Source: Microlunatus sagamiharensis
Lineage (GTDB): Bacteria; Actinomycetota; Actinomycetes; Propionibacteriales; Propionibacteriaceae
Assembly (NCBI RefSeq): GCF_900105785.1
Contig: NZ_LT629799.1
Span: 4,340,001-4,404,000, forward strand
DNA: 64,000 bases
Reading direction: 5' to 3'
Of this stretch, positions 1 to 64,000 are shown piece after piece (the first letter of the stretch is position 1; each line of letters begins with the position of its first letter). The notes under the pieces are model-generated. The model worked only from the letters and a program-made list of their open reading frames with translations. It did no database searches and was not told the DNA's origin. The position numbers were made by a program, and so were the translations under genes.

Positions 1-343
1 GGTGGATGCCCAGGTCCTGCAGGGCGGCGGCGGCCAGGCTCGAGGTGAACCCCTCCTGGCAGAGCACGACGACCTCGAGGTCGTACGACGCGATCGGCAG
101 GGCCGCGTCGCTCTGCGGGTCGAGGCGCCACTCGAGCACGTTCCGCTCGATCACGAGGACGTCGTCGGGCCCGCCCTGCACGGCGCGCTGCGCGGCCGGA
201 CGGATGTCGACGACGACCGCACCGGCCGCACGGGCTGCGACGGCCTGCGCCGGGGTCAGCCGGTCGAGGCGGGAGCGGGCGTCCTCCAGCACGTCGGCGA
301 TGCTGCGGCGCCGGGCCAGGGGAGGGGCGGCGAGCGCGGTCAC
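1..343 (-). CDS. Rhodanese-like domain protein (partial, C-terminus off the window)
   Basis: A rhodanese-fold sulfur-handling protein. About 114 residues are visible and the C-terminus runs off the left edge. The GTG start at 343 overlaps the stop of the upstream cysteine dioxygenase gene as GTGA, so the two are translationally coupled. A VVVDIRP strand lies near residue 48, and the active-site loop CQEGFTSS supplies the likely persulfide-forming Cys, a variant of the usual CRxGxRS. Cysteine dioxygenase followed by a rhodanese is a common actinobacterial pair, so a role in cysteine or sulfide turnover is inferred. The true substrate is unknown. Confidence 0.85.
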   Translation of the reverse strand, partial: MTALAAPPLARRRSIADVLEDARSRLDRLTPAQAVAARAAGAVVVDIRPAAQRAVQGGPDDVLVIERNVLEWRLDPQSDAALPIASYDLEVVVLCQEGFTSSLAAAALQDLGIH

Positions 344-813
344 CAGGCCACCCCCGCCAGGCGCGACTCGACCAGGTCGAGGCGGTCGCCCTCGCGGACG
401 TAGCCGTTCATCCGGGTGAGCGCCGGCGCGTACACGTGGATGCTCACCGCCGGCTCCAGGCCGGTGTTGGTGACCTTGTGGATGTGGCGGGTGCCGAAGG
501 GGCGCAGCGCGCCGGTGCCCAGCGAGCGGGTCTGCGCCACGACCGCCGAACCGTCCGGCTGCAGCCGGGCGTGCTCCTCGGTGAGGGCTCCGCGGACGAC
601 GACGAACGCGCCCGCGCTGCCGCCGTGGTCGTGCCAGTCGGTGCCCTGGCCGGGCACCCAGGTCAGCAGCCAGGCCTCGTGCTCGGGGGTGAGGGCGAGC
701 CGGGCGTAGAAGCGGGAGACGGGGTCGTAGTCGACCAGCGGCTCCCAGAGGTGGGTGGCCTCGCCCAGGCGGGTCGCGGTGGCGGCGAGGTCGGCGAGAT
801 GGCGTGCAGGCAT
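340..813 (-). CDS. Cysteine dioxygenase (cupin, CDO type)
   Basis: A 157-residue cupin that should oxidise L-cysteine to cysteine sulfinate with a mononuclear iron. Metal ligands are visible in WHDH (HxH) and in the later HIHKVTN. The position that is Cys in mammalian CDO is Gly in HDHGGSAGAF, as in bacterial enzymes, and a VYAPAL segment supplies the conserved Tyr. The ATG at 813 is preferred over an upstream in-frame start because AGGAA lies about 9 bases before it and the family begins near this point. It overlaps the downstream rhodanese gene by 4 bp. A short leader ORF and hairpin lie upstream, so expression may respond to cysteine supply (inference). Confidence 0.88.
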   Translation of the reverse strand: MPARHLADLAATATRLGEATHLWEPLVDYDPVSRFYARLALTPEHEAWLLTWVPGQGTDWHDHGGSAGAFVVVRGALTEEHARLQPDGSAVVAQTRSLGTGALRPFGTRHIHKVTNTGLEPAVSIHVYAPALTRMNGYVREGDRLDLVESRLAGVAW

Positions 814-862
814 GGTGGGACGGTTCCTGTCGGGGCTGAGGACTGCAAGAGCGGAGGAGACC

Positions 863-889
863 GAGGGGCGGCGTGGTCGCCGAGCCCTC
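863..889 (-). terminator. Attenuator-like hairpin between leader peptide and cysteine dioxygenase
   Basis: On the minus strand GAGGG-ct-CGGCG-acca-CGCCG-c-CCCTC folds into a 10-bp stem with a small internal loop. It begins 11 bases after the leader-peptide stop and ends about 50 bases before the cysteine dioxygenase start. There is no clear U-tract. Its position suggests a regulatory structure coupled to leader translation, but this is inferred. Confidence 0.4.
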
Positions 890-900
890 ACGAGGTGCGC

Positions 901-981
901 CTAGAGGCGCGTGGTCATTCGACACACCGAGCTCGCCGTGCGGCGCAGGTCGACGTGTCGGCGCTGGTGCAGCGTCCTCAT
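901..981 (-). CDS. Leader peptide upstream of cysteine dioxygenase (26 aa)
   Basis: This small ORF reads ATG to TAG in 26 codons, preceded by a strong AGGAGG 10 bases upstream and a possible -10 TACTGT at 1016-1011. The peptide carries the core RRHVDLRRTASSVCR. This resembles short actinobacterial ORFs annotated as putative leader peptides before sulfur genes, whose single late Cys is thought to sense cysteine supply. A second peptide with the same core lies at 38044-38127, before the thiosulfate sulfurtransferase. The ORF ends 87 bases before cysteine dioxygenase, and a hairpin lies between them. The start and motif are seen directly; the regulatory role is inferred. Confidence 0.75.
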   Translation of the reverse strand: MRTLHQRRHVDLRRTASSVCRMTTRL

Positions 982-1091
982 CAGGATGTGTCCTCCTATT
1001 CCCGGGCACCACAGTAGGGAACATCGGGTTCGTGCGCACCCGGCGGTCCGGACCGTGAGACCGCTCTGCGTCGGCCTGGCAGACTGGTCGC

Positions 1092-2495
1092 GTGCGACAC
1101 TTCGACCTCTGCGTCATCGGCAGCGGCTCCGGCAACTCCGTGATCGACGACGCGATGGACGGCTGGTCGGTGGCCATGGTCGAGGCCGGGACCTTCGGCG
1201 GGACCTGCCTCAACGTCGGCTGCATCCCCACCAAGATGTACGTCTACCCGGCCGACCTCGCCGCCTCGCCGCAGCAGGCCAAGGAGCTCGGCGTCGACCT
1301 CGAGCTCGTCGACGTGCGCTGGCCCGACATCCGGGACCGGATCTTCGGTCGCATCGACCCGATCTCCTCCGGCGGGCGCGACTGGCGGGCCGGCCGGCCG
1401 AACGTGACCCTCTACGAGCAGCGCGGCCGCTTCGTCGGCGACCACGAGCTCCTGCTGGAGGCCCGCGACGGGCACCCGGAGACGACGATCACCGCCGACC
1501 GCTTCGTGCTGGCCAACGGCAGCCGCGCGGTCGTCCCGCCCTTCCCGGGGATCGACGCCGTGCCGTACGAGACGTCGGACACCGTCATGCGCCTCGACGC
1601 TCTCCCGCGCTCGATGGTGATCGTCGGGGGCGGCTACATCGCCGCGGAGTTCGCGCACGTCTTCTCCTCCTACGGCGTGCAGGTGACGATCGTCGGCCGC
1701 TCCCCGCAGCTGCTCTCCCGCGAGGACGCGCAGGTCTCCGAGCGCTTCACCGAGCTGCTGGGCCGCCGGGTCGACGTCCGCACGAGCACCGAGGTGCAGC
1801 GCGTCGACCGGCGTCCCTCGGGTGACGGCGTGGTCGTCACCGCCCGGACCAAGGAGGGCGTCGAGTCCACCATCGAGGCCGACGTGCTCCTCGTCGCGAC
1901 CGGGCGGACGCCGAACGCCGACACGCTCGACCTGGACCGGACGGGCGTGGAGGTGGACGACGACGGCCGCGTGGTCGTCGACTCCCGGCAGCGGACCGGG
2001 GTCGAGGGCATCTTCGCGCTCGGCGACGTCTCCTCGGCGCACCAGCTCAAGCACGTGGCCAACCACGAGGCGCGCGTGGTGAAGCACAACCTCCTCCACC
2101 CCGACGCGATGGTCGAGTCCGACCACCGCTACGTCCCGCACGCGGTCTTCTCCGACCCGCAGGTCGCCGCCGTGGGCCTCACCGAGGCCGAGGCGGAGGA
2201 GCAGGGGCTCGACTACGCGGTGGCCGTGCAGGACTACGGCTCCACCGCGTACGGGTGGGCCATGGGCGACGAGGACCACTTCGTGAAGCTGGTCGGCGAG
2301 CGGGGGACCGGGCGCCTGCTCGGCGCGCACCTGATCGGCCCGCAGGCGTCGTCGCTGATCCAGCCCCTGATCCAGGCCATGAGCTTCGGCCTCCCGGCCC
2401 ACGCGATGGCCCGCGGACAGTACTGGATCCATCCGGCCATGGCCGAGGTGGTGGAGAACGCGCTGCTCGCTCTCCCGTCGTCCTCGGAGGACTAG
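1092..2495 (+). CDS. mtr: Mycothione reductase
   Basis: A 467-residue flavoprotein disulfide reductase that uses NADPH to reduce mycothione to mycothiol, the low-molecular-weight thiol of Actinobacteria. An FAD-binding GSGSGN lies at residues 10-15 and the redox-active pair CLNVGC at 39-44. The NADPH fold GGGYIAAEF lies near 176, and the dimer-interface His-Glu pair is in HPAMAEVVE near 444. FDLCVIGSG at the N-terminus supports the GTG start, the first start compatible with the FAD fold. The length matches characterised enzymes. It stands alone, divergent from the cysteine dioxygenase leader. Mycothiol synthase MshD lies at 35213-36145. The family could in principle include mercuric or lipoamide relatives, but the sequence fits Mtr best. 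Confidence 0.93.
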   Translation: MRHFDLCVIGSGSGNSVIDDAMDGWSVAMVEAGTFGGTCLNVGCIPTKMYVYPADLAASPQQAKELGVDLELVDVRWPDIRDRIFGRIDPISSGGRDWRAGRPNVTLYEQRGRFVGDHELLLEARDGHPETTITADRFVLANGSRAVVPPFPGIDAVPYETSDTVMRLDALPRSMVIVGGGYIAAEFAHVFSSYGVQVTIVGRSPQLLSREDAQVSERFTELLGRRVDVRTSTEVQRVDRRPSGDGVVVTARTKEGVESTIEADVLLVATGRTPNADTLDLDRTGVEVDDDGRVVVDSRQRTGVEGIFALGDVSSAHQLKHVANHEARVVKHNLLHPDAMVESDHRYVPHAVFSDPQVAAVGLTEAEAEEQGLDYAVAVQDYGSTAYGWAMGDEDHFVKLVGERGTGRLLGAHLIGPQASSLIQPLIQAMSFGLPAHAMARGQYWIHPAMAEVVENALLALPSSSED

Positions 2496-2508
2496 AGCCT
2501 CTCGCCGA

Positions 2509-2636
2509 GCGGTCCTGGGCACGGGGCGCCGGGCAACCATCCGCCCGGGCGCGTGGTCTGGCTCGTAGTGCTTCTGCGGTCGCGCCCGGGCTCCCGCCAG
2601 ACCCATCCACGCCCGGCGCCCCGTGCCCAGGACCGC
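2509..2636. repeat. Large inverted repeat with 26-bp arms
   Basis: Arms at 2509-2534 and 2611-2636 (starting GCGGTCCTGGGCACGGGGCG) are perfect complements separated by 76 bp. Inside, CCCGGGCGCG (2544-2553) pairs with 2581-2590, and TGGTCTGGC (2554-2562) pairs with 2596-2604 apart from one extra base. These two pairings cross, so they form a potential pseudoknot. It lies just after mtr and could act as a terminator, but the size and inner structure are more than a terminator needs. No coding sequence and no target-site duplication were seen. Confidence 0.75.
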
Positions 2637-2714
2637 CCTTGATTGTCACCCCTCGCGATCCTCGAGCTGTGGAGCAGCGCGTTGCTAGGGGTGTCCCGGC
2701 TTCGCTTCAACCCT

Positions 2715-2869
2715 CTGTCGAAGGGCCGCTCGGGCAGGGTCGCGACCACGACCCCTGAGTCTGTCGAGGGGCCGCTCGGGCAGGGTCGCGACCACGGCCC
2801 CTGAGCTTGTCGAAGGGCCGCTCGGCAGGGTCGCGACCACGGCCCCTGAGCCTGTCGAAGGGCGCTCGG
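2715..2869. repeat. 46-bp tandem repeat, about 3.4 copies
   Basis: Units start at 2715, 2761 and 2807 (the third is 45 bp), with a partial fourth from 2852. Each contains CGGGCAGGGTCGCGACCACG and ends with CCCTGAG before a CTGTCGAAGGG. There are no unique spacers, so this is not a CRISPR. The 19-bp subsequence CCCTGAGCCTGTCGAAGGG (2844-2862) recurs exactly, on the opposite strand, at 40504-40522, and degenerately inside pstA at 6882-6900. With the inverted repeat it fills the 2496-2884 gap, in which I see no gene. Confidence 0.9.
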
Positions 2870-2884
2870 ACGGACCAGCTCGGG

Positions 2885-3337
2885 CTAAGAGGGGAGTAGG
2901 CGGCGACGGAGGCGCTCGATCCGGACCTCGCGGGTCTCAGCGTCCTCGCCGACGCTGATCCAGCGTCCGTACTCCTCCTGATGGCCCTCGGGGAGGGCGC
3001 GCCACGCTTCGGCGAACCTCTCGTCCTTGGTCAGCGCTGACTCGAGCTCGGAGCAGGTGGTGGGCGCGGTGTCGGGCTCGGGCTCCTCGACCGGGGCACC
3101 CGGCTCGAGCTCGACGTGCACGGTGTCGCCCGCCCCGACGCCGAGGGCGGTCAGGAGAGTCTTGCGCAGGCCGAGGTAGGTGCGGCCGCCGTACGCGCCG
3201 AGCGTGGTCTCGAACGACTCGTCGCCGAGCCGGACCCGTACGCGACGGGTGCCGAGCTCGGCGACGACAGGCTTGGGGACGACGACGGCGTGGCTGCCGC
3301 GCCCGGAGGCGCGGACCTCCGCGTCGAACCCGGGCAC
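2885..3337 (-). CDS. DUF1905 / YdeI-like protein
   Basis: A 150-residue protein. Residues 1-80 fit the DUF1905 beta-barrel-like domain (FDAEVRASGRGSHAVVVP near the start, then an RVRVRLGD strand and a YLGLRKTLL helix). The C-terminus (about 95-148) carries the YdeI/OmpD-associated motif with FAEAWRALPEGHQEEYGRWI and a closing ETREVRIERLRRRLL. Proteins of this family are linked to stress or bacteriocin tolerance in some bacteria, but no reaction is established. The GTG at 3337 is the only start that preserves the domain. It lies 30 bp downstream of bioY on the same strand, so the two may be cotranscribed without an obvious functional link. Confidence 0.8.
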   Translation of the reverse strand: MPGFDAEVRASGRGSHAVVVPKPVVAELGTRRVRVRLGDESFETTLGAYGGRTYLGLRKTLLTALGVGAGDTVHVELEPGAPVEEPEPDTAPTTCSELESALTKDERFAEAWRALPEGHQEEYGRWISVGEDAETREVRIERLRRRLLPS

Positions 3338-3367
3338 AGCAGTGTGGTGCGGTGGTGCTTCGGGCGC

Positions 3368-3943
3368 TCAGCCGCGCCGGCCGACGAGCTTCCAGGCGGC
3401 GGGGAGGAGGGCGGCGGCGACGACGACCTTGACGACGTCCCCGATCAGGAAGGGCACGACGCCCTTGGCCAGCGCGGTGCCGAGGTCCATGCCGGTGGCG
3501 GCGATGAGGCCGGACACGCCGAAGGCGTAGACGATGATGCTGCCGAGGACCAGCAGGCCGACGTTCTTGACGACGTTCCGGTCGGCGCCGGCCTCGGCGA
3601 GCCGGCCGGCGACCCAGCCGGCGGCGACGAAGCCGACGACGTAGCCGAAGGAGGCGAAGGCCCAGCCGCTCTGGTGCGCGGCGAACCACGGCACACCCGC
3701 CATGCCGGCGGCCAGGTAGAGCACCATCGCAGCGGCGCCGCGACGGCTGCCCAGGCTGGCGCCCACGACCAGGACCGCGAAGGTCTGCAGCGACAGCGGC
3801 ACGGGCGTGAACGGCAGCGGGATCTGCACGAGCGCGCTCAGCGCGACGAGGAGGGTGCCGCCGACGACGAGGGCGACGTTGCGCACGAGGCCACCGGGGA
3901 CGACGTCACCGAGGGTGCGGGGAGAGGCGCTGACCAGAGACAT
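3368..3943 (-). CDS. bioY: Biotin transporter BioY
   Basis: The substrate-binding S component of an ECF-type biotin importer, 191 residues with about six hydrophobic segments. The family signature PLPFTPVPLSLQTFAVLV is at residues 42-59, followed by the GxxxG-rich segment LYLAAGMAGVPWFA and the conserved FASFGYVVGFVAAG. No BioM/BioN ATPase or transmembrane partner is next to it, so it either uses a shared ECF module elsewhere or works alone, as some BioY proteins do. The ATG at 3943 opens a short polar N-terminus before the first membrane helix. No biotin-repressor site was recognised upstream. Confidence 0.92.
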   Translation of the reverse strand: MSLVSASPRTLGDVVPGGLVRNVALVVGGTLLVALSALVQIPLPFTPVPLSLQTFAVLVVGASLGSRRGAAAMVLYLAAGMAGVPWFAAHQSGWAFASFGYVVGFVAAGWVAGRLAEAGADRNVVKNVGLLVLGSIIVYAFGVSGLIAATGMDLGTALAKGVVPFLIGDVVKVVVAAALLPAAWKLVGRRG

Positions 3944-3984
3944 GCGCTCACCTTAATGGGCGCCCGCCTGGGGTCGGCGCCCGC

Positions 3985-5082
3985 TCAGCTGTCGACCGTG
4001 AGCTGCTCCAACGCGTCGCGCGCGGGCTGGACGAGCTCGGGCGTCGTGTCGGGGATGGAGGCGTAGAAGAGGCCCGAGCGCTCGGGGCTGGCCTGCACGA
4101 TCGCGATGATCGCCAGCTCGCCCTTGGTCCGCAGCCCGGTGATGTCGAAGCTGAGCTGGGTCTCGACGAGCCAGGCGTCCTTGCCGTCGATCGTCGTCGC
4201 CTTGTTGACCTTGACGTCGCTCTGCACGGGGTTGTTGCCGTAGAACACGCCGAGGATGCAGCGGACGACGATCTGCGAGCCCTGCTCGGGGGTGAAGAAG
4301 CCGTCGCCGGCCTGCAGCTCCCCGACCGTGATCGAGGCGACCCAGTTGGTGCCGGGGCCGTCGTAGTTGGGCTCGACGTCGACGTTCTGGCTCAGCACGT
4401 TGACGCCGAAGGGGACGCGGTTCTCCCCGGTCGGCGCGCCCCAGGGCGACCCGAGCTGCGGGTAGGAGACGGGTCCGCCGTGCACGCGTCCGTCGTTGGT
4501 CGTCGACGAGGGCGCGCTGGGGGAGTCGGAGCGCTGGGGCGGGCACTGGTCCGACGACGCCTGGCCGCTGGCCCCGCCGCCACCCACCGTGGTCGAGCCG
4601 CCGGTGGCCGCGCGGATCGCGACAACGGCGACGACGACGAGCACGAGGGCGAGGACGCCGGCGCCGACCCACCAGCCGAGGCCCGAGCGCGACTTGCGCT
4701 GGAACTGGGCGTACGCGGGACGGCCCGGCTGACCGCCGCCCGGCTGGCGGGCGCCGGTCTGACCCGTCTGGCCGTACGGGCCCTGAGCACCCTGCTGGCC
4801 GCCCTGGCCGTAGGACGACTGCCCGTAGCCGCCCTGCCCGTACGCCGACTGCCCGTAGGAGCCCTGGCCGTAGCTGCCCTGGCCGTACGAGCCCTGCCCG
4901 TAGTTGGCGTGGGCGCTGTCACCGGCCGTGCCCGAGGCGGAGCCCGGGTTGACGATGCCCTGCGGCGGGGCCGCGGAGGCCGGGTTGGCCGTGGTCGCGG
5001 CGGACCACGCCTGCCCGTCCCAGTAGCGGTAGAGACCCTGGCCGCCGCCCGGGTCGGGGTACCAGCCGGCCGTCGCGCTCAT
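3985..5082 (-). CDS. DUF2510-domain membrane protein with Gly/Tyr/Gln repeats
   Basis: A 365-residue protein of unknown function. Residues 6-27 form a DUF2510 motif (WYPDPGGGQGLYRYWDGQAW), a short domain of actinobacterial membrane proteins. Residues 65-110 are low-complexity YGQG/SYGQ repeats, encoded by a visible DNA repeat at about 4795-4910. A single transmembrane helix follows near 137-158 (ALVLVVVAVVAI). The remaining 200 residues are probably extracytoplasmic, with an NYDGPGTNWVASITVGELQAG segment typical of actinobacterial surface-exposed domains. It lies between bioY and the pst operon, all on the minus strand, but the terminator at 5114-5168 separates it from pst. Confidence 0.75.
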   Translation of the reverse strand: MSATAGWYPDPGGGQGLYRYWDGQAWSAATTANPASAAPPQGIVNPGSASGTAGDSAHANYGQGSYGQGSYGQGSYGQSAYGQGGYGQSSYGQGGQQGAQGPYGQTGQTGARQPGGGQPGRPAYAQFQRKSRSGLGWWVGAGVLALVLVVVAVVAIRAATGGSTTVGGGGASGQASSDQCPPQRSDSPSAPSSTTNDGRVHGGPVSYPQLGSPWGAPTGENRVPFGVNVLSQNVDVEPNYDGPGTNWVASITVGELQAGDGFFTPEQGSQIVVRCILGVFYGNNPVQSDVKVNKATTIDGKDAWLVETQLSFDITGLRTKGELAIIAIVQASPERSGLFYASIPDTTPELVQPARDALEQLTVDS

Positions 5083-5113
5083 TGCTCGAGTCTAGGAGGA
5101 GCCGGGAGCGTGC

Positions 5114-5168
5114 CAGAGCCCGCGCGCCGTCTCACAGCGAGCTGTGACCTGACGGGACGCGGGCCCTG
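5114..5168 (-). terminator. Terminator-like hairpin after pstB
   Basis: Imperfect arms at 5114-5131 and 5151-5168 (CAGGGCCCGCG on the minus strand) enclose a perfect inner stem TCACAG-CGAG-CTGTGA at 5132-5147. It follows the pstB stop on the minus strand by about 30 bp and precedes the DUF2510 gene, so it probably ends the pst transcript. Confidence 0.65.
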
Positions 5169-5197
5169 GTGGTGGTGCATGCCTGCGGGGGAGGGGA

Positions 5198-5974
5198 TCA
5201 GCCGAAGCGGCCGGTGATGTAGTCCTCGGTCGCCTTCTCCGTGGGGTTGGAGAAGATCGTCTCGGTGGTGCCCACCTCGATGAGGCGACCCGGTTTGCCC
5301 TGGGCGGCGAGGTTGAAGAACGCCGTCTGGTCGCTCACCCGGGCGGCCTGCTGCATGTTGTGGGTGACGATGACGACGGTGAACTGCTCCTTGAGCTGGT
5401 TGATCAGGTCCTCGATCGCCAGCGTGGAGATGGGGTCGAGGGCCGAGCAGGGCTCGTCCATGAGCAGCACCTGCGGCTCGACCGCGATGGCGCGGGCGAT
5501 GCAGAGGCGCTGCTGCTGACCGCCGGAGAGGCCCATGCCGGCCTTGCCGAGGCGGTCCTTCACCTCGCTCCAGAGGTTGGCGGCTTTCAGGGAGCGCTCG
5601 ACGGCGTCGCTCAGCACGCCCTTGTTCTTGACGCCGTTGAGGCGCAGCCCCGACGCGACGTTGTCGAAGATCGACATCGACGGGAAGGGGTTCGGGCGCT
5701 GGAAGACCATCCCGACCACGCGGCGCACGGCGACCGGGTCGACGCCGGGGGCGTAGAGGTCGGTGCCGTCGAGCTGGACGCTGCCCTTGACGTGGGCGCC
5801 GGGGATGACCTCGTGCATGCGGTTGAGGGTCCGCAGGAAGGTCGACTTGCCGCAGCCGGACGGGCCGATGAAGGCCGTCACGGTGCGCGGCTGGACGGTC
5901 AGCGACACGTCCTGCACGGCGTGGAAGGCGCCGTAGTAGATGTCGACGTTCTTCGCGTCGATGCGCTTGGCCAT
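5198..5974 (-). CDS. pstB: Phosphate ABC transporter ATP-binding protein PstB
   Basis: The 258-residue ATPase that powers high-affinity phosphate uptake from the cytoplasmic face of the PstCA channel. Walker [10 protein letters not shown] lies at about 37-45, a Q-loop in [11 protein letters not shown], the ABC signature LSGGQQQR, Walker [13 protein letters not shown] and the switch His in IVTHNM. The length equals the family norm. The ATG at 5974 lies 4 bases after the pstA stop. Last gene of pstSCAB; no phoU follows here, so PhoU is encoded elsewhere. Expression should follow the PHO box upstream of pstS. Confidence 0.97.
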
Positions 5975-5978
5975 TTTC

Positions 5979-6929
5979 CTACTTCTCCTTGAGCTTCGTG
6001 GCCCGGGCGATGCCGCGGGCGACGAGGTTGAGCAGCATGACGATGATGATGAGCGTGAGCGCGGCGGCCCACGTCCGGTCGTAGCCGGGCAGGCCGGGGG
6101 CCACGTCGCGGCTGGAGTTGATCATGGTGGGCAGCGACGCCATCGTGGAGCTGGTGGGCGAGAAGTTGATGCCCACCGCGTACGACACCAGGATCAGCAG
6201 CGGCGCGGTCTCGCCCATGACGCGGGCCAGGCCGAGCATGACGCCGGTCGAGATCCCGCCGAACGAGGTCGGGATGACCACCTGCAGGATCGTCTTCCAC
6301 TTCGGCACCCCGAGCGCGTACGACGCCTCGCGCAGCGAGTCGGGGACGAGCTTGAGCATCTCCTCGGTGGAGCGCAGCACCACGGGGAGCATCAGCAGCA
6401 CCAGGGCCAGCGACACCGCGACCGCCGAGCGGCCGGCCCCGAGGATCGTGATGACGAGGGCGTAGATGAAGAGCGCCGCGACGATCGACGGGATCCCGCT
6501 GAGGATGTCGACCATGAAGCTGACCACGCGGGCCGCCTTGGTGCCGCGGGCGTACTCGACGAGGAAGATCGCGCCGAGCACGCCGAGCGGCACGGCGATC
6601 ACCGCGCAGATCAGGCCGATCTCGAGCGTGCCGACGATGGCGTGGTAGGCGCCGCCGCCCTCGCGACGCGGCGTGATGCCGCGCTGGCTCTCCAGCCACC
6701 AGCTCGACGTCAGGACCAGGCTCAGGCCCTTGCTGACCACGGTCCAGAGGACCCAGACGAGCGGGATGAGCGCGAGCAGCGTGGCGATCGAGACGTAGAC
6801 CGTGGCGAGCGCGTTCTTGAGCGTGCGCGGCCCGCTGGGCCGGCGGAAGGAGAGCGGGGCGTCGCCGCCCTGCAGGCGCTGTCCTGAGCTCGTCGAAGGG
6901 TCGTTCGCGGCTGCGGTGGTCGAGGCCAT
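5979..6929 (-). CDS. pstA: Phosphate ABC transporter permease PstA
   Basis: A 316-residue inner-membrane permease with about six membrane helices. The binding-protein-dependent transport loop is in [20 protein letters not shown] (EAA motif). The start at 6929 is fixed by its 1-base overlap with the pstC stop (TGATG). An odd N-terminus of about 35 residues contains DPSTSSGQ, the in-frame translation of the dispersed repeat TCCTGAGCTCGTCGAAGGG at 6882-6900. A repeat element thus seems to have been captured in the coding region before the first helix, where it is probably tolerated in the cytoplasmic tail. Confidence 0.95.
6882..6900 (-). repeat. Dispersed 19-bp repeat inside pstA
   Basis: TCCTGAGCTCGTCGAAGGG at 6882-6900 matches the CCCTGAGCCTGTCGAAGGG repeat seen at 2844-2862, with three differences. 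Here it is in frame within pstA and is read as DPSTSSGQ. Confidence 0.7.
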
Positions 6930-8149
6930 CACTTCACCCCTCTGTCGGCGACGACCCGGGCCGCGGCGTTCACCAGGAAGGTGACGACGAACAGGACCAG
7001 GCCGGCCGCGATGTAGGCGCCCGTCTTGGACGGCGAGTCGAACTCGGACGCGTTGTTGGCGATCTTGCTGGCGAAGGTCTCGCCGCCGGCGAAGATCGAG
7101 GGGGTGAACGGGCTGCCGGGGGCGGGCTGGCTGAGGATGATCAGCACCGCGATCGTCTCGCCGAGGGCGCGGCCCAGGCCGAGCATCGACGCGCTGATGA
7201 CGCCGGAGCGGCCGTAGGGCAGGACCGAGGTGCGGATGACCTCCCAGCGCGTCGCCCCGAGGGCGAGCGCGGCCTCGATCTGGTCGCGCGGGGTCTGCTC
7301 GAAGACGTTGCGCGAGATGGCGGTGATAATCGGCAGGATCATGATCGCCAGCACGATGCCGGCCACGAACACGGTGCTCTTGGGGTCCGACACCGGGTCG
7401 AAGAGCGGGATGAAGCCGAGGTGCTCGCCGATCCAGGCACCGATCGGGCCGAGGAACGGGCCGAAGACGATGAGGCCCCAGAGGCCGAAGATGATCGACG
7501 GCACCGCGGCGAGGAGCTCGACGAGGAAGCCGACCGGGCCCGCGACGCGCTTGGGCAGGTACTGGGTGAGGCTCAGGGCCACGCCGACCGCGACGGGCAC
7601 GGCGATCACCAGCGCCACGACCGAGCTGAGGACCGTGGTCCACAGCAGGCCGAGGATGCCGAAGCGCAGGTCGCCGCCGGAGACCTGCCAGTTGCGGCTG
7701 GTCAGGAAGTTCTCCTGGTCGGCCAGGATGCTCGGCAGCGCCAGCGCGAGCAGGAAGATGCCGACGAAGGCGACGAGCAGCACCAGCAGCACGGCGGTGC
7801 CCTTGGTGACACCGCCGAAGACGAGGTCGCCCGTACGGCTGATGGTGGCCAGCTTGACGCCGGCGCCGGGGCGGTCCGCCCCGCGGCCTTCGTCCGCCGG
7901 GGTCTGGAGCGTGCGCACCTGGTGGGCCACGACGGGCACCCGGGTGTGGTTCGCGGTCTCGTCGTGCACCGGCGAGACGGTGGGGTCGACGGCCGCGGGG
8001 CCGGCCTCCAGGAGCTCGCGGGGGACCGGTCCGTCGACCTCGTGGTCGTGCTCGCCGCCGCGCACGTCGGCGCTGGCCAGCGGGTCGGCCACCGTGGACA
8101 CCGAGGACGTGCCGTCGTCGGGTCCGGGCTTGCGGGTCGTGTCGGTCAC
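6929..8149 (-). CDS. pstC: Phosphate ABC transporter permease PstC (long N-terminus)
   Basis: A 406-residue permease that pairs with PstA to form the phosphate channel. The transport domain begins near residue 100 (GDLVFGGVTKGTAVLLVLLV), and the EAA loop is in EAALALGATRWEVIRTSVLP. The first 95 residues are a polar, Asp/Glu/Pro-rich extension absent from typical PstC proteins of about 320 residues. Its function is unknown. A later start could be real, but no obvious Shine-Dalgarno plus start was found just before the first helix. Overlaps pstA by 1 base. It is separated from pstS by a hairpin at 8248-8303. Confidence 0.94.
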   Translation of the reverse strand: MTDTTRKPGPDDGTSSVSTVADPLASADVRGGEHDHEVDGPVPRELLEAGPAAVDPTVSPVHDETANHTRVPVVAHQVRTLQTPADEGRGADRPGAGVKLATISRTGDLVFGGVTKGTAVLLVLLVAFVGIFLLALALPSILADQENFLTSRNWQVSGGDLRFGILGLLWTTVLSSVVALVIAVPVAVGVALSLTQYLPKRVAGPVGFLVELLAAVPSIIFGLWGLIVFGPFLGPIGAWIGEHLGFIPLFDPVSDPKSTVFVAGIVLAIMILPIITAISRNVFEQTPRDQIEAALALGATRWEVIRTSVLPYGRSGVISASMLGLGRALGETIAVLIILSQPAPGSPFTPSIFAGGETFASKIANNASEFDSPSKTGAYIAAGLVLFVVTFLVNAAARVVADRGVK

Positions 8150-8247
8150 TCTCCGCCTTCCTCCTTCATCTCACGCAGCTGCTCGGGCCACACGCTAGGT
8201 CGTTCCTCCTGGTTCCGGCAGGTGCCGGAGCCGGCAGGCACGAACAA

Positions 8248-8303
8248 GGCGCCGGCGCCGCCCGAGCCGCACCCGAGGGTGCGTACCGGGTGGCGCCGGC
8301 GCC
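8248..8303 (-). terminator. Intercistronic hairpin between pstS and pstC
   Basis: Arms 8248-8264 and 8287-8303 (GGCGCCGGCGCC core, one mismatch in 17) enclose a second stem GCACCC-gag-GGTGC. The structure begins 7 bases after the pstS stop on the transcribed strand. Such hairpins after a binding-protein gene usually stabilise its mRNA or terminate part of the transcripts, giving more PstS than PstCAB. That reading is inferred. Confidence 0.75.
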
Positions 8304-8310
8304 GTGGTGC

Positions 8311-9456
8311 TCAGGAGATCGCGGCGACGGAGGCCTTGACCTTGGTGAGCAGGTCCGCGGGGAGCGGGGCGTAGCCCAGCTCCTGCAGCGCCTGCTGCTC
8401 CTCCTCGGAGGAGAAGAAGGTCAGGAAGTCCTTCTCCAGCGCGGTCTTGTCGGCGTCCAGGCCCTTGCTGCAGACGATCTCGTACGTGACGAGGAGGGCC
8501 GGGTACGCGCCGGAGTCCTTGGGCTCGTAGTTGAGCTTGAGCGCGAGGTCGTTGCCGCTGCCGGCCACGGTGGCCTCGGACACGGCCTTGCCCACCGAGT
8601 CGCCGGTCAGCTCGGTCGCGCCGGTGCCGGCGGAGCTCGAGAGCTGCGCGATCGGGAGCTTGTTGTCGCGGGCGTAGCTCCACTCCATGTAGGAGATGGA
8701 GTTCTTGGTGCTGCCGACGGCCTCGGCCACGCCGGAGGACTTGTTCTTGCCCTCGCCGGTGCCGCTCCAAGCCTTGGCCGGCTCCTTGGTCCACGCGCCG
8801 TTGCCGGCGGCGGAGAGGAACTTGGTCGTGTTCTCCGTGGTGCCCGACTCGTCGGAGCGGAAGAAGACGGTGATCGCGTCGCTCGGCAGGGTGACGCCCG
8901 GGTTCAGCTTGGCGATGGCCGGGTCGTTCCAGGTCTTGATGGTGCCGTTGAAGATCTTCGCCAGCGCCTCGGCGCTCAGGACGAGCTTGTCGACGCCGTC
9001 GAGATTGTAGGCGAAGGCGATCGGGCCGACGACCATCGGGATGTTCCAGGCCTCGTTGCCGCCGCAACGCTCCTTGGCCTTGTCGGCCTCGACCACGCCG
9101 TCGACGGCGGCGGTCTTGAGCGCCGAGTCCGAGCCGGCGAAGTCGACGAGGTTGTTGTAGAAGGACTTGATGCCCGCACCGGAACCGGTGGGGTTGTACT
9201 CGATCGTCGAGGCGTTGTTGCAGGCCGACTGGTAGTCGGCGATGACCTCGGTGATGGCGTTGGCCTGGGCGGTCGAGCCCTCGGCGTTGAGCTTGCCCGA
9301 CGGGCAGGTGAGGCCCGAGGCGTTCGAGCTCGAGCCGCCCGAGGCGGCCGGGGCCGCGGAGCCGGCGGGGTCGGAGCCACAGGCGACGAGGCTCAGCGAG
9401 GCCAACGCGGCGAGGGCGGCGAACGTCGTGTTGCGCGCACGGCGGGTGGTGATCAT
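8311..9456 (-). CDS. pstS: Phosphate-binding lipoprotein PstS
   Basis: A 381-residue periplasmic-type phosphate-binding lipoprotein. The N-terminus has a twin-basic stretch, a hydrophobic core and the lipobox LVAC with the modified Cys at 26. The phosphate-binding loops are visible as AEGSTAQANAI (about 58-68), NPTGSGAGIKSF and FFRSDESGTTEN. The length matches actinobacterial PstS. First gene of pstSCAB, with a PHO box about 120 bp upstream of its ATG. It delivers phosphate to PstCAB. Confidence 0.96.
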   Translation of the reverse strand: MITTRRARNTTFAALAALASLSLVACGSDPAGSAAPAASGGSSSNASGLTCPSGKLNAEGSTAQANAITEVIADYQSACNNASTIEYNPTGSGAGIKSFYNNLVDFAGSDSALKTAAVDGVVEADKAKERCGGNEAWNIPMVVGPIAFAYNLDGVDKLVLSAEALAKIFNGTIKTWNDPAIAKLNPGVTLPSDAITVFFRSDESGTTENTTKFLSAAGNGAWTKEPAKAWSGTGEGKNKSSGVAEAVGSTKNSISYMEWSYARDNKLPIAQLSSSAGTGATELTGDSVGKAVSEATVAGSGNDLALKLNYEPKDSGAYPALLVTYEIVCSKGLDADKTALEKDFLTFFSSEEEQQALQELGYAPLPADLLTKVKASVAAIS

Positions 9457-9539
9457 GGAAGTCCTTCACGAACTGTGGAGGGCTGACGGGGAGGCGTTGC
9501 GCCCCCCGACGCCGGCCGGCACGTCACCGGTTGACGCGG

Positions 9540-9594
9540 AAACTACGCACGTCAGTTGTCCGGTTGGCCCCGGTCAGGTGAACGGCAGGTGAAC
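9540..9594 (-). promoter_or_regulatory. PHO box and promoter of pstS
   Basis: On the minus strand two GTTCACC units (9594-9588 and 9583-9577) are spaced exactly 11 bp apart: GTTCACCTGCC then GTTCACCTGAC. This is the direct-repeat architecture of PhoP sites in Streptomyces and relatives. A -10-like TAGTTT lies at 9545-9540, about 31 bp downstream, so the box would cover the -35 region. Activation of pstSCAB under phosphate limitation is the expected outcome. Confidence 0.88.
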
Positions 9595-9729
9595 GGCTCC
9601 CCGACGTCCCGCGCGCCTCGGTGATCAAGGTCCGGCAGGCCAAGATCGACGTCACCTCCGCGTCGCCGACGTGCTCTACGCTGCGCCCGATCCGAGGGCG
9701 GGACCGCCCCGGCGACGGGAGGACGAGCA

Positions 9730-10695
9730 GTGAGCGAACGGCCCGACGTGTCCGTGATCATCCCCGTGCACAACGCCTCCTCGACCATCGGGCGGCTCGT
9801 GTCCTCGATCCTCACGGTCGAGTCGGTGCAGGTCGAGGTGGTCGTCGTCGACGACGCCTCCACCGACGGCTCGCTCGCCCGGGTGCGGGCGCTCGACGCG
9901 GCCCAGGTGGTCGTCGACGGCTTCGCGACCAACCGGGGCGCCGGCGTCGCGCGCAACCGTGGCCTCGAGCTGGCGACCGGGCGCTTCGCCCTCTTCTTCG
10001 ACGCCGACGACGAGATCCACCCCGAGGCCCTGGTCGCCGCCGTCCGGGCCCTGGACGAGACGGGCGCCGACGTCGCGATGATGCCGTACCGCTACCGCCG
10101 GGGCCGGGCCGCCGCCCACGACGGCATGAACTCCTTCGACGCGGCGGTCTGGGCGCGCTACGTGACCGCACCGCGGCGGCTGGCCCGGCTCGGCGACGTG
10201 GCCTCGCTGCTCGGTTTCTCCAACTACCCGTGGAACAAGGTCGTGCGCACCGACCACTACCGCACCACCGGGTTGCGGTTCAGCGGCACCGTGGTGCACA
10301 ACGACATCCTCGGCCACTGGCTGACGCTGCTCGACGCGGGCACGATCCTGCTGCTCGACCAGCCGCTGTGCACCCACATCGTCAACGAGGGCGCGCGCAA
10401 CCTCACCAACCGCGAGAGCCGCGCGCGGCTGAGCCTGCTCGACGCCCTCGACGAGACGTACGCCGCCCTGGAGGCCAGGCCGGAGCAGCGTCGCCGCTAC
10501 GCCCACCACTACTGGGACTTCGTGCTGCGGGTGGGGACCTGGGCGACCAGCCGCCTCACGCCCGAGGTGGCCGACGAGTTCGACCAGCGGCTGCACCAGC
10601 ACCTGCTGCGCCTGGACCTGGGCGACTACACCCGGATCCGGCTGCGCTCCGACCCCGAGCTCGCCTCGCGCCTCGCGCGCCGGGCGCTGGTCTGA
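9730..10695 (+). CDS. Family 2 glycosyltransferase
   Basis: A 321-residue GT-A fold glycosyltransferase, probably cytoplasmic, that transfers sugar from a nucleotide donor during envelope polysaccharide synthesis. SVIIPVHNASSTIGRL lies at 8-23, VVVDDASTDGS near 39-49, and the metal-binding FFDADDEI near 94. The remainder is helical, with no membrane segment. A GTG start follows GGGAGGA. The next gene is a second family-2 enzyme 24 bp downstream, so the two form a pair. Donor and acceptor cannot be told from sequence. Confidence 0.9.
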   Translation: MSERPDVSVIIPVHNASSTIGRLVSSILTVESVQVEVVVVDDASTDGSLARVRALDAAQVVVDGFATNRGAGVARNRGLELATGRFALFFDADDEIHPEALVAAVRALDETGADVAMMPYRYRRGRAAAHDGMNSFDAAVWARYVTAPRRLARLGDVASLLGFSNYPWNKVVRTDHYRTTGLRFSGTVVHNDILGHWLTLLDAGTILLLDQPLCTHIVNEGARNLTNRESRARLSLLDALDETYAALEARPEQRRRYAHHYWDFVLRVGTWATSRLTPEVADEFDQRLHQHLLRLDLGDYTRIRLRSDPELASRLARRALV

Positions 10696-10719
10696 GCAGG
10701 CCGATGAGTGAGCAGGCCG

Positions 10720-12051
10720 ATGAGTGAGCAGGAGCCGATGAGCGAGCAGGAGGGGGCCGGCGTGCCCGAGCTGAGCATCGTCGTCACGACGTACAACATC
10801 GAGGCGTACGTCCTCGAGTGCCTGGAGAGCGTCGCGGCGCAGACGCTGACCGACCTCGAGGTGCTCGTCGTCGACGACGGCTCGAGCGATGCGACGCCGA
10901 GGCTCGTCGCCGACTTCTGCGCCCGCGACCCGCGGTTCGTCCCGGTCCTGCTGGGCACGAACAGCCCCGGCGGCGTCGCGACCGCCGCGAACGCCGGGCT
11001 CGACCTGGCCACCGGGCGCTGGGTCGGCTTCGTCGACGGTGACGACTTCGTCGAGCCGACGATGTTCGAGCGGCTCGTCTCCGCAGGGGACGCCGGCGGC
11101 ACCGACCTGGCGATGTGCGAGTACCAGGAGGTGACCGACGCGACGTCCGAGCGCCACGACCCCGCCGACGCGCACCGCTGGGGTTCGCTGACCGAGCGGA
11201 CGTACCCCCTCGACGTCGCGGCCCGCAAGCAGTTCCTGCGGTTCATCGCCGTGCCCTGGCGCAAGCTGTACCGGCGCAGCCTCCTCGAGGAGCACCACCT
11301 CCGCTTCCCGGTGAGCGACGCGTTCTACGAGGACAACCCCTTCCACTGGTTCGCGCTGCTGTCCGCGCGCTCGATCGCGGTCGTTCCCGAGGTCCTCTGC
11401 TACCACCGGGTCGGCCGCGCGGGCCAGACGATGGCCACCGCCGACGAGCGGCTGTTCCAGATCTTCAGCCACCACGACACGATCCACGCCTGGCTCGAGC
11501 GCAAGGGCCTGGTCGACGTCTACGACACGACCCTGCTGGGCTGGGTCGTCTCGCAGATGGAGTGGATCTCGCGGCGCACGCCGCCACCGCTGCAGCGCCG
11601 CCTCTTCGACACCCTCGTCCCCGTCTTCGCCCAGTACTCGCCGGCCACCCTGGCCACGGCGCTGCGCGAGGGGAACAAGGGCCCGACGACGCAGCGGATG
11701 AGCGCGGCCGTGGCCAAGCGCGAGTTCGGCAGCTTCGCCCGGCGCCTCTCCGACCGGCCCGGGACCGACAACCCCCTGGTGACCGCCGCCTTCCACCTGC
11801 GCCACTCCGGCCTGCAGCACACCGCGCTGCTCACCAGCCGCTACGTCCGCAACGCCGTACGCGGCCGCCGGCTCGACAAGGTCGTCGCCGTGGCGGGCCG
11901 GCTGGGCCGCCAGGAGCCGACCCGCTCCGACCTCATGCTCGGGCTCGTCGTCCTGCAGCAGCAGGTACGCGGCCTGGAGCGTCAGCTCGCCGAGCTGACC
12001 GCCGCCCTGCCGGCGCGCGACGACGAGAAGGGCCCGACGCTGTCCTCGTAG
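10720..12051 (+). CDS. Family 2 glycosyltransferase, long C-terminus
   Basis: A roughly 443-residue GT-A enzyme: ELSIVVTTYNIEAYVLECL near the start, VVDDGSSDATP, and the DxD-like VDGDDFVEP. The C-terminal third is helical and basic, ending in QQQVRGLERQLAELTAALPARDD, a likely short coiled coil. The start is uncertain. In-frame GTG 10708, ATG 10720 and ATG 10738 all lie in a short tandem duplication (GAGCAGGCCGATGAGT twice at about 10694-10725), which duplicates the ribosome-binding region and the MSEQE N-terminus. Probably works with the preceding glycosyltransferase on the same glycan. Confidence 0.87.
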   Translation: MSEQEPMSEQEGAGVPELSIVVTTYNIEAYVLECLESVAAQTLTDLEVLVVDDGSSDATPRLVADFCARDPRFVPVLLGTNSPGGVATAANAGLDLATGRWVGFVDGDDFVEPTMFERLVSAGDAGGTDLAMCEYQEVTDATSERHDPADAHRWGSLTERTYPLDVAARKQFLRFIAVPWRKLYRRSLLEEHHLRFPVSDAFYEDNPFHWFALLSARSIAVVPEVLCYHRVGRAGQTMATADERLFQIFSHHDTIHAWLERKGLVDVYDTTLLGWVVSQMEWISRRTPPPLQRRLFDTLVPVFAQYSPATLATALREGNKGPTTQRMSAAVAKREFGSFARRLSDRPGTDNPLVTAAFHLRHSGLQHTALLTSRYVRNAVRGRRLDKVVAVAGRLGRQEPTRSDLMLGLVVLQQQVRGLERQLAELTAALPARDDEKGPTLSS

Positions 12052-12145
12052 CTGCCGTCGACCCCGAGGCCGGCCCTGCCGAGGACCGAGGAGGGGTTGT
12101 GGGGCCGGGGCTGGTCCATCAGGGGCCGCGACTGCTCGGTTTTCG

Positions 12146-12158
12146 TCATACGATATGA
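12146..12158. promoter_or_regulatory. Palindromic operator at the toxin-antitoxin start
   Basis: TCATA-CGA-TATGA forms a perfect 5-bp inverted repeat overlapping a -10-like TACGAT (12149-12154) and the ATG at 12155. It is well placed for autorepression by the ribbon-helix-helix antitoxin encoded next. Confidence 0.55.
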
Positions 12159-12424
12159 GGGTGAACGCGAGGGAGACGATCAACGGAGCTGCCGTCACCG
12201 AGGAGCAGATCGCCGCCTGGGCTGCAGAGGCCGAGGCCGGCTACGACGTCCCGGAGCTGAAGAGGCGAGGCCGCGGAAGACCCGGTCGCGGTGCCGAACC
12301 GTCGCAGGTCGTCGCCCTGCGGCTCACGGCTGCAGAGCTCGCAGAGCTGGACGCCCGAGCCGCGCGCGAAGGGAAGTCTCGATCCGAGGTCATCCGCGAA
12401 GCCCTGGCTGCTTCGGCCGCGTGA
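12155..12424 (+). CDS. Ribbon-helix-helix antitoxin
   Basis: An 89-residue DNA-binding antitoxin. The C-terminal half is a ribbon-helix-helix domain (QVVALRLTAAELAELDARAA then GKSRSEVIREAL). The N-terminal half contains EEQIAAWAAEAEAGYDVPEL and a basic RRGRGRPGRG linker seen in many actinobacterial antitoxins. TACGAT lies 6 bases before an in-frame GTG at 12161, so a leaderless transcript starting there is also possible (87 residues). It overlaps the next gene by 4 bp (GTGA), typical of toxin-antitoxin operons. Base composition looks less GC-rich than the neighbours, hinting at transfer. Confidence 0.82.
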   Translation: MRVNARETINGAAVTEEQIAAWAAEAEAGYDVPELKRRGRGRPGRGAEPSQVVALRLTAAELAELDARAAREGKSRSEVIREALAASAA

Positions 12425-12660
12425 GGGTTCACGCGTCGGCGCTCAAGCACGGAGTGCGGGAGTACGACGCGGCTCATGCCGCGACCTGGGCCCTCTGGAT
12501 CGAGGACCTCGACGACGACAGCCCTTCTCGACAGCTTCGGATCGGCTTCGACACGGCCGGCCGTCTTCTGGAGACGGTTGTCCTCGTCTTCGACAGCGGC
12601 AACGAACTAGTCATCCATGCCATGAAGGCTCGCCCTCAGATGTACGACCTCTTGCCTTAG
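12421..12660 (+). CDS. Putative BrnT-like toxin
   Basis: A 79-residue protein starting at GTG 12421, which overlaps the antitoxin stop. The pattern KHGV near residue 10, RQLRIGFDTAGRLLETVVLV and ELVIHAMKAR resembles the small beta-rich BrnT/RelE-superfamily ribonuclease toxins (KHGV, R-x-IG, GR-LxVV, x-IxAxxAR). The operon arrangement with a ribbon-helix-helix partner supports a toxin role. Catalytic residues and RNA target cannot be verified by eye. It was part of a longer open frame whose upstream portion overlaps the antitoxin in another frame and is not expected to be coding. Confidence 0.7.
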   Translation: MRVHASALKHGVREYDAAHAATWALWIEDLDDDSPSRQLRIGFDTAGRLLETVVLVFDSGNELVIHAMKARPQMYDLLP

Positions 12661-12747
12661 CTGCGTCGGCCCACCACCTGCGCGCTCCGTTCGACGCCTG
12701 GCTCGAATGCTTCGCACTGCGAGCGGCCCAGACGCCACACTTGGCCC

Positions 12748-13482
12748 ATGACCTCGTACGACGCCCGCCTCGACGGGAAGGTCGCCGTGGTGACCGGCGG
12801 CAGCCGTGGCATCGGGCTGGCCGCGGCGCGGGGGCTCGGGGCGCTCGGCGCGACCGTGGTCCTCGTCGGCCGCGACGACCGGGCGGCGGCCGACGTCGCC
12901 GCCACCCTCGTCGAGGAGGGCGTCGACGCCGTCGGCCTCGGCTGCGACGTCGGCGACGCCGAGGCGGTGGCCGCGCTGCCGGAGCGGCTCGGTCCCCTGG
13001 CCGCCGTCGACGTGCTCGTCTGCGCCGCCGGCGTGATGAGCGAGCGCTCGGCCAAGACGCTCCGCACGAGCGAGGAGGAGTGGCGCCGGGTCATGGCCGT
13101 CGACCTCGACGGGGTTTGGCGCACCATGACCGCGTTCGTGCCGGGAATGGTCGAGCGCCGCAGCGGCCGGGTGGTCGCGGTCAGCGCCTGCCTGGGCCGG
13201 ATGAGCGGCCCCGGCACGGCGGGTGGACTGGCGCCGTACCGCGTGGCCAAGGCGGGCGTGAACGCGCTCGTCCGCAACCTGGCCCACGAGCAGGGCCTGG
13301 GCCGTCGCGGGGTGCTCGTCGACGCCACCTGCCCCGGCCACTGCCGCACCGACATGGGCGGCCCTGACGCTCCCCGCTCGGCCGAGGAGGGCGCCGAGAC
13401 CGCGGTGTGGCTGGCCACCCGCGCCGCGGACGGAGCCGAGACCGGGTTGCTGTGGGAGGACCGCCAGGTCGTGCCGTGGTGA
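12748..13482 (+). CDS. SDR family oxidoreductase
   Basis: A 244-residue classical short-chain dehydrogenase. The NAD(P)-binding TGGSRGIG lies at 16-23, VCAAGVM replaces the usual NNAG, and a VVAVSACLG serine strand and the catalytic YRVAK are present. The Arg after the first glycines (GSRGIG) often goes with NADPH preference. Many relatives are 3-oxoacyl-ACP-reductase-like, but substrate is unknown. It stands alone, 87 bp after the toxin-antitoxin pair. A CACACT lies 6 bases before the ATG, so a leaderless transcript is possible. Confidence 0.88.
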   Translation: MTSYDARLDGKVAVVTGGSRGIGLAAARGLGALGATVVLVGRDDRAAADVAATLVEEGVDAVGLGCDVGDAEAVAALPERLGPLAAVDVLVCAAGVMSERSAKTLRTSEEEWRRVMAVDLDGVWRTMTAFVPGMVERRSGRVVAVSACLGRMSGPGTAGGLAPYRVAKAGVNALVRNLAHEQGLGRRGVLVDATCPGHCRTDMGGPDAPRSAEEGAETAVWLATRAADGAETGLLWEDRQVVPW

Positions 13483-13510
13483 CCGGCTCCTCGCGCTCGG
13501 CGGGAGGGTC

Positions 13511-14686
13511 CTAGCGCGCTCGACGCGGTGCCGGCTTGCGGCGTACGCCGACTACCCACCAGGCGACGAGGCCGACGACCAGGGCCCAGAAGGCGGGTCC
13601 GACCCCCAGGACGGTGGCTCCTCCGGCGGCCACGGCGAACGTCGCCACCGCCGGGATCCGGTGCTCTGCTCCCGAGAGCGCGCCGGCAAGGGCCGTGGCC
13701 AGCGTCGGCAGCAGCGCGAGCCCGGCCGCGGTCTCCACCAGCCCGGCCGGCGCCAGCGCGACGAGCTCCACCAGGCCGGTCGAGACCAGGCCGAGGACGA
13801 TGTACGCCCACCCGGTCGTCTGGGCGGCCACCCACCGCCGCTGCGGGTCCGGGTGCGCGTCGGGCGACGCGGAGAGCGCAGCGCTGATCGCGGCCAGGTT
13901 GATGGCGTGCCCGCCGAACGGAGCGCCGAGCAGCGTGCCGACGCCCGATACGGCCATGGCCGGGCGCCACGGCGTGCGGTAGCCGAACGAGGCGAGCACG
14001 GTGACGCCCGGGACGTTCTGCGAGGCCATGGTGACCACGTAGAGCGGCAGCGCGAGCCCGATGAGCGCCTGGGTGCTCCACGCCGGGGTCGTCCACACCG
14101 GGCTGGGCAGCAGGTTCCCGTCCCCGGGCACGCCGGGGCTCACGACGACGACGATCACGAGGACCAGGGCGAACGCCGCCGGCACCGCCCAGCGCGGAGC
14201 GACGCGCAGCAGGACCAGCCACACCGCGACGACCGGCAGCACGAGCCAGGGGTTCGAGACGGCGGCCCGCACCGGGGCCAGGCAGAGCGTGAGGAGCACC
14301 CCGGCGAGCATCGCCTGCGCGACCGGCGTCGGGATGCGGGCGATCAGCCGACCCATCCCGGGCCAGACCGCGGTGACCGTGATGAGCAGACCGGTGACCA
14401 GGAACGCCCCGACCGCCGCCGGCCAACCGCCGACGAGACCACCCGTGCCGACGAGCAGCGCGGCCCCGGGTGTCGACCAGGCGAAGGTGATCGGCATTCG
14501 CGTGCGGGCCGAGACCAGCACCGTCGCCAGGCCCATGGTGACGAACAGCGCCAGCAGTCCCGACCCGGCCTGGGTCGGGGTGGCGCCGACGGCGCGGAGC
14601 CCGGACAGCACGACGGCGAACGAGCTGGTCGAGCCCACGAGGGCCGTCACCAGCCCGGCCACCACCGGACGGAGGTGGTCGGTCAT
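13511..14686 (-). CDS. BenE-type benzoate/H+ symporter
   Basis: A 391-residue membrane transporter of the BenE family with 11-12 hydrophobic segments. Family motifs include ITFAWSTPGAALL near residue 70, and the extended NVPGVTVLASFGY and GHAINLAAISAAL segments. The start at 14686 is chosen over an ATG five codons upstream because GAAGGAGACGACC precedes it at ideal spacing. It is divergent from an XRE-cupin regulator, and a shared operator lies between them. Actual substrate may be benzoate or another aromatic/weak acid; no aromatic catabolic genes adjoin. Confidence 0.9.
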   Translation of the reverse strand: MTDHLRPVVAGLVTALVGSTSSFAVVLSGLRAVGATPTQAGSGLLALFVTMGLATVLVSARTRMPITFAWSTPGAALLVGTGGLVGGWPAAVGAFLVTGLLITVTAVWPGMGRLIARIPTPVAQAMLAGVLLTLCLAPVRAAVSNPWLVLPVVAVWLVLLRVAPRWAVPAAFALVLVIVVVVSPGVPGDGNLLPSPVWTTPAWSTQALIGLALPLYVVTMASQNVPGVTVLASFGYRTPWRPAMAVSGVGTLLGAPFGGHAINLAAISAALSASPDAHPDPQRRWVAAQTTGWAYIVLGLVSTGLVELVALAPAGLVETAAGLALLPTLATALAGALSGAEHRIPAVATFAVAAGGATVLGVGPAFWALVVGLVAWWVVGVRRKPAPRRAR

Positions 14687-14702
14687 GGTCGTCTCCTTCA
14701 AA

Positions 14703-14720
14703 CGTTCTGCAAACAGAACG
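14703..14720. promoter_or_regulatory. Palindromic operator between benE and its regulator
   Basis: CGTTCTG-CAAA-CAGAACG is a perfect inverted repeat with 7-bp arms. It sits in the 47-bp divergent gap, just upstream of a -10-like TACCCT (14722-14727) for the regulator and 17 bp from the benE start. It is the likely binding site of the XRE-cupin protein. Confidence 0.72.
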
Positions 14721-14733
14721 CTACCCTGACCCG

Positions 14734-15276
14734 GTGAGCCGCGACGACAGCCGTACGCCGGATCTCGCGGCGCTCGGCGACCGCCTCCGCGGGCTGCGTG
14801 CCGAGCGGGGGCTCAGCCTCTCCGCGCTCGCCGCGGCGGCCGGCATCGGGAAGGGGTCGCTCTCCGAGATCGAGGCGGGGCAGCGCAACCCGACGCTCGC
14901 CACCCTCTACGCCCTGGCCGCCCCGCTCGCCGTGCCGCTGGCGACCCTGCTGGCGGACCAGCCGGGCGCGGAGGTCTCGGCCGACGGGCTCACGGCCACC
15001 CTGCTCAGCACCGAGACCACGGCCGACGGGGCCGTCGTCGAGATCTACCGGCTCGCCTTCCGACCCGAAGCGGACCGCCGCTCCCCGGCTCACGGAGCCG
15101 GGGTGCGCGAGCACGTGCTGGTCACCGCCGGCCGGCTCGAGGTGCACCACCGCGACGGCTCCGCGGTGCTGGGACCGGGCGACTCCCTGTCGTTCTCCAG
15201 CGCCGCGGCGCACCGCTACCGACCGCTCGGCGGGGAAGCCTGCTCGGCGGTGCTCGTCATCACCTCACCGCACTGA
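14734..15276 (+). CDS. XRE-family regulator with C-terminal cupin
   Basis: A 180-residue transcription factor. The helix-turn-helix occupies about 11-66 (GDRLRGLRAERGLSLSALAA, then GKGSLSEIEAGQRNPTLATL), followed by a cupin ligand-sensing domain from about 95 (HVLVTAGRLEVHH and LGPGDSLSFSSAAAHRY). Divergent from the BenE transporter with a palindromic site in the gap, so it probably represses or activates that transporter in response to its substrate. The GTG start lies 6 bases after TACCCT, consistent with a leaderless mRNA. Confidence 0.9.
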   Translation: MSRDDSRTPDLAALGDRLRGLRAERGLSLSALAAAAGIGKGSLSEIEAGQRNPTLATLYALAAPLAVPLATLLADQPGAEVSADGLTATLLSTETTADGAVVEIYRLAFRPEADRRSPAHGAGVREHVLVTAGRLEVHHRDGSAVLGPGDSLSFSSAAAHRYRPLGGEACSAVLVITSPH

Positions 15277-15302
15277 CGCCTGCCTACTGCCGTCGCCGGC
15301 GG

Positions 15303-16589
15303 CTACTCCCGCAGCGTCGAGCGGTCAGGGCCCGGCTCGTCCGAGGTACGCCCCCCGAGCGCCTGCACCTCGGCCTCCAGCCGTCGCTGCGCGGCCTCCA
15401 GCTCGGTGAGGGCGTGGCGGAGCGTGGCCAGCTCGGCGGCGACCTGCCGGTGCCCGAGGAGGCCCCGGCTGACGTCGACCAGGCGGCGGCCCCGCCCGCG
15501 CCAGCGCTCCGCACGGGTCACCACGGCCTTCGGCGGCGGGGGCGGCGGCACCTCGGCCAGCGCCTCGCGCAGGGCGGGCAGGTCCACCCGCCTCACCGCG
15601 TCCAGGTGCTCGGGCCGCAGGCCCTTGGTCAGGCTGTCGGGCCGCACCAGCGCCACGACCGGGTCGGCCAGCAGCGCGGCAAGGTCGCGCAGGGCCCGCT
15701 CGCCGGCCTCGGGCTCGCTGTCGGCGATCGAGGTGAGGTAGCGCTGGCGCAGCAGCACCCGGGGGAGCACGACCTCGCGCAGGATGCGCGTCTTCTCCCT
15801 GTCCGTGAGCGTGCTGCGGCCCAGATCGCCGAGCATCGAGGCGAGGATCCGGTGGTTCTTGGCGATCAGGGCCTCGGCGGTCCGCGCGGTGCGGGAGAGG
15901 TGGACGGGCTCGTCGGGGTTGCCGCTGTGCTGGGTGAGGTAGTAGTACGCGTAGTTGCCGAGCATCAGGAAGCGGCTCGCGTTGACGATGTAGGAGAACG
16001 CGAAGGCGATGTCCTGGCCCGAGGGCAGGCCCTCGTCGAAGCGCAGGCCCTGCCGCTCGATCTCCGCGCGCCGGAAGACCTTGTGGACCGTGAGCGTGCT
16101 GAGCGCCCGCTGGCGCGGGACCTCGACCTCGTCCTGGCTCACGGTCGCCCCGGCGCCCCGGCCGTTGACCATCACCTGGTGCAGCGCGACCCAGTCGGCG
16201 GGCCGGACCGAGAGCACCGCTGCGACGCGCTCCAGCGCCTCGCGGCCGATGGTGTCGTCGGCGTCGACGAAGAAGACGTACTCCCCGCGCGCCTCGTCGA
16301 GGATCCGGTTGCGCGGGCGGGCCGCGCCGCCGGAGTTGACGCCCAGGGAGATGACCCGCAGGAAGCCGGGCTCGGCGGCGTAGCGCTGCGTGAACTCCTC
16401 GAGGATGGCGAGGGTCTCGGGCTCGGAGCTGCCGTCGTCGGCGAGCAGCACCTCGAAGCGCTCGTGGGCGATGCTCGAGCCGACGACCGACTCGAGGCAG
16501 GCCCGCAGCAGCGCGCGCCCGTTGAAGACGGGGATCCCGACGGTGAAGAGCCTGCTCGGCGCCTGCACCTCGATGACGTCGGCGCTCAT
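15303..16589 (-). CDS. Family 2 glycosyltransferase with C-terminal coiled coil
   Basis: A 428-residue GT-A enzyme: LFTVGIPVFNGRALLRACLE at 14-33, LLADDGSSEPET, and VFFVDADDTIG for metal binding. The C-terminus (about 370-415) forms a predicted coiled coil (ELATLRHALTELEAAQRRLEAEV), similar in idea to the tail of the glycosyltransferase at 10720-12051, perhaps for assembly of a synthase complex. The ATG overlaps the glf stop by 4 bp, so it is coupled to UDP-galactopyranose mutase. A galactofuranosyl or related transferase is an attractive inference, not shown by sequence. Confidence 0.9.
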   Translation of the reverse strand: MSADVIEVQAPSRLFTVGIPVFNGRALLRACLESVVGSSIAHERFEVLLADDGSSEPETLAILEEFTQRYAAEPGFLRVISLGVNSGGAARPRNRILDEARGEYVFFVDADDTIGREALERVAAVLSVRPADWVALHQVMVNGRGAGATVSQDEVEVPRQRALSTLTVHKVFRRAEIERQGLRFDEGLPSGQDIAFAFSYIVNASRFLMLGNYAYYYLTQHSGNPDEPVHLSRTARTAEALIAKNHRILASMLGDLGRSTLTDREKTRILREVVLPRVLLRQRYLTSIADSEPEAGERALRDLAALLADPVVALVRPDSLTKGLRPEHLDAVRRVDLPALREALAEVPPPPPPKAVVTRAERWRGRGRRLVDVSRGLLGHRQVAAELATLRHALTELEAAQRRLEAEVQALGGRTSDEPGPDRSTLRE

Positions 16590-17728
16590 GCGTCGACGAA
16601 CAACGACGGGACGGGGCGTCCGGCGTCGAGCGCGGCGAGGATGCCGTCCGCGGCCGCCAGCGCCTCGCCGATGGTCACGTCCATGTCCAGGTAGCGGTAG
16701 GTGCCGAGGCGCCCGACGAACGTGACGCCCTGCTCTGCGCGCGCCGCGTCGACGTAGTCGCGCAGCAGACTCTTGTCCTCGGCCAGCCGGATCGGGTAGT
16801 AGGGCGTGTCACCCTCGCCCGCGAGCCGGCTGGTCTCGCGGAAGCACACGGTCTTGTCGTGGGTCTCCCACGGGGCGAAGTGCTTGTGCTCCGCGATGCG
16901 GGTGTGCGGCACCTCGAGGTCGCCGAAGTTCATCACCGCGCAGCCGAGCTGGTCGCCCTCGGCCCGGATCTCCTCGAAGTCGAGCGTGCGGTAGCCCAGC
17001 CGGCCGCGCGCGTAGCCGAACCACGCGTCCAGCGGACCCGACCAGACCGAGTGGTCGAAGTCGGCCCGGTGGTCCTGCGTGTAGGGCGTGGACAGGCGCA
17101 CCTCGATGCGCGGGTGGTCCAGGACCGCCTCGACCAGCGCGGTGTAGCCGTCGCGGGGGATCGCCTGGTGCGGGTGGTTGAAGTAGGAGTCCTCGTAGCT
17201 GAAGCGCAGCGGCAGCCGCTTGAGCACTGACGCGGGGATCTCGGTCGGCTCGAGGCCCCACTGCTTGCGCGTGTAGCCGAGGAAGAACGCCTCGTACAGC
17301 TCGCGGCCCATGAACTTGAGGGCCTGCTCCTCGAAGTTGCGCGGCTCCCCGATCGAGGAGTCGGCCTGCTCGGCGATGAAGCCGCGCGCCTCGTCGGGTC
17401 CGAGCGCGGTGCCGAAGAGCTGGTTGATCGTCATGAGGTTGACCGGCAGCGAGTAGACCCGGCCGCCCACGGTCGTGCGCACCCGGTGGGCGTACGGCTC
17501 CATGCGGGCGAAGCGGTTGACGTAGCCCCACACGCGCTCGTCGGCGGTGTGGAAGATGTGCGGGCCGTAGCGGTGGACCATCACGCCGGTCTCGGCGTCG
17601 CGCTCGGTGTGGCAGTTGCCGGCCACGTGGTCGCGGGTGTCGAAGACCACGGCATCGTGGCCGGCGACCGCGAGCTGGCGGGCGATCACCGCGCCGCTGA
17701 AGCCTGCGCCGGCGATGCCGAACCTCAT
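16586..17728 (-). CDS. glf: UDP-galactopyranose mutase
   Basis: A 380-residue flavoenzyme that converts UDP-galactopyranose to UDP-galactofuranose, the donor for galactofuranose in actinobacterial envelopes. The FAD fold GAGFSGAVIARQLA lies at 6-19. The substrate-domain signature includes GPHIFHTADERVWGYVNRF and YTRKQWG, and the C-terminal RLGTYRYLDMDVTIGEAL is typical. The length matches bacterial Glf. Overlaps the downstream glycosyltransferase by 4 bp. A possible 16-residue upstream ORF (17725-17775) ends across its ATG. Presence of glf indicates galactofuranose in this organism's surface glycan. Confidence 0.95.
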   Translation of the reverse strand: MRFGIAGAGFSGAVIARQLAVAGHDAVVFDTRDHVAGNCHTERDAETGVMVHRYGPHIFHTADERVWGYVNRFARMEPYAHRVRTTVGGRVYSLPVNLMTINQLFGTALGPDEARGFIAEQADSSIGEPRNFEEQALKFMGRELYEAFFLGYTRKQWGLEPTEIPASVLKRLPLRFSYEDSYFNHPHQAIPRDGYTALVEAVLDHPRIEVRLSTPYTQDHRADFDHSVWSGPLDAWFGYARGRLGYRTLDFEEIRAEGDQLGCAVMNFGDLEVPHTRIAEHKHFAPWETHDKTVCFRETSRLAGEGDTPYYPIRLAEDKSLLRDYVDAARAEQGVTFVGRLGTYRYLDMDVTIGEALAAADGILAALDAGRPVPSLFVDA

Positions 17729-17775
17729 CGAGCCGCCCCCGTGGCCGTGTCCTGGACCGTTCCCGCTGTCATCAC
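17725..17775 (-). CDS. Possible 16-residue upstream ORF coupled to glf
   Basis: GTG-ATG starts at 17775, seven bases after a -10-like TACGGT (17788-17783), and the frame ends in TGA overlapping the glf ATG as ATGA. The peptide begins MMTAGTVQDT. A leaderless upstream ORF of this kind could carry ribosomes into glf, which has no strong Shine-Dalgarno of its own. The peptide has no recognisable motif, so it may be a chance frame. Confidence 0.35.
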   Translation of the reverse strand: MMTAGTVQDTATGAAR

Positions 17776-17894
17776 GCGCGTCACCGTAACGACGCCCGAC
17801 CGGGCTCCGAGCGCTCCGGACACGCCCTGCACGGGACCGCCGCCGGACCGTCGAGAAGGCGTCACCGGGCGGTCACCGGGGCGTCGCGACGCGT

Positions 17895-18830
17895 TCACGC
17901 AGGGCGCGCGCGACCGCCGCGGGGGAGCACGACCAAGCACCGCAGCGCCTCACGCGACTGGACCGCTGCCGCGCGCCAGCGCCCGGTCCGCGCGAGCTGC
18001 AGGGCGGTCCGCCCCGCGAACACGGCCGCGTACGCCATCGCCCGCCGGCGCAGCCCGTCACGCCGGGGCGCGGGCAGGTGGGCAAGCACGGCCTCGGTGG
18101 CGGTGACCCGCTCGCGGACGTTGGCGCCGCTGCGGACCCGAGCCGAGGTGTCGGAGGCGGCGTGGCGCCGGTAGCGGGCGAGGACCTCGTCGACGAAGAC
18201 GACCGGCCCGTGCGCGGCGAGCCGCGCCCACATCTCCCAGTCGGCGGCGTGGGGGAGCGCGGTGTCGAAACCGCCCACCGCCTCGTACGCCGAGCGTCGC
18301 ACGACGATGGCGGGCGCTCGGACGCGGTTGGAGAGCGCGAGGGAGTCGAGCGCGTCGGTCCACACGCCGGTCCCGTGGCGGTAGGAGCGGGTGGTGTGGG
18401 TCGGGGTCCCGTCGGCCGTGACGTCCTCGGCGCGGCAGACCGCGGCGACGGCCGACGGCTCCGCGGCGAGGGCCTGCTCCATCGCGGCGTAGAAGCCGGG
18501 CAGGACCTCGTCGTCGCCGTGCAGGAGGTGGACGAGCTCGCCGCGGGCCAGGAGGAGGCAGCGGTTGAACGTCCGGATCGCGCCGAGGTTGACCGGAAGG
18601 CGCACGTAGGTCACGCGACCGGCACCGAGGCGGTCCACCACGGCGGCCGGGTCGTCGGACGAGGCGTCGTCCACGACCACGACCTCGACGTCGGAGCGCC
18701 CGCCCAGCTGGGCCACCACCTCGGGGAGCGCGAGCGCGAGGTAGCCCGCGCAGTCGTGCACGGGCACGACGACCGACCAGCGCGGGCGGTGCGGCTCGGT
18801 GACCGGGAGCACGGGCGGGACCTGGGGCAC
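17895..18830 (-). CDS. Family 2 glycosyltransferase
   Basis: A 311-residue GT-A enzyme: WSVVVPVHDCAGYLALALPE at about 18-37, VVVVDDASSDDP, and HLLHGDDEVLPGFYAAM at the metal-binding position (GDD rather than DxD). The middle has GGFDTALPHAADWEMWARLA, the ED/DW-type catalytic region of this subfamily. The C-terminus is basic with a short hydrophobic stretch. On the minus strand upstream of glf with a 166-bp gap that carries a separate promoter-like sequence, so it may be transcribed independently. Substrate unknown. Confidence 0.9.
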   Translation of the reverse strand: MPQVPPVLPVTEPHRPRWSVVVPVHDCAGYLALALPEVVAQLGGRSDVEVVVVDDASSDDPAAVVDRLGAGRVTYVRLPVNLGAIRTFNRCLLLARGELVHLLHGDDEVLPGFYAAMEQALAAEPSAVAAVCRAEDVTADGTPTHTTRSYRHGTGVWTDALDSLALSNRVRAPAIVVRRSAYEAVGGFDTALPHAADWEMWARLAAHGPVVFVDEVLARYRRHAASDTSARVRSGANVRERVTATEAVLAHLPAPRRDGLRRRAMAYAAVFAGRTALQLARTGRWRAAAVQSREALRCLVVLPRGGRARPA

Positions 18831-18913
18831 GCGCGCAACGTAGCGGCGCCGGACCGTCCCGCCGAGGCCTCGGGACGGGGCGTCACCACCTGTTGGGCGA
18901 CTGCACCTCCCGG

Positions 18914-18931
18914 GTTCACCGTCCGTTCAGC
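18914..18931 (+). promoter_or_regulatory. PHO-box-like direct repeat before a glycosyltransferase
   Basis: GTTCACC (18914-18920) and GTTCAGC (18925-18931) are spaced 11 bp apart on the plus strand, 82 bp before the glycosyltransferase start at 19013. The same two-unit pattern precedes pstS. Both strands have a gene start near here (18830 minus, 19013 plus), but orientation favours the plus-strand gene. Confidence 0.6.
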
Positions 18932-19012
18932 GGGGGCCCGGAGCATCGGTGAGGCAGGGACAGGACTGACCGGGCGGGCCGCGCAGACCCCGCCGGACGA
19001 GGGAGGTGGACG

Positions 19013-19993
19013 ATGACCGCGATCGCCGAGCGCCCCCTGGGGCTCTGGCTGGACGAGCGGCTCTTCTCGTCCCCGGGGACCCTCGACGTGCCGCTCGCCA
19101 TCGAGGTGGAGGCCCGCGGGCCGCGCCACGAGCTGGCGGTGGTCGTGCTGACCCAGTGCAACCGGCCCGAGGAGCTGCGCCGGGCGCTCGCCTCCGTGCG
19201 CGCCCAGCGCGGGGTCGACCTGCAGCTCGTGCTCGTGGTCAACGGCGCGCAGGCCGAGGACGCCGCCCGCCTGGTCGTGCCCCGCCTCGAGCAGAACGAC
19301 CACTTCATCGTGCTGCCCGAGAACGCGGGCATCCCCGGCGGCCGCAACATCGGCGCCGCCGCAGCGGACGCGCAGGTCGTGATGTTCCTCGACGACGACG
19401 CCGAGCTCCTCGGGCCCGACGTGCTCGCCGGTGTCGTGGCGCGGTTCGCCGCCGACGACGGCCTGGGCGCGATGGCGATCCGCCTCGTCGACCACGAGGG
19501 CCTCACCCAACGTCGCCACGTCCCGCGGGTCGGGTCGCGCTCCTTCGCCCGCTCCGGCGAGGTGACCCACTTCATCGGCGCCGCGTGCGCCGTGCGCGCC
19601 GAGGCGTTCCACGCCGTCGAGGGCTTCGAGCAGCGCTTCTTCTACGCCATGGAGGAGTCGGACCTGTCCTGGCGCCTCATGGACGCCGGCTGGTCGCTCT
19701 GGTACGCCGCCGACCTCACCGCCTTCCACCCGCGCACCACGCCGTCGCGCCACCCGGGCCACGTGCTCCTCACCGCGCGCAACCGCTTCTGGGCCGCCTG
19801 GCGCTCGCTCCCGCTGCTGGTCGCGCTCGCGTACGTCTCCATCTGGACGGTGCTCGCGGTCGTCCGCGGCGGTGCCGCCCGTCAGGTGCTCGCCGGCTAC
19901 CGCCAGGCCTGGGCGGCGCGGCCGCACCGGCGCCCGATGCGCTGGCGCACGGTGTGGCGCATGACCCGCCTGGGTCGCCCGCCCGTCCTCTGA
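19013..19993 (+). CDS. Family 2 glycosyltransferase with C-terminal membrane helix
   Basis: A 326-residue enzyme. About 40 N-terminal residues precede the GT-A core, which starts with LAVVVLTQCNRPEELRRAL. NAGIPGGRNIGAAAAD and MFLDDDAELL follow, and then the EESDLSWRLMDAGW motif typical of rhamnosyl- or galactofuranosyl-transferase-like members. A hydrophobic segment near 270-290 (LLVALAYVSIWTVLAVV) probably anchors it in the membrane. ATG follows GAGGGAGG. A PHO-box-like repeat 82 bp upstream suggests increased expression when phosphate is short, perhaps to replace phosphate-containing wall polymers with neutral glycans (inference). Confidence 0.88.
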   Translation: MTAIAERPLGLWLDERLFSSPGTLDVPLAIEVEARGPRHELAVVVLTQCNRPEELRRALASVRAQRGVDLQLVLVVNGAQAEDAARLVVPRLEQNDHFIVLPENAGIPGGRNIGAAAADAQVVMFLDDDAELLGPDVLAGVVARFAADDGLGAMAIRLVDHEGLTQRRHVPRVGSRSFARSGEVTHFIGAACAVRAEAFHAVEGFEQRFFYAMEESDLSWRLMDAGWSLWYAADLTAFHPRTTPSRHPGHVLLTARNRFWAAWRSLPLLVALAYVSIWTVLAVVRGGAARQVLAGYRQAWAARPHRRPMRWRTVWRMTRLGRPPVL

Positions 19994-20033
19994 GCGGCTG
20001 ACGCCGCTAGTAGCGGGGCCCGCGACCCGCCCG

Positions 20034-21593
20034 TCAGCGGGCGCCCTTGCGGACGAAGAGGTGGACCTCCAGGCTGCGCACGGCGACGCCGGGAGCGGGG
20101 AAGAGCCGCTCCTCGGTGAACTGCTCGTGGAGCACGGCCATCTCGGCCGCCCCGACCTTGTCGGTGCTCCGCACCCGGAGGTTCTTGGTGCCGACGACCC
20201 ACACCCGGTCCTTCGTGCCCAGCTCCTTGCGGATCTGGTCGGGGGTGTGGCTGGTGCCGCGGAGGTTCGCGGCCTGCACGGCCGACTTCTTGAGCGCGAG
20301 GTCGTCGAGACCGGCGTACGCGTCGGTGTAGGCCATGGCGCCGAGCCGGTAGGTCAGCGGGAGGAAGACCACGCCGTCCCCGGGCCGGGCGCCGGCCTTG
20401 ACCACGGCGGCCGCGCCGGCGAAGTCCTGCGAGCGGGAGTCCGTCGTGCGCTCGTGGCGCAGCGCCGGCAGCTGGGCGACGGAGACGCCCAGGACGAGCA
20501 CCGCGGCGACGACCGACCCGACGACGGCTCGCCCGGTCGCCCGCCCCGCGGCGCCCGCCAGCGCCTCGACCCCGCGGGCGGTGAGGAGCGGCAGCCCGAC
20601 GACGGAGAACAGGACGTAGCGGACCTGGAACAGCGGGTGCACCAGCGAGGCGCCGAGCAGGAGCGCGACGGGGACCAGCAGCAGGGGCAGGGCGACGGCG
20701 GCGAGCCCGACGCCACCCTGGCGTCGCGCGCCGCGGACGGCCGCGACGGTGCCGACCGTCGCGAGGCCCAGCAGCACGAGGGAGAGCCAGAGGCTGGTCG
20801 AGAGGAACTTCTCCGTGAGGTCCACGAGGGTGTCCCACGTCGGCGAGGTCATGTAGCTGACCTGGCCTGACTGCTCCTGCGACGTCCAGGCGAGCGGCGC
20901 GACGCAGACGGCGCAGACCAGCCCGGCGACGACGAAGGCCCGCCACGCGCGCCACCCCGGCCGGACCAGCAGCATCGTCACGCCGTGGGCGACCACGGCC
21001 AGCACCGCGAACTCGTGCAGCAGCGCCGCGACGACGACCGAGCCCGTGTACGCCCACCACCACGCGCGCTTCTGGGTGGTGAGGGCCTGGACCAGGCACC
21101 AGGTGCCGAGCAGGACGGCCCCGGTCACGAGGGCGAACGAGCGCCCCTCCTGCGCGTAGTAGGAGACGAGCGGCCAGCCGGCGAGCAGGAGGCCGGCGAG
21201 GAGTCCCGTGCGGGGTCCGGCGAGCCGCACGCCGAGGGCGGCCGTCGCCCCGGCGGCGACGCCCATCCCCAGCACGGACGGGACGCGCATCCAGACCTCG
21301 CCGCCGCCGAGGGACAACCAGACGTGCATCGCGAGGTAGTAGAAGCCGTGGACGACGTCGATGTGGTCGAGCACGGCCCGGATCTGGTGGACCGGGCGGG
21401 TGGCGACGGTCCAGGTGGCCGCCTCGTCGAGCCACATCGACCCGCGGTCGAGGCCCCAGGCCCCGACGGCCAGCATCACCAGGACCGAGCCGACGACGAC
21501 GGCCAGTCCGCGCCGCCGAGCCTTCGGCAGCTCGACGCCGCCGTCCTCGACGGAGGCCGGTCCGCTGTCGACGCGCTGCTGGAGGGAGGTCAC
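20034..21593 (-). CDS. GT-C type membrane glycosyltransferase (GT39/PMT-like)
   Basis: A 519-residue integral membrane protein with about ten hydrophobic segments. The first extracytoplasmic loop bears SMWLDEAATW, whose Asp-Glu is the catalytic motif of GT-C enzymes that use polyprenyl-phosphate sugars. A C-terminal soluble domain of about 150 residues (DFAGAAAVVKAGARPGDGVV onward) follows the last helix. The GTG at 21593 is preferred over an upstream in-frame start because TAGCGT lies 8 bases before it, consistent with a leaderless mRNA, and the additional upstream residues look non-conserved. It lies among family-2 transferases and glf, so a late extracytoplasmic step in the same glycan is likely. 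Confidence 0.78.
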   Translation of the reverse strand: MTSLQQRVDSGPASVEDGGVELPKARRRGLAVVVGSVLVMLAVGAWGLDRGSMWLDEAATWTVATRPVHQIRAVLDHIDVVHGFYYLAMHVWLSLGGGEVWMRVPSVLGMGVAAGATAALGVRLAGPRTGLLAGLLLAGWPLVSYYAQEGRSFALVTGAVLLGTWCLVQALTTQKRAWWWAYTGSVVVAALLHEFAVLAVVAHGVTMLLVRPGWRAWRAFVVAGLVCAVCVAPLAWTSQEQSGQVSYMTSPTWDTLVDLTEKFLSTSLWLSLVLLGLATVGTVAAVRGARRQGGVGLAAVALPLLLVPVALLLGASLVHPLFQVRYVLFSVVGLPLLTARGVEALAGAAGRATGRAVVGSVVAAVLVLGVSVAQLPALRHERTTDSRSQDFAGAAAVVKAGARPGDGVVFLPLTYRLGAMAYTDAYAGLDDLALKKSAVQAANLRGTSHTPDQIRKELGTKDRVWVVGTKNLRVRSTDKVGAAEMAVLHEQFTEERLFPAPGVAVRSLEVHLFVRKGAR

Positions 21594-21785
21594 GACGCAG
21601 GACGCTACGGTCGCGCAGGACGCTCGGCCACCGGCGCTCGCGGCCTGCACGGGCTCGTCCCCGAACGTTCACCTGCCCGTCCCGCGATCGTCCACCACCG
21701 GTCGGCGCGGGGTCACGACGCGCCTCCACGGTCGGGCACCAGCACCGCTCCCAGCAGCGCCGTGGTGCCGGCGAGGGGAGTCATG

Positions 21786-22847
21786 ATGACCGGCACTGTC
21801 GCAGCCAGCCCGGGCAGCACCAGCCTCCTGCGGCGTCTGGAGACCGCGCTGGCCCCGGACGGCGGCGTCGCCGGCCGGCGGGCCCTCGTCGCCGCCGTGG
21901 CCGCGGCCGTGGTCGTCCCCGCGCTGCTCGTCGTGCTCAACGTTCTCCTCGTCCCGGTCACCGGGGCCTGGTTCGTCGGCCTGGTCGCCGGCCTCGTGCT
22001 CGACCTCCTCGCCGGCACGTTCGCCCTCGGCGTGGTGTCGCACCGGCTGACCATGCGCAAGCTCCGCGAGCAGCAGCGGGCCGTCCGCTCGGTCGAGCTG
22101 CGCACCCGTGCGGTGGAGGAGCGGGCCGCGCACGTCGAGAGCGCGCTCTACCCCGACGGCGCCCGGCGTCCGGTAACCGCCTCGCTGGCGACGCCGCAGG
22201 ACCTGGCCGCCGCCAGTCGCAGCCTCGGCGACCGGCTGCAGGCCACGCAGAACCTCTTCGCCCTCGTGAGCCCGCGCGGCCCGGTGCCCCCGCTCACCGG
22301 CTTCGTCGCGTCACCGGACGTCCTGCTGCTGCTCGTGCAGAAGTTCCTCACGCTGCGGCCCTTCCTGACGCTCGAGTGCGGCAGCGGCACCTCGACGCTG
22401 TTCCTCGCCCTGGCCGCGCAGCAGCACGGCGTCGAGGGCCGCATCGTGTCGCTGGAGAGCGACCTCGCCTACGCCGAGGGCACGCGGGCGCTGCTCGCCG
22501 AGCACGGCGTGGCCCACCTGGCGGAGGTCCGGCACGCGCCGCTGGCCCCTACCGGTCTGCCCGACCACGACGCGCCCTGGTACGACCGGGCCGCGCTCGA
22601 GGACCTCCACGACGTCGGGCTCGCGTTCGTCGACGGCCCGCCCGGGAAGACGGGCCCGCAGGCCCGCTACCCCTTCGTCCCGCTGCTGGCCGACCGCCTC
22701 GCGCCGCGCTGCGTGATCGTCATGGACGACGCGAACCGCCGCGAGGAGCGTGGCGTCACCGAGCGCTGGCTGCCCCGCCTGGAGGGCTTCAGCCACCGCT
22801 TCCTCGAGCTGACCCGCGGCGCGGGCCTCTTCGAGCGGGGTCTCTGA
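21786..22847 (+). CDS. Membrane-anchored class I SAM-dependent methyltransferase
   Basis: A 353-residue protein. Two hydrophobic segments near 38-85 (AAVVVPALLVVLNVLLVPV and GLVAGLVLDLLAGTFALGV) precede a short coiled region (KLREQQRAVRSVELRTRAVEE). From about 185 comes a methyltransferase domain: SAM-binding LECGSGTSTLFLA, IVSLESDLAYAE, DDAN, and LAFVDGPPGKTGP. Relatives modify sugars or lipids. The second of two adjacent ATGs is chosen because GAGGGGAG is better spaced from it. Divergent from the GT-C gene. Probably methylates a surface glycan at the membrane (inference). Confidence 0.82.
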   Translation: MTGTVAASPGSTSLLRRLETALAPDGGVAGRRALVAAVAAAVVVPALLVVLNVLLVPVTGAWFVGLVAGLVLDLLAGTFALGVVSHRLTMRKLREQQRAVRSVELRTRAVEERAAHVESALYPDGARRPVTASLATPQDLAAASRSLGDRLQATQNLFALVSPRGPVPPLTGFVASPDVLLLLVQKFLTLRPFLTLECGSGTSTLFLALAAQQHGVEGRIVSLESDLAYAEGTRALLAEHGVAHLAEVRHAPLAPTGLPDHDAPWYDRAALEDLHDVGLAFVDGPPGKTGPQARYPFVPLLADRLAPRCVIVMDDANRREERGVTERWLPRLEGFSHRFLELTRGAGLFERGL

Positions 22848-22857
22848 CCGAGCTGCG

Positions 22858-24048
22858 TCAGCCGAGCGTGGCGCGGACCTTGCGCTTGCCCCCGGGCAGG
22901 CGCAGCTCGCCGAGCCGCCGGCGCCGGACGAAGCGGCGGCGAGTGCCGTCCTCGACCGTGGCGAGGTGCTCGATGACGGCCGGCCGGTGACCGGCCAGCA
23001 GCTCGGGCTGCATCGCGTACGCGACCGCGGTCACGAGGCCGGGCAGGTCCACCACCGGCGGCGCCTCGCCCTCGGGCGCGCTGGTCCAGGAGCGCAGGTC
23101 CGGCACGAGCGCCTGCACGAGCGTGGCTCCGATGCGGCGCGGGTCGGAGAAGGGCGCCAGGCGCTTGAGGACCACGTCCGTGTCGAGCTGGGCGGCGCGG
23201 ATCCCGTACGCCGCCTGCGCCACGACCAGGTCGGGCGCGGCCGAGCCGACGACGAACCGCACGGCGCCGGTCGCCAGCCACTGCTCGGCCGGGCTCTGGT
23301 CGTCGACCACCGTGAGGTCGGCGCGCACCTGCGCGGCGGCCTTCTCCAGCTGGCGCCGGACCCGCGGTCGCGTCCTCGGATCGAGGAGGAGCACCATCCG
23401 GGAGTGGCCGGCCTCCGCGCACCGCTGCACCAGCGCGACCAGCAGGTCGGTCTGGCGGTCGGCGTCCAGGGCGTCGTCCCAGCGCGCCGCGCTCCCGAGC
23501 ACGAGCGTCGTCGGGTCGACGACCCGGCCGCCGTCGGGCAGCAGGGCGGCGGGCAGGGTGGCCGCGAGCGCGCGGAGGTCGTCCAGCGGGACGGGTGCGG
23601 CCGGGACGTGACGCTCCGCCAGCAGCAGCGGGGTGAGCCCCGGGACGATGTCGAGGTGGAGGACGCGGGAGACCAGCCGCGCGAACCGGCCGCGCACGAG
23701 GTCGGGCGTCGGGCCGTACGCGTCGCCGTCCACCGCGACGAGGGTGATGCTCACCTCGAGCAGCCGGCGGGCGAGCGCCCGGCCCGCCTCGAGCGAGGCG
23801 CTGCCCACCACGAGCTCGACCGGGGAGTCCTCGACCCGGCCGTCGCCGCCGAGGAGCTCGTCGAGCACGACGACCCGCTCGACGAAGCCCAGCTGCTCGG
23901 CCGTGCGTCGTGCGGCGCGCGACCCGGTGCCGGTCCCGACGACCAGCACCAGCGGTCCGGCGACCGGCAGCGAACCGGCGCGCCACGCCGCGGCCATGAC
24001 CAGCACCTCGTGCGGGGAGGTGGCGACGAGGTAGCAGCGGGTGCTCAC
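22858..24048 (-). CDS. Putative polysialyltransferase-like (GT52-type) glycosyltransferase
   Basis: A 396-residue protein of uncertain family. It opens with a CYLVATSPHEVLVMAAAW strand-helix. Its C-terminus has VVGSAAPDLVVAQAAYGIRA and later PFSDPRRIGATLVQALVPD, a pattern resembling the end of GT52 lipooligosaccharide sialyltransferase/polysialyltransferase-like proteins, where a final VDALxP follows the nucleotide site. A GTG start at 24048 fits a fold start; an upstream in-frame ATG would add only low-complexity residues. Its neighbours are glycan genes. No CMP-sialic acid synthesis genes are visible, so another donor is possible. Confidence 0.5.
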   Translation of the reverse strand: MSTRCYLVATSPHEVLVMAAAWRAGSLPVAGPLVLVVGTGTGSRAARRTAEQLGFVERVVVLDELLGGDGRVEDSPVELVVGSASLEAGRALARRLLEVSITLVAVDGDAYGPTPDLVRGRFARLVSRVLHLDIVPGLTPLLLAERHVPAAPVPLDDLRALAATLPAALLPDGGRVVDPTTLVLGSAARWDDALDADRQTDLLVALVQRCAEAGHSRMVLLLDPRTRPRVRRQLEKAAAQVRADLTVVDDQSPAEQWLATGAVRFVVGSAAPDLVVAQAAYGIRAAQLDTDVVLKRLAPFSDPRRIGATLVQALVPDLRSWTSAPEGEAPPVVDLPGLVTAVAYAMQPELLAGHRPAVIEHLATVEDGTRRRFVRRRRLGELRLPGGKRKVRATLG

Positions 24049-24169
24049 GCCTGCGAACGTAGGGGCCGAACCGGGCCGCAGGTGTCGTCGCCGGGAGCGC
24101 CCGGTGGACGGCGCGTGAACTCCTGGAGCCGCGCCACGGCCCGACCCGGTCGTCTGGGCCACTCCTTGC

Positions 24170-24199
24170 GTTCATCCGCTGTTGCCACAGACGATTCAC
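24170..24199 (+). promoter_or_regulatory. Degenerate PHO box before the esterase-glycerophosphodiesterase gene
   Basis: GTTCATCCGCT (24170-24180) and GTTGCCACAGA (24181-24191) are adjacent 11-mers, followed by GATTCAC one base out of register. A -10-like TTGGAT sits at 24219-24224, and the gene starts at GTG 24282. The repeat matches the two- or three-unit architecture of the box before the phosphatase gene. Confidence 0.5.
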
Positions 24200-24281
24200 A
24201 GGTGACAGCCCGGGCGGCTTGGATCCTGCCCACGGGGCCCGTACGGGGCCTCGCCGAGCAGCTGGACGGGTGGGAGCGGTC

Positions 24282-26567
24282 GTGACGGCAGGGACGCGTA
24301 GGCGATGGGCACGGGGGACGGCGGCGGTCGCCGTCACCGCGCTGGTGGGGACGGGGCTGAGCCTCGCCGCGCCGGGAGCGGCAGAGGCCAGGCCGCCGGT
24401 GAAGGACAGCCGGCCGACCCCCAGCCGGGTGGTCACCACTCCCACGCTGCAGGCGAGGGCGACGCTCTCGGCCGACTACTCGGCCCCGGGCCCGGACTCG
24501 GGCGCGCTCGCCACGCCGAACGGCCCGGTCAACGGCCGCACCGGCCCCTTCCGCGGGCAGGTCGTGCCGGGCTTCTCGGGCGTCGTCGCGAACGGGGACG
24601 GGACCTTCTGGGCGATGCCCGACAACGGGTTCGGCTCCAAGGCCAACTCGGCCGACTTCCTGCTGCGGGTCTACGAGGTCGCCCCCGACTTCGAGACCGG
24701 CCGCCGTGGGGGCGGGTCGGGCACGATCGACGTCGAGCGGTTCATCTCGCTGCGCGACCCCGACCACAAGATCAAGACCAAGATCGTCAACGAGGACACC
24801 ACCGACCGGCTGCTGACCGGCGCCGACTTCGACATCGAGTCGATCGTGCGCCAGCCCGACGGCACCTTCTGGATCGGCGAGGAGTTCGGGCCCTACCTGC
24901 TGCACGTCAGCAAGAGCGGCAAGCTCCTGTCCGCGCCGGTGCCCTTCGTCGGCGGCAAGTCGCCCGACAACCCGACGCTCGCCGCGGGGGAGACCCCGGC
25001 GATCGGCAGCAGCCGCGGCTTCGAGGCGATGGCCGGCTCGAAGGACGGGCGCTACCTCTACCCGATCCTCGAGGGCGCGCTGAACGCCGACGCCGACAAG
25101 CGGCGCCGCCTGGTCTACGAGTTCGACACCAAGAAGCAGCGCTACACCGGCACGACCTGGGCGTACGAGACCGACACCGACGCGAACTTCGTCGGCGACG
25201 CCCACCTGGTCGGGCCCAAGAAGCTCGTCGTGCTCGAGCGTGACAACTTCGACGGTGCGCAGGCCGTGACCAAGCGCGTCTACGACGTCGACCTCAACCG
25301 GCGCGAGAACGGCTTCGCGCGCAAGCGGCTCAAGGTGGACCTGCTGCAGATCGCCAACCCCGAGCGGATCGGCACCACGACGTCGCCGGGGGCGTACGGG
25401 GTGGGCGCGAACTTCTCCTTCGCCTTCCAGTCGACCGAGACGGTCGTGCCGCTGAGCGGCGGGCGCTACCTCTTCGCCAACGACAACAACTACCCGGGCA
25501 ACGCCGCGCGCTACCCGGGCCGCCCCGACGACACCGAGATGATCATCGTCGGCTTCCCGAAGGTGCGCACCGACGCCCCGGCGAACCGGCTCATCGGCCA
25601 CCGCGGCGCCAGCGGCTACCGGCCCGAGCACACCCTCGCCAGCTACGAGCTCGCGATCCGCCAGTGCGCCGACTACATCGAGCCCGACGTCGTCCCCACG
25701 AAGGACGGCAAGCTCGTGGCCCGCCACGAGCCGAACATCACCGACACCACCGACGTGAGCACGCACCCCGAGTTCGCGGACCGCAAGACCACCAAGACCA
25801 TCGACGGCTCCACCCAGACCGGTTGGTTCACCGAGGACTTCACGCTGGCCGAGCTGCGCACGCTCAGGACGAAGGAGCGGCTGCCGCAGCTGCGCACCGA
25901 CAACACGGCGTTCGACGGTCTCTACCCGATCCCGACCCTGGACGAGGTCTTCGACCTGGCCCTGCACTCGCGCACCTGCGCCGGCAAGCCGGTCGGCGTC
26001 GCGCCCGAGACCAAGCACCCGACCTACTTCGCCTCGATCGGCCTCCCGACCGACGCCGCGCTGCTCAAGGAGCTCAAGGCGCACGGCTGGACGAAGAAGT
26101 CGGACCCGGTCGTCATCCAGAGCTTCGAGACGACGAACCTCAAGTCCCTGGCCAAGAAGTCCAGGCTCCCCCTGATCCAGCTCGTCGACTGCTCCGGGGC
26201 GCCGTACGACCTCAAGGCCGCCGGCGAGGCCACGACGTACGCCGACCTCGTCACGCCGGCCGGGCTGCGCGGCATCAAGCGCTACGCCGACCAGGTGGCG
26301 CTGTGCAAGGACCGGATGATCCCGCGCGACGCCGACGGCCGGCTGCTCGCGCCGACCACGGCCATCTCCGACGCCCACCGCGTGGGCCTGCGGGTGACGG
26401 GCTGGACCTTCCGGCGCGAGAACCAGTTCCTGCCGCTGCAGTTCCGCAGCAGCACCGTCGCGGCGGAGGTCGGTGACCTCGACGGCGAGATCAACGCCTT
26501 CCTCGACGCGGGCATGGACGACTTCTTCACCGACAACCCCGACGTCGGCCAGGAGGCCCGCTCCTAG
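24282..26567 (+). CDS. Secreted esterase-like / glycerophosphodiester phosphodiesterase fusion
   Basis: A 761-residue exported protein. A signal peptide spans about 1-38 (RRRWARGTAAVAV core, Ala-rich cleavage region). Residues about 75-430 match the esterase-like phytase-family beta-propeller (GTFWAMPDNGFGSKANSADF, FDIESIVRQPDGTFWIGEEF). Residues about 440-755 are a glycerophosphodiesterase TIM barrel: IGHRGASGYRPEHTL with the catalytic His, then IEPDVVPTKDG and ARHEPNITDTTDVS. It probably releases glycerol-3-phosphate and phosphate from phosphodiesters outside the cell. GTG follows GGGAGCGGTC. Its second domain closely resembles the next gene. A PHO-box-like repeat upstream suggests phosphate control. 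Confidence 0.88.
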   Translation: MTAGTRRRWARGTAAVAVTALVGTGLSLAAPGAAEARPPVKDSRPTPSRVVTTPTLQARATLSADYSAPGPDSGALATPNGPVNGRTGPFRGQVVPGFSGVVANGDGTFWAMPDNGFGSKANSADFLLRVYEVAPDFETGRRGGGSGTIDVERFISLRDPDHKIKTKIVNEDTTDRLLTGADFDIESIVRQPDGTFWIGEEFGPYLLHVSKSGKLLSAPVPFVGGKSPDNPTLAAGETPAIGSSRGFEAMAGSKDGRYLYPILEGALNADADKRRRLVYEFDTKKQRYTGTTWAYETDTDANFVGDAHLVGPKKLVVLERDNFDGAQAVTKRVYDVDLNRRENGFARKRLKVDLLQIANPERIGTTTSPGAYGVGANFSFAFQSTETVVPLSGGRYLFANDNNYPGNAARYPGRPDDTEMIIVGFPKVRTDAPANRLIGHRGASGYRPEHTLASYELAIRQCADYIEPDVVPTKDGKLVARHEPNITDTTDVSTHPEFADRKTTKTIDGSTQTGWFTEDFTLAELRTLRTKERLPQLRTDNTAFDGLYPIPTLDEVFDLALHSRTCAGKPVGVAPETKHPTYFASIGLPTDAALLKELKAHGWTKKSDPVVIQSFETTNLKSLAKKSRLPLIQLVDCSGAPYDLKAAGEATTYADLVTPAGLRGIKRYADQVALCKDRMIPRDADGRLLAPTTAISDAHRVGLRVTGWTFRRENQFLPLQFRSSTVAAEVGDLDGEINAFLDAGMDDFFTDNPDVGQEARS

Positions 26568-26593
26568 GCCGCTGCCGACGCGCTGCGCACGAC

Positions 26594-26630
26594 GGACGGC
26601 CGTCGCCCCTCACCGGGGCGGCGGCCGTCC
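26594..26630 (+). terminator. Terminator between the two phosphodiesterase genes
   Basis: GGACGGCCGTCGCCCC (26594-26609) pairs with GGGGCGGCGGCCGTCC (26615-26630) apart from one G-T, across a 5-base loop. It lies 27 bases after the fusion gene stop and so probably ends that transcript before the cytoplasmic enzyme's own promoter. Confidence 0.75.
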
Positions 26631-26660
26631 TGCGTCTGCGGCGTCTGCTGGGATGGGCCC

Positions 26661-27656
26661 ATGAACCTCGTCATCGGCCACCGCGGTGCCAGCGGCTACC
26701 GTCCCGAGCACACGCTCCTCGCCTACGAGCTGGCGATCGAGCAGGGGGCCGACGTCATCGAGCCCGACGTGGTGCCCACCGCCGACGGGCAGCTCGTGGT
26801 GCGCCACGAGAGCGCGATCACGGCGACGACCGACGTCGCCGACCACCCCGAGTTCGCCGGGCGCCGGACGACGAAGTCCATCGACGGCCGCGAGATCACG
26901 GGGTGGTTCACCGAGGACTTCACCCTCGCCGAGCTCCGCACGCTGCGGGCCGTGGAGCCGATGCCGGCGCTGCGCCCGCAGAACACGCCGTTCGACGGCC
27001 AGCCGATCTGCACGCTCGACGAGGTGCTCGACCTCGCGCGCCGCTCCCGGACCCGCGACGGGCGCCCGGTCGGCGTCGCCCCGGAGACCAAGCACCCGAC
27101 GTACTTCCGCTCCCTCGGGCTCGGGGTGGAGGAGCCCCTGCTCGAGGCCCTCGCCGCGCACGGCTGGACGCGCGCCGACGACCCCGTCGTCATCCAGAGC
27201 TTCGAGGTCGGCAACCTGCGCCGGCTCGCCACGATGACCGACCTGCCGCTGATCCAGCTCGCCCACGTCAGCGGAGCGCCCTTCGACCTCCAGAGCGAGG
27301 GCGACCCCCGCACGTACGCCGACCTCGTCAGCCCGACGGGGCTGGCCGAGATCAAGACGTACGCCGACCAGCTCGGCCTGCACAAGGACCTCATGATCCC
27401 GCGCGACGCGGACGGGCGGCTCCTCGAGCCGAGCCCGGTGCTGGCGGACGCCCACGAGGCCGGGCTGCGGGTGACGGGGTGGACCTTCCGCCGCGAGAAC
27501 CGGTTCCTCCCGCTGCAGCACCGCCGCGGCGAGACGCCCGACGCGCCCGGCGACCTCGGTGCGGAGATCACGGCGTTCCTCGCGGCGGGCATGGACGACT
27601 TCTTCACCGACAACCCCGACGTCGGCGTCGCCACGCGTGCCGCCTTCCTCGGCTGA
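26661..27656 (+). CDS. Glycerophosphodiester phosphodiesterase (cytoplasmic)
   Basis: A 331-residue TIM-barrel enzyme with no signal peptide, hydrolysing glycerophosphodiesters to glycerol-3-phosphate and an alcohol. IGHRGASGYRPEHTLL lies at 5-20, IEPDVVPTADGQLVVRHES at about 34-52, VAPETKHPTYFRSLG and the closing FTDNPDVG. Residue by residue it parallels the C-terminal domain of the preceding secreted fusion, so the two look like a duplication with one copy moved outside. A TGGGAT lies 6 bases before the ATG, so a leaderless mRNA is possible. Downstream is an unknown gene with a PHO-box-like site. Confidence 0.92.
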   Translation: MNLVIGHRGASGYRPEHTLLAYELAIEQGADVIEPDVVPTADGQLVVRHESAITATTDVADHPEFAGRRTTKSIDGREITGWFTEDFTLAELRTLRAVEPMPALRPQNTPFDGQPICTLDEVLDLARRSRTRDGRPVGVAPETKHPTYFRSLGLGVEEPLLEALAAHGWTRADDPVVIQSFEVGNLRRLATMTDLPLIQLAHVSGAPFDLQSEGDPRTYADLVSPTGLAEIKTYADQLGLHKDLMIPRDADGRLLEPSPVLADAHEAGLRVTGWTFRRENRFLPLQHRRGETPDAPGDLGAEITAFLAAGMDDFFTDNPDVGVATRAAFLG

Positions 27657-27706
27657 TCCGCCGGCTGGTCCGAGCGGAGGCCGGCGCCCGACGTTCGTCG
27701 CCTGGG

Positions 27707-27724
27707 GTTCGTCCGGCGTTCACG
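27707..27724 (+). promoter_or_regulatory. PHO-box-like direct repeat before an unknown gene
   Basis: GTTCGTC (27707-27713) and GTTCACG (27718-27724) are spaced 11 bp, ending 21 bases before GTG 27746. A -10-like CACGTT (27734-27739) precedes the start by 6 bases. The box would lie where the -35 is expected, as in phosphate-regulated promoters. Confidence 0.5.
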
Positions 27725-27745
27725 TTGCTCTGGCACGTTCCTGGG

Positions 27746-28138
27746 GTGACTGAGCACCAGGTGCTGGGCCCGGCGAGCGCCGGGTGGAGCGACTACGTCG
27801 GCACGGCCGCGGCGGAGGACGCCGTCGCCACGCTGGGCTCGCCGAGCCTCTACGAGCTGGCCGGCGTCGACCGCGAGCGATGGACCATCCTCGGCATCGA
27901 CATCGCCGTGGACGCCACCACGTCGGTGACCGTGTACGCGTTCGACCGCCAGTCCTCCGGGCTGGTCAGCGTCGACGAGATCGAGCGCCTCGGCTGGGAG
28001 TCCGGCCAGATCCCCGTGTCGGCCTTCCCCGTGAGCGCCGACCGGGTCGACGCCTTCATCGAGGACGCCTTCAAGCGGCTCTCCATCCGCCTGGTCGCCC
28101 GCACCGTGCGCGACCAGGCGCTCGTCGTCCACGACTGA
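27746..28138 (+). CDS. Hypothetical protein, possible phosphate-regulated gene
   Basis: A 130-residue soluble protein that I do not recognise. It reads MTEHQVLGPASAGWSDYVGT at the start, then ELAGVDRERWTILGIDIAVD, and a C-terminal IEDAFKRLSIRLVARTVRD. It has no signal peptide, membrane helix or metal motif. Codon use matches neighbours and the frame is uninterrupted, so it is probably a real gene. The start is GTG 27746, six bases after CACGTT, consistent with a leaderless transcript. A PHO-box-like direct repeat overlaps the promoter, and glycerophosphodiesterase and phosphatase genes flank it. A role in the phosphate response is therefore a testable guess only. Confidence 0.7.
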   Translation: MTEHQVLGPASAGWSDYVGTAAAEDAVATLGSPSLYELAGVDRERWTILGIDIAVDATTSVTVYAFDRQSSGLVSVDEIERLGWESGQIPVSAFPVSADRVDAFIEDAFKRLSIRLVARTVRDQALVVHD

Positions 28139-28241
28139 GCAGGGCCGCTCCCGGCCCCGGCCCGGACCCCGCCCTCCGGGCGTGCGGACCCTGCGCGCAC
28201 TGTGGGGGGTCAGGGCCACCAGGCCTGGCCGAGGAGGCCTG

Positions 28242-28451
28242 ATGACCGGAACCGTCGTCCTGATCGTGATCGTCGTGGTGGTGCTGATCGCCGTCGCGGT
28301 GCTCGTCCCGCTGCTGAGACGCAGGGGCAGGACGCGGGGCGCCAGCGCCTCGGCCAGGCTGCCCGCGCTCGGTCAGATGGGCGCCAACCCCAACGCCGCC
28401 CCGAAGGACCACAACCGCACCCCGGCCGACCCGCCGGCCCCGCCCGTCTGA
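28242..28451 (+). CDS. Small single-pass membrane protein
   Basis: A 69-residue protein. The hydrophobic stretch TVVLIVIVVVVLIAVAVLVP at 4-23 forms one membrane helix, followed by a basic RRRGRTRG and a Pro/Asn-rich tail to the C-terminus. GAGGAGG lies 5 bases before the ATG at 28242, supporting a real gene. Function unknown. Convergent with the phosphatase gene; a strong hairpin lies between them. Confidence 0.72.
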   Translation: MTGTVVLIVIVVVVLIAVAVLVPLLRRRGRTRGASASARLPALGQMGANPNAAPKDHNRTPADPPAPPV

Positions 28452-28496
28452 GCCGGCTCGGCGCAGACTGATCGCCTGAAACAGATCGCCTCAGAC

Positions 28497-28532
28497 AGAT
28501 CGGCCCCGACCGTCCGCGGTCGGGGCCGATCT
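28497..28532. terminator. Bidirectional terminator
   Basis: AGATCGGCCCCGACCG (28497-28512) and CGGTCGGGGCCGATCT (28517-28532) are perfect complements with a TCCG loop. It separates the convergent membrane-protein and phosphatase genes and probably serves both. Confidence 0.88.
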
Positions 28533-28555
28533 TCGTCCTGGGGCGGTCGCGCCCC

Positions 28556-30577
28556 CTATGGCGTCGGGTCGGGCGCGGGCCCGCGGTCGACCCGGGTGAT
28601 CCGGGCCTCGCCCGCCCGGCGCCGCAGCGTGATCCGGTCGATCTCGCTGTAGGCCTCGTTGGTCCCGGGCAGCGCGTCGGCGAGGGTGCGGACCGTGAAC
28701 GTCGTCTGGTGGCCCTGCCGCGCCGGCTTCACGTCGATCGCGAGGAAGGCGTACGCGTCGTAGCGCACCTGCGACCACTCGACGACCTCCGGCACCTTGG
28801 TGCCCTGCAGGTAGCCCGACGCGTTCTTGGCCGAGCCCTCGGCCGACCAGTAGTAGCTGTTGACCACGTTCTCGGTGTTGTTCTCGGTGGTGTTGGCACC
28901 ACCGGCCGGGGAGTAGCCGCGGTAGCGCTGCCCCTCGGGCAGCAGCTGCGCACCGGTCGGGGTGACGCCCTCGGGGGCCGGTGCGTCCGGACCCGGGGCC
29001 GGACGGAACGGGTAGCGCGGTCGGCCGCCGCTGCCGACGCAGATGTAGGTGACGCCGTCGGTCGGCGGGTGCAGGACCGAGCCGTCGGGTGCGCTGCGGG
29101 TCCGCCTGCCGTAGCGGATCGGGTCGGTGCGCTCGAGCAGGTGGTTGTGCCCCTGCACGACGAGGTCGACCTGGTAGCGGGTGAAGAGCGGGTCCAGCGC
29201 GTCGCGCAGCCCGCCGTCGGAGGCGTGGTTGTTCGTCGTCGAGTAGGCGCAGTGGTGGAAGAACGCGACGACGAAGTCGATGCCGTGGGCCTCGTCGGGG
29301 TCGGTGCGCCAGCGCTTCAGCGTCCGCTCGAGCCAGGCCAGCTGGGCGCCCTCGGAGTAGCCCCGGTTCGTCTGGATCTCGTTGCTCAGCTCGTTCGCGT
29401 CGACCGAGATCACCGCCACGTTGCCGTAGACGAACTGGTAGACCGACGGGCAGCCCTTCGGCCCGTTGGTCGGCAGGTCGAGGCGGTCGAGGTGGCCGCC
29501 GTAGCCGTGGGTGGGGCTGTCCCCGAGCTGGCGCGTGTTGCCGTAGAGCGGCTCCATGTCGTGGTTGCCGGTAGCGAACATCCAGGGGGTGAAGGCGGCC
29601 TGGCTCTCGATCTGGTTGAGGAAGACGTCCCACACGTACGGGTTGTAGGGGTTCGTGCCGGGCGCGGACGTCCCAAGGGGGGTGTGGGAGTCGTCGGCCG
29701 GCAGGCCGCTGCCGCCCGGGTCGGCGTAGCAGATGTCCCCGGCGAGCAGCGTGAACACCGGCCGCTGCGAGGCCATCAGGTTCGTCTGCGTCGCGGCCGG
29801 GTGCGGGTCGCGCCCGCTCGTCCCGGCGACGGGGTCGCCCGCGGCGTAGTAGTTGTTGTCGAAGACGCCGTTCGGCCAGGTGCCGCCCGCGTCGGTGACG
29901 ACCTTCGGGTCCTGCCCCCAGGCGTACTTCGGGTCGGTCGGGGCGTTGTTGGTGCCGACGTCGGCGAAGGCGGTGAAGGTGAACTCGTCGGGCACCTCGC
30001 TGGCGTGGTTCCGTCGGCCGCGCGCCGGCTTGGGAGCCGTGGTGAAGTACGCCGTCCCGCTCGTCGCGCCGTCCGACAGCCGCAGGCGGTAGTGGTGGAC
30101 CTGGTCGGCCCGCAGGTGGTCGAGCACGGCCTTGGCGTAGAACTGGCTGCCGACCGGGCCGCCGGGGATCGCGTACTGGCCGACGAGGTGGACGATCTCG
30201 GCCTCGTAGCGCTGGCCGTAGCGTCCGGGCTCCGTGCCCACGTCGACGAAGCAGCGCAGCCCCGACGGCAGCGAGCCGGTCCGGCTGACCAGCTGGGCGG
30301 TGATCGCCATGGCGTTGTCCGGCCGGCCGTGCCGGCCCTCGACGAACGAGAGGTGGCGCCCCGAGATCACCGTCCCGGACGTCCCGGCCGTCCCTCCGCC
30401 CGCGGCGAACGCCGCGTTCGCCAGGCCGAACTGGGCGGCGGCGTACCCGCCGGCCCCGGCCATCACGGCCTTCAGGACGCTGCGGCGGCTGACCGACTGC
30501 CGGGCCAGCTCGCGTGCGTTCCACTCGGTGTACTCGTCGATGGTGACGGGCTGTCCGCCCTGCTCCAGGAGGCTCAC
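28556..30577 (-). CDS. Tat-exported purple-acid-phosphatase-like metallophosphoesterase
   Basis: A 673-residue exported phosphatase. A Tat signal lies near 29-60 (SRRSVLKAVM, then an Ala/Gly-rich stretch ending AFA). A beta-sandwich N-terminal domain precedes the metallophosphoesterase core, whose ligands appear in FADVG, LLAGDICYADP, FATGNHD, AFFHHCAYS and VVQGHNHLLERT. GNHD and GHxHxxER are family signatures of purple acid phosphatases; PhoD-like proteins are the main alternative. It should release phosphate from organic esters outside the cell, and Tat export fits cofactor loading inside. A triple 11-bp PHO box lies upstream of the GTG start. Downstream is a terminator. Confidence 0.9.
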   Translation of the reverse strand: MSLLEQGGQPVTIDEYTEWNARELARQSVSRRSVLKAVMAGAGGYAAAQFGLANAAFAAGGGTAGTSGTVISGRHLSFVEGRHGRPDNAMAITAQLVSRTGSLPSGLRCFVDVGTEPGRYGQRYEAEIVHLVGQYAIPGGPVGSQFYAKAVLDHLRADQVHHYRLRLSDGATSGTAYFTTAPKPARGRRNHASEVPDEFTFTAFADVGTNNAPTDPKYAWGQDPKVVTDAGGTWPNGVFDNNYYAAGDPVAGTSGRDPHPAATQTNLMASQRPVFTLLAGDICYADPGGSGLPADDSHTPLGTSAPGTNPYNPYVWDVFLNQIESQAAFTPWMFATGNHDMEPLYGNTRQLGDSPTHGYGGHLDRLDLPTNGPKGCPSVYQFVYGNVAVISVDANELSNEIQTNRGYSEGAQLAWLERTLKRWRTDPDEAHGIDFVVAFFHHCAYSTTNNHASDGGLRDALDPLFTRYQVDLVVQGHNHLLERTDPIRYGRRTRSAPDGSVLHPPTDGVTYICVGSGGRPRYPFRPAPGPDAPAPEGVTPTGAQLLPEGQRYRGYSPAGGANTTENNTENVVNSYYWSAEGSAKNASGYLQGTKVPEVVEWSQVRYDAYAFLAIDVKPARQGHQTTFTVRTLADALPGTNEAYSEIDRITLRRRAGEARITRVDRGPAPDPTP

Positions 30578-30613
30578 GGTTCTCGATCCTCGTCCCGAGG
30601 GGCATCAAGAATC

Positions 30614-30642
30614 ATCGAACGGCTATGCAACGGTGGGTGAAC
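30614..30642 (-). promoter_or_regulatory. Triple PHO box before the phosphatase gene
   Basis: On the minus strand GTTCACC-CACC, GTTGCAT-AGCC and GTTCGAT occur as three consecutive 11-bp units at 30642-30614, about 37 bases before the phosphatase start. The spacing is exact and the first unit matches the PhoP consensus heptamer. It is the best PHO box in the window after that of pstS. Confidence 0.82.
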
Positions 30643-30692
30643 GTTCGGGGTCGGTGCGGGCGTGGGAGGCTGCCCGGGTGGTGGGGCAGACG

Positions 30693-31379
30693 ATGGTCCG
30701 GCAGGTCGTGGCGCTGGGCGGCGGCGGGTTCGGCGAGGGCGTGGACGCCGACCGCGGGCTGGAGGACACGCTGCTCGGGCTGACCGGGCGCGACGAGCCG
30801 CGCGTCTGCTTCGTTCCGACGGCGAGCGGCGACGCGGACGCGTACGTCGAGAAGGTGGGCGACGCGCTCGTCGGACGGGCGCGGTTCAGCGTGCTGCGCC
30901 TCTTCGCCCGCGAGGTCGTCGACCTCGACGCCTTCCTCGCCGAGCAGGACCTCGTCTACGTCGGCGGCGGCAGCACGGTGAACCTGCTCGCGGTCTGGCG
31001 CGCCCACGGCCTCGACGCGGCGCTGCGCCGGGCCTACGAGCGCGGGGTCGTGATGTCCGGGGTGAGCGCGGGCGCGAACTGCTGGTTCGAGCGGTGCACG
31101 ACCGACTCCTGGCGCGTGGGCAACGCCGACGGCCTGCGCGACGGCCTCGGCTGGCTGAGCGGCGGCTTCTGCCCGCACTACCGCTCCGAGCCCGCGCGGC
31201 GCCCGCAGCTGCACGGGCTGGTCACCTCCGGCTTCGGCGAGACGTACGCCGTCGACGACGGCTGCGCGCTGCACCTCGTCGACGAGCAGCTGGTCGGTCC
31301 GCTGGCCTCCCGTCCGGACGCCCGCGCCGTGCTCGTGCGCCGGGGTGAGGACGGCGAGGTCGTCGAGGACCGCCTCTAG
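30693..31379 (+). CDS. Peptidase E family protein (S51)
   Basis: A 228-residue peptidase related to dipeptidase E, which cleaves Asp-X dipeptides. RQVVALGGGGF opens the protein as in known members, supporting ATG 30693. GTG 30678, six bases after GAGGCT, would add five residues and is an alternative start. The nucleophile loop SGVSAGANCWF carries the Ser of GxSAG, and YVGGGSTVNL is the preceding conserved loop. No signal peptide, so the site is cytoplasmic. Divergent from the phosphatase. Its stop codon shares the CTAG tetramer with the convergent Uma2 gene. Confidence 0.88.
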   Translation: MVRQVVALGGGGFGEGVDADRGLEDTLLGLTGRDEPRVCFVPTASGDADAYVEKVGDALVGRARFSVLRLFAREVVDLDAFLAEQDLVYVGGGSTVNLLAVWRAHGLDAALRRAYERGVVMSGVSAGANCWFERCTTDSWRVGNADGLRDGLGWLSGGFCPHYRSEPARRPQLHGLVTSGFGETYAVDDGCALHLVDEQLVGPLASRPDARAVLVRRGEDGEVVEDRL

Positions 31380-31930
31380 CCGCCGAGCAGGTCCTGGACC
31401 GTCAGCTCCCGGTCGACGTAGGGCAGCGTCACCGCGTCCTCGGGCCCGAGGACCCGGACCCTGGCGTAGCCGTGGGCCGACGGGCCCTCGTGGACGTGCA
31501 ACGCGTCGCGAGCAAGGACCCAGTAGTGGGCGACCCCGCCCTCGGCGTACACGGCCGCCTTGGAGGTGAGGTCGGCGCGCAGGGTCGCGTCGCTGACCTC
31601 GACGACCAGCAGCACGTCGGCGGGGTCGTAGGTGGCGTAACCCCGGACGGATCCCACCGGCTCGGCGCCGCTGCGCAGCACCCAGGCGTCGGGGTCGGGC
31701 ATCGATCGCGGCATCGGCAGAGTCCGTGTCGTCACGACGATGCCGTCTGCGTGGAGCAGCCGAGCCATCCTGGCGGTCGCGTCCCCGTGCCAACCCTGGA
31801 TCGGGCCCAAGTCCCACACCTCTCCGTCGACGAGCTGGACGCGGTGACGGTCGGCGAACGCGCCCGCCTCCCAGGCGTCGACGAACTCCTCGGCGGTCCA
31901 GCGCAGGACCGGGAGCTCTGCAGCCGTCAT
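31376..31930 (-). CDS. Uma2 family (DUF820) restriction-endonuclease-like protein
   Basis: A 184-residue protein of the Uma2 family, related to PD-(D/E)xK nucleases. HRVQLVDGEVWDLGPI near residue 29, PDPDAWVLR, and LLVVEVSDATLRADLTSKAA with YWVLA carry the family core (Asp, Glu, Lys). No biological role is established for these proteins, which often occur in many copies in Cyanobacteria and Actinobacteria. Its TAG stop overlaps that of the peptidase gene within a palindromic CTAG. No neighbour hints at its target. Confidence 0.85.
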   Translation of the reverse strand: MTAAELPVLRWTAEEFVDAWEAGAFADRHRVQLVDGEVWDLGPIQGWHGDATARMARLLHADGIVVTTRTLPMPRSMPDPDAWVLRSGAEPVGSVRGYATYDPADVLLVVEVSDATLRADLTSKAAVYAEGGVAHYWVLARDALHVHEGPSAHGYARVRVLGPEDAVTLPYVDRELTVQDLLGG

Positions 31931-31981
31931 GACTCGATGGTCCCACGCGACCGCTCGAACTTCGAGGGGTCGCGCGAGCCC

Positions 31982-32944
31982 TCACGCCTGGGGCCGGTGC
32001 CGCTCCAACGCGTGCACGGAACCGTCACCCGTCAGGTGCGCGACGAGGAACTCGCCGGTCACCAGGGTGGTCGGCGCGATCTCGAGGGTCTCGAGGATGT
32101 GGGGGAGGACGGGCCGGTGCACGCAGATCGCGGTCGGGCGACCGGCGGTCAGGGCGCTCGTGCGGACGCGCCGGACGATCTTGGACACGCCCTTGGCGTC
32201 GTGCGTGCCCTCCTCCTCGGTCAGCCCGGGGTAGGTCATGATCTTGTGCTTGGTCGCGCCCGCGTACGGCTGCAGGGTCGAGAGGCAGCGCACCGCGGTG
32301 GAGGAGACCAGCCGCTCCACGCCGTATGCCTGGAGCATCGGCACGAGCAGCTTGGCCTGGCGCCGGCCGAGCGCGTTGATCGGGCGGGCGACGTCCTTCT
32401 TGGACCAGTCCTTGCGGTCCATCGCCTTGGCGTGGCGCACGATCACCAGCGGCGTCGTGACGGGCTGCTCGAGGTGCTGGCTGAGCAGGAAGTGGTCGGC
32501 GGCGTACGACAGCCGGCTGAGCGCCGCGCGGACGGGGAGCCAGGCGACGACGTCGACCTCGTGGTCGGGCGCGCGCTTGACGCTCGCCGTCGCCGTGGCG
32601 CCCCAGTAGCTGACGCGCTTGATGCCGCTGAGCACCTTGCCGTGCTTCGACAGGTCGGGCCGCGCGGGCTTGGTGAGGTCGTAGGACACCGTGTCGAGCG
32701 GGACGCCGAGGCGGATCGACACCCCGGTCTCCTCGAGCACCTCGCGCACCGCGGCTGCGGGCACCGACTCGCCCGCCTCGGCCTTCCCCTTGGGCAGCGA
32801 CCAGTCGTCGTAGCGCTTGCGGTGCACGACGACGACCTCGGTGCCCCGGGTCGGGTGCTCACGGGTCACGACGGCGCCGCCCGCCAGCACCGGCTTGGCG
32901 GGGATGACCTGGACGCCGCCCTGACGCATCACGGAGATGGTCAC
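31982..32944 (-). CDS. mutT1: MutT1-type Nudix hydrolase / histidine phosphatase fusion
   Basis: A 320-residue two-domain protein. The Nudix box GKAEAGESVPAAAVREVLEE near residue 53 hydrolyses nucleoside diphosphate-linked substrates (8-oxo-dGTP, Ap4A types in mycobacterial MutT1). The C-terminal half starts with PLVIVRHAKA, the catalytic RHG-like motif of histidine phosphatases. The start is ambiguous: GTG 32944 sits 8 bp after ppk1, and GTG 32932 or ATG 32929 are also in frame; none has a strong Shine-Dalgarno. Located directly downstream of ppk1, the same neighbour as MutT1 in Mycobacterium tuberculosis, so the two probably form an operon. Confidence 0.88.
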   Translation of the reverse strand: MTISVMRQGGVQVIPAKPVLAGGAVVTREHPTRGTEVVVVHRKRYDDWSLPKGKAEAGESVPAAAVREVLEETGVSIRLGVPLDTVSYDLTKPARPDLSKHGKVLSGIKRVSYWGATATASVKRAPDHEVDVVAWLPVRAALSRLSYAADHFLLSQHLEQPVTTPLVIVRHAKAMDRKDWSKKDVARPINALGRRQAKLLVPMLQAYGVERLVSSTAVRCLSTLQPYAGATKHKIMTYPGLTEEEGTHDAKGVSKIVRRVRTSALTAGRPTAICVHRPVLPHILETLEIAPTTLVTGEFLVAHLTGDGSVHALERHRPQA

Positions 32945-32952
32945 GGGCGCGA

Positions 32953-35130
32953 TTACTTGGCGGTGAGCCGGCGCCGGCTCTTGGCGTTGATCAACCACTC
33001 CTGCATGTCGAGCAGCGGCTTGCCCTCGTCGTCGGTGGTGAAGGCCACCCACGTGCCGTCGGGCTGCAGCTTCCACGACGCCGTGCCCTTGTCGAAGGCG
33101 ATGTCGAAGAGCTCGCCGATCTCGGCCACGTGCGCCGGGGCGTTGATCGACGCCAGCACCTCCACGCGGCGGTCGAGGTTGCGGTGCATGAGGTCGGAGG
33201 AGCCGATCCCCACCGACGGCTGCCCGCCGTTGGCGAACCAGAAGAGCCGGCTGTGCTCGAGGAAGCGCCCGAGGATGCTGCGCACCCGGATGTTCTCGCT
33301 CAGCCCCGGCTGGCCGGGGCGCATCGTGCAGATGCCGCGCACCCACAGGTCGACCGGCACGCCGCTCTGCGACGCGCGGTAGAGCGCGTCGCTCACCTCC
33401 TCGTCGACGAGGGAGTTGACCTTGATCCGCACGTACGCCGGCCGCCCGGCCTCGTGGTGGGCGATCTCGGTCTCGATGCGCTCGATCAGCCCGGTGCGGA
33501 CGCCGTGCGGGGCGACGAGGAGGCGCTTGTACGACGTCTCCTGGCTCATCCCGGACAGGTGGTTGAACAGCCGCCCGATGTCGTCGGTGATGATCGTGTT
33601 GGCCGTCAGCAGGCCCATGTCCTCGTACGTGCGCGCGGTCTTGGGGTTGTAGTTCCCGGTGCCGACGTGCGCGTAGCGGCGCAGCCCGTCCGGCTCGTCG
33701 CGGACGACGAGCGAGAGCTTGCAGTGGGTCTTGAGCCCGACGACGCCGTAGACGACGTGCACGCCGTGGCGCTCCAGCCGGCGCGCCCACGCGATGTTCG
33801 CCTGCTCGTCGAAGCGGGCCTTGATCTCGACCAGGGCGAGCACCTGCTTGCCGGCCTCGGCCGCCTCGATCAGGGCGTCGATGATCGGGGAGTCGCCCGA
33901 GGTGCGGTAGAGCGTCTGCTTGATCGCCAGCACCTGCGGGTCGTCCGCGGCCTGCTCGATGAAGCGCTGCACGCTCGTGGCGAAGGAGTCGTACGGGTGG
34001 TGCAGCAGCACGTCGCGCTGCTTGATCGCGGCGAACATGTCGGCCGGCTTGGCCGTCTCCACCTCCGCCAGGTGCGGGTGGGTCGTCGGCAGGAAGGCCG
34101 GGTACTTGAGGTCGGCGCGGTCGAGGTCGGCCAGCGAGAAGAGCCCGCGCAGGTCGAGCGGGTCGGGCAGCGCGAAGACCTCGCGCTCGCTGATGTCGAG
34201 CTCGGAGACCAGGATCTCCAGCATCCGCGGGTCCATGTCGGCCTCGACCTCGAGGCGCACCGGCGGGCGGCCGACCTTGCGGCGCAGCAGCTCCTTCTCC
34301 AGCGCGAGGAGCAGGTTCTCCGCGTCGTCCTCCTCGACCTCCACGTCCTCGTTGCGGGTGACGCGGAAGACGTGGTGGCTCACGACCTGCATGCCGCTGA
34401 AGAGCTGGTCGAGGTGGCGGGCGATGACGTCCTCGAGCGGGACGAAGCGGCCCTCGTCGAGCGGCAGGAAACGGGGCAGCACCGTCGGGACCTTGACTCG
34501 GGCGAACTGCCGCAGGCCGGTCTCGGGGTTCTTGACCAGCACGGCCAGGTTGATCGACAGCCCAGAGATGTAGGGGAAGGGGTGCGACGGGTCGACCGCG
34601 AGCGGGGTCAGGACCGGGAAGATGCGCTCCGCGAAGAGCACGTGCATGCGCTCCCGCTCGTCGGGGCGCAGCTCGTCCCAGCGCAGGATCTCGATGCCCT
34701 CGGCGGCCAGGGCCGGGCGGATCTCCTCGCCGAAGATGCGCGCCTGCTCCTCGACCAGCTCACGGGTCCGGTTGAGGATCGCGCTGTGCACGTCGCGCGG
34801 GAGCAGCCCGCTCACGCCGGGCACGGCCACCCCGGCCGCGATGCGCCGCTTGAGCCCGGCCACGCGGACCATGAAGAACTCGTCCAGGTTCGAGGAGAAG
34901 ATCGCCAGGAACTTGGCGCGCTCGAGCAGCGGCACCCGCACCGTGTCGCGGGCGAGGTCGAGGACCCGGTTGTTGAAGGCCAGCCACGACAGCTCCCGGT
35001 CGAGGAACCGGTCGGCCGGCAGCTCGGGCTCCGGGAGCCCGTCCAGCAGGCTCAGGTCGGCCCCGTCGGTGTTGGTGGTGCCACCGTCGGTCTCCAGGCT
35101 GGGGACCGCCGCGTCGACCACGTCCATCAC
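32953..35130 (-). CDS. ppk1: Polyphosphate kinase 1
   Basis: A 725-residue enzyme that makes inorganic polyphosphate from ATP and can run in reverse. [14 protein letters not shown] near 48 and [11 protein letters not shown] are N-terminal signatures. The phosphorylated His is in [20 protein letters not shown], and a second catalytic His is in [12 protein letters not shown]. Length and motifs are typical of PPK1. Adjacent ATGs at 35130 and 35127. A single GTTCACC half-site lies about 40 bp upstream, too weak to call a PHO box. With mutT1 it forms a two-gene unit. Stored polyphosphate would buffer the phosphate uptake encoded elsewhere in the window. Confidence 0.96.
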
Positions 35131-35212
35131 ACTCCTCAGGCTCGGGACGGCTGATGCTACTCAGATGAGGTGAACGACCCGTGGGACCGTTCCAGGGGCG
35201 GTGCGGCCGGCC

Positions 35213-36145
35213 TCAGGAGCCGTCGGCGGACGGTCCGGCGTACATCACGTCCCGGCTCGACTCGGTGAACCCGTACGCGGTGTAGAGCCCGACGGGCCCG
35301 GCCTGGTCGGCCTCGACGTAGAGCTCGACGGTCTCGTCCCCGGCCTCGCGCAGGTGGGCGAGCCCGGTGAGCAGCAGCGCCTTGGCCAGCCCGCGGCCCT
35401 GGGCGTCGGGGTCCACGCCCAGCACGTAGACCTCGCCGAGGCCGGCCTCGCCGAGCGCGTCGTGCTGCTTGGTCCAGTGGAAGCCGAGGACGGGCGCCCC
35501 GGGGGCGGCGTCGTCGGCGGCGCGGGCGAGGAAGAAGCCGGCCGGGTCGAACCAGGGCTCGGCGGTGCGCTCGGCGAGGTCCTCGCGGTCCATCGAGCCC
35601 TGCTCGGGGTGGTGCGCGAAGGCGCGGGCGTTGACCTGCAGCCAGGCGTCGTCGTCCGCGCCCGGCACGAAGGTCGACACGACGAACCCGTCCGGCAGCA
35701 CCGGCGCGGGCAGGTCGGCGAGCGGGCGCGTCATGACGAGCAGGACGCGGGCGGGGACGAGCCCCGTGCGCGCGGCGAGCCCACCCGCGGCCGGGGTGTT
35801 CCCGAGCGCCCACACCCGCAGCCGTACGCCCAGCCGGCTCGCCTCCTGAAGCAGCGCGGCGACGAGGAGCCCTCCCGTCCCCCGGCGCCGGTGCGCCGGG
35901 TGCACGACGAGCTGGCCGGTGCCGTCGTCGGCGAGCTGGGCGTAGCCGAGCGCCTCGCCGGCGCGGGCGGCGACCAGGTGCCGCGTGCCGCCGCGGTGCG
36001 GGTGGCGCAGGGCCAGCACGCCGGCCTCGTTGAGGGCCGGGACGCCGTCGGTGCGCGCGGCCTCCTCGAGCAGGTCCTCGACCTGGGCGAGCAGCTCCCG
36101 ACCCGGGTCGTGGTCGATCTGCACGTCGTCCTCGCCGGTGGTCAC
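35213..36145 (-). CDS. mshD: Mycothiol synthase
   Basis: A 310-residue protein with two GNAT acetyltransferase domains that acetylates Cys-GlcN-Ins in the last step of mycothiol synthesis. The acetyl-CoA loop is visible in HRRRGTGGLLVAALLQEA (N-terminal domain) and, in the active C-terminal domain, in VYVLGVDPDAQGRGLAKALL. The length equals known MshD. It lies next to the membrane gene and glnR, which matches the glnR-mshD neighbourhood in mycobacteria. Mycothione reductase at 1092 belongs to the same pathway. Confidence 0.94.
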   Translation of the reverse strand: MTTGEDDVQIDHDPGRELLAQVEDLLEEAARTDGVPALNEAGVLALRHPHRGGTRHLVAARAGEALGYAQLADDGTGQLVVHPAHRRRGTGGLLVAALLQEASRLGVRLRVWALGNTPAAGGLAARTGLVPARVLLVMTRPLADLPAPVLPDGFVVSTFVPGADDDAWLQVNARAFAHHPEQGSMDREDLAERTAEPWFDPAGFFLARAADDAAPGAPVLGFHWTKQHDALGEAGLGEVYVLGVDPDAQGRGLAKALLLTGLAHLREAGDETVELYVEADQAGPVGLYTAYGFTESSRDVMYAGPSADGS

Positions 36146-36207
36146 GCCTCCGACGCTATCGGGCGCATCCGACGGGGGCGTCGTCGCTCGCGCCTATCCT
36201 GACCGCC

Positions 36208-36774
36208 GTGGCACAGGCAGGTGGAGGACGCGGGGGAGCGGGTCGCGCGACGACCGAGCTCGAGGCGCAGGTCGCGGGCGCGCAGCGCAGGTCGCTGTTC
36301 GTCTCGCTCGGCACGCTGCTGTCGACGGCTGCGCTCGTCCTGGGCCTGCTCGCGCTGAGCGCGGCCTACACCGGCGCCTCGGACACGACGTCGGTCCCGT
36401 GGATCGTCACCCTGATGGCCGCCGCGGCGGCGATGGGCCTGCTCTGCGTGGTGCAGCTGCGCCTGTGGAACCTGTCCTGGCGCCGCTGGCTCGAAGGCGT
36501 CGCCACCGAGCGCGTCGAGCGGATCTCGTGGGTGCTGCACGTCGTCTCGTACGCGGTCGTCGTCGTCGGGATCCTCGCCGGCATCGCCGCGAGCCACGAC
36601 GTCGGCTTCGCCGGCGGCGTCAGCAACTGGGCGACCCTCGCCCTGGTCCCGCTCATCGCCGCCCAGGTGCTCGGCGCGGTGAACTTCGTGCGTCGCGACG
36701 GCCCGCCCGGGACCATCCCGACGCACCTGCGCCGCCTCTTCGCCCGCATCGAGCGGGCGCGGCACGAGGATTGA
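36208..36774 (+). CDS. Four-helix membrane protein of unknown function
   Basis: A 188-residue protein with hydrophobic segments near 30-53, 64-86, 110-130 and 140-160, and a basic C-terminus. It lies in the intercistronic space between mshD and glnR, on the opposite strand to both. GTG 36208 is 7 bases after TATCCT, so the mRNA may be leaderless. I do not recognise the family. No enzymatic motif is visible. Its persistence beside mshD in relatives would be worth testing. Confidence 0.75.
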   Translation: MAQAGGGRGGAGRATTELEAQVAGAQRRSLFVSLGTLLSTAALVLGLLALSAAYTGASDTTSVPWIVTLMAAAAAMGLLCVVQLRLWNLSWRRWLEGVATERVERISWVLHVVSYAVVVVGILAGIAASHDVGFAGGVSNWATLALVPLIAAQVLGAVNFVRRDGPPGTIPTHLRRLFARIERARHED

Positions 36775-36806
36775 TCGCTCCTCGGCGTCGCCGGGCGTCG
36801 AGAGGC

Positions 36807-37511
36807 TCAGCCCGCGTTGACGCGGGCGCCCTCGCGGCCGGACTCGTCGGCCTGGGTGACGAAGCGGTAGCCGACGTTGCGCACGGTGCCGATGACGGAC
36901 TCGTACTCGGGGCCGAGCTTGGCGCGGAGGCGCCGCACGTGCACGTCCACGGTCCGAGTGCCGCCGTAGTAGTCGTAGCCCCAGACGTCGCTCAGCAGCT
37001 GCTGGCGGCTGAAGACGCGGCCGGGGTGCTGCGCGAGGTACTTGAGCAGCTCGAACTCGGTGTAGGTGAGGTCGAGCTGGACCCCGTTGAGCTTGGCGCT
37101 GTAGCCGGCCTCGTCGATGACGATGTTGCCGCTCTGGATCAGCGGGTCGACCCCGGTCTGCGCGACCGGCGTCATGGCCAGGCGGATCCGGACGTCGACC
37201 TCGGCCGGGCCGGCGGTGGCCAGCAGCAGGTCGTCGAAGCCCCAGTCCGCGCTCAGCGCGGCCAGGCCGCCCTCGCTCGCGATGACCAGGAGCGGCGCCT
37301 CCTTGCCCGTCGTCTCGATCAGGCGGCACAGCGACCGTGCACCGGCGAGGTCGCGGCGCGCGTCCAGCAGGATCAGGTCCGCGGCGGGGGCGTCGAGCAG
37401 CGCCGTCGCCTCGGCCTGGGCCACCTTCACCTGGTGGGGCAGCAGCTCGAGCGCGGGCAGGATCTCCGCAGACGCGTGCATGTCGTTGGTCAGCAGGAGC
37501 AGTGTGGCCAT
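36807..37511 (-). CDS. glnR: GlnR-type OmpR-family response regulator
   Basis: A 234-residue regulator of nitrogen metabolism in Actinobacteria. An atypical receiver occupies about 1-105, with [10 protein letters not shown] holding the single conserved Asp. A winged-helix DNA-binding domain follows from about 135 ([20 protein letters not shown] and [18 protein letters not shown]). The sequence [20 protein letters not shown] and the C-terminal [12 protein letters not shown] match Streptomyces GlnR. ATG 37511 is preferred over an upstream in-frame start because GAGGAG precedes it. No partner histidine kinase is adjacent, as expected for GlnR. Near mshD and a MoaD/ThiS gene, as in mycobacteria. 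Confidence 0.93.
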
Positions 37512-37621
37512 GAGGGTCTCCTCGACGGTCGGGCCGCACCCGTCGGCCTGGGTCGAGAGGCCGACGGACCGCACCGGGACCGATGCAGCGTTGTCTCGGT
37601 GCTGGGCGGGAGAATATCCCA

Positions 37622-37876
37622 GTGGCTGAGGTGACCCTGAACTTCTGGGCCGGGGCCCGTGCTGCCGCCGGCACCCCCTCCGAGAGCGTCGAGGCGTCGA
37701 CCGTGGCGCAGGCGCTCGAGGTCGTCCTCGACCGTCACGCCGACGACCGCTTCACGCGTGTGGTCAGGGCAAGCAGCCTCCTGGTCGACGGGGTGAGCGT
37801 GTCCGGCGACGCCCTCGGACGGCCGCTCGAGGGGCGGTGCACGATCGAGGTCCTGCCCCCGTTCGCGGGTGGGTGA
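37622..37876 (+). CDS. MoaD/ThiS-family sulfur carrier protein
   Basis: An 84-residue ubiquitin-fold sulfur carrier. [13 protein letters not shown] at the start and the C-terminal PPFAGG give the Gly-Gly that is adenylated and thiocarboxylated in this family. It could serve molybdopterin, thiamine or cysteine synthesis; no moaE, thiG or cysM adjoins to decide. GTG 37622 is the start because it begins right before the first beta strand. Divergent from glnR and followed by the leader-peptide/thiosulfate sulfurtransferase operon, which may supply the sulfur (inference). Confidence 0.88.
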
Positions 37877-38043
37877 GCGGGTCCTCGGCCCTCGCGGAGG
37901 TGGCCGGCAGGCGTACGGGATGTGAACGACTTCACGCGATCAGACGTCGGATCCACGCTCAGCGTCTCGCATGCCGGACGCAGGTCTCGCTCATCGGGAC
38001 GCCCACTCACGCCCCGGCGGGCTCTCGTCGTACGGTTGCTGCC

Positions 38044-38127
38044 ATGACGAACACGGGTGCGCTGCCGCTCGTCCGCCGCCGCGCGGTCGACCACGGCCGA
38101 ATGCGCTCGTCGCTCTGTCGGGCCTGA
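38044..38127 (+). CDS. Leader peptide upstream of thiosulfate sulfurtransferase (27 aa)
   Basis: ATG 38044 to TGA 38127, 27 codons, following a -10-like TACGGT (38031-38036) by 7 bases, so probably read from a leaderless mRNA. The peptide has RRRAVDHGRMRSSLCRA near its end. It shares RR-x-VD-x-x-R-x-x-SS-[VL]-CR with the peptide at 901-981 before cysteine dioxygenase, although the DNA around them is otherwise unrelated. A hairpin (38144-38180) begins 16 bases after its stop. Coupling of its translation to the downstream sulfur genes is inferred from position and motif. Confidence 0.7.
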   Translation: MTNTGALPLVRRRAVDHGRMRSSLCRA

Positions 38128-38143
38128 TCCCGGTGCCCTGACC

Positions 38144-38180
38144 GGCCCGTCGTCCGCAGCGTCCTCGCTGCCGTCGGGCC
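38144..38180 (+). terminator. Attenuator-like hairpin after the sulfur leader peptide
   Basis: GGCCCG (38144-38149) pairs with CGGGCC (38175-38180), and the inner GCAGCG (38156-38161) pairs with CGCTGC (38166-38171) over a TCCT loop. It lies 16 bases after the leader stop and about 120 bases before the sulfurtransferase start. The rest of 37877-38302 holds a small GTGAA-CGAC-TTCAC palindrome at 37922-37935 and no further gene. Confidence 0.45.
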
Positions 38181-38302
38181 CGCGCGCTCCTGCCGCGCAC
38201 CGCACCCGTACGCCCCCCGCCGCACCTCCGGGTCCCGCGTCCCAACGCGCCCGACCCGGGCACCGCAACCCGCACAGCCGCAACCGCAACAGGAGATCGC
38301 TC

Positions 38303-39151
38303 ATGAGCACGTCTGAAGTCCTCGTCGACGCCGACTGGGTCGCCGAGCACGCGTCCGACAGCAACGTCGTCCTGGTCGAGGTCGACGAGGACACCACCGC
38401 CTACGACGGCGGCCACATCGAGGGCGCCATCAAGCTGGACTGGAAGAAGGACCTCCAGGACCCGGTGCGGCGCGACTTCGTCAACCGCGAGCAGTTCGGT
38501 GCGCTGCTGTCCGAGCGCGGCGTCTCCAACGACGACACGGTCGTCCTCTACGGCGGCAACAACAACTGGTTCGCCGCGTACGCGTACTGGTACTTCAAGC
38601 TCTACGGCCACGGCGACGTCAAGCTCCTCGACGGCGGCCGCAAGAAGTGGGAGCTCGACGCCCGCCCGCTGTCCAGCGAGACCGTCACGCGTCCCGCGAC
38701 GCAGTACGAGGCCGGCGAGCCCGACCTCTCGATCCGCGCGTTCCGCGACGAGGTCGTCTCGGCGATCGGCAGCGACGCGCTGGTCGACGTGCGGAGCCCC
38801 GACGAGTTCGCCGGCCGTCTGCTCGCCCCGGCCCACCTCCCGCAGGAGCAGGCGCAGCGCGGCGGGCACATCCCGACCGCGGTCAACGTCCCGTGGAGCA
38901 AGGCGGCCAACGACGACGGCACCTTCAAGTCGGCCGACGACCTGAAGAAGCTCTACGGCGACGCCGGCCTCGACTTCGGCAGCGACATCATCGCCTACTG
39001 CCGCATCGGTGAGCGCAGCGCGCACACCTGGTTCGTGCTGCACGAGATCCTCGGCCAGGGCAACGTCAAGAACTACGACGGCTCCTGGACCGAGTACGGC
39101 TCCCTCGTGGGGGTCCCGGTCGCCGTGGGCGACGAGCCCGGCTCGGTCTAG
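38303..39151 (+). CDS. Thiosulfate sulfurtransferase (two-domain rhodanese, CysA2/SseA type)
   Basis: A 282-residue two-domain rhodanese that transfers sulfane sulfur from thiosulfate to thiol or cyanide acceptors. The inactive N-domain contains VEVDEDTTAYDGGHIEGAI and VVLYGGNNNWFAAYAYWYF. The active C-domain has LVDVRSPDEFAG and the catalytic loop YCRIGERSAHTWFVL with the Cys that carries persulfide. ATG 38303 follows AGGAG at good spacing. It forms an operon with the DUF1416 gene 49 bp downstream, the same pairing (cysA2-sseC) as in mycobacteria. A leader peptide and hairpin precede it. Confidence 0.93.
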   Translation: MSTSEVLVDADWVAEHASDSNVVLVEVDEDTTAYDGGHIEGAIKLDWKKDLQDPVRRDFVNREQFGALLSERGVSNDDTVVLYGGNNNWFAAYAYWYFKLYGHGDVKLLDGGRKKWELDARPLSSETVTRPATQYEAGEPDLSIRAFRDEVVSAIGSDALVDVRSPDEFAGRLLAPAHLPQEQAQRGGHIPTAVNVPWSKAANDDGTFKSADDLKKLYGDAGLDFGSDIIAYCRIGERSAHTWFVLHEILGQGNVKNYDGSWTEYGSLVGVPVAVGDEPGSV

Positions 39152-39200
39152 CAGCAGCCTGAGCCCCCGGACCAACCCCTTCCAGAACGAGGTCATCACC

Positions 39201-39503
39201 ATGTGCGGTTCCACCAAGGGCGGCCTGAGCATCGCCGGCGTCGACACGTCGAAGGAGGCGGTCATCCAGGGCCGCGTCCTGCGCGACGGCGAGCCGGTCG
39301 GCAACGCGTACGTCCGTCTGCTCGACCCGTCGGGCGAGTTCACCGCCGAGGTCCCGACCTCGGCGACCGGGCACTTCCGGTTCTTCGCCCACGACGGCCG
39401 CTGGACCCTGCGCACGCTCGCGCCGGGAGCCAAGGCCGACCGCCAGGTCGTCGCCACGGTGGGTTCGGTGGCCGAGGTCGACGTGGAGCTCACCGCCGCC
39501 TGA
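39201..39503 (+). CDS. DUF1416 (SseC-type) protein
   Basis: A 100-residue protein. It begins MCGSTKGG, retaining the Cys at position 2, and then forms a beta-rich transthyretin-like or carboxypeptidase regulatory-like fold (VIQGRVLRDGEPVGNAYVRL, then TSATGHFRFFAHDGRWTLRT). It accompanies the rhodanese gene in many Actinobacteria, and in mycobacteria it is called SseC, but its biochemical role is unknown. A sulfur acceptor or chaperone for the rhodanese is a guess, with Cys2 a candidate site. Convergent with dtd. Confidence 0.88.
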   Translation: MCGSTKGGLSIAGVDTSKEAVIQGRVLRDGEPVGNAYVRLLDPSGEFTAEVPTSATGHFRFFAHDGRWTLRTLAPGAKADRQVVATVGSVAEVDVELTAA

Positions 39504-39570
39504 GGCCGCTGCTCCACGAGCTCGGCGTCCTCGGACGGCGAGCAGGAGCACGCTCACTGAGCCTGTGGAA

Positions 39571-39602
39571 GGGCCTCGGTCACCTGACGGTGGCCGGGGC
39601 CC
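39571..39602 (+). terminator. Terminator-like hairpin after the DUF1416 gene
   Basis: GGGCCTCGGTCACC (39571-39584) pairs with GGTGGCCGGGGCCC (39589-39602) with two mismatches. It lies between convergent genes. A degenerate copy of the dispersed GAGCCTGT(C/G)GAAGGG repeat overlaps its left arm. Confidence 0.6.
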
Positions 39603-39617
39603 TTCGTCGTCCTCCCT

Positions 39618-40049
39618 CTAGCCCGCCGAGTCGAGCAGCAGCGTGACCGGGCCGTCGTTGACCAGGGACATCTGCATGTCGGCGCCGAAGATCCCCGTCT
39701 CGACGTGCGCCCCGCGGGTCCGCAGCGCGCCGACGAAGGCGTCGACGAGGGGTTCGCTGACCGGCCTCGGCGCCGCCGCGTTCCACGAGGGCCGGCGTCC
39801 CTTGCGGGTGTCGGCGTAGAGGGTGAACTGGCTGACGACCAGCACCGGGGCCGACTCGTCGGCCGCGGAGCGCTCGCCGGCCAGGATCCGCAGCGTCCAG
39901 ACCTTGTCGGCCAGCCGCTCGGCGTCCGCCGCCGTGTCGTCGTGGGTCACCCCGACGAGGACGACGAGGCCGGGGGAGGGCAGCGAACCCACCACCGCGC
40001 CCTCCACGGAGACGCTGCCCGACGACGCCCGCTGCACCACGACCCGCAC
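39618..40049 (-). CDS. dtd: D-aminoacyl-tRNA deacylase
   Basis: A 143-residue enzyme that removes D-amino acids and glycine wrongly attached to t[18 protein letters not shown] starts the chain, and the two family motifs VSQFTLYAD near 70 and [10 protein letters not shown] near the C-terminus form the active site across the dimer. The length equals the family norm. No operon partner; convergent with the sulfur operon. Confidence 0.95.
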
Positions 40050-40098
40050 AGGCCGACCCTAGCGATCAGCCCTCGTCGCGGCGCGCGACGATGGTCGG

Positions 40099-40470
40099 GT
40101 GCCCGACGCCCCTCGTCCCCTGATGGTCAAGATCACCTGCGGCGCCGAGGCGCCCGAGCGGGCCAACCAGGCCTGGACCGTCGCGGCGACCGCACTCGCG
40201 GCGGGCGCCGAGGTCGGCGTGTGGCTGACGGGCGAGGCGGTGTGGTTCGCGACCCGCGACGCCCAGCCCGACCTCGGCCTGGAGCACGCGACCGCCGTGG
40301 CCGACCTGGTCGCACCCCTGGTCGAGACCGGCGCCGTCGTCGTCTGCACCCAGTGCGCCGCCCGCCGTGGGCTCACCCAGGCCGACCTGCAGGACGGGAC
40401 CCGCATCGCCGGGGCGGCGACGTTCGTCGAGCGGGTCCTGCAGCCCGACGTCCAAGCCCTGGTCTACTGA
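40099..40470 (+). CDS. DsrE family protein
   Basis: A 123-residue single-domain protein of the DsrE/DsrF-like family. VKITCGAEAPERANQAWTVA then GAEVGVWLTGEAVWFA and TGAVVVCTQCAARRGL; the two Cys of CTQC lie where sulfur-relay proteins of this family carry their reactive Cys. Such proteins pass sulfane sulfur between partners. Nearness to the rhodanese operon (about 600 bp away) fits that role but is not proof. GTG 40099 lies 6 bases after GACGAT, consistent with a leaderless mRNA. Confidence 0.82.
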   Translation: MPDAPRPLMVKITCGAEAPERANQAWTVAATALAAGAEVGVWLTGEAVWFATRDAQPDLGLEHATAVADLVAPLVETGAVVVCTQCAARRGLTQADLQDGTRIAGAATFVERVLQPDVQALVY

Positions 40471-40503
40471 CGTCGTCCCGGTCGGACGCCGACGACTGCG
40501 TGG

Positions 40504-40522
40504 CCCTTCGACAGGCTCAGGG
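40504..40522 (-). repeat. Dispersed 19-bp repeat
   Basis: CCCTTCGACAGGCTCAGGG is the exact reverse complement of 2844-2862 within the tandem repeat. It lies in the gap between the DsrE and PanE-like genes, just after the stop codon of the latter. Confidence 0.8.
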
Positions 40523-40534
40523 GGCGTACGAGGC

Positions 40535-41563
40535 TCAGAGAACGTCAGCCAGCCCGAGCGCCACGGCCAGCTCGTCGGCCGTGACCGCGCCGGGCTGCTG
40601 CCCGCGGGCCGCCGCCTGCCGGACGAGCGTGGCCAGGCGCGCGTTGAACGGGGCCTCGGTGCCGTGGGCGTGCGCGATCCGCGCGACCTCGCCGTTGAGG
40701 TAGTCGGTCTCGACGTTGCCGGTGCCGCGCTGGAGGGATTGCCAGGTCGAGCCTCCGACGTCGTCGGGGACGCCCGGCACGTGGTGCATCGTGAAGGCGG
40801 CCGCGCGGGCCGCGCTCTCTTCGGCGTCGGGGGTGACCTCGATGCCCGCCGCGTCGAGGACCGTCCGTGCCTCCGCCTCGAGCGCCGCGGCCAGCCGACC
40901 CGAGCCGCCCTTCGGGCCGACGAGCGCCTGGAGGCCGTTGCCGAGGTTGGAGATCAGCTTGCGGTACTTCCACGGCATCACGTCGGCGGGCAGCGGGACG
41001 TCGAAGTTCGCGGCCTCGAGGTCGCCCGCCACCTCCTGCAGCAGCGCATGGTCCCGCCCCTGCGGCACCGAGCCGAGGTGCAGCATCCCGGACTTCGGCC
41101 CACCCCGGATGATCACCTCGCCGGGCACGAGGTGCACCGACGGGAGCCAGAGGCAGACGCCGACGACGCGGGCGAAGTACCGCAGCGCGATCGCCTCGGA
41201 GGCGACCCCGTTCAGGGCCATCAGGGCCGGCAGCCGCGACCCGGCGGTGCCCGTCTCCCGGCCGTCCGCGTCCCGGACGGGTGCGTCGGCCCAGGCCGGC
41301 AGCGCCGCCTCGACCTGCTGGGTCTTGGTCGCGAGGACGAGCACGTCGTCCTCGGTCAGCGTCAGCTCGTCGGGCCCGCCGACGGCGGGCACGCGGAGCG
41401 TCACGTCCTCGTCGGGCGTACGCAGGCGCAGCCCGTCGCGCCGCAGCGCGTCCAGGTGCGCGCCGCGGGCGACGAGGACGACGTCGCGGCCGGCCTGGTG
41501 GAGCCGGCCGCCGATCGACCCTCCGATCGCCCCGGCCCCGATGATCACGTAGCGCTTCGGCAC
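40535..41563 (-). CDS. Ketopantoate reductase family protein (PanE/ApbA-like)
   Basis: A 342-residue NAD(P)-dependent oxidoreductase. The Rossmann motif GAGAIGGSIGGRLHQAG is at about 9-25; KTQQVEAAL holds the catalytic Lys region, and PWKYRKLISNLGNGL supplies the C-terminal helix with Lys and Asn. The family reduces ketopantoate in coenzyme A synthesis, but many actinobacterial members have other 2-keto acid substrates. No pan genes adjoin, so the substrate is left open. The C-terminal domain (EEDAARAAAFTM region) is intact. Convergent with the DsrE gene. Confidence 0.86.
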   Translation of the reverse strand: MPKRYVIIGAGAIGGSIGGRLHQAGRDVVLVARGAHLDALRRDGLRLRTPDEDVTLRVPAVGGPDELTLTEDDVLVLATKTQQVEAALPAWADAPVRDADGRETGTAGSRLPALMALNGVASEAIALRYFARVVGVCLWLPSVHLVPGEVIIRGGPKSGMLHLGSVPQGRDHALLQEVAGDLEAANFDVPLPADVMPWKYRKLISNLGNGLQALVGPKGGSGRLAAALEAEARTVLDAAGIEVTPDAEESAARAAAFTMHHVPGVPDDVGGSTWQSLQRGTGNVETDYLNGEVARIAHAHGTEAPFNARLATLVRQAAARGQQPGAVTADELAVALGLADVL

Positions 41564-41622
41564 CGGGCCACGCTAGTCGTCCGTCGGGGACGGCCCGGCC
41601 CCCGCCCCGATACCCTGGACGA

Positions 41623-42117
41623 GTGCCGTTCGAGATCCCTGATGGGCTGAACCCCTCCGTCAACCGCCTGGCCTGGCTCGTGGGCCGCTGGGAGGGGACG
41701 GGCAAGGGCGTCTACCCGGGCGTCGAGGAGTTCGACTTCGGCCAGCAGGTCGACTTCGCCCACAACGGCGGCGACTTCCTGCACTACCTCTCGCAGACCT
41801 TCGAGGTGGACGCCGACGGCAAGGCCGTCCGTCCGCTGTCGATGGAGACCGGCTTCTGGCGCCCCCAGGCCGACGACAACCTCGAGGTCGTCATGTGCCA
41901 CCCCACCGGGGTCGCCGAGGTCTGGTACGGCAAGATCACCGGCGCCAAGATCGAGCTGACCACCGACGCCGTCGTGCGCACGCCGACCGCCGAGGAGTAC
42001 ACCGCCGGTCAGCGTCTCTACGGGCTCGTCGAGGGCGACCTGCTCTGGACCCTCGACAAGGCCTCCGGTGGCCACCCGCTGCAGAACCACCTCTGGGCGC
42101 GCCTGCGCCGGGTCTGA
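41623..42117 (+). CDS. Nitrobindin-like heme-binding protein
   Basis: A 164-residue beta-barrel with fatty-acid-binding-protein fold, of the nitrobindin/THAP4 family that binds heme and isomerises peroxynitrite. LAWLVGRWEGTGKGVYPG near 17-34 is the family N-terminus, FWRPQADDNLEVVMCHPTG follows, and the heme-ligating His is probably the last one in HPLQNHLWARLRRV. GTG 41623 follows TACCCT by 6 bases (leaderless). In mycobacteria the same protein (Rv0813c) lies beside the sseC-cysA2 pair, and here the neighbourhood is similar. A redox or NO-defence role with mycothiol is inferred. Confidence 0.9.
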   Translation: MPFEIPDGLNPSVNRLAWLVGRWEGTGKGVYPGVEEFDFGQQVDFAHNGGDFLHYLSQTFEVDADGKAVRPLSMETGFWRPQADDNLEVVMCHPTGVAEVWYGKITGAKIELTTDAVVRTPTAEEYTAGQRLYGLVEGDLLWTLDKASGGHPLQNHLWARLRRV

Positions 42118-42164
42118 GCCTGCGGCGCGGGAAGAATCCGTGCCTCCGGGGCGCTGACGCACGT

Positions 42165-43148
42165 ATGAGCGACGAGCGTCAGCCCAGCCCCGTGGTGGCC
42201 GAGGAAGGCCGCGACGCCGGGGTCGCGTGGCACTACGGCGACCCGGTGCGTGAGCAGCGGGCGCTCGAGCGCGGGACGGGCCGCGTCGATCTGTCGCACC
42301 GCGGCGTGCTGCGGGTGACCGGGCCCGACCGGCTGACCTGGCTGCACTCGCTGACCACGCAGCACCTCCTCGGCCTGGCGCCGGGGCAGGGCACGACGAC
42401 GCTCGTGCTCTCCCCGCAGGGCCACGTCGAGCACGCCCTGCACGGCGTCGACGACGGCACCACGTTCTGGGCCCACACCGAGCCGGGCGCGGCGGCCGCG
42501 GCCGCCGCCTGGCTCGACTCGATGCGGTTCATGATGCGGGTCGAGGTCGCCGACGTGAGCGACGAGGTCGCCGTGGTCTGGAGCGCCGACCCGACGGCGA
42601 CCCACGACGCCGCGTTCGCCGTACGCCGCGCCGCAGACTCGCTGGGCGGCGCCGAGCTGCTGGTGCCCCGCGCGCGGCTCGACGAGGTGCTGACCGGTCC
42701 GCTCGCCGGCACCTGGGCGTTCGAGGCGCTGCGTATCGCCGCCGGCGTGCCCAGGGTCGGGGTCGACACCGACCACCGCACCATCCCGAACGAGGCCGGG
42801 CTGCTCGGCGTTGCGGTGCACCTCGACAAGGGCTGCTACCGCGGCCAGGAGACCGTCGCCCGCGTGCACACGCTCGGTCGCCCGCCGCGGCGCCTCGTGC
42901 TGCTGCTCCTCGACGGCAGCGCCGAGCGGCTGCCGGAGGTGGGCTCGGCGCTCACCCTGGATGGCCGGGCGGTCGGCTTCGTCGGCAGCGCAGCCCGCCA
43001 CCACGAGCTCGGGGCGGTCGCCCTCGGGCTGGTGAAGCGCAACGTGGCGGTCGACGCCACCCTGCTGGCCGACGGCATCGCCGCGGCGCAGGAGGTGCTG
43101 GTCGACCCCGAGGTCGGGCTGCACGTGCGCCCCCGGCTCACCGTCTGA
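42165..43148 (+). CDS. ygfZ: YgfZ-type folate-binding protein
   Basis: A 327-residue GcvT-superfamily protein implicated in repair or assembly of iron-sulfur clusters with tetrahydrofolate. The diagnostic KGCYRGQETVARVHTLG is near residue 225; its Cys and adjacent YxGQE are family hallmarks, preceded by an RIAAGVPRVGVDTDHRTIPNE region. ATG 42165 is the first start after the nitrobindin stop. It may be cotranscribed with the nitrobindin gene 47 bp upstream. It belongs to the same sulfur/redox region as the rhodanese and MoaD-like genes. Confidence 0.93.
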   Translation: MSDERQPSPVVAEEGRDAGVAWHYGDPVREQRALERGTGRVDLSHRGVLRVTGPDRLTWLHSLTTQHLLGLAPGQGTTTLVLSPQGHVEHALHGVDDGTTFWAHTEPGAAAAAAAWLDSMRFMMRVEVADVSDEVAVVWSADPTATHDAAFAVRRAADSLGGAELLVPRARLDEVLTGPLAGTWAFEALRIAAGVPRVGVDTDHRTIPNEAGLLGVAVHLDKGCYRGQETVARVHTLGRPPRRLVLLLLDGSAERLPEVGSALTLDGRAVGFVGSAARHHELGAVALGLVKRNVAVDATLLADGIAAAQEVLVDPEVGLHVRPRLTV

Positions 43149-43185
43149 GCAGGCCGCCTAGGAACCCCTCGTCCTACCCACGTAA

Positions 43186-43200
43186 CGTGTTCGGTACACG
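43186..43200. promoter_or_regulatory. Palindrome upstream of the CsbD gene
   Basis: CGTGT-TCGGT-ACACG is a perfect inverted repeat with 5-bp arms, 21 bp before the CsbD ATG and over the probable promoter region. It may be a regulator's site; no clear sigma factor boxes were recognised. Confidence 0.4.
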
Positions 43201-43221
43201 TCGTCGTCGAAGGGAGTCAGC

Positions 43222-43413
43222 ATGGGTATCGGGGACAAGATCTCGAACAAGGCGGAGGAGCTCGGCGGCAAGGTCAAGGAAGCCGCCGGCGACGCCACTG
43301 ACAACGAGCGCCTGCAGGCCGAGGGTCAGTCCGACCAGGCCTCGGGCCAGACGAAGCAGGCCGGCGAGAACGTCAAGGACGCCGCCGCCAACGTCAAGGA
43401 CGCCTTCAAGTAG
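43222..43413 (+). CDS. CsbD family stress protein
   Basis: A 63-residue hydrophilic protein. MGIGDKISNKAEELGGKVKE and GDATDNERLQAEGQSDQASG are the CsbD pattern of a short, helical, stress-induced protein of unknown activity. GAAGGGAGTCAG precedes ATG 43222. The rest of the chain is Lys/Asp-rich. Expression is usually under general stress control in this family; the palindrome at 43186-43200 may be involved. A strong terminator follows. Confidence 0.92.
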   Translation: MGIGDKISNKAEELGGKVKEAAGDATDNERLQAEGQSDQASGQTKQAGENVKDAAANVKDAFK

Positions 43414-43429
43414 CACCGGCTCCTCGACC

Positions 43430-43456
43430 CAGCCGCCACCGTCACGGTGGCGGCTG
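43430..43456 (+). terminator. Terminator after the CsbD gene
   Basis: CAGCCGCCACCG (43430-43441) and CGGTGGCGGCTG (43445-43456) are perfect complements around a 3-base loop, 17 bases after the CsbD stop. Confidence 0.85.
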
Positions 43457-43534
43457 AGTCGTCTCCGGACCGGGTAACGCCCGGCAGCGACACCGCCCAG
43501 CACCGACCGCCAGCACCCGAGCACGAGGAACCCC

Positions 43535-44404
43535 ATGAGCGAACCGACCGCCGACGCGGCTGCGTCGACCACCGACGACGCCGCGGAGCGCCCCGCCGCG
43601 CCCACCGACACCACGGCCACCGCCGCCGACGCGCCGAGCGTCACGCCGGGCGACACCGCCGACGACGCCGGGACGCCGCCGGCCGGCGCGCCCTCCACCC
43701 CCGGCGCGGCCACCGCGGACGGGGACGCTGCCACGTCCACCCCGGCCCGTCGGACGACGCCGCGTAAGACGACGCCGCGCAAGACGACCCCGCGCAAGAC
43801 GACGACGGCGCGCAAGACGGCGACCCCGCGCAAGACCTCCGGCACGGCGGCGGCGCGCACGACGACGGCGCGGAAGACGGCCGGCACCCCGGCCCCCACG
43901 CCCCAGTCGGGCGCCGAGACGCCGGACAGCCCGCTCGACGCGCCGAACAACAAGCAGGCGCTCCCCGCCGAGACCGCCGAGCGTCTGACGCGTCGCCCCG
44001 CCGGCCGTACGCGGAAGGCCGCGCCCCCGGCGCCGTCGGCCCCGGCCGTCGACACGCCGGTGAGCGACGTCATCACCGAGATCGACAACCAGGTCGACGC
44101 CCAGGGCGACCAGCTCGAGGTCCTGCGCCGCGCGCTCGACGCCGCCGAGCAGCGCCTGTCCCGCCTCGAGGCGTCGGTCCAGGCAGCTGCCGCCACGACC
44201 GGTGCGCCGGCCCCCGCCGCCGCCACGGGTAGCGCGAGCGACGGGGTCGCCCCGAAGAAGGCCGACAAGAAGTCGGAGTCCAAGAAGGACGACAAGAAGA
44301 CGTCCAAGAAGGACGGCAAGAAGGACGACAAGAAGTCCAAGTCCAAGAAGGACGACAAGAAGTCGTCCAAGAAGGACGACAAGAAGAAGAGCAAGAAGAA
44401 GTAG
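43535..44404 (+). CDS. Histone-like, lysine-rich protein with central coiled coil
   Basis: A 289-residue protein in three parts. Residues 1-68 are acidic and Thr/Ala-rich. Residues 69-125 hold TPRKT/TARKT repeats reminiscent of H1-like tails. Residues 170-215 form a probable coiled coil (VITEIDNQVDAQGDQLEVLR). The last 50 residues are nearly all Lys, Asp and Ser (KKDDKKSSKKDDKK). No signal peptide or membrane segment. I do not recognise the exact family. The composition suggests a DNA- or polyphosphate-binding nucleoid protein, but no activity is shown. The minus-strand frame 43174-44394 is a shadow caused by the Lys codons. Confidence 0.75.
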   Translation: MSEPTADAAASTTDDAAERPAAPTDTTATAADAPSVTPGDTADDAGTPPAGAPSTPGAATADGDAATSTPARRTTPRKTTPRKTTPRKTTTARKTATPRKTSGTAAARTTTARKTAGTPAPTPQSGAETPDSPLDAPNNKQALPAETAERLTRRPAGRTRKAAPPAPSAPAVDTPVSDVITEIDNQVDAQGDQLEVLRRALDAAEQRLSRLEASVQAAAATTGAPAPAAATGSASDGVAPKKADKKSESKKDDKKTSKKDGKKDDKKSKSKKDDKKSSKKDDKKKSKKK

Positions 44405-44415
44405 CGGACGCCCCG

Positions 44416-45393
44416 CTACGCCCCGATGCCCTCCAGCGTCGGGGCGTAGGGGCGGACCTCGCCCACCGGGCGCCCCCCGCCCAGCACCGCCACGCGCGAC
44501 TGGCTCCGCAGCACCTCGGCGTCGAGCCCCAGGCGCATCAGGACCGCGGCCATGACCACCGCCCGGCCGCGCGTCGAGCCGTCGTCGATCTTGAGCGCGA
44601 CCCCGCGCCCGTCGGGCAGCCCGACCGCGTACACCGACTCCGCACCCGCCTTGGCCACGATCCCGGGCAGGCCCTGGTGCAGCGCCAGCTCGTCTCGCCG
44701 CGTCCCCGAGACGTACGCCGGGTGCGCGCGGACCGCGTCCGCCACCTTCTGCTCCGTCGGCTCCGTGCTCGCCGCGAGGCGGCCGAAGGAGCGCGCGAGC
44801 GCCGTGAGCGACAGCGCCCACAGCGGGGCGCCGCAGCCGTCCACCGCCGGGCCCGACGGCTTCTCGCCGGCCAGGTCGGCGAGGGCCTCCTCGATCGCTC
44901 GTTGCACCGGGTGCGACGGCTCCAGGTAGGTCCCGGTCGGTGCGCCCGAGCGGACCGCCGTGAGCAGCATCCCCGCGTGCTTGCCCGAGCAGTTCATGGC
45001 CAGGCGCGACCGCTGCCCGCCGGCGCGCAGCAGCTCCTCCTTGGCCAGGTCGTCCAGCGGCCAGTCCGGCGGGTCCTGCAGCGCGTCCTCGTCGAGGCCG
45101 GCCAGCCCGAGGATGCGCGCCGCGCCCTCGCGGTGGAAGACCTCCCCGGAGTGCGAGGCGGACGTCAGCGCCAGCAGCTCGTCGGAGAGGTCGAGCCCGG
45201 CGCGCACCATGCCGACGGCCTGCAGCGGCTTGTTGGAGCTGCGGGGGTAGACGAGCGCGTCCGGGTCGCCGAGCGAGGCGAGCAGCGAACCGTCCGGCCC
45301 GGTCACCGCCACGCGACCGTGGTGGACGCTCTCCACCAGGCCGTCACGGACGACCTCGACGAGGACCGGGTCTGTGTCGAAGGGGTGCAGCAC
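44416..45393 (-). CDS. Asparaginase II family protein
   Basis: A 325-residue protein of the thermolabile/R. etli-type L-asparaginase II family (PF06089), which is unrelated to the classic tetrameric enzyme. YPRSSNKPLQAVGMVRAG is near 48-65, LTSASHSGEVFHREG, NCSGKHAGMLL and DGCGAPLWALSL are the conserved active-site blocks. GTG 45393 follows TAGGGT by 7 bases, so it is preferred over an upstream in-frame ATG that would add a basic, non-conserved stretch. Divergent from the HAD/GH65 operon. Confidence 0.9.
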   Translation of the reverse strand: MLHPFDTDPVLVEVVRDGLVESVHHGRVAVTGPDGSLLASLGDPDALVYPRSSNKPLQAVGMVRAGLDLSDELLALTSASHSGEVFHREGAARILGLAGLDEDALQDPPDWPLDDLAKEELLRAGGQRSRLAMNCSGKHAGMLLTAVRSGAPTGTYLEPSHPVQRAIEEALADLAGEKPSGPAVDGCGAPLWALSLTALARSFGRLAASTEPTEQKVADAVRAHPAYVSGTRRDELALHQGLPGIVAKAGAESVYAVGLPDGRGVALKIDDGSTRGRAVVMAAVLMRLGLDAEVLRSQSRVAVLGGGRPVGEVRPYAPTLEGIGA

Positions 45394-45471
45394 GGGCCAG
45401 ACCCTAGACCTCCGCCCAGCGCGCGCCGATCGGCGCCTTTGACCTGACATCTCCCTCTAGGCTTGTGCCCC

Positions 45472-46188
45472 GTGGACTGGCACGACTACGACGCTGCGCT
45501 GTTCGACCTCGACGGCGTCCTCACGCCCACGGCGGAGGTGCACATGCGCGCCTGGCGGGACCTGTTCACCGACTACCTCACGCTGCGCGGGATCACCGAC
45601 CGCCCGTACGTGGAGTCGGACTACTTCGACCACATCGACGGCAAGCCGCGCTACGACGGCGTGCGGGACTTCCTCGCCTCGCGCGACCTGACGCTGCCTG
45701 AGGGCGAGCCCTCCGACGGCTCCGACGCCGACACGGTGTGCGGGCTGGGCAACCGCAAGAACGACTTCTTCGCCGCCGCCCTCGCGGCGGAGGGCGTCGA
45801 GCCGTACGCGGGCTCGGTCGCGCTGCTCGACCACCTCGCGACGACCGGTACCAAGGTCGCGGTGGTGTCCTCCTCGCGCAACGCCCCGGCCGTGCTCGAG
45901 GCTGCCGGCCTCGCGGACCGCTTCGAGGTCGTCGTCGACGGCCAGGTCGCGGCCGAGGCGGGGCTGCCGGGCAAGCCCGCACCCGACACCTACCTCGAGG
46001 GCGCGCGGCGCCTCGGGGTCGAGCCGGGCCGCGCCGTCGTCTTCGAGGACGCGGTCTCGGGCGTTCGGGCCGGGCACGACGGCGGGTTCGGGCTCGTGGT
46101 CGGGGTCGACCGCGGCGCCGGGACGGACGCCCTCACCGACGGCGGCGCCGACCGCGTCGTCACCGACCTCGCCGAGCTGGTCGGCTGA
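45472..46188 (+). CDS. pgmB: Beta-phosphoglucomutase (HAD family)
   Basis: A 238-residue HAD phosphatase-fold enzyme. Motif I is FDLDGVLTPTAEVHM (nucleophile Asp in DLDG), motif II is VAVVSSSRNAP, the Lys is in LPGKPAPDTY, and motif IV is VFEDAVSGVRAG. The cap region and length fit beta-phosphoglucomutases, which turn beta-glucose 1-phosphate into glucose 6-phosphate. GTG 45472 is preferred over a codon three triplets upstream. It overlaps the following GH65 phosphorylase by 1 base (TGATG), so the phosphorylase product is passed straight to this enzyme. Confidence 0.9.
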   Translation: MDWHDYDAALFDLDGVLTPTAEVHMRAWRDLFTDYLTLRGITDRPYVESDYFDHIDGKPRYDGVRDFLASRDLTLPEGEPSDGSDADTVCGLGNRKNDFFAAALAAEGVEPYAGSVALLDHLATTGTKVAVVSSSRNAPAVLEAAGLADRFEVVVDGQVAAEAGLPGKPAPDTYLEGARRLGVEPGRAVVFEDAVSGVRAGHDGGFGLVVGVDRGAGTDALTDGGADRVVTDLAELVG

Positions 46189-48692
46189 TGCGCGGCGCCC
46201 ACGAGGACACGCCCGCGCTGCATCGCGACCCGCTCGACCGGGTCCGCTTCCCGGTCCGGGACTGGGGGCTGAGCGAGACGGTCTACAGCGCCGAGGACCT
46301 CGGGGTGACCGAGACGCTCTTCGCCGTCGGCAACGGCTACCTCGGCATGCGGGGCAACGTGGAGGAGGGGCGCGAGACGTACGCGCACGGGACCTTCATC
46401 AACGGCTTCCACGAGACCTACCCGATCCGGCACGCGGAGGAGGCCTTCGGCTTCGCCAAGGTCGGCCAGACGATCGTCAACGTCCCCGACAACAAGACGA
46501 TCAAGCTCTACGTCGACGACGAGCCGCTGCTGCTGCCGGTCGCCGACCTCGAGAGCTACGACCGGACGCTCGACTTCCGCGAGGGTGTCCTGCGGCGCAG
46601 CATCGTCTGGCGCACGCCGGCGGGCAAGCGGGTCCAGGTGACGTCGAGCCGGATGGTCAGCTTCACCCAGCGCCACCTCGCGATCATGACCTTCGAGGTC
46701 ACGATGCTCGACGACTCCGCCCCGGTCGTGATCTCCAGCCAGACGCTCAACCGGCAGGACGGGCGCGACGAGTACCACGTGCGCTCGGCGGCGATGGGGG
46801 AGGGCAACCTCGCCGACCCGCGCAAGGCCGAGGGCTTCGCGGAGCGCGTGCTCGAGCCCCAGATGCACTGGGCCGACGGCACCCGGCTGATGATCGGCTA
46901 CCGCTGCGCACGCTCGGGCATGACGCTCGCCGTCGGCGTCGACCACCGGATCGACACCGAGAACGCCTACACCGAGCACATCAGCGCCGACGAGGACACC
47001 GGCAAGATGGTCTACCGCGTGCAGGCGTCGCGCGGGCAGACGATCACCGTGACCAAGACGGTCGCCTACCACACCTCGCGCGGCGTCCCCGTGCGCGAGC
47101 TGAGCGACCGCTGCCGGCGCACGCTCGACCGCGTCCTCGTCCAGGGCGTCGATCGCGAGCTCACCGCCCAGCGCGACTGGCTCGACGCCTACTGGGACCG
47201 TTCCGACGTCGTCCTGCACGACCAGCCCGAGCTGCAGCAGGCCGTCCGCTGGAACCTCTTCCAGGTCGCCCAGGCCGCCGCGCGCGCCGAGCAGTCGGGG
47301 GTGCCCGCCAAGGGCGTCACCGGCTCGGGCTACAGCGGGCACTACTTCTGGGACACCGAGATCTACGTCCTGCCGTTCCTGTCGTACACCTCGCCCGCGA
47401 TGGCGCGCAGCGCGATGCGGTTCCGCTACCAGCTGCTCGGCGCCGCCCGGCAGCGGGCGCGCGAGCTCACCCAGGCCGGCGCGCTCTACCCCTGGCGCAC
47501 GATCAACGGCTCGGAGGCCTCGGCTTACTACGCCGCCGGCACCGCTCAGTACCACATCGACGCCGACGTGGCCTACGCCCTGTGCAAGTACGTGGCGGCC
47601 AGCGGCGACCACGACTTCATGAACCGCGAGGGCATCGACATCCTCGTCGAGACCGCCCGGATGTGGGCCGACCTCGGCTTCTGGCGCGAGAACGGCGACG
47701 GGCGCCGCAGCTTCCACATCCACGGCGTCACCGGGCCCGACGAGTACACGACCGTGGTGAACGACAACCTCTTCACCAACGTCATGGCCCGCTTCAACCT
47801 CGACAAGGCCTCCTGGTACCTCGGCTGGATGAAGACCGAGGCGCCCGAGGCGTACGCCCGCGCCGTCGAGCGGCTGCACGTCCACGACGGCGAGGCCGCC
47901 GAGTGGACCGAGGCCGCCCGGGCGATGACGATCCTCTTCGACCCGGTCACCGGCATCAACCCGCAGGACTCGCTCTTCCTCGACCGGGAGGTGTGGGACC
48001 TCGCGCACACGCCGATGGACAAGCGGCCGCTGCTGCTGCACTACCACCCGCTGGTGATCTACCGCTTCCAGGTGCTCAAGCAGGCCGACGTGGTGCTGGC
48101 GCTGTTCCTGCAGGGCGACCACTTCACCGCCGAGCAGAAGCGGGTCGACTTCGAGTACTACGACCCGATCACCACCGGCGACTCCACGCTCTCCGGCGTC
48201 GTGCAGTCCATCGTCGCGGCCGAGGTGGGCTACGCCGACCTGGCGCTGCGCTACTTCACCAGCTCGCTCTACGTCGACCTGGCCAACCTGCACGGCAACA
48301 CCAGCGACGGCGTGCACGTGGCCTCGACCGGCGGGGTGTGGAACGCGCTGGTCTACGGCTTCGCCGGGATGCGCGACTACGACGGCGTGATCACCTTCGA
48401 CCCGCGGCTGCCGGTCGGCTGGTCGGGCCTGTCCTTCATGCTGACGCTGCTCGGCACGCGGGTGCGGGTCGACCTCGAGCCGGGCCGGATCGGCTTCGAG
48501 GTCGTCGCGGGCAGCCGCGCCGAGGTCAGCGTGCGCGGTCACCGCGTGGTCGTCACCGCGGCCGAGGAGGTCTGGGTGCCGCTGGAGGACCAGGGCCCGC
48601 GCCTCAGCGGACCCCTCGGCGCCCGCGGGGGCGAGCGCCGTCCGGACGGCACGCTGATCACCGCGAGCGTCCCGCAGGCCACGCTCGTTTAA
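46188..48692 (+). CDS. Glycoside hydrolase family 65 disaccharide phosphorylase
   Basis: An 834-residue family-65 phosphorylase that cleaves an alpha-glucoside such as maltose, trehalose or kojibiose with phosphate to give beta-glucose 1-phosphate. The N-terminal super-beta-sandwich has LFAVGNGYLGMRGNVEEG; the (alpha/alpha)6 barrel holds HIHGVTGPDEYTTVVNDNLF, whose Glu is the general acid, and LHYHPLVIYRFQVLKQADVV. The length is at the upper end of the family. ATG 46188 overlaps pgmB. Which disaccharide is used cannot be read from sequence; trehalose and maltose are the main candidates. A REP-like element follows the stop. Confidence 0.92.
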   Translation: MRGAHEDTPALHRDPLDRVRFPVRDWGLSETVYSAEDLGVTETLFAVGNGYLGMRGNVEEGRETYAHGTFINGFHETYPIRHAEEAFGFAKVGQTIVNVPDNKTIKLYVDDEPLLLPVADLESYDRTLDFREGVLRRSIVWRTPAGKRVQVTSSRMVSFTQRHLAIMTFEVTMLDDSAPVVISSQTLNRQDGRDEYHVRSAAMGEGNLADPRKAEGFAERVLEPQMHWADGTRLMIGYRCARSGMTLAVGVDHRIDTENAYTEHISADEDTGKMVYRVQASRGQTITVTKTVAYHTSRGVPVRELSDRCRRTLDRVLVQGVDRELTAQRDWLDAYWDRSDVVLHDQPELQQAVRWNLFQVAQAAARAEQSGVPAKGVTGSGYSGHYFWDTEIYVLPFLSYTSPAMARSAMRFRYQLLGAARQRARELTQAGALYPWRTINGSEASAYYAAGTAQYHIDADVAYALCKYVAASGDHDFMNREGIDILVETARMWADLGFWRENGDGRRSFHIHGVTGPDEYTTVVNDNLFTNVMARFNLDKASWYLGWMKTEAPEAYARAVERLHVHDGEAAEWTEAARAMTILFDPVTGINPQDSLFLDREVWDLAHTPMDKRPLLLHYHPLVIYRFQVLKQADVVLALFLQGDHFTAEQKRVDFEYYDPITTGDSTLSGVVQSIVAAEVGYADLALRYFTSSLYVDLANLHGNTSDGVHVASTGGVWNALVYGFAGMRDYDGVITFDPRLPVGWSGLSFMLTLLGTRVRVDLEPGRIGFEVVAGSRAEVSVRGHRVVVTAAEEVWVPLEDQGPRLSGPLGARGGERRPDGTLITASVPQATLV

Positions 48693-48694
48693 CT

Positions 48695-48811
48695 GCCTCC
48701 GCTCCGCTCCGGCGCGGATCCCGCTCTGACCCGATGCCTTCCTCCCTGCGCGAGCAGGACGAAAAGCGTGTCCTGCTCGCTCCGGTCGTCCAGGCACCGG
48801 CGCGGGATCCG
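48695..48811. repeat. Structured repeat element, copy 1
   Basis: Shares GCCTCCGCTCCGCTCCGGCG at its left end, TTCCTCCCT, a 9-bp hairpin GAGCAGGAC-gaaaagcgt-GTCCTGCTC (48752-48778) and TCCGGTCGTCCAGGC with copy 2 at 50378-50496. Its outer stem pairs 48715-48724 (CGGATCCCGC) with 48802-48811. Lies after the GH65 gene and before the amino-acid permease stop. Confidence 0.8.
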
Positions 48812-48859
48812 GCGGTGGTGCGGTAGCGGGCCCTGGCGATCGGTCCGGAGGCCTGCGCG

Positions 48860-50302
48860 TTACTGCTCCAGCTCCTCGGGGCGCTCGAAGTAGGTGTGCC
48901 GGCTGTAGACGGCGCGGTTGATGACGAAGGTGACCGCCCACAGGACGACCCCGATGCCGAGCAGGACGAGGGCGATCCAGTACTGCTCGGTCGCGCGCCC
49001 GGTCCAGGGGCCGACGAGGTACGCGCAGGCCAGCGCCCCGACGACCGGCAGCCACGTCGGCGCGCGGAAGTGCTGGTGCTCCACGCGCTCGCGGCGCAGC
49101 ACCAGGCAGCAGACGTTCACGACGGTGAAGACGCCGAGCAGGAGCAGTGCCGTCGTCCCACCGAGCGCGCTGATCTGGCCGACGACCGTGATGAGCCCGA
49201 CCGCGAGCAGCGTGGTGAAGATGATCGCCACCCACGGCGTACGCCGCCCCGGCAGCACGCGTCCGAGGACCGGCGGGAGCACCTTCTGACGGGCCATGCC
49301 GTAGAGCAGGCGGCTCGCCATCAGCATGTTGATCAGCGCGGTGTTCGCGACGGCGAACATGCTGATCAGCGGGAAGACGTCGCCCACCGGCAGGTCCGGA
49401 GCACCCGCGTTCACCACCTTGAGCAGCGGGGCGTCGCCCTCGCCGAGCTCACCGGCGGGCACGAGCGCGATGGCGGTGATCGAGACGAGGACGTAGATCA
49501 GGCCCGTGATCCCCAGACCGGTGAGCAGGATCCTCGGGAAGACCCTCGAGGGTTCCTTGACCTCCTCGGCCATGTTCACCGAGTCCTCGAAGCCCACCAT
49601 GGCGAAGAAGGCCAGCGACGTCGCCGTCGTGACGGCGATGAAGATCGACTTGTCCTCGGGGGTGTCGAACATGACGACGCGCGACATGTCCGCCTTGCCC
49701 TGCGTGAAGGCGTAGAAGCCGACGAAGATCACGATCAGCAGACCGGTCAGCTCGACGCAGGTCAGCACGATGTTGGCGTAGACGCTCTCGGCGACCCCGC
49801 GCAGGTTGACCAGGGCGACGACGAGCATGAAGCAGACGGCGAGCACGGTGGTGAGCCCGGCCGAGATGTCGACCTCGGTGCCGCCCATCCACTCGGCGCG
49901 GACCACGTTGACCATCGCCTCGAGGTTGGCCGCGAAGGCCCGTGACGCGGTCGAGGCGGACGTGATCCCCGAGCACATGACCGCGAAGGCGAGCAGGAAC
50001 GTCACGAAGTGGATGCCGAACGCCTTGTGGGCGTAGAGCGCGGCCCCGGCGGCCTGCGGGAACTTCGTGACGAGCTCGAGGTAGGAGAACGCGGTCACGA
50101 GGGCGACGGCGAAGGCGACCAGGAAGGGCAGCCAGACGACGCCGCCGACCTCCTTGGCGACCGTGCCGGTGACGGCGTAGATCCCCGTCCCGAGGATGTC
50201 GCCGACGATGAAGAGCAGCAGCAGCCTGGGTCCCATCACCCGCTTGAGCTCGGGCTGCTCCGACGTCGACCCGGGCCGGTCGGCGGTGCTCGTCTGGCTC
50301 AC
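48860..50302 (-). CDS. APC-family amino-acid permease
   Basis: A 480-residue transporter with about 12 membrane helices. LLLLFIVGDILGTGIYAVTG (27-46) is the conserved substrate-binding helix 1 with its GTGIY, and VGFEDSVNMAEEVKEPSRVF the family helix 6-7 loop. Similar to the YfnA/Cat-1-like or basic amino-acid permeases. GTG 50302 is preferred over an in-frame extension beyond it because GAAGGAGCAG precedes it. A repeat element occurs on both flanks (48695 and 50378). No regulator or catabolic gene is nearby to identify the substrate. Confidence 0.9.
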   Translation of the reverse strand: MSQTSTADRPGSTSEQPELKRVMGPRLLLLFIVGDILGTGIYAVTGTVAKEVGGVVWLPFLVAFAVALVTAFSYLELVTKFPQAAGAALYAHKAFGIHFVTFLLAFAVMCSGITSASTASRAFAANLEAMVNVVRAEWMGGTEVDISAGLTTVLAVCFMLVVALVNLRGVAESVYANIVLTCVELTGLLIVIFVGFYAFTQGKADMSRVVMFDTPEDKSIFIAVTTATSLAFFAMVGFEDSVNMAEEVKEPSRVFPRILLTGLGITGLIYVLVSITAIALVPAGELGEGDAPLLKVVNAGAPDLPVGDVFPLISMFAVANTALINMLMASRLLYGMARQKVLPPVLGRVLPGRRTPWVAIIFTTLLAVGLITVVGQISALGGTTALLLLGVFTVVNVCCLVLRRERVEHQHFRAPTWLPVVGALACAYLVGPWTGRATEQYWIALVLLGIGVVLWAVTFVINRAVYSRHTYFERPEELEQ

Positions 50303-50377
50303 GGGCTGCTCCTTCGGTGCGGCTGCGGAGCGACCAGTGTGTCGGCTGGTCTGGTCGTAGTCGAGCCCCACTCGATG

Positions 50378-50496
50378 GCCTCCGCTCCGCTCCGGCGCGC
50401 CGGACGCTCCAACCCTCCGCCTTCCTCCCTCCCGAGCAGGACGAAAAGCGTGTCCTGCTCGTCCGGTCGTCCAGGCGGAGGCGCGTCCGACGGCGC
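50378..50496. repeat. Structured repeat element, copy 2
   Basis: The conserved parts match copy 1, including the GAGCAGGAC-gaaaagcgt-GTCCTGCTC hairpin (50434-50460), but the stems differ and remain complementary: CCTCCGCC (50414-50421) with GGCGGAGG (50474-50481), and GGACGC (50402-50407) with GCGTCC (50483-50488). Compensatory change implies selection on structure. Confidence 0.8.
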
Positions 50497-50536
50497 TGGT
50501 CGAGCAGGACGTGGTTCGGCCCGCACACCGCTCGCT

Positions 50537-50576
50537 GCTTGCGTGTGCTTGCGTGTGCTTGCTGCTGCAAGCACAC
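50537..50576. promoter_or_regulatory. Operator-like palindrome and GCTTGCGTGT repeats before the XRE gene
   Basis: Two tandem GCTTGCGTGT units (50537-50556) run into a perfect inverted repeat GTGTGCTTGC-tgct-GCAAGCACAC (50553-50576) ending 8 bases before GTG 50585. The palindrome overlaps a -10-like CACACT (50572-50577), so the XRE protein encoded next could repress its own operon. Confidence 0.65.
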
Positions 50577-50584
50577 TGGAAGGC

Positions 50585-51031
50585 GTGGCACGGAGGACGG
50601 TCGGTGAGCAGCTGGGGTCCGTCGGCGAGCTGATCGCCGACCGGCGCCGCGCGGCCGAGCTCACGCTGCGCCAGCTCGCCGATCTCACCGGGATCTCCAA
50701 CCCGTACCTCAGCCAGATCGAGCGCGGCCTGCGTCGTCCGTCGGCGGAGGTGCTGCAGCAGCTGTCCAAGGCGCTGCGGGTGTCGGCCGAGTCGCTCTAC
50801 GTCCGCGCCGGGATCCTCGACCCCGAGGACCACCCCTCCGGCGACGTCGAGACGGCGCTGCTGGCCGACGCGTCGATCACCGAGCGGCACAAGCAGGTGC
50901 TGCTCGACGTCTACCGCAGCTTCGTGGCCGAGGACGCGCCGACCCTCGCCGGCGGGCTGACCGAGGACCCGACCGAGGCCGACGGGCCGGACCCCGTCGG
51001 CGAACCCACCCCGAAGGAGCACCGCCCATGA
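50585..51031 (+). CDS. XRE-family transcriptional regulator (Rv0474-like)
   Basis: A 148-residue regulator. The helix-turn-helix is at about 8-65 (GSVGELIADRRRAAELTLRQ, then NPYLSQIERGLRRPSAEVLQ), followed by SESLYVRAGILDPE. The C-terminus is Asp/Glu/Pro-rich. GTG 50585 is the first start after the palindrome and 7 bases after CACACT. It overlaps the hbhA-like gene by 4 bp. In mycobacteria the gene just upstream of hbhA encodes a homologous regulator, so the pair is conserved, and control of hbhA is likely. Confidence 0.88.
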   Translation: MARRTVGEQLGSVGELIADRRRAAELTLRQLADLTGISNPYLSQIERGLRRPSAEVLQQLSKALRVSAESLYVRAGILDPEDHPSGDVETALLADASITERHKQVLLDVYRSFVAEDAPTLAGGLTEDPTEADGPDPVGEPTPKEHRP

Positions 51032-51933
51032 CACCCACCCGTGACGACAAGGCCGAGCGCGCCGCCCGTCCCGCCGAGTCCGACCTCGGCCCCTTCTACG
51101 TGGCCGCCGGGCTCGCCGACGTGATCGCGGAGACCCTGCGCGAGACGCTCGCCGAGCGTCAGCGGCGCGCCGAGGAGCGCATCGCCGAGATCCGCGACAA
51201 GCGCCTCGAGCGCGCCGAGCAGGCGCGGGTCAACGCCGACGAGCTGCGGGAGTTCCTCTCCACGCTGCCCGAGCAGTTCCGTGCCCTGCCCGAGACGACG
51301 CGGGCCCGGCTGAACGACCTGCAGCGCCAGGCCGAGGAGCTCCTCGAGCAGTCGCGCTCGACCTACACCTCGCTCGCCGACCGCGGCAAGCGCGTCGTCG
51401 ACGACCGCGTGGGCGACGTGCGGGCCACGGCTCGCAAGGCCGGCCGCCGGGCCGAGGAGGCCGCCGACGACCTGGCCGACGCGGCGGCGGAGACCGTCGG
51501 GCCGGTCGTCGACTCCGCCTCGGACGCCGTGACCGACGTGCGTCGCAACGTCACCGGCCGGGCCGCGCGGGCCCGCAGGACGCCCACCGCGGACGCCGAC
51601 GTGACCCCGGAGTCCGCGACCCGCGCCGCCCGTGAGGCTGCAGCCGCGGCGACCGGGCAGGCGACCACCTCCGGCGACGGCCGGCCGGGTGCGGCCCAGG
51701 CGCTGGCGCAGGAGCAGGCGGCGAAGAAGACCGCGAAGAAGGCTCCGGCCAAGAAGGCTCCGGCCAAGAAGACCGCGGCCACGACGACGCCCGCGCCGAC
51801 GGCGGGGACGACGGCCAAGAAGGCCCCGGCGAAGAAGAGCGCGGCCAAGAAGGCGCCCTCGACGGGCTCGCCGGCGGCGGACCTGGCGGCCGAGCGGGAG
51901 CAGGCGGCCGAGGGGCCGGGGACCGAGAGCTGA
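51028..51933 (+). CDS. hbhA: HbhA-like protein with lysine/alanine/proline-rich tail
   Basis: A 301-residue protein resembling mycobacterial heparin-binding hemagglutinin. Residues about 20-130 are amphipathic and coiled-coil-rich (LRETLAERQRRAEERIAEIR, and LNDLQRQAEELLEQSRSTYT). Residues 225-280 carry KKAPAKK-type repeats (KKTAKKAPAKKAPAKKTAAT), the heparin- and nucleic-acid-binding part in mycobacteria. No signal peptide. In a presumably non-pathogenic soil organism the role is more likely nucleoid or envelope-associated. Overlaps the XRE regulator, matching the mycobacterial gene order. The gene starts at the overlap ATG 51028. Confidence 0.85.
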   Translation: MTPTRDDKAERAARPAESDLGPFYVAAGLADVIAETLRETLAERQRRAEERIAEIRDKRLERAEQARVNADELREFLSTLPEQFRALPETTRARLNDLQRQAEELLEQSRSTYTSLADRGKRVVDDRVGDVRATARKAGRRAEEAADDLADAAAETVGPVVDSASDAVTDVRRNVTGRAARARRTPTADADVTPESATRAAREAAAAATGQATTSGDGRPGAAQALAQEQAAKKTAKKAPAKKAPAKKTAATTTPAPTAGTTAKKAPAKKSAAKKAPSTGSPAADLAAEREQAAEGPGTES

Positions 51934-52037
51934 GCCCGGCAGGGGCTCGAGAAGGGCGGCTCGCGGGCGGACCCCCGCCCGCGCGCCGCCCCTCGTCAGG
52001 ACGTCCCCGGGCTGCCGGGAGCACTAGGCTGGCCGGT

Positions 52038-53066
52038 ATGCCCGCCGATCCGGCCGCAGGCGTGACGACCGCACGAGCGACGCTCGCCGAGGTCGCGGAG
52101 CGCGCCGGCGTCTCCATCTCCACCGTCTCCAAGGTCCTCAACGGCCGCAGCGGTGTGTCGCAGGGCACCAGGACCAAGATCGAGGCGCTGCTCTCCGACC
52201 ACCGCTACAACCCGCGCAACCCCGGCCCCAACCACGCACCGCTCATCGAGGTGCTCTGCTACGAGATCGACAGCTGGTGGTCCAGCGAGGCGCTGGCCTC
52301 GATCGAGCGCGTGGCCCGCCGTCGTGGGGTCGGGGTCGTCGTCTCGGGCACCAGCGACCGCCAGCAGCCCGACGCCGGGTGGATCGAGGGCGTCCTCAGC
52401 CGGCGTCCGGTCGGCGCGGTGCTCGTCTCCTCCAACCTCCAGGCGACGCAGCTGCAGCAGCTCCGCTCGCGCAACATCCCCTTCGTGATGCTCGGCCCCA
52501 CCGGGGACGTCCCGCCCGAGGTGCCGACGATCGGCTCGGCGGACTGGAGCGGGGCGTACGCCGCCGCGCGCCACCTCATCGAGCTCGGCCACCGCGAGAT
52601 CGCCATCGTCACCGGCCCCGGGGACATGATGGCCGCCACCGCCCGGCTCTCGGGCTTCCGGGCGGCGCTCGACGCCGCCGGGCTCGAGCTGCGCAAGGAG
52701 CACCTGCGCCGGGCGGAGTTCCACCACGTCGACGGCATCGAGCAGGGGCGCCGGCTGCTGACGCTCGAGCACCGCCCGACCGCCGTCTTCGCCGCGTCCG
52801 ACGTCCTGGCGCTCGGGGTCTACGAGGCGGCGCGGGCGATGGGGGTCGCCATCCCGAGCCAGCTGTCCGTCGTCGGCTTCGACGACGTCAGGGTCGCCCA
52901 GTGGGCGGGCCCCGCGCTGACCACGGTGCGCGTCCCGATCGCGGAGATGGCCGCCCAGGCGGTCGAGCTCGTGCTCGGGGTGCGCGGCGGCGGTCTGGAC
53001 ACGACGCGGATCGACATGGCGACGACGCTCGTCCTCCGGGAGAGCACGGCCCCGCCCGGCACGTGA
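52038..53066 (+). CDS. LacI-family transcriptional regulator
   Basis: A 342-residue regulator. The N-terminal LacI headpiece is at about 13-60 (TLAEVAERAGVSISTVSKVL, then the hinge NGRSGVSQGTRTKIEALL), followed by a periplasmic-binding-protein-like effector domain (PLIEVLCYEIDSWWSSEALA, VVGFDDVRVAQWAGPALTT). ATG 52038 is 7 bases after TAGGCT, so the transcript may be leaderless. A palindromic operator begins 2 bases after its stop, and the sugar transport and oxidation genes follow, so it is probably the local repressor, released by a sugar or a derived acid. Confidence 0.93.
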   Translation: MPADPAAGVTTARATLAEVAERAGVSISTVSKVLNGRSGVSQGTRTKIEALLSDHRYNPRNPGPNHAPLIEVLCYEIDSWWSSEALASIERVARRRGVGVVVSGTSDRQQPDAGWIEGVLSRRPVGAVLVSSNLQATQLQQLRSRNIPFVMLGPTGDVPPEVPTIGSADWSGAYAAARHLIELGHREIAIVTGPGDMMAATARLSGFRAALDAAGLELRKEHLRRAEFHHVDGIEQGRRLLTLEHRPTAVFAASDVLALGVYEAARAMGVAIPSQLSVVGFDDVRVAQWAGPALTTVRVPIAEMAAQAVELVLGVRGGGLDTTRIDMATTLVLRESTAPPGT

Positions 53067-53067
53067 G

Positions 53068-53078
53068 AGAAACTTTCT
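53068..53078. promoter_or_regulatory. LacI-type operator
   Basis: AGAAA-C-TTTCT is an 11-bp palindrome of the GAAA-N-TTTC type bound by many actinobacterial LacI proteins. A related half-site GGAAACTTG (53090-53098) lies just downstream, and both precede the promoter of the transporter operon. It is the expected site of the regulator encoded immediately upstream. Confidence 0.75.
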
Positions 53079-53095
53079 AAAATTCGGCCGGAAAC

Positions 53096-53124
53096 TTGAC
53101 GCCCCAAAGGGGCGCAAGTAGCGT
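53096..53124 (+). promoter_or_regulatory. Promoter of the sugar operon with a palindrome in its spacer
   Basis: TTGACG (53096-53101), a 17-bp spacer and TAGCGT (53119-53124) fit a housekeeping sigma promoter. The spacer start holds a perfect palindrome CGCCCC-AAA-GGGGCG (53100-53114), which could be a second regulatory site. The following leader of about 200 bases to the first gene (53338) shows no other gene. Confidence 0.7.
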
Positions 53125-53337
53125 CGTGCCATCGCGGCGGGCTGCGGTGGTCGCAGCCCAGCGGAGGACGACGGCGTCGACGGGGACCTGCCAGCAGGAG
53201 CCCCGTACGGCCCGGGACGACACGGTGCTGCTCGCTCGGCGCGGTGGAGGCCCGCCACCTCCGGCTCCCCCGGGTCCTACGCCCGGGAGCGGTCCTCGAT
53301 GCAGCCCGGCTCCGGTCGATCGAAGGGGATCACCGTC

Positions 53338-54759
53338 ATGCAGCTCTCGCTCCACCGCTCCTCCCGTCCCTCCTCCCGCCCGGCGTCGCGGACCCCGCGC
53401 GCGCTGCGTGCCCTCGCCGTCGCTGCGGCGGCGGCCCTGCTCCCGCTCACCGCGTGCTCGCCCGTGGGCGGCGGCGGGGCCGGGGGCTCGTCCTCGCAGG
53501 ACGCCGGGTCGCCCACCGCCGGCACCGTCAACTGGTGGGGCTGGACGCCCACCGACGTCGACACCGCCCAGGGCTACATCGCGGCGTTCAACCAGGAGTT
53601 CCCCGACATCAAGGTGAACTTCAAGCTGGTCTCGATCGCCGACTGGCAAGCGGCCCTGCCGCCCGCCCTGCGCTCCGACGCCGGCCCGGACGTCTTCGAC
53701 ATGCAGCCGGGCGCGTACGTCAACAACTACGGGTCCTTCGCCGAGGACCTGACGCCGGTGATGCAGAAGGCGCTCGGCGACGACTGGCAGTCCAAGGTCG
53801 CCCCCGCGGGCGTCAGCGGGCTGACCAAGGACGGCAAGCTCGTGGCCGCCTCCGTGGGCGCGGTCTACTCCGGCACGCTCTGGTACAACCCGGCGCTGTT
53901 CGACAAGTACGGGCTGAAGCCGCCGACGACGCTCGACGAGTGGGACAAGGTCTGCCAGGAGTTCCGCTCCCACGACCAGGGCTGCTTCGTGCAGGGCGCC
54001 GCGGGCCAGGGCTTCGACCAGGACACGCTGCAGGCCATCGCCAACTCGGTGGAGCCCGGGCTGTGGACCAAGGCCTCCAGCGGCGAGGTGCCCTGGAACT
54101 CGCCGGGCATCGTCAAGACGCTCGACATCTGGCAGCAGCTCTTCACGCGCAAGATCATGCAGCCCGGTGCGGTGGGCTACCAGCAGTACCCGGACGCCAA
54201 CAACGACTTCCTGACCGGCAAGTACGCCATGGTCATGATGGGCACCTGGTACACGCAGTACTCCACGGAGAAGGCGATGACCGCCGCGCTCAAGGCCGCG
54301 GGCGTCTCGGGGGCCAAGCCCTTCCCGATCCTGCCGCTGCAGTTCCCCGACGTCGCCCAGGCGGGCAACGTCAGCGAGATGTTCGGTGACGCCGACTACG
54401 GCCTCTCGGTCTCGACCAAGGCCAAGGACAAGGCGGCCGCGGAGACCTTCGTGACCTGGCTGTCGACGTCCAAGGCGGGTCAGCAGGCCGTCGCGGACCA
54501 GCTGAACGACGTGCCGGCGCTCAAGGGCGTCGAGCCGGACTTCGAGCAGATCAAGTTCGTCGACCCGGCGACGCAGTCCGCGCCGGTCAAGGACCTGCTC
54601 AGCAAGGTCGCCCCGGTGACGCAGCCCCGCTTCGCCCTGCTCACCACCGACGTGCAGGACGCCATGCTCGCGGCGGCGACCTCCACCGCGACCGGCAGCG
54701 CGACCCCGCAGGAGGCCGCCGACACCCTCCAGAAGGCGGCCGAGGCCGCGGCTCGCTGA
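53338..54759 (+). CDS. Sugar ABC transporter substrate-binding lipoprotein
   Basis: A 473-residue family-1 solute-binding protein. An N-terminal signal with lipobox LTAC (Cys near 41) is followed by a Gly/Ser-rich linker. The mature domain has VNWWGWTPTDVDTAQGYIAA, NYGSFAEDLTPVM, FRSHDQGCFVQGAAGQG and MMGTWYTQYSTEKAM. ATG 53338 follows AAGGGGA and starts a normal signal peptide, unlike an upstream in-frame start. It is the first gene of the operon. It probably binds an oligosaccharide or monosaccharide outside the cell and delivers it to the two permeases. Confidence 0.92.
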   Translation: MQLSLHRSSRPSSRPASRTPRALRALAVAAAAALLPLTACSPVGGGGAGGSSSQDAGSPTAGTVNWWGWTPTDVDTAQGYIAAFNQEFPDIKVNFKLVSIADWQAALPPALRSDAGPDVFDMQPGAYVNNYGSFAEDLTPVMQKALGDDWQSKVAPAGVSGLTKDGKLVAASVGAVYSGTLWYNPALFDKYGLKPPTTLDEWDKVCQEFRSHDQGCFVQGAAGQGFDQDTLQAIANSVEPGLWTKASSGEVPWNSPGIVKTLDIWQQLFTRKIMQPGAVGYQQYPDANNDFLTGKYAMVMMGTWYTQYSTEKAMTAALKAAGVSGAKPFPILPLQFPDVAQAGNVSEMFGDADYGLSVSTKAKDKAAAETFVTWLSTSKAGQQAVADQLNDVPALKGVEPDFEQIKFVDPATQSAPVKDLLSKVAPVTQPRFALLTTDVQDAMLAAATSTATGSATPQEAADTLQKAAEAAAR

Positions 54760-54817
54760 GCCGGCGCCGCCGCACCCTCACGCTCGTCCAGCACCGATCC
54801 CGACAGGGGAGTCCCTC

Positions 54818-55762
54818 GTGGCAGGAACGACGATCGCGTCGGCCCGGCCGACCGCCCGGGAGGCCGGGGCCGACAGCGGCCCCGGCACCCGGCGGCGGCT
54901 GCGGCCGGCCGGCTACCTCTGGATCCTCCCGGCCCTGGTGCTGTGCGTGGGTCTCATCTACTACTGCATCGCCTACACGGCGGTGATCTCCACCTGGGAC
55001 TGGGACGGCATCGACCCCTTCCCGGAGAAGGTCGGCGCGGAGAACTACGTCCGCATCGCGCAGGACCCGATCTTCTGGCGGACCATCCGCCACACGGTGG
55101 TCTTCTTCGTGGTCACCTTCGTGGCCCAGACCGCGCTGGGCGTCGTCTTCGCGGTCCTGCTGCACTCCCGTGTGTGGCTGGGCGTGGTCTACAAGGTGAT
55201 CATCTTCATCCCGGTGGTGCTCGCCCCGGCGATCACCGCCCCGGTGTTCCGCCGCCTGTACGCGCCGGACGGCCAGTTCAACTGGGTGCTCGAGCACGTC
55301 GGGCTGGGCGGGCTGGCCCAGCCCTGGCTCGGGCAGGAGAGCACCGCCCTGCCGGTGATCATGGCGATCACCGTCTGGCAGTGGACCGGGCTCACCTTCG
55401 TCCTCTACTTCGCGGCGATGAGCCAGATCGACCCGTCGGTGCTCGAGGCGGCGCGCATCGACGGTGCGGGCAACCTCCGGATCCTGGCGAGCATCATCTG
55501 GCCCGGGGTGCGCGGCACGACCGTGGCGCTGGGCATCCTCAGCGCCATCGGGGCCCTCAAGACGTTCGACGTGCCCTACCTCGTGGCGGTCGGGGGACCG
55601 AACTACGCCACCGAGTTCCTCGGCACGTACATCTACCGCAAGACCATCGCGCAGTCGCACGTCGGCTACGGCGCCGCGCTGTCGGTGATCCTGCTCGTGC
55701 TCGCCCTCACCTTCGCGATCATCATGCAGGTCCGCGGGCGCGAGAAGGACGGGGTGAGCTGA
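54818..55762 (+). CDS. Sugar ABC transporter permease 1
   Basis: A 314-residue inner-membrane protein with about six helices, of the MalF-like class for carbohydrate uptake. The EAA loop is in QIDPSVLEAARIDGAGNLRI. GTG 54818 follows ACAGGGGAG. It overlaps permease 2 by 1 base (TGATG). The operon encodes no ATPase, so a shared MsiK-type ATPase encoded elsewhere is expected, as in Streptomyces. Confidence 0.92.
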   Translation: MAGTTIASARPTAREAGADSGPGTRRRLRPAGYLWILPALVLCVGLIYYCIAYTAVISTWDWDGIDPFPEKVGAENYVRIAQDPIFWRTIRHTVVFFVVTFVAQTALGVVFAVLLHSRVWLGVVYKVIIFIPVVLAPAITAPVFRRLYAPDGQFNWVLEHVGLGGLAQPWLGQESTALPVIMAITVWQWTGLTFVLYFAAMSQIDPSVLEAARIDGAGNLRILASIIWPGVRGTTVALGILSAIGALKTFDVPYLVAVGGPNYATEFLGTYIYRKTIAQSHVGYGAALSVILLVLALTFAIIMQVRGREKDGVS

Positions 55763-56550
55763 TGTTCGAGGTCCGGAGCCGCGGGGCCCGGCTGCTGCTG
55801 CAGCTGGTGGTCACCCTGCTCGTCCTGCCCTTCCTCTTCCCGCTGGTCGCGATGGTGCAGGGCTCCCTGGCCGGCGACGGCTGGGGCAACTACGCCGCGG
55901 TGCTCGCCGTGCCCGGCCTGTGGCGCTTCTTCGTCAACACCGTCGTGATCGCGGCCAGCGTGATCGTCATCGTCTACGCGGTGACGATGCTCGCCGCGTA
56001 CGGCTTCTCCAAGCTGCACATCCGCGGTCGGGAGATCTACTTCTGGCTGCTGCTGGCCTGCCTGACGCTGCCCGAGGTCGTGCTGCTCGCGCCGCTGTTC
56101 ACCACGGCGCAGGCCTTCGGCTTCTTCGACACCTACTGGGCGGTGATCCTGCCGCTGGCCGCGCTGCAGGTGCCCTTCGCGGTGCTGCTGACCCGCAACT
56201 TCGTCAACGGCATCCCGGACGAGCTGTTCGAGGCGGCCCGGGTCGACGGCGCCAGCGCCGTCCGCGGCTTCATCCACCTGATCGTGCCGCTGACCCGGCC
56301 GATCGCCGCGGCGATCCTGATCTTCACCCTGATCGGGGCGTGGAACAACTACCTGATGCCGCTGGTCTTCCTCCAGTCGCCGGAGATGCAGACCATCACC
56401 CTGGTCCCGCAGTTCTTCGTCGGGCAGTTCAGCAACGACCAGACCAAGATCCTCGCCTCGGCGGTGCTCACCGCGATCCCCGAGGTCGTCGCCTACCTGT
56501 GCCTGCAGCGCCTCTTCGAGCGCGGGCTGGCCGCCGGCGCCCTCAAGTAG
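55762..56550 (+). CDS. Sugar ABC transporter permease 2
   Basis: A 262-residue MalG-like permease with about six membrane helices. The EAA loop is in DELFEAARVDGASAVRGFIH. Translationally coupled to permease 1. Together the two form the channel for the binding protein at 53338. Confidence 0.92.
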   Translation: MFEVRSRGARLLLQLVVTLLVLPFLFPLVAMVQGSLAGDGWGNYAAVLAVPGLWRFFVNTVVIAASVIVIVYAVTMLAAYGFSKLHIRGREIYFWLLLACLTLPEVVLLAPLFTTAQAFGFFDTYWAVILPLAALQVPFAVLLTRNFVNGIPDELFEAARVDGASAVRGFIHLIVPLTRPIAAAILIFTLIGAWNNYLMPLVFLQSPEMQTITLVPQFFVGQFSNDQTKILASAVLTAIPEVVAYLCLQRLFERGLAAGALK

Positions 56551-56621
56551 CCGCCACCCCACCTCGACGCCGCGGGACCCCGCGGCGCCACCGCACGAAC
56601 CCACCCTGAGCAGGAGCCACC

Positions 56622-56978
56622 GTGCCGCTGATCCAGATCGACCTCGACCGCGAGCTCTACGAGCGTGCCGGCGACCAGCTCGGGAAGGGCGTGCACCAGG
56701 CCCAGCTCGACACCCTCGACATCCCCGGCGATGACCTCTTCCAGGTCTTCACCCCGCGCCCGGAGGGCGAGCTGCGCTTCGACCGCACCTTCGGCGGCGT
56801 CGACCGCCAGCAGCTCGTCCTGCTGCGCGTGACGATGGTCCACATGTACTCGGTCGCGACCAAGCGGCGCTTCTTCGAGGCCGTGGCCGACCGCTTCGCC
56901 GAGGCGGGCGTCCGCCGCGAGGACATCCTGATCGCCGTCACCGAGAACGGCTTCGAGGACTGGTACGCGGGCTCCTGA
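56622..56978 (+). CDS. Tautomerase family protein
   Basis: A 118-residue protein. MPLIQIDLDRELYERAGDQL places Pro at position 2, the catalytic base of 4-oxalocrotonate-tautomerase-like enzymes once Met is removed. FGGVDRQQLVLLRVTMVHMY and the C-terminal VTENGFEDWYAG match the tautomerase/malonate-semialdehyde-decarboxylase-like branch. GTG start after AGGAGCCACC. In this operon it probably isomerises an enol or keto-enol intermediate of sugar-acid breakdown. Not linked to aromatic degradation here. Confidence 0.86.
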   Translation: MPLIQIDLDRELYERAGDQLGKGVHQAQLDTLDIPGDDLFQVFTPRPEGELRFDRTFGGVDRQQLVLLRVTMVHMYSVATKRRFFEAVADRFAEAGVRREDILIAVTENGFEDWYAGS

Positions 56979-57045
56979 CCCCGCCCGTCCAGCCCTTCGT
57001 CCGCGCCGCCCGGCGCGACCGCTCCGACCTCCCAAGGACCCACCC

Positions 57046-58107
57046 ATGATGCGACACGACAGCGCGGCGCTCCGCGTGCTCTACCTCGGCGGCACCGGCA
57101 CCATCAGCACCTCCTGCGTACGCCTGTCGGTGGAGGCCGGGCTGGACGTCCACGTCCTGAACCGCGGCAACAACAGCGCCGGGCGCGACCTGCCGGAGGG
57201 CGTCACCTGGCTCGTCGGCGACGCGAGCGACGACGACTCGCTGCTTGCCGCGCTGGGTGACCGCACCTTCGACGCGGTGATCAACTTCGTGTCGTTCGAC
57301 GCGGCCGACGTCGCGCGCATGGTGCGGATCTTCGGCGGCGGACGGACTCGCCAGTACGTCCACATCAGCTCGGGCTCGGTCTACTCCAAGCCCGTGTGGA
57401 CGACGCCGATCACCGAGTCGACGCCCGCCGGGCCCAACCCGGTGCTGCCGTACGCGACCGCGAAGTGGGGCGCCGAGGTCGCGCTCCAGCAGGCCCGCGC
57501 GGAGCAGGGCTTCCCCGTCACGATCGTGCGCCCCTCGCACACCTACGACGACGCGAACCCGCCGCTGGCCGGCGGCTGGACCGTCGTCGACCGGATCGCC
57601 CGCGGCGTCGAGGTGCCCGTGCACGGCGACGGCACCTCGCTGTGGACCCTCACCCACGCCGAGGACTTCGCCCAGGGCCTGGTCGGCCTCATCGGCCCGC
57701 ACGCGGTCGGGGAGGTCGTGCACATCACGAGCGACGACGTCCTGACCTGGGACCTGATCCACACCCTGGTCGGCGAGGCGCTCGGGGTGGCGCCCAAGCT
57801 GGTCCACGTCCCCTCCGAGCTCTACCCGGTCGTCGCGCCGGACTGGTTCTGGTCCGGCGAGGTGCTCGGCGACATCGGCCACAGCGCCGTCTTCGACAAC
57901 AGCAAGGTCCGCCGGCTGGTGCCCTCGTACGCGCCGCGGCTCACCTTCGCCCGCGCGGTGCACCGGATGGCGCGCTGGCGCGCGGACCACCCGGAGACCA
58001 CCGGGTCGGACGCCGCGACCGAGGAGGTGCTCGACCGCGTCGTCGGCGCCTACCACGCGGGCCGTGCGGCCTTCGCCGAGCGTGCGCCGCAGGGGGACGC
58101 GGAGTGA
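57046..58107 (+). CDS. NAD-dependent epimerase/dehydratase family protein
   Basis: A 353-residue extended SDR. LRVLYLGGTGTISTSCVRLS at 9-28 is a variant nucleotide motif (GGTGTISTS), and VHISSGSVYSKPVWT and YATAKWGAE carry the Ser and Tyr-x-x-x-Lys catalytic residues. Relatives include putative reductases and epimerases without known substrates. It overlaps the aldo-keto reductase gene by 4 bp, so it belongs to the sugar operon; epimerisation or reduction of the transported sugar is likely. Confidence 0.86.
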   Translation: MMRHDSAALRVLYLGGTGTISTSCVRLSVEAGLDVHVLNRGNNSAGRDLPEGVTWLVGDASDDDSLLAALGDRTFDAVINFVSFDAADVARMVRIFGGGRTRQYVHISSGSVYSKPVWTTPITESTPAGPNPVLPYATAKWGAEVALQQARAEQGFPVTIVRPSHTYDDANPPLAGGWTVVDRIARGVEVPVHGDGTSLWTLTHAEDFAQGLVGLIGPHAVGEVVHITSDDVLTWDLIHTLVGEALGVAPKLVHVPSELYPVVAPDWFWSGEVLGDIGHSAVFDNSKVRRLVPSYAPRLTFARAVHRMARWRADHPETTGSDAATEEVLDRVVGAYHAGRAAFAERAPQGDAE

Positions 58108-59072
58108 GCCCGGCCGGCACGCCGTCCAGCACCGTGGCGCGCGCGCTCGGGTCGACCGGTCTGGCGGTGACGCCGGTCGCCTTCGGCACCAGCCCGCTGG
58201 CGAGCATGAGCAACCTCTACGGCTACGCGGTCGACGAGGAGCGGGCGGTCGCGACCGTGCGCGCGATCTTCGACGGGCCGGTGACCCTGCTCGACACCTC
58301 GAACGGCTACGGCGAGGACGGCACCGCGGAGCGGCGCATCGGGATCGCCGTGCGCGAGGCCGGCGGTCTGCCGCCGGGTCTCGTCCTCAGCACCAAGGTC
58401 GACCCCGACAAGCGCACCGGCGACTTCTCCGGGGAGCGCGTGCGCCGCTCGCTCGAGGAGTCGCTCGAGCGCCTGGGCGTCGACCGCGTGCCGCTGCTGC
58501 ACCTGCACGACCCCGAGCGGATGGAGTTCGCCGACGCGATCAAGCCCGACGGCGCCGTCCGCGCGCTGGTCGATCTGCGCGAGCGCGGCCTGGTCGACCA
58601 CCTGGGCGTCGCCGGCGGGCCGGTCGGCGTGCTGCGCGACTACCTCGGCACCGGCGAGTTCGAGGTCGTGCTGAGCCACAACCGCGCGACGCTGCTCGAC
58701 CGCTCCGTGCTACCGCTCTTCGAGGAGGCCGCCGGGCGTGGCATCGGTGTGCTGAACGCCGCGCCGTACGGTGGCGGCATGCTCTCCAAGGGGCCGGACG
58801 TCCAGCCCAAGTACGGCTACGGCGTCCGGGGGGACGAGGTCGCGGACGCGGCGGTGCGGATGCAGGAGGTCTGCGCGCGGGCGGGGGTGCCGCTCGCGGC
58901 GGCGGCCCTGCAGTTCTCGATGCGGCTGCCGAGCGTCCACTCGACCGTGGTCGGGGTCAGCTCGCCCGAGCGCGTCGCGCAGACCCTCGAGCTGGCGGCC
59001 GTCGAGGTCCCCGACGACGTCTGGGACGAGCTCGAGCGGCTGGTGCCCGACCCCGCCGGGTGGCTGGGGTGA
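58104..59072 (+). CDS. Aldo/keto reductase, aldose 1-dehydrogenase type
   Basis: A 322-residue TIM-barrel NAD(P)-dependent oxidoreductase. The catalytic set appears as FDGPVTLLDTSNGYGEDG (Asp and Tyr), STKVDPDK (Lys) and LLHLHDPERME (His). The family subgroup with VAFGTSPLASM and the GVGGGPVGVL-like stretch resembles D-threo-aldose 1-dehydrogenases, which oxidise L-fucose or D-arabinose to lactones. GTG 58104 overlaps the epimerase stop. Together with the SDR and lactonase it outlines an oxidative sugar pathway. Confidence 0.87.
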   Translation: MSPAGTPSSTVARALGSTGLAVTPVAFGTSPLASMSNLYGYAVDEERAVATVRAIFDGPVTLLDTSNGYGEDGTAERRIGIAVREAGGLPPGLVLSTKVDPDKRTGDFSGERVRRSLEESLERLGVDRVPLLHLHDPERMEFADAIKPDGAVRALVDLRERGLVDHLGVAGGPVGVLRDYLGTGEFEVVLSHNRATLLDRSVLPLFEEAAGRGIGVLNAAPYGGGMLSKGPDVQPKYGYGVRGDEVADAAVRMQEVCARAGVPLAAAALQFSMRLPSVHSTVVGVSSPERVAQTLELAAVEVPDDVWDELERLVPDPAGWLG

Positions 59073-59881
59073 GCGCCGTCGAGGTGACGGCGAGCGACGC
59101 CGTCGTGCCCGAGCCCACGCCGGTCTACGCCTCCTACCCGAGCCTGTCCGGGCGCACCGCCTTCGTCACGGGCGGGGCGTCGGGGCTGGGCGCGGAGTTC
59201 GTCGTCGAGCTGGCGGCCCAGGGCGCACCCGTCTTCTTCGTCGACGTCGACGAGGTGCGCGGCCGGGCCCTGGAGCAGCGGCTCCGGGGCGAGGGTGCCG
59301 AGGTGCGGTTCGCCGTCTGCGACGTGCGGGACATCCCGGCGCTGCAGGCCGCGATCGCGACCGCGGCGGACGAGCTCGGCCCGGTCCGGGTCCTGGTCAA
59401 CAACGCGGCGAACGACCACCGAGACCGGGTGGCCGACATGGACGTCGAGCTCTGGGACGAGCGCATCGCGGTCAACGTGCGCCACCAGTTCTTCGCCGCT
59501 CAGGCCGTGGCGCCGATGATGCGGGACGCCGGCGGCGGGTCGATCATCAACCTCGGCTCGATCAGCGTGCACATCGACCTGATGGACCTGCCCGGCTACA
59601 TCACGGCCAAGGCCGGGGTGGAGGGCCTGACCCGCACGCTCGCGCGGGAGTACGGCCCGTGGCACGTCCGCGTGAACTGCATCATCCCGGGCTGGATCAT
59701 GACCGAGAAGCAGCTCGCCGAGCGCGTGACGCCGGAGGCGGCCGAGTCCATTGCCCGCAACCAGTGCCTGCCCGACAAGCTCTACCCCGACGACGTCGCG
59801 CGGATGGTGCTCTGGCTCGCCGCGGACGACTCGCGCCGCTGCACGGCGCAGAAGTGGGTCGTCGACGGGGGCTGGATGTGA
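59069..59881 (+). CDS. SDR family oxidoreductase (sugar-acid dehydrogenase-like)
   Basis: A 270-residue classical SDR. FVTGGASGLGAEFVVELA is near 33-50, VNNAANDH is a variant of NNAG, INLGSISVH supplies the Ser, YITAK the catalytic Tyr and Lys, and IIPGWIMTEKQL the following loop. This subgroup often acts on 2-keto-3-deoxy sugar acids or sugars. It shares GTGA overlaps on both sides, so it is tightly coupled within the operon. Confidence 0.88.
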   Translation: MSAVEVTASDAVVPEPTPVYASYPSLSGRTAFVTGGASGLGAEFVVELAAQGAPVFFVDVDEVRGRALEQRLRGEGAEVRFAVCDVRDIPALQAAIATAADELGPVRVLVNNAANDHRDRVADMDVELWDERIAVNVRHQFFAAQAVAPMMRDAGGGSIINLGSISVHIDLMDLPGYITAKAGVEGLTRTLAREYGPWHVRVNCIIPGWIMTEKQLAERVTPEAAESIARNQCLPDKLYPDDVARMVLWLAADDSRRCTAQKWVVDGGWM

Positions 59882-60747
59882 GCCCCGCCGTCGTGCGGGC
59901 CGAGCGGTTCACCGAACCGTGCGCGGGCCACGGCGAGGGTCCCTTCTGGGACGCCCTGCGCGAGCGGCTGCTGCTCGTCGACATGCTCGCAGGGGACGTG
60001 CTGGCCGTGAGCGGTGAGGGTTCGGTCGAGCGGCACCACGTCGCGCCGGTCGCCGCCGCGCTGCGGGCCCGCCGCACCGGCGGCTTCGTGCTCGCGACCG
60101 AGGACCGCTTCGTGCTCCTCGACGACGACCTCGGCCTGGTCGAGGAGCTGCCGGCCGTGTTCGAGGACGCCTCGCTGCGCTTCAACGACGGCGGCGCCGA
60201 CCCGACCGGCGCCTTCCTCGTCGGGACGATGGCCTACGACGAGTCGCCCGGGCGCGGGACGCTCTACCGCCTCGGTGCCGACCGCGGGGTCTCCGTCGTG
60301 CTCGAGGGCGTGACCATCTCCAACGGCGTCCAGTGGACCCGCGACGGGCGCAGCGCGCTCTACGTCGACACCCCGACGGCCCGGGTCGACCGGTTCGACG
60401 TCGACCCGGCCTCGGGCGCCTGGTCCGACCGGCGGACGTTCGCCGAGGTCGCGGGGCCGGGCCTGCCCGACGGCCTGGCGCTCGACGAGGACGGCGGCGC
60501 CTGGGTGGCGCTCTGGGGCGGGGGAGCGGTGCACCGCTACGACCCGTCCGGCAAGCTCGACCGCGTCGTCGAGCTGCCCTGCACCCAGGTCACGGCGTGC
60601 ACGTTCGGCGGGCCCGACCGGCGGACCCTGTTCGTCACCACGTCGCAGCAGGGCGGTATCGACCCCGACGAGCAGCCCGAGGCCGGCGCGGTCTTCGCGT
60701 ACGACGCCGGGGTCGCCGGAGCGCCGCTGCACGCGTACGCCGGCTGA
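59878..60747 (+). CDS. SMP-30/gluconolactonase family lactonase
   Basis: A 289-residue six-bladed beta-propeller that hydrolyses sugar lactones. GEGPFWDALRERLLLVDML holds the metal-ligand Glu near 19. RFNDGGADPTGAFLVGTM supplies the metal-binding Asn/Asp, and SNGVQWTRDGRSALYVDTPT and DGLALDEDGGAWVALWGGGA the Asn and Asp of the later blades. The length fits the family. It would convert the lactone from the aldo/keto reductase to the acid. Last gene of the operon, overlapping the SDR stop. Confidence 0.9.
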   Translation: MSPAVVRAERFTEPCAGHGEGPFWDALRERLLLVDMLAGDVLAVSGEGSVERHHVAPVAAALRARRTGGFVLATEDRFVLLDDDLGLVEELPAVFEDASLRFNDGGADPTGAFLVGTMAYDESPGRGTLYRLGADRGVSVVLEGVTISNGVQWTRDGRSALYVDTPTARVDRFDVDPASGAWSDRRTFAEVAGPGLPDGLALDEDGGAWVALWGGGAVHRYDPSGKLDRVVELPCTQVTACTFGGPDRRTLFVTTSQQGGIDPDEQPEAGAVFAYDAGVAGAPLHAYAG

Positions 60748-60855
60748 GCGGCCCGAGCTTGCCCGTGCAGGGTGAGGGCTCGCGCGGGACGCGGCCTCGT
60801 GGGCCGACGCACGCGCACCGCCTGCGGCGCGGACCCGCGGTGGGCGGCTGCTCGC

Positions 60856-61629
60856 ATGGCGGGTGCAGACCGGGTCGTCGACAAGCCCGCTCGATCGAAG
60901 CAGCGGACCGTCACGGCGCTGCTCAAGGAGGTCGCCTTCGTCGTCATCGGCGCGCTCGTGGTGAGCTCGCTGCTCCGCGCGCTCGTCGGGCAGATGTTCG
61001 TCATCCCGTCCGGGTCGATGCAGAACACCCTGCTGGTCGACGACCGCTTGGTGGTGCGGAAGGTCTCCGGCTTCCTCCGCGGTGACGTCGTCGTGTTCAC
61101 CGGTCCCGCGAACCGGCTGCCCGACGAGCCCGACCACGTCGGCCCGCTCGACCGGGTGCTCGAGTTCGTCGGGGTGCCGTTCGTGGGGACCGGGGACCTC
61201 GTCAAGCGGGTCATCGGCATGCCCGGCGACACGGTCGTGTGCTGAGATGACTCGGGTCGGATCACCGTGAACGGAAGTGCGCTGAACGAGCGGTCGTACC
61301 TCTCCACCAGCCCGACCGGGGAGCAAGCAGCTCCCTCGGGCGTGAGATTCCGCGTCGTCGTGCCCCGGGACCGCCTGTTCCTCAAGGGCGACCACCGGCA
61401 GGACAGCCTGGACTCGCGCTGCCACCTCTCCGACGAGTCCGACGAGGGTCGCGGGCAGACGGCGTTCGTGCCGGTCTCGGACGTGGTCGGGCCGGCGTTC
61501 GCCGTCGTGTCGCCCTTCGACCGGGCGCGGAGGCTGCGGGTGCCGGAGACCTTCGCCGGTGTTCCCGAACCGCAGGAGCCGGCGCCGGCGAAGGGTGAGA
61601 TCGAGCCCGCCGGCGTCAGCTGCTCCTGA
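60856..61629 (+). pseudogene. Signal peptidase I interrupted by an in-frame TGA
   Basis: A continuous frame of about 257 codons resembling type I signal peptidase, broken only by TGA at 61243-61245 (codon 130). Upstream of it are a membrane helix, box B PSGSMQNTLLVDD with the catalytic Ser, and box D VKRVIGMPGD with the Lys. The stop follows DTVVC, where homologues usually have a second Cys (DTVxCCD). After it the frame continues without shift through DSGRITVNGSALNE to box E KGDHRQDSLDSRC, where His replaces the usual Asn. A single base change (TGC or TGT to TGA) would explain it. Readthrough or sequencing error are alternatives; another signal peptidase is expected elsewhere. Confidence 0.82.
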
Positions 61630-61710
61630 CGACGACGGTGGCCCGGACATCGGGCTGCCGACCTCCGAGGCCGCACCTCGGGGCTCGAGCGCGCGCCTCG
61701 GCCCGGACTC

Positions 61711-62142
61711 CTAGCGTGCCCCGCCGGGTCGATGAGCCGCGGACGCTCTCGAAGCGCGTCGCTGGGCCGCCAGCGCCCGAGCAAGTGGGACGACCTGTCC
61801 ACCGAGCGCGACCCCCACGGCGGCCCAGAGGAAACCACCACCGAGCAGCCTCCCGAGGACCAGCGCGGCGACGAGGGCCACGCCCAGACTGATGGCCGTC
61901 ATCGCGAGGCGGGTGCGCAAGGGCACCGGCGGTTGGGGGACGAACACCCGACCGACGACGAAGTCGCCCTCGTCGAGGATCTCCACCACGCCGCCGGACG
62001 GCAGCAGGGCGACGGCCAGGTCCTGCGCCGACGCTGCCGTCTCGCCCCGGGCCAGCACCTCCCGGGTCTTCGGCGTCCTCACGACCCACGGCCCGGCGGG
62101 ACCCTGGGGCACCACGCGCAGCAGGAAGGGTGTGGCCGCCAC
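61711..62142 (-). CDS. Small membrane protein of unknown function
   Basis: A 143-residue protein with a soluble N-terminal half (FLLRVVPQGPAGPWVVRTPK, then EVLARGETAASAQDLAVALL and VVEILDEGDFVVGRVFVP) and two hydrophobic segments near 80-97 and 103-120, ending in a basic tail. Family not recognised. Convergent with the interrupted signal peptidase gene. The upstream 208-bp gap to 62350 shows no further gene. Confidence 0.65.
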   Translation of the reverse strand: MAATPFLLRVVPQGPAGPWVVRTPKTREVLARGETAASAQDLAVALLPSGGVVEILDEGDFVVGRVFVPQPPVPLRTRLAMTAISLGVALVAALVLGRLLGGGFLWAAVGVALGGQVVPLARALAAQRRASRASAAHRPGGAR

Positions 62143-62350
62143 CCGCTCAGGCTAGGGCGGGACCGGCCGACCGTGGGTGGTGTCGCTGGAGACGTCTGCT
62201 GGTCGAGCGCGCGGATGTCCCGCTCGCGGTCCCCGCGCGCTGTCAGTCCCCGAGCCCGCGCGTCGACGAGGGTCGGCAATGGTGCGGCGCGCACGGACGA
62301 GCGGACCAGGTACGTCCGCCGAAGCTCGTCCCGGGACAGACTGAGCGGTC

Positions 62351-63421
62351 ATGGGAGCTGGGAAGGCGTTGGCGGCCGGGTTCTACCGCGACGTCGTCGC
62401 CAGACTGGTCGGTGTCCCCCACGCCGCTGCACTGGTCGGGGAGGGTTCGGAGGTCCTCGGCTTCGACGACTCCAGGTCCACCGACCATGCGTGGGGTCCG
62501 CGGCTGCACGTCTTCGTCGCGCCGGGAGACGTGGGCGAGACGCAGCGGCGGGTGACGCAGGGCCTGCCCGAGACCTACCGCTCGTACCCGGTGGAGTTCT
62601 TCGCCTGGCAGGACCAGCGGGTGCGCCATCACGTCACGGTGACCACGGTCGAGGAGTGGGTCAGGGCCGAGCTCGGGCAACCGGTGCCGAGCACGCTCGC
62701 CGACTGGCTCGGTCTGCCGCAGCAACGCCTCCTCCAGGTCACCGCGGGCGAGGTGTTCCACGACGACCGGGGCGACCTCGGCCGGGTCCGCGGGCAGCTC
62801 GGCTACTTCCCGGACGACGTGTGGTGGTGGATCCAGGCGAGCCAGTGGCAGCTGGTCGCCCGGGCCGAAGCCCTGCCCGGGCGTCTGGCCGAGGTCCACG
62901 ACGTCCTCGGCGTGCGCGTGCGCGAGGCCGACCTCGCGCGGCTGCTGATGGAGCTCGCCCTCGTCCAGCGGCGCAGGTACGTGCCGTACCCGAAGTGGCT
63001 CGGTGCTGCGTTCGGTCAGCTGGACACGGCTCGAGAGCTGGACGGCCCGCTCGGCCGACTCCTGTCGTCCGAGGCCCGAGAGACCCGGGAAGCCGCGGCG
63101 GCTGCCGCGCTCGAGGCGGCGGCCCGCCAGCACAACCGGCTGGTTCCGGAGCATCCCCTCGACCCGGGCTGCGCACCGTTCGAGGTCGGCATCAACGGTG
63201 CGCGACGACCGTACCGGGTCCTCAACGCAGGGCGCTTCGTCGAGGCCTGCCTGGCACGGGTCACCGACCCTGGGCTGGCTCGGCTGCTACCGGTCGGGGC
63301 GATCGATCAGCTGACCCACGGCAGCGACGCGATGGTCAACGTCAGCACGTGGCCGAGCCGGCTCACCGCGACCTACGCCGCGATGCTCGAGTCCGGCCGG
63401 AACCGCCGGGCAGAGCCGTGA
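62351..63421 (+). CDS. DUF4037-domain protein (nucleotidyltransferase-like)
   Basis: A 356-residue protein with the DUF4037 pattern: GEGSEVLGFDDSRSTDHAWG then RLHVFVAPGD, resembling nucleotidyltransferase-fold enzymes in which GS and DxD-like residues bind a nucleotide. Middle and C-terminal parts (DDVWWWIQASQWQLVARAEA, YVPYPKWLGAAFGQLD) are helical. No biochemical function is established for the family. ATG 62351 begins just before a conserved helix. It stands alone. Confidence 0.8.
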   Translation: MGAGKALAAGFYRDVVARLVGVPHAAALVGEGSEVLGFDDSRSTDHAWGPRLHVFVAPGDVGETQRRVTQGLPETYRSYPVEFFAWQDQRVRHHVTVTTVEEWVRAELGQPVPSTLADWLGLPQQRLLQVTAGEVFHDDRGDLGRVRGQLGYFPDDVWWWIQASQWQLVARAEALPGRLAEVHDVLGVRVREADLARLLMELALVQRRRYVPYPKWLGAAFGQLDTARELDGPLGRLLSSEARETREAAAAAALEAAARQHNRLVPEHPLDPGCAPFEVGINGARRPYRVLNAGRFVEACLARVTDPGLARLLPVGAIDQLTHGSDAMVNVSTWPSRLTATYAAMLESGRNRRAEP

Positions 63422-63515
63422 CGCGTACCCGGGCCTCGTGGGGGGTCGAGGACATCTCGTGGTGGTCGGGGCTCCCGTCAGCCGTCGAGCTCCTCGACCC
63501 GCCCGGACGGGCTGC

Positions 63516-64000
63516 TCAGTGCGACTCCCGCGCGACGGCCGGTCCGGTGCTGCCGACCAGGAAGTCGAGGTCGGCCCCGGTGTCGGCGCCCTGGACGTGC
63601 TCGACGTAGAGGCGCTCCCAGCCGCGGGTCGGCGCGGCGAAGTGCTCGACCAGGGACGCCGGCGGCGTACGGCTCGACAGCTCCTCGTCGTCCACGTCGA
63701 GCTGGAGGATCCGGTTCGGCACGTCGAGGACGATCGTGTCGCCGTCGCGCACGAGGGCCAGGGTCCCGCCGGCGGCGGCCTCGGGGGAGACGTGCAGGAC
63801 GACGGTCCCGCACGCGGTCCCGCTCATCCGGCCGTCGCAGATCCGCACCATGTCGCGGACCCCGAGGTCGAGGATCTTCTTCGGCAGGGGCAGGTTCGCG
63901 ACCTCGGGCATGCCCGGGTAGCCGCGGGGACCGCAGCCGCGCAGGACCAGGACCGAGTCGGGCGTGACCGGCAGGTCGGGGTCGTCGATGCGGGCCTTGA
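63516..64000 (-). CDS. IlvD/Edd-family dehydratase (C-terminal part)
   Basis: About 161 C-terminal residues of a dehydratase; the N-terminus lies beyond the right edge. LVLRGCGPRGYPGMPEVAN, VRICDGRMSGTACGTVVLHV and GGTLALVRDGDTIVLDVPNR are the conserved C-terminal blocks of the IlvD/Edd family, closest to sugar-acid dehydratases such as L-arabinonate or D-xylonate dehydratase (DGRMSGT). It is on the opposite strand, about 2.8 kb beyond the sugar-oxidation operon, and would act on the acid made by the lactonase (inference). Confidence 0.88.
   Translation of the reverse strand, partial: KARIDDPDLPVTPDSVLVLRGCGPRGYPGMPEVANLPLPKKILDLGVRDMVRICDGRMSGTACGTVVLHVSPEAAAGGTLALVRDGDTIVLDVPNRILQLDVDDEELSSRTPPASLVEHFAAPTRGWERLYVEHVQGADTGADLDFLVGSTGPAVARESH

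Follow-up and report, generated by a model that had tools for sequence, protein, structure and literature searches.

A leader ORF with a single, conserved UGU codon before a sulfurtransferase operon of Microlunatus: a candidate cysteine sensor

The sulfurtransferase locus and its leader ORF

We analysed a stretch of 64,000 nucleotides (hereafter the window) from the genome of Microlunatus sagamiharensis, which consists of 4.4 Mb in one contig; judged by the sulfurtransferase, its nearest named relative is Microlunatus flavus (94% identity). A short leader ORF is found in the window ahead of a two-gene operon, and a gap of 175 nt separates the stop of the leader from the start of the sulfurtransferase. 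The features of this locus are as follows.

38031..38036, + strand: TACGGT, putative -10 box, 7 nt to the ATG of the leader
38044..38127, + strand: leader ORF, from ATG 38044 to TGA 38127, 27 codons, encoding MTNTGALPLVRRRAVDHGRMRSSLCRA
38116..38118, + strand: UGU, codon 25, sole Cys codon of the leader and proposed sensing codon
38128..38290, + strand: untranslated stretch, C-rich and G-poor in base composition, possible Rho loading region
38144..38180, + strand: GC-rich hairpin without a U run, starting 16 nt past the leader stop
38291..38296, + strand: AGGAGA, Shine-Dalgarno of the sulfurtransferase
38303..39151, + strand: thiosulfate/3-mercaptopyruvate sulfurtransferase (CysA/SseA type, rhodanese domains; PF00581, 111.4 bits, two stretches)
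39201..39503, + strand: DUF1416 protein, second gene of the sulfurtransferase operon (PF07210, 131.5 bits)

The sulfurtransferase also scores 124.6 bits against NF008557, which is under the cut-off of that model (250), and the DUF1416 protein is presumably the one named SseC. On the upstream side, the leader is adjoined by a weakly MoaD/ThiS-like gene (37583-37876), which is divergent from the gene of a GlnR-type response regulator (36807-37574, - strand; PF21695 N-terminal domain).

According to the first-pass annotation, the leader at 38044 has no Shine-Dalgarno sequence, lies 7 bases after TACGGT and looks leaderless, and this description is borne out at the level of motifs. Inspection of the upstream sequence revealed no purine-rich Shine-Dalgarno before ATG 38044, and in 69 of 93 leaders a TANNNT box precedes the start that was chosen by 6-9 nt, as compared to 14 of 4650 control positions (the 93 are the 95 loci described below minus two leaders without a recognisable start). 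A sigma-70 scan that requires a -35 box called no promoter at 38031..38036. The TANNNT spacing thus lends strong, motif-level support to leaderless initiation, and the transcript of the sulfurtransferase operon probably starts at or beside the leader ATG.

Judged by the conservation reported in the next section, ORF 38044-38127 is real and not a chance ORF, and it corresponds in Microlunatus to the leaderless cysteine leader that precedes cysA2 in mycobacteria (Ms5788A family).

Conservation of the leader and its sister leaders

All 95 loci scanned have a leader of this type ahead of the same sulfurtransferase, 94 of them with E <= 1.1e-7 according to profile A1, whose E-values lean towards a match since the profile includes leaders from the scanned loci. 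The 95 loci comprise 75 from outside the genus (taken from the best 80 of 584 relatives) and 20 from Microlunatus; the duplicate loci L019-L023 and the paralogue L119 were left out, and the paralogue L120 lay outside the scan. No leader was found upstream of L119. Using an independent profile (A2), built from 11 leaders from outside the genus and without any Microlunatus sequence, we found that 38068-38124 is the best match of the entire 4.4 Mb genome (E 4.3e-5), and that the other two leaders of the genome (see below) have E-values of 0.024 and 0.031, not separated from matches within large ORFs (0.041 and 0.047). A strict regular expression, which was built after the peptide had been seen, was run over 101 upstream regions of no more than 700 nt; it matches in 73 of them and on none of their 101 reverse strands. 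A shuffle control gave hits in 8 of 2020 shuffled versus 48 of 101 real upstream regions (11 of the 101 loci were wrongly oriented in that scan). We note that in several lineages (at L025, L028, L035, L052 and similar loci) the leader lies about 500-700 nt upstream of the sulfurtransferase, with space for another small gene, which may be a thioredoxin-like gene as in M. tuberculosis.

Over the 17 core codons, pN/pS is 0.20 in the 20 Microlunatus genomes, with changes found mostly at third positions, and the columns L, R, D, R and C are invariant among 18 aligned leaders. At the level of sequence, these comparisons demonstrate both the position of the leader and the amino-acid constraint that its core is under.

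Leaders with the same core are also found before other genes. One lies at 901-981 of the window, ahead of a cysteine dioxygenase gene:

901..981, - strand: sister leader, MRTLHQRRHVDLRRTASSVCRMTTRL (NF042934, 35.2 bits, cut-off 27), its sole Cys codon being TGT
340..813, - strand: cysteine dioxygenase after the sister leader (PF05995, 66.8 bits, scored on 340-828)

That the 901-981 peptide has the same core as the 38044 peptide had been claimed from the letters and is confirmed here. This leader is preceded by AGGAGG, hence it is not leaderless; the cysteine dioxygenase starts at 813, leaving a gap of 87 nt, and is followed by a rhodanese-domain sequence. A genome-wide search for the core together with its downstream genes, the check proposed in the first-pass annotation, yields three leaders, all before sulfur or cysteine genes, i.e., the sulfurtransferase operon, the cysteine dioxygenase, and a sulfite-reductase/sulfate-assimilation operon. 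The three places have E-values of 9e-13, 8e-9 and 7e-8 in the A1 search of the genome and the next match has 0.03 (all three leaders are in the profile). The leader of the sulfite-reductase operon (1357163-1357216) scores 14.8 bits against NF042934, amid noise. The sulfite-reductase gene of this genome carries NIR_SIR domains, and the ORFs after it have two PAPS-reductase domains (read as cysH and cysD), an APS-kinase domain (cysC), a GTP-binding domain (read as cysN) and a CbiX domain (read as sirohydrochlorin chelatase). As for the start of this leader (L005; G000:C1:1357154-1357225, - strand), ATG, GTG and TTG are absent just before the core. An ACG codon there has TATACG 7 nt ahead of it, and one has to go back about 26-27 codons to reach the closest in-frame GTG and ATG.

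All 20 Microlunatus genomes (the window's included) contain the sulfurtransferase leader. Besides the sulfurtransferase leaders and the two sister leaders of the window's own genome, there are 25 further A1 matches at E <= 0.01 in the 20 genomes, including 15 before sulfite reductase, 6 before cysteine dioxygenase, and four weak ones (E 0.003-0.01) before neither of the two. These counts (20 of 20 genomes, and 21 of the 25 further matches) support the earlier proposal that a single family of leader peptides is spread over dispersed sulfur genes; in its outline this idea of a regulon is correct, though already described.

The 901-981 leader, a cysteine leader with a Shine-Dalgarno, precedes an enzyme that degrades cysteine (dioxygenase, 340-813). 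The sign of control may be reversed at this leader, because it would be metabolically pointless to induce the dioxygenase when cysteine is scarce. In a Microlunatus relative (L163; G006:C7:27000-31000), the dioxygenase leader ends in TGT TGA, with the proposed sensing codon touching the stop, and a Cys-stop ending is also seen in some of the NF042934 family matches of other genomes.

The conserved UGU codon

The conserved Cys, nine residues past the Asp, is encoded by TGT in 77 and by TGC in 8 of 85 distinct sulfurtransferase leaders (excluding identical leader DNA and L076, a doubtful leader with E 2.4e-4 and without a terminal Cys); these and the following UGU counts come from sequences related by descent and are not independent events, and Fisher tests on them exaggerate the strength of the bias. 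All 8 TGC leaders are from Nocardia; in these, TGT encodes a Cys that comes earlier in the run. TGT is found in every row of Microlunatus, of 16 other named genus groups and of the 9 unassigned MAG leaders, and at least one TGT is present in every leader except the doubtful L076. Within Microlunatus, all 20 sulfurtransferase leaders have TGT for the conserved Cys although other third positions vary, and TGT also encodes it in 21 of 21 sister leaders (15 of 15 before sulfite reductase and 6 of 6 before cysteine dioxygenase); each of the three leaders of the window's genome has TGT as its sole Cys codon. Among 69 NF042934 matches elsewhere in the phylum, 59 of which come from eight genomes of one genus (the window's own match is omitted), TGT encodes the last core Cys in 63 and TGC does so in 4, while 2 lack it. 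We note that L234 (G147:C1:1355838-1355891) and L230 (G212:C1:6969491-6969544) have the Cys four residues earlier (VCSA), encoded by TGC; they are exceptions to the UGU rule and possibly belong to another class.

The remaining Cys codons of the 85 leaders are TGT in 25 and TGC in 128 cases, and the other two-fold pyrimidine-ending codons end in T in 33 and in C in 129 cases. Background TGT:TGC counts are 3:89 in the window, 24:215 in the genus, 64:413 in the other loci and 49:337 in the phylum set, i.e., a UGU share of 3-13% in background genes (taken with a simple ORF filter and not from annotated genes). From 14 codons before to 10 after it, the conserved Cys codon is the only one with a T-dominated third position (1.55 bits). 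The base that follows the conserved TGT is C in 79 of the 85 leaders, and by sequence a short nucleotide signal, UGUC, could also account for the codon bias.

We also looked at RNA pairing. As a general cause of the invariant U it was rejected, with a mean pairing probability of 0.65 as compared to 0.68 in the surroundings, and so was a pairing between this U and the stop codon (mean probability 0.05). Changing the U to C makes the predicted fold stabler in 52 of 98 leaders, less stable in 35 and equal in 11. The change costs 1.8 kcal/mol in the window and 1.4 kcal/mol in the nearest sister, and in these two the predicted folds make RNA pairing a possible cause of the U.

Among the 45 tRNA genes typed in the genome, there is one tRNA-Cys, with anticodon GCA, which reads UGU by wobble. 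Attenuators have been described as needing a particular choice among synonymous codons, by way of selective charging of isoacceptors (PMC1183508, accessible part); since the genome has a single tRNA-Cys, selective charging of isoacceptors cannot explain the UGU. Work cited in the accessible part of PMC4046918 has the tRNAs for Cys and some other amino acids reading NNC faster than NNU, and the NNC bias is given there as greatest when one tRNA serves both codons with a G facing the third position. On the whole, we think it fairly probable that the sensor in actinobacterial cysteine leaders is a UGU at a fixed place, which would be read by wobble, be the slowest and be the first to starve, and that the other (mostly UGC) cysteines would not be the sensor.

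If so, the identity of the codon, and not the number of Cys codons, would set the sensitivity, and one silent base change should alter cysteine sensing. This would also be a codon-choice rule for attenuation beyond isoacceptor charging, in which one synonymous base tunes the sulfur regulon across many actinobacterial genera, and the UGU rule could be used to find unannotated sulfur leaders that current protein models miss in GC-rich genomes. In the literature consulted, which leaves aside the central 2020 paper (PMC8764745), we did not find the UGU rule reported; that paper may contain it. The codon rule may thus be the new part, the leader device itself being already known.

Proposed mechanism and comparison with known systems

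Our main reading, to which we give a probability of roughly 0.8, is that the 38044 ORF is a cis-acting cysteine-sensing leader of the sulfurtransferase-DUF1416 operon, for which we infer the stall, the response to cysteine and the output from mycobacteria. As the motif and the conservation suggest, a leaderless transcript would start at the ATG and a 70S ribosome would translate the peptide. With Cys-tRNA scarce, the ribosome would halt at the single UGU (38116-38118), and the stall would change the behaviour of the C-rich RNA and the hairpin downstream, thereby allowing expression of the sulfurtransferase operon. With cysteine plentiful, the ribosome would reach the stop and leave, and expression would be attenuated. 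In 79 of 94 leaders, 3-5 codons separate the last TGT from the stop, and in the window two do. A stalled ribosome would be held short of a terminating one by about 12-18 nt (9 nt in the window), and the signal would then have to be read just downstream. By analogy, the sensing step is likely in the Microlunatus leader. Several observations speak against parts of this reading: the window peptide reaches no NCBIfam cut-off, the window leader has a single Cys codon and not a run, and the cysteine dioxygenase target has the wrong sign for a response to starvation. The lack of an intrinsic terminator, the shifting place of the hairpin and the masking results given below count against it as well. 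The reading would extend the cysteine-control device of mycobacteria to Microlunatus, and it suggests that one Cys codon is enough in this lineage.

Hairpins had been noted after both leaders in the first-pass annotation. The one after the 38044 leader (38144-38180) stands, being strong as compared to shuffles (z -3.07), and the one after the 901-981 leader does not, as the region there is no better than shuffles (z -0.12). A stem is predicted at the same place, with changed base pairs, in the two nearest relatives, in which that region is no stabler than shuffles (z -0.67 and 0.19), and the place is not kept across most of the genus (mean z -1.0 over 20 genomes). No Rfam match was found in 37900-38400 up to an E-value of 1. 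An intrinsic terminator, i.e., a classical transcription attenuator, was rejected, there being no terminator-like site with a U run in the leader region.

As for the output, we lean slightly towards relief of Rho termination over unmasking of the Shine-Dalgarno. Rho would load onto the C-rich gap after departure of the leader ribosome, whereas a ribosome paused at the UGU near the stop would cover the loading site, a scheme to which we give a little less than an even chance. In the E. coli tna operon, a ribosome held near the stop covers the Rho loading site. P. acnes belongs to the same family as Microlunatus. The tna logic is named in PMC1262725 (2005), the accessible part of which predicts cysteine leader peptides for Mycobacterium and P. 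acnes and proposes a Rho mechanism for them, in what its authors call a rather weak prediction. In the window, the gap to the sulfurtransferase is 51% C and 27% G, and C exceeds G in 18 of 20 Microlunatus gaps and in 42 of 42 other gaps (gaps of 60-320 nt, i.e., all 20 from Microlunatus and 42 of the 75 others), an excess larger than that of upstream DNA; the locus has no intrinsic terminator, which also fits Rho. However, base composition taken without a dedicated Rho-site model is weak evidence, the 33 remaining gaps of the 75 were too long for the measured range, and an upstream stall would also leave most of the gap bare.

Translation attenuation as the output is possible, and we regard it as tentative: the leader RNA would hide the Shine-Dalgarno of the sulfurtransferase and a stalled ribosome would free it, as in M. 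smegmatis, for whose cysteine genes translation attenuation is reported (PMC13236596, accessible part). When the RNA up to the Cys codon is masked, the predicted accessibility of the Shine-Dalgarno goes up in 13 of the 20 genomes, but it goes down in 5 and is unchanged in 2 (the Shine-Dalgarno was wrongly placed in two of the 20 rows, L114 and L115), and masking just the first 30 nt, as a control, likewise raises it in 11 (down in 7, unchanged in 2). The folds argue against simple sequestration in the window, where the accessibility hardly moves (0.37 to 0.40) when the RNA up to the UGU is masked.

It is unlikely, in our view, that the RR-x-VD-x-x-R part of the peptide, and not the Cys codon, stalls the ribosome on a sulfur metabolite by nascent-chain arrest. 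Such an arrest would fit a constraint that reaches beyond the cysteines (the pN/pS of 0.20 and the invariant columns given above), but a mechanism of the peptide alone leaves the synonymous third-base U unexplained. Action of the peptide in trans as a small protein, with which the conserved sequence would also agree, is very improbable given that the leaders lie in cis before sulfur genes, three per genome and with the same three targets in the genus. That the ORF is short and its peptide has no NCBIfam match might suggest a chance ORF without function, a reading refuted at the level of conservation by its presence at all scanned loci, the codon invariant in 20 of 20 genomes and the promoter spacing.

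We return to cysteine sensing by the leader and compare it with known systems. Conserved leaderless, Cys-rich small ORFs precede cysA2 and nirA in mycobacteria, and ribosomes occupy the uORF before M. smegmatis cysA2 (both in the accessible part of PMC4633059). The accessible parts of two citing papers (PMC9031893 and PMC13236596) describe cysteine-dependent attenuation in M. smegmatis, and Canestrari et al. 2020 is cited for the mycobacterial system in PMC9094748, PMC13236596 and PMC9031893. More distant likenesses, again from what was accessible of the papers, include uORFC-8-2 before cysS in Rhodobacterales (PMC8632094), in which a uORF with Cys codons controls a Cys-related gene, but with an intrinsic terminator, tandem Cys codons and UGC dominant; and the leu attenuator of S. 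typhimurium (PMC1183508), in which the identity of the regulatory codon among synonymous codons matters, but for a reason (isoacceptor charging) inapplicable with a single tRNA-Cys. The candidate leaders of Mycobacterium and P. acnes (PMC1262725, accessible part) are from the same phylum, with Cys codons near the stop and no intrinsic terminator; unlike the window leader, they are given as having runs of Cys codons and as controlling the cys operon.

The closest relatives are two NCBIfam families. NF042934 (cis_reg_atten, 'putative leader peptide'), which at E <= 1e-4 has matches in at least 16 of 296 actinobacterial genomes (up to 29 candidates scored per genome), has the same core and counts the 901-981 peptide as a member by score, but its model does not recognise the 38044 peptide (no match; cut-off 27). 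The Ms5788A family (NF042933, cut-off 45) shares with the window leader its place before the same sulfurtransferase, the leaderless start, and the R-R-x-V-D-x-x-R core followed by a Cys near the stop, but it has a run of Cys codons where the window leader has one. The Micromonospora leader of the same gene scores 61.1 bits against this model and the sister-species leader L101 15.8 bits; the window peptide gives no match at E up to 10 and stays under the cut-off, and a search of the window's genome with NF042933 misses the 38044 ORF. The 38044 leader is a member of the known device by position and design, not by score.
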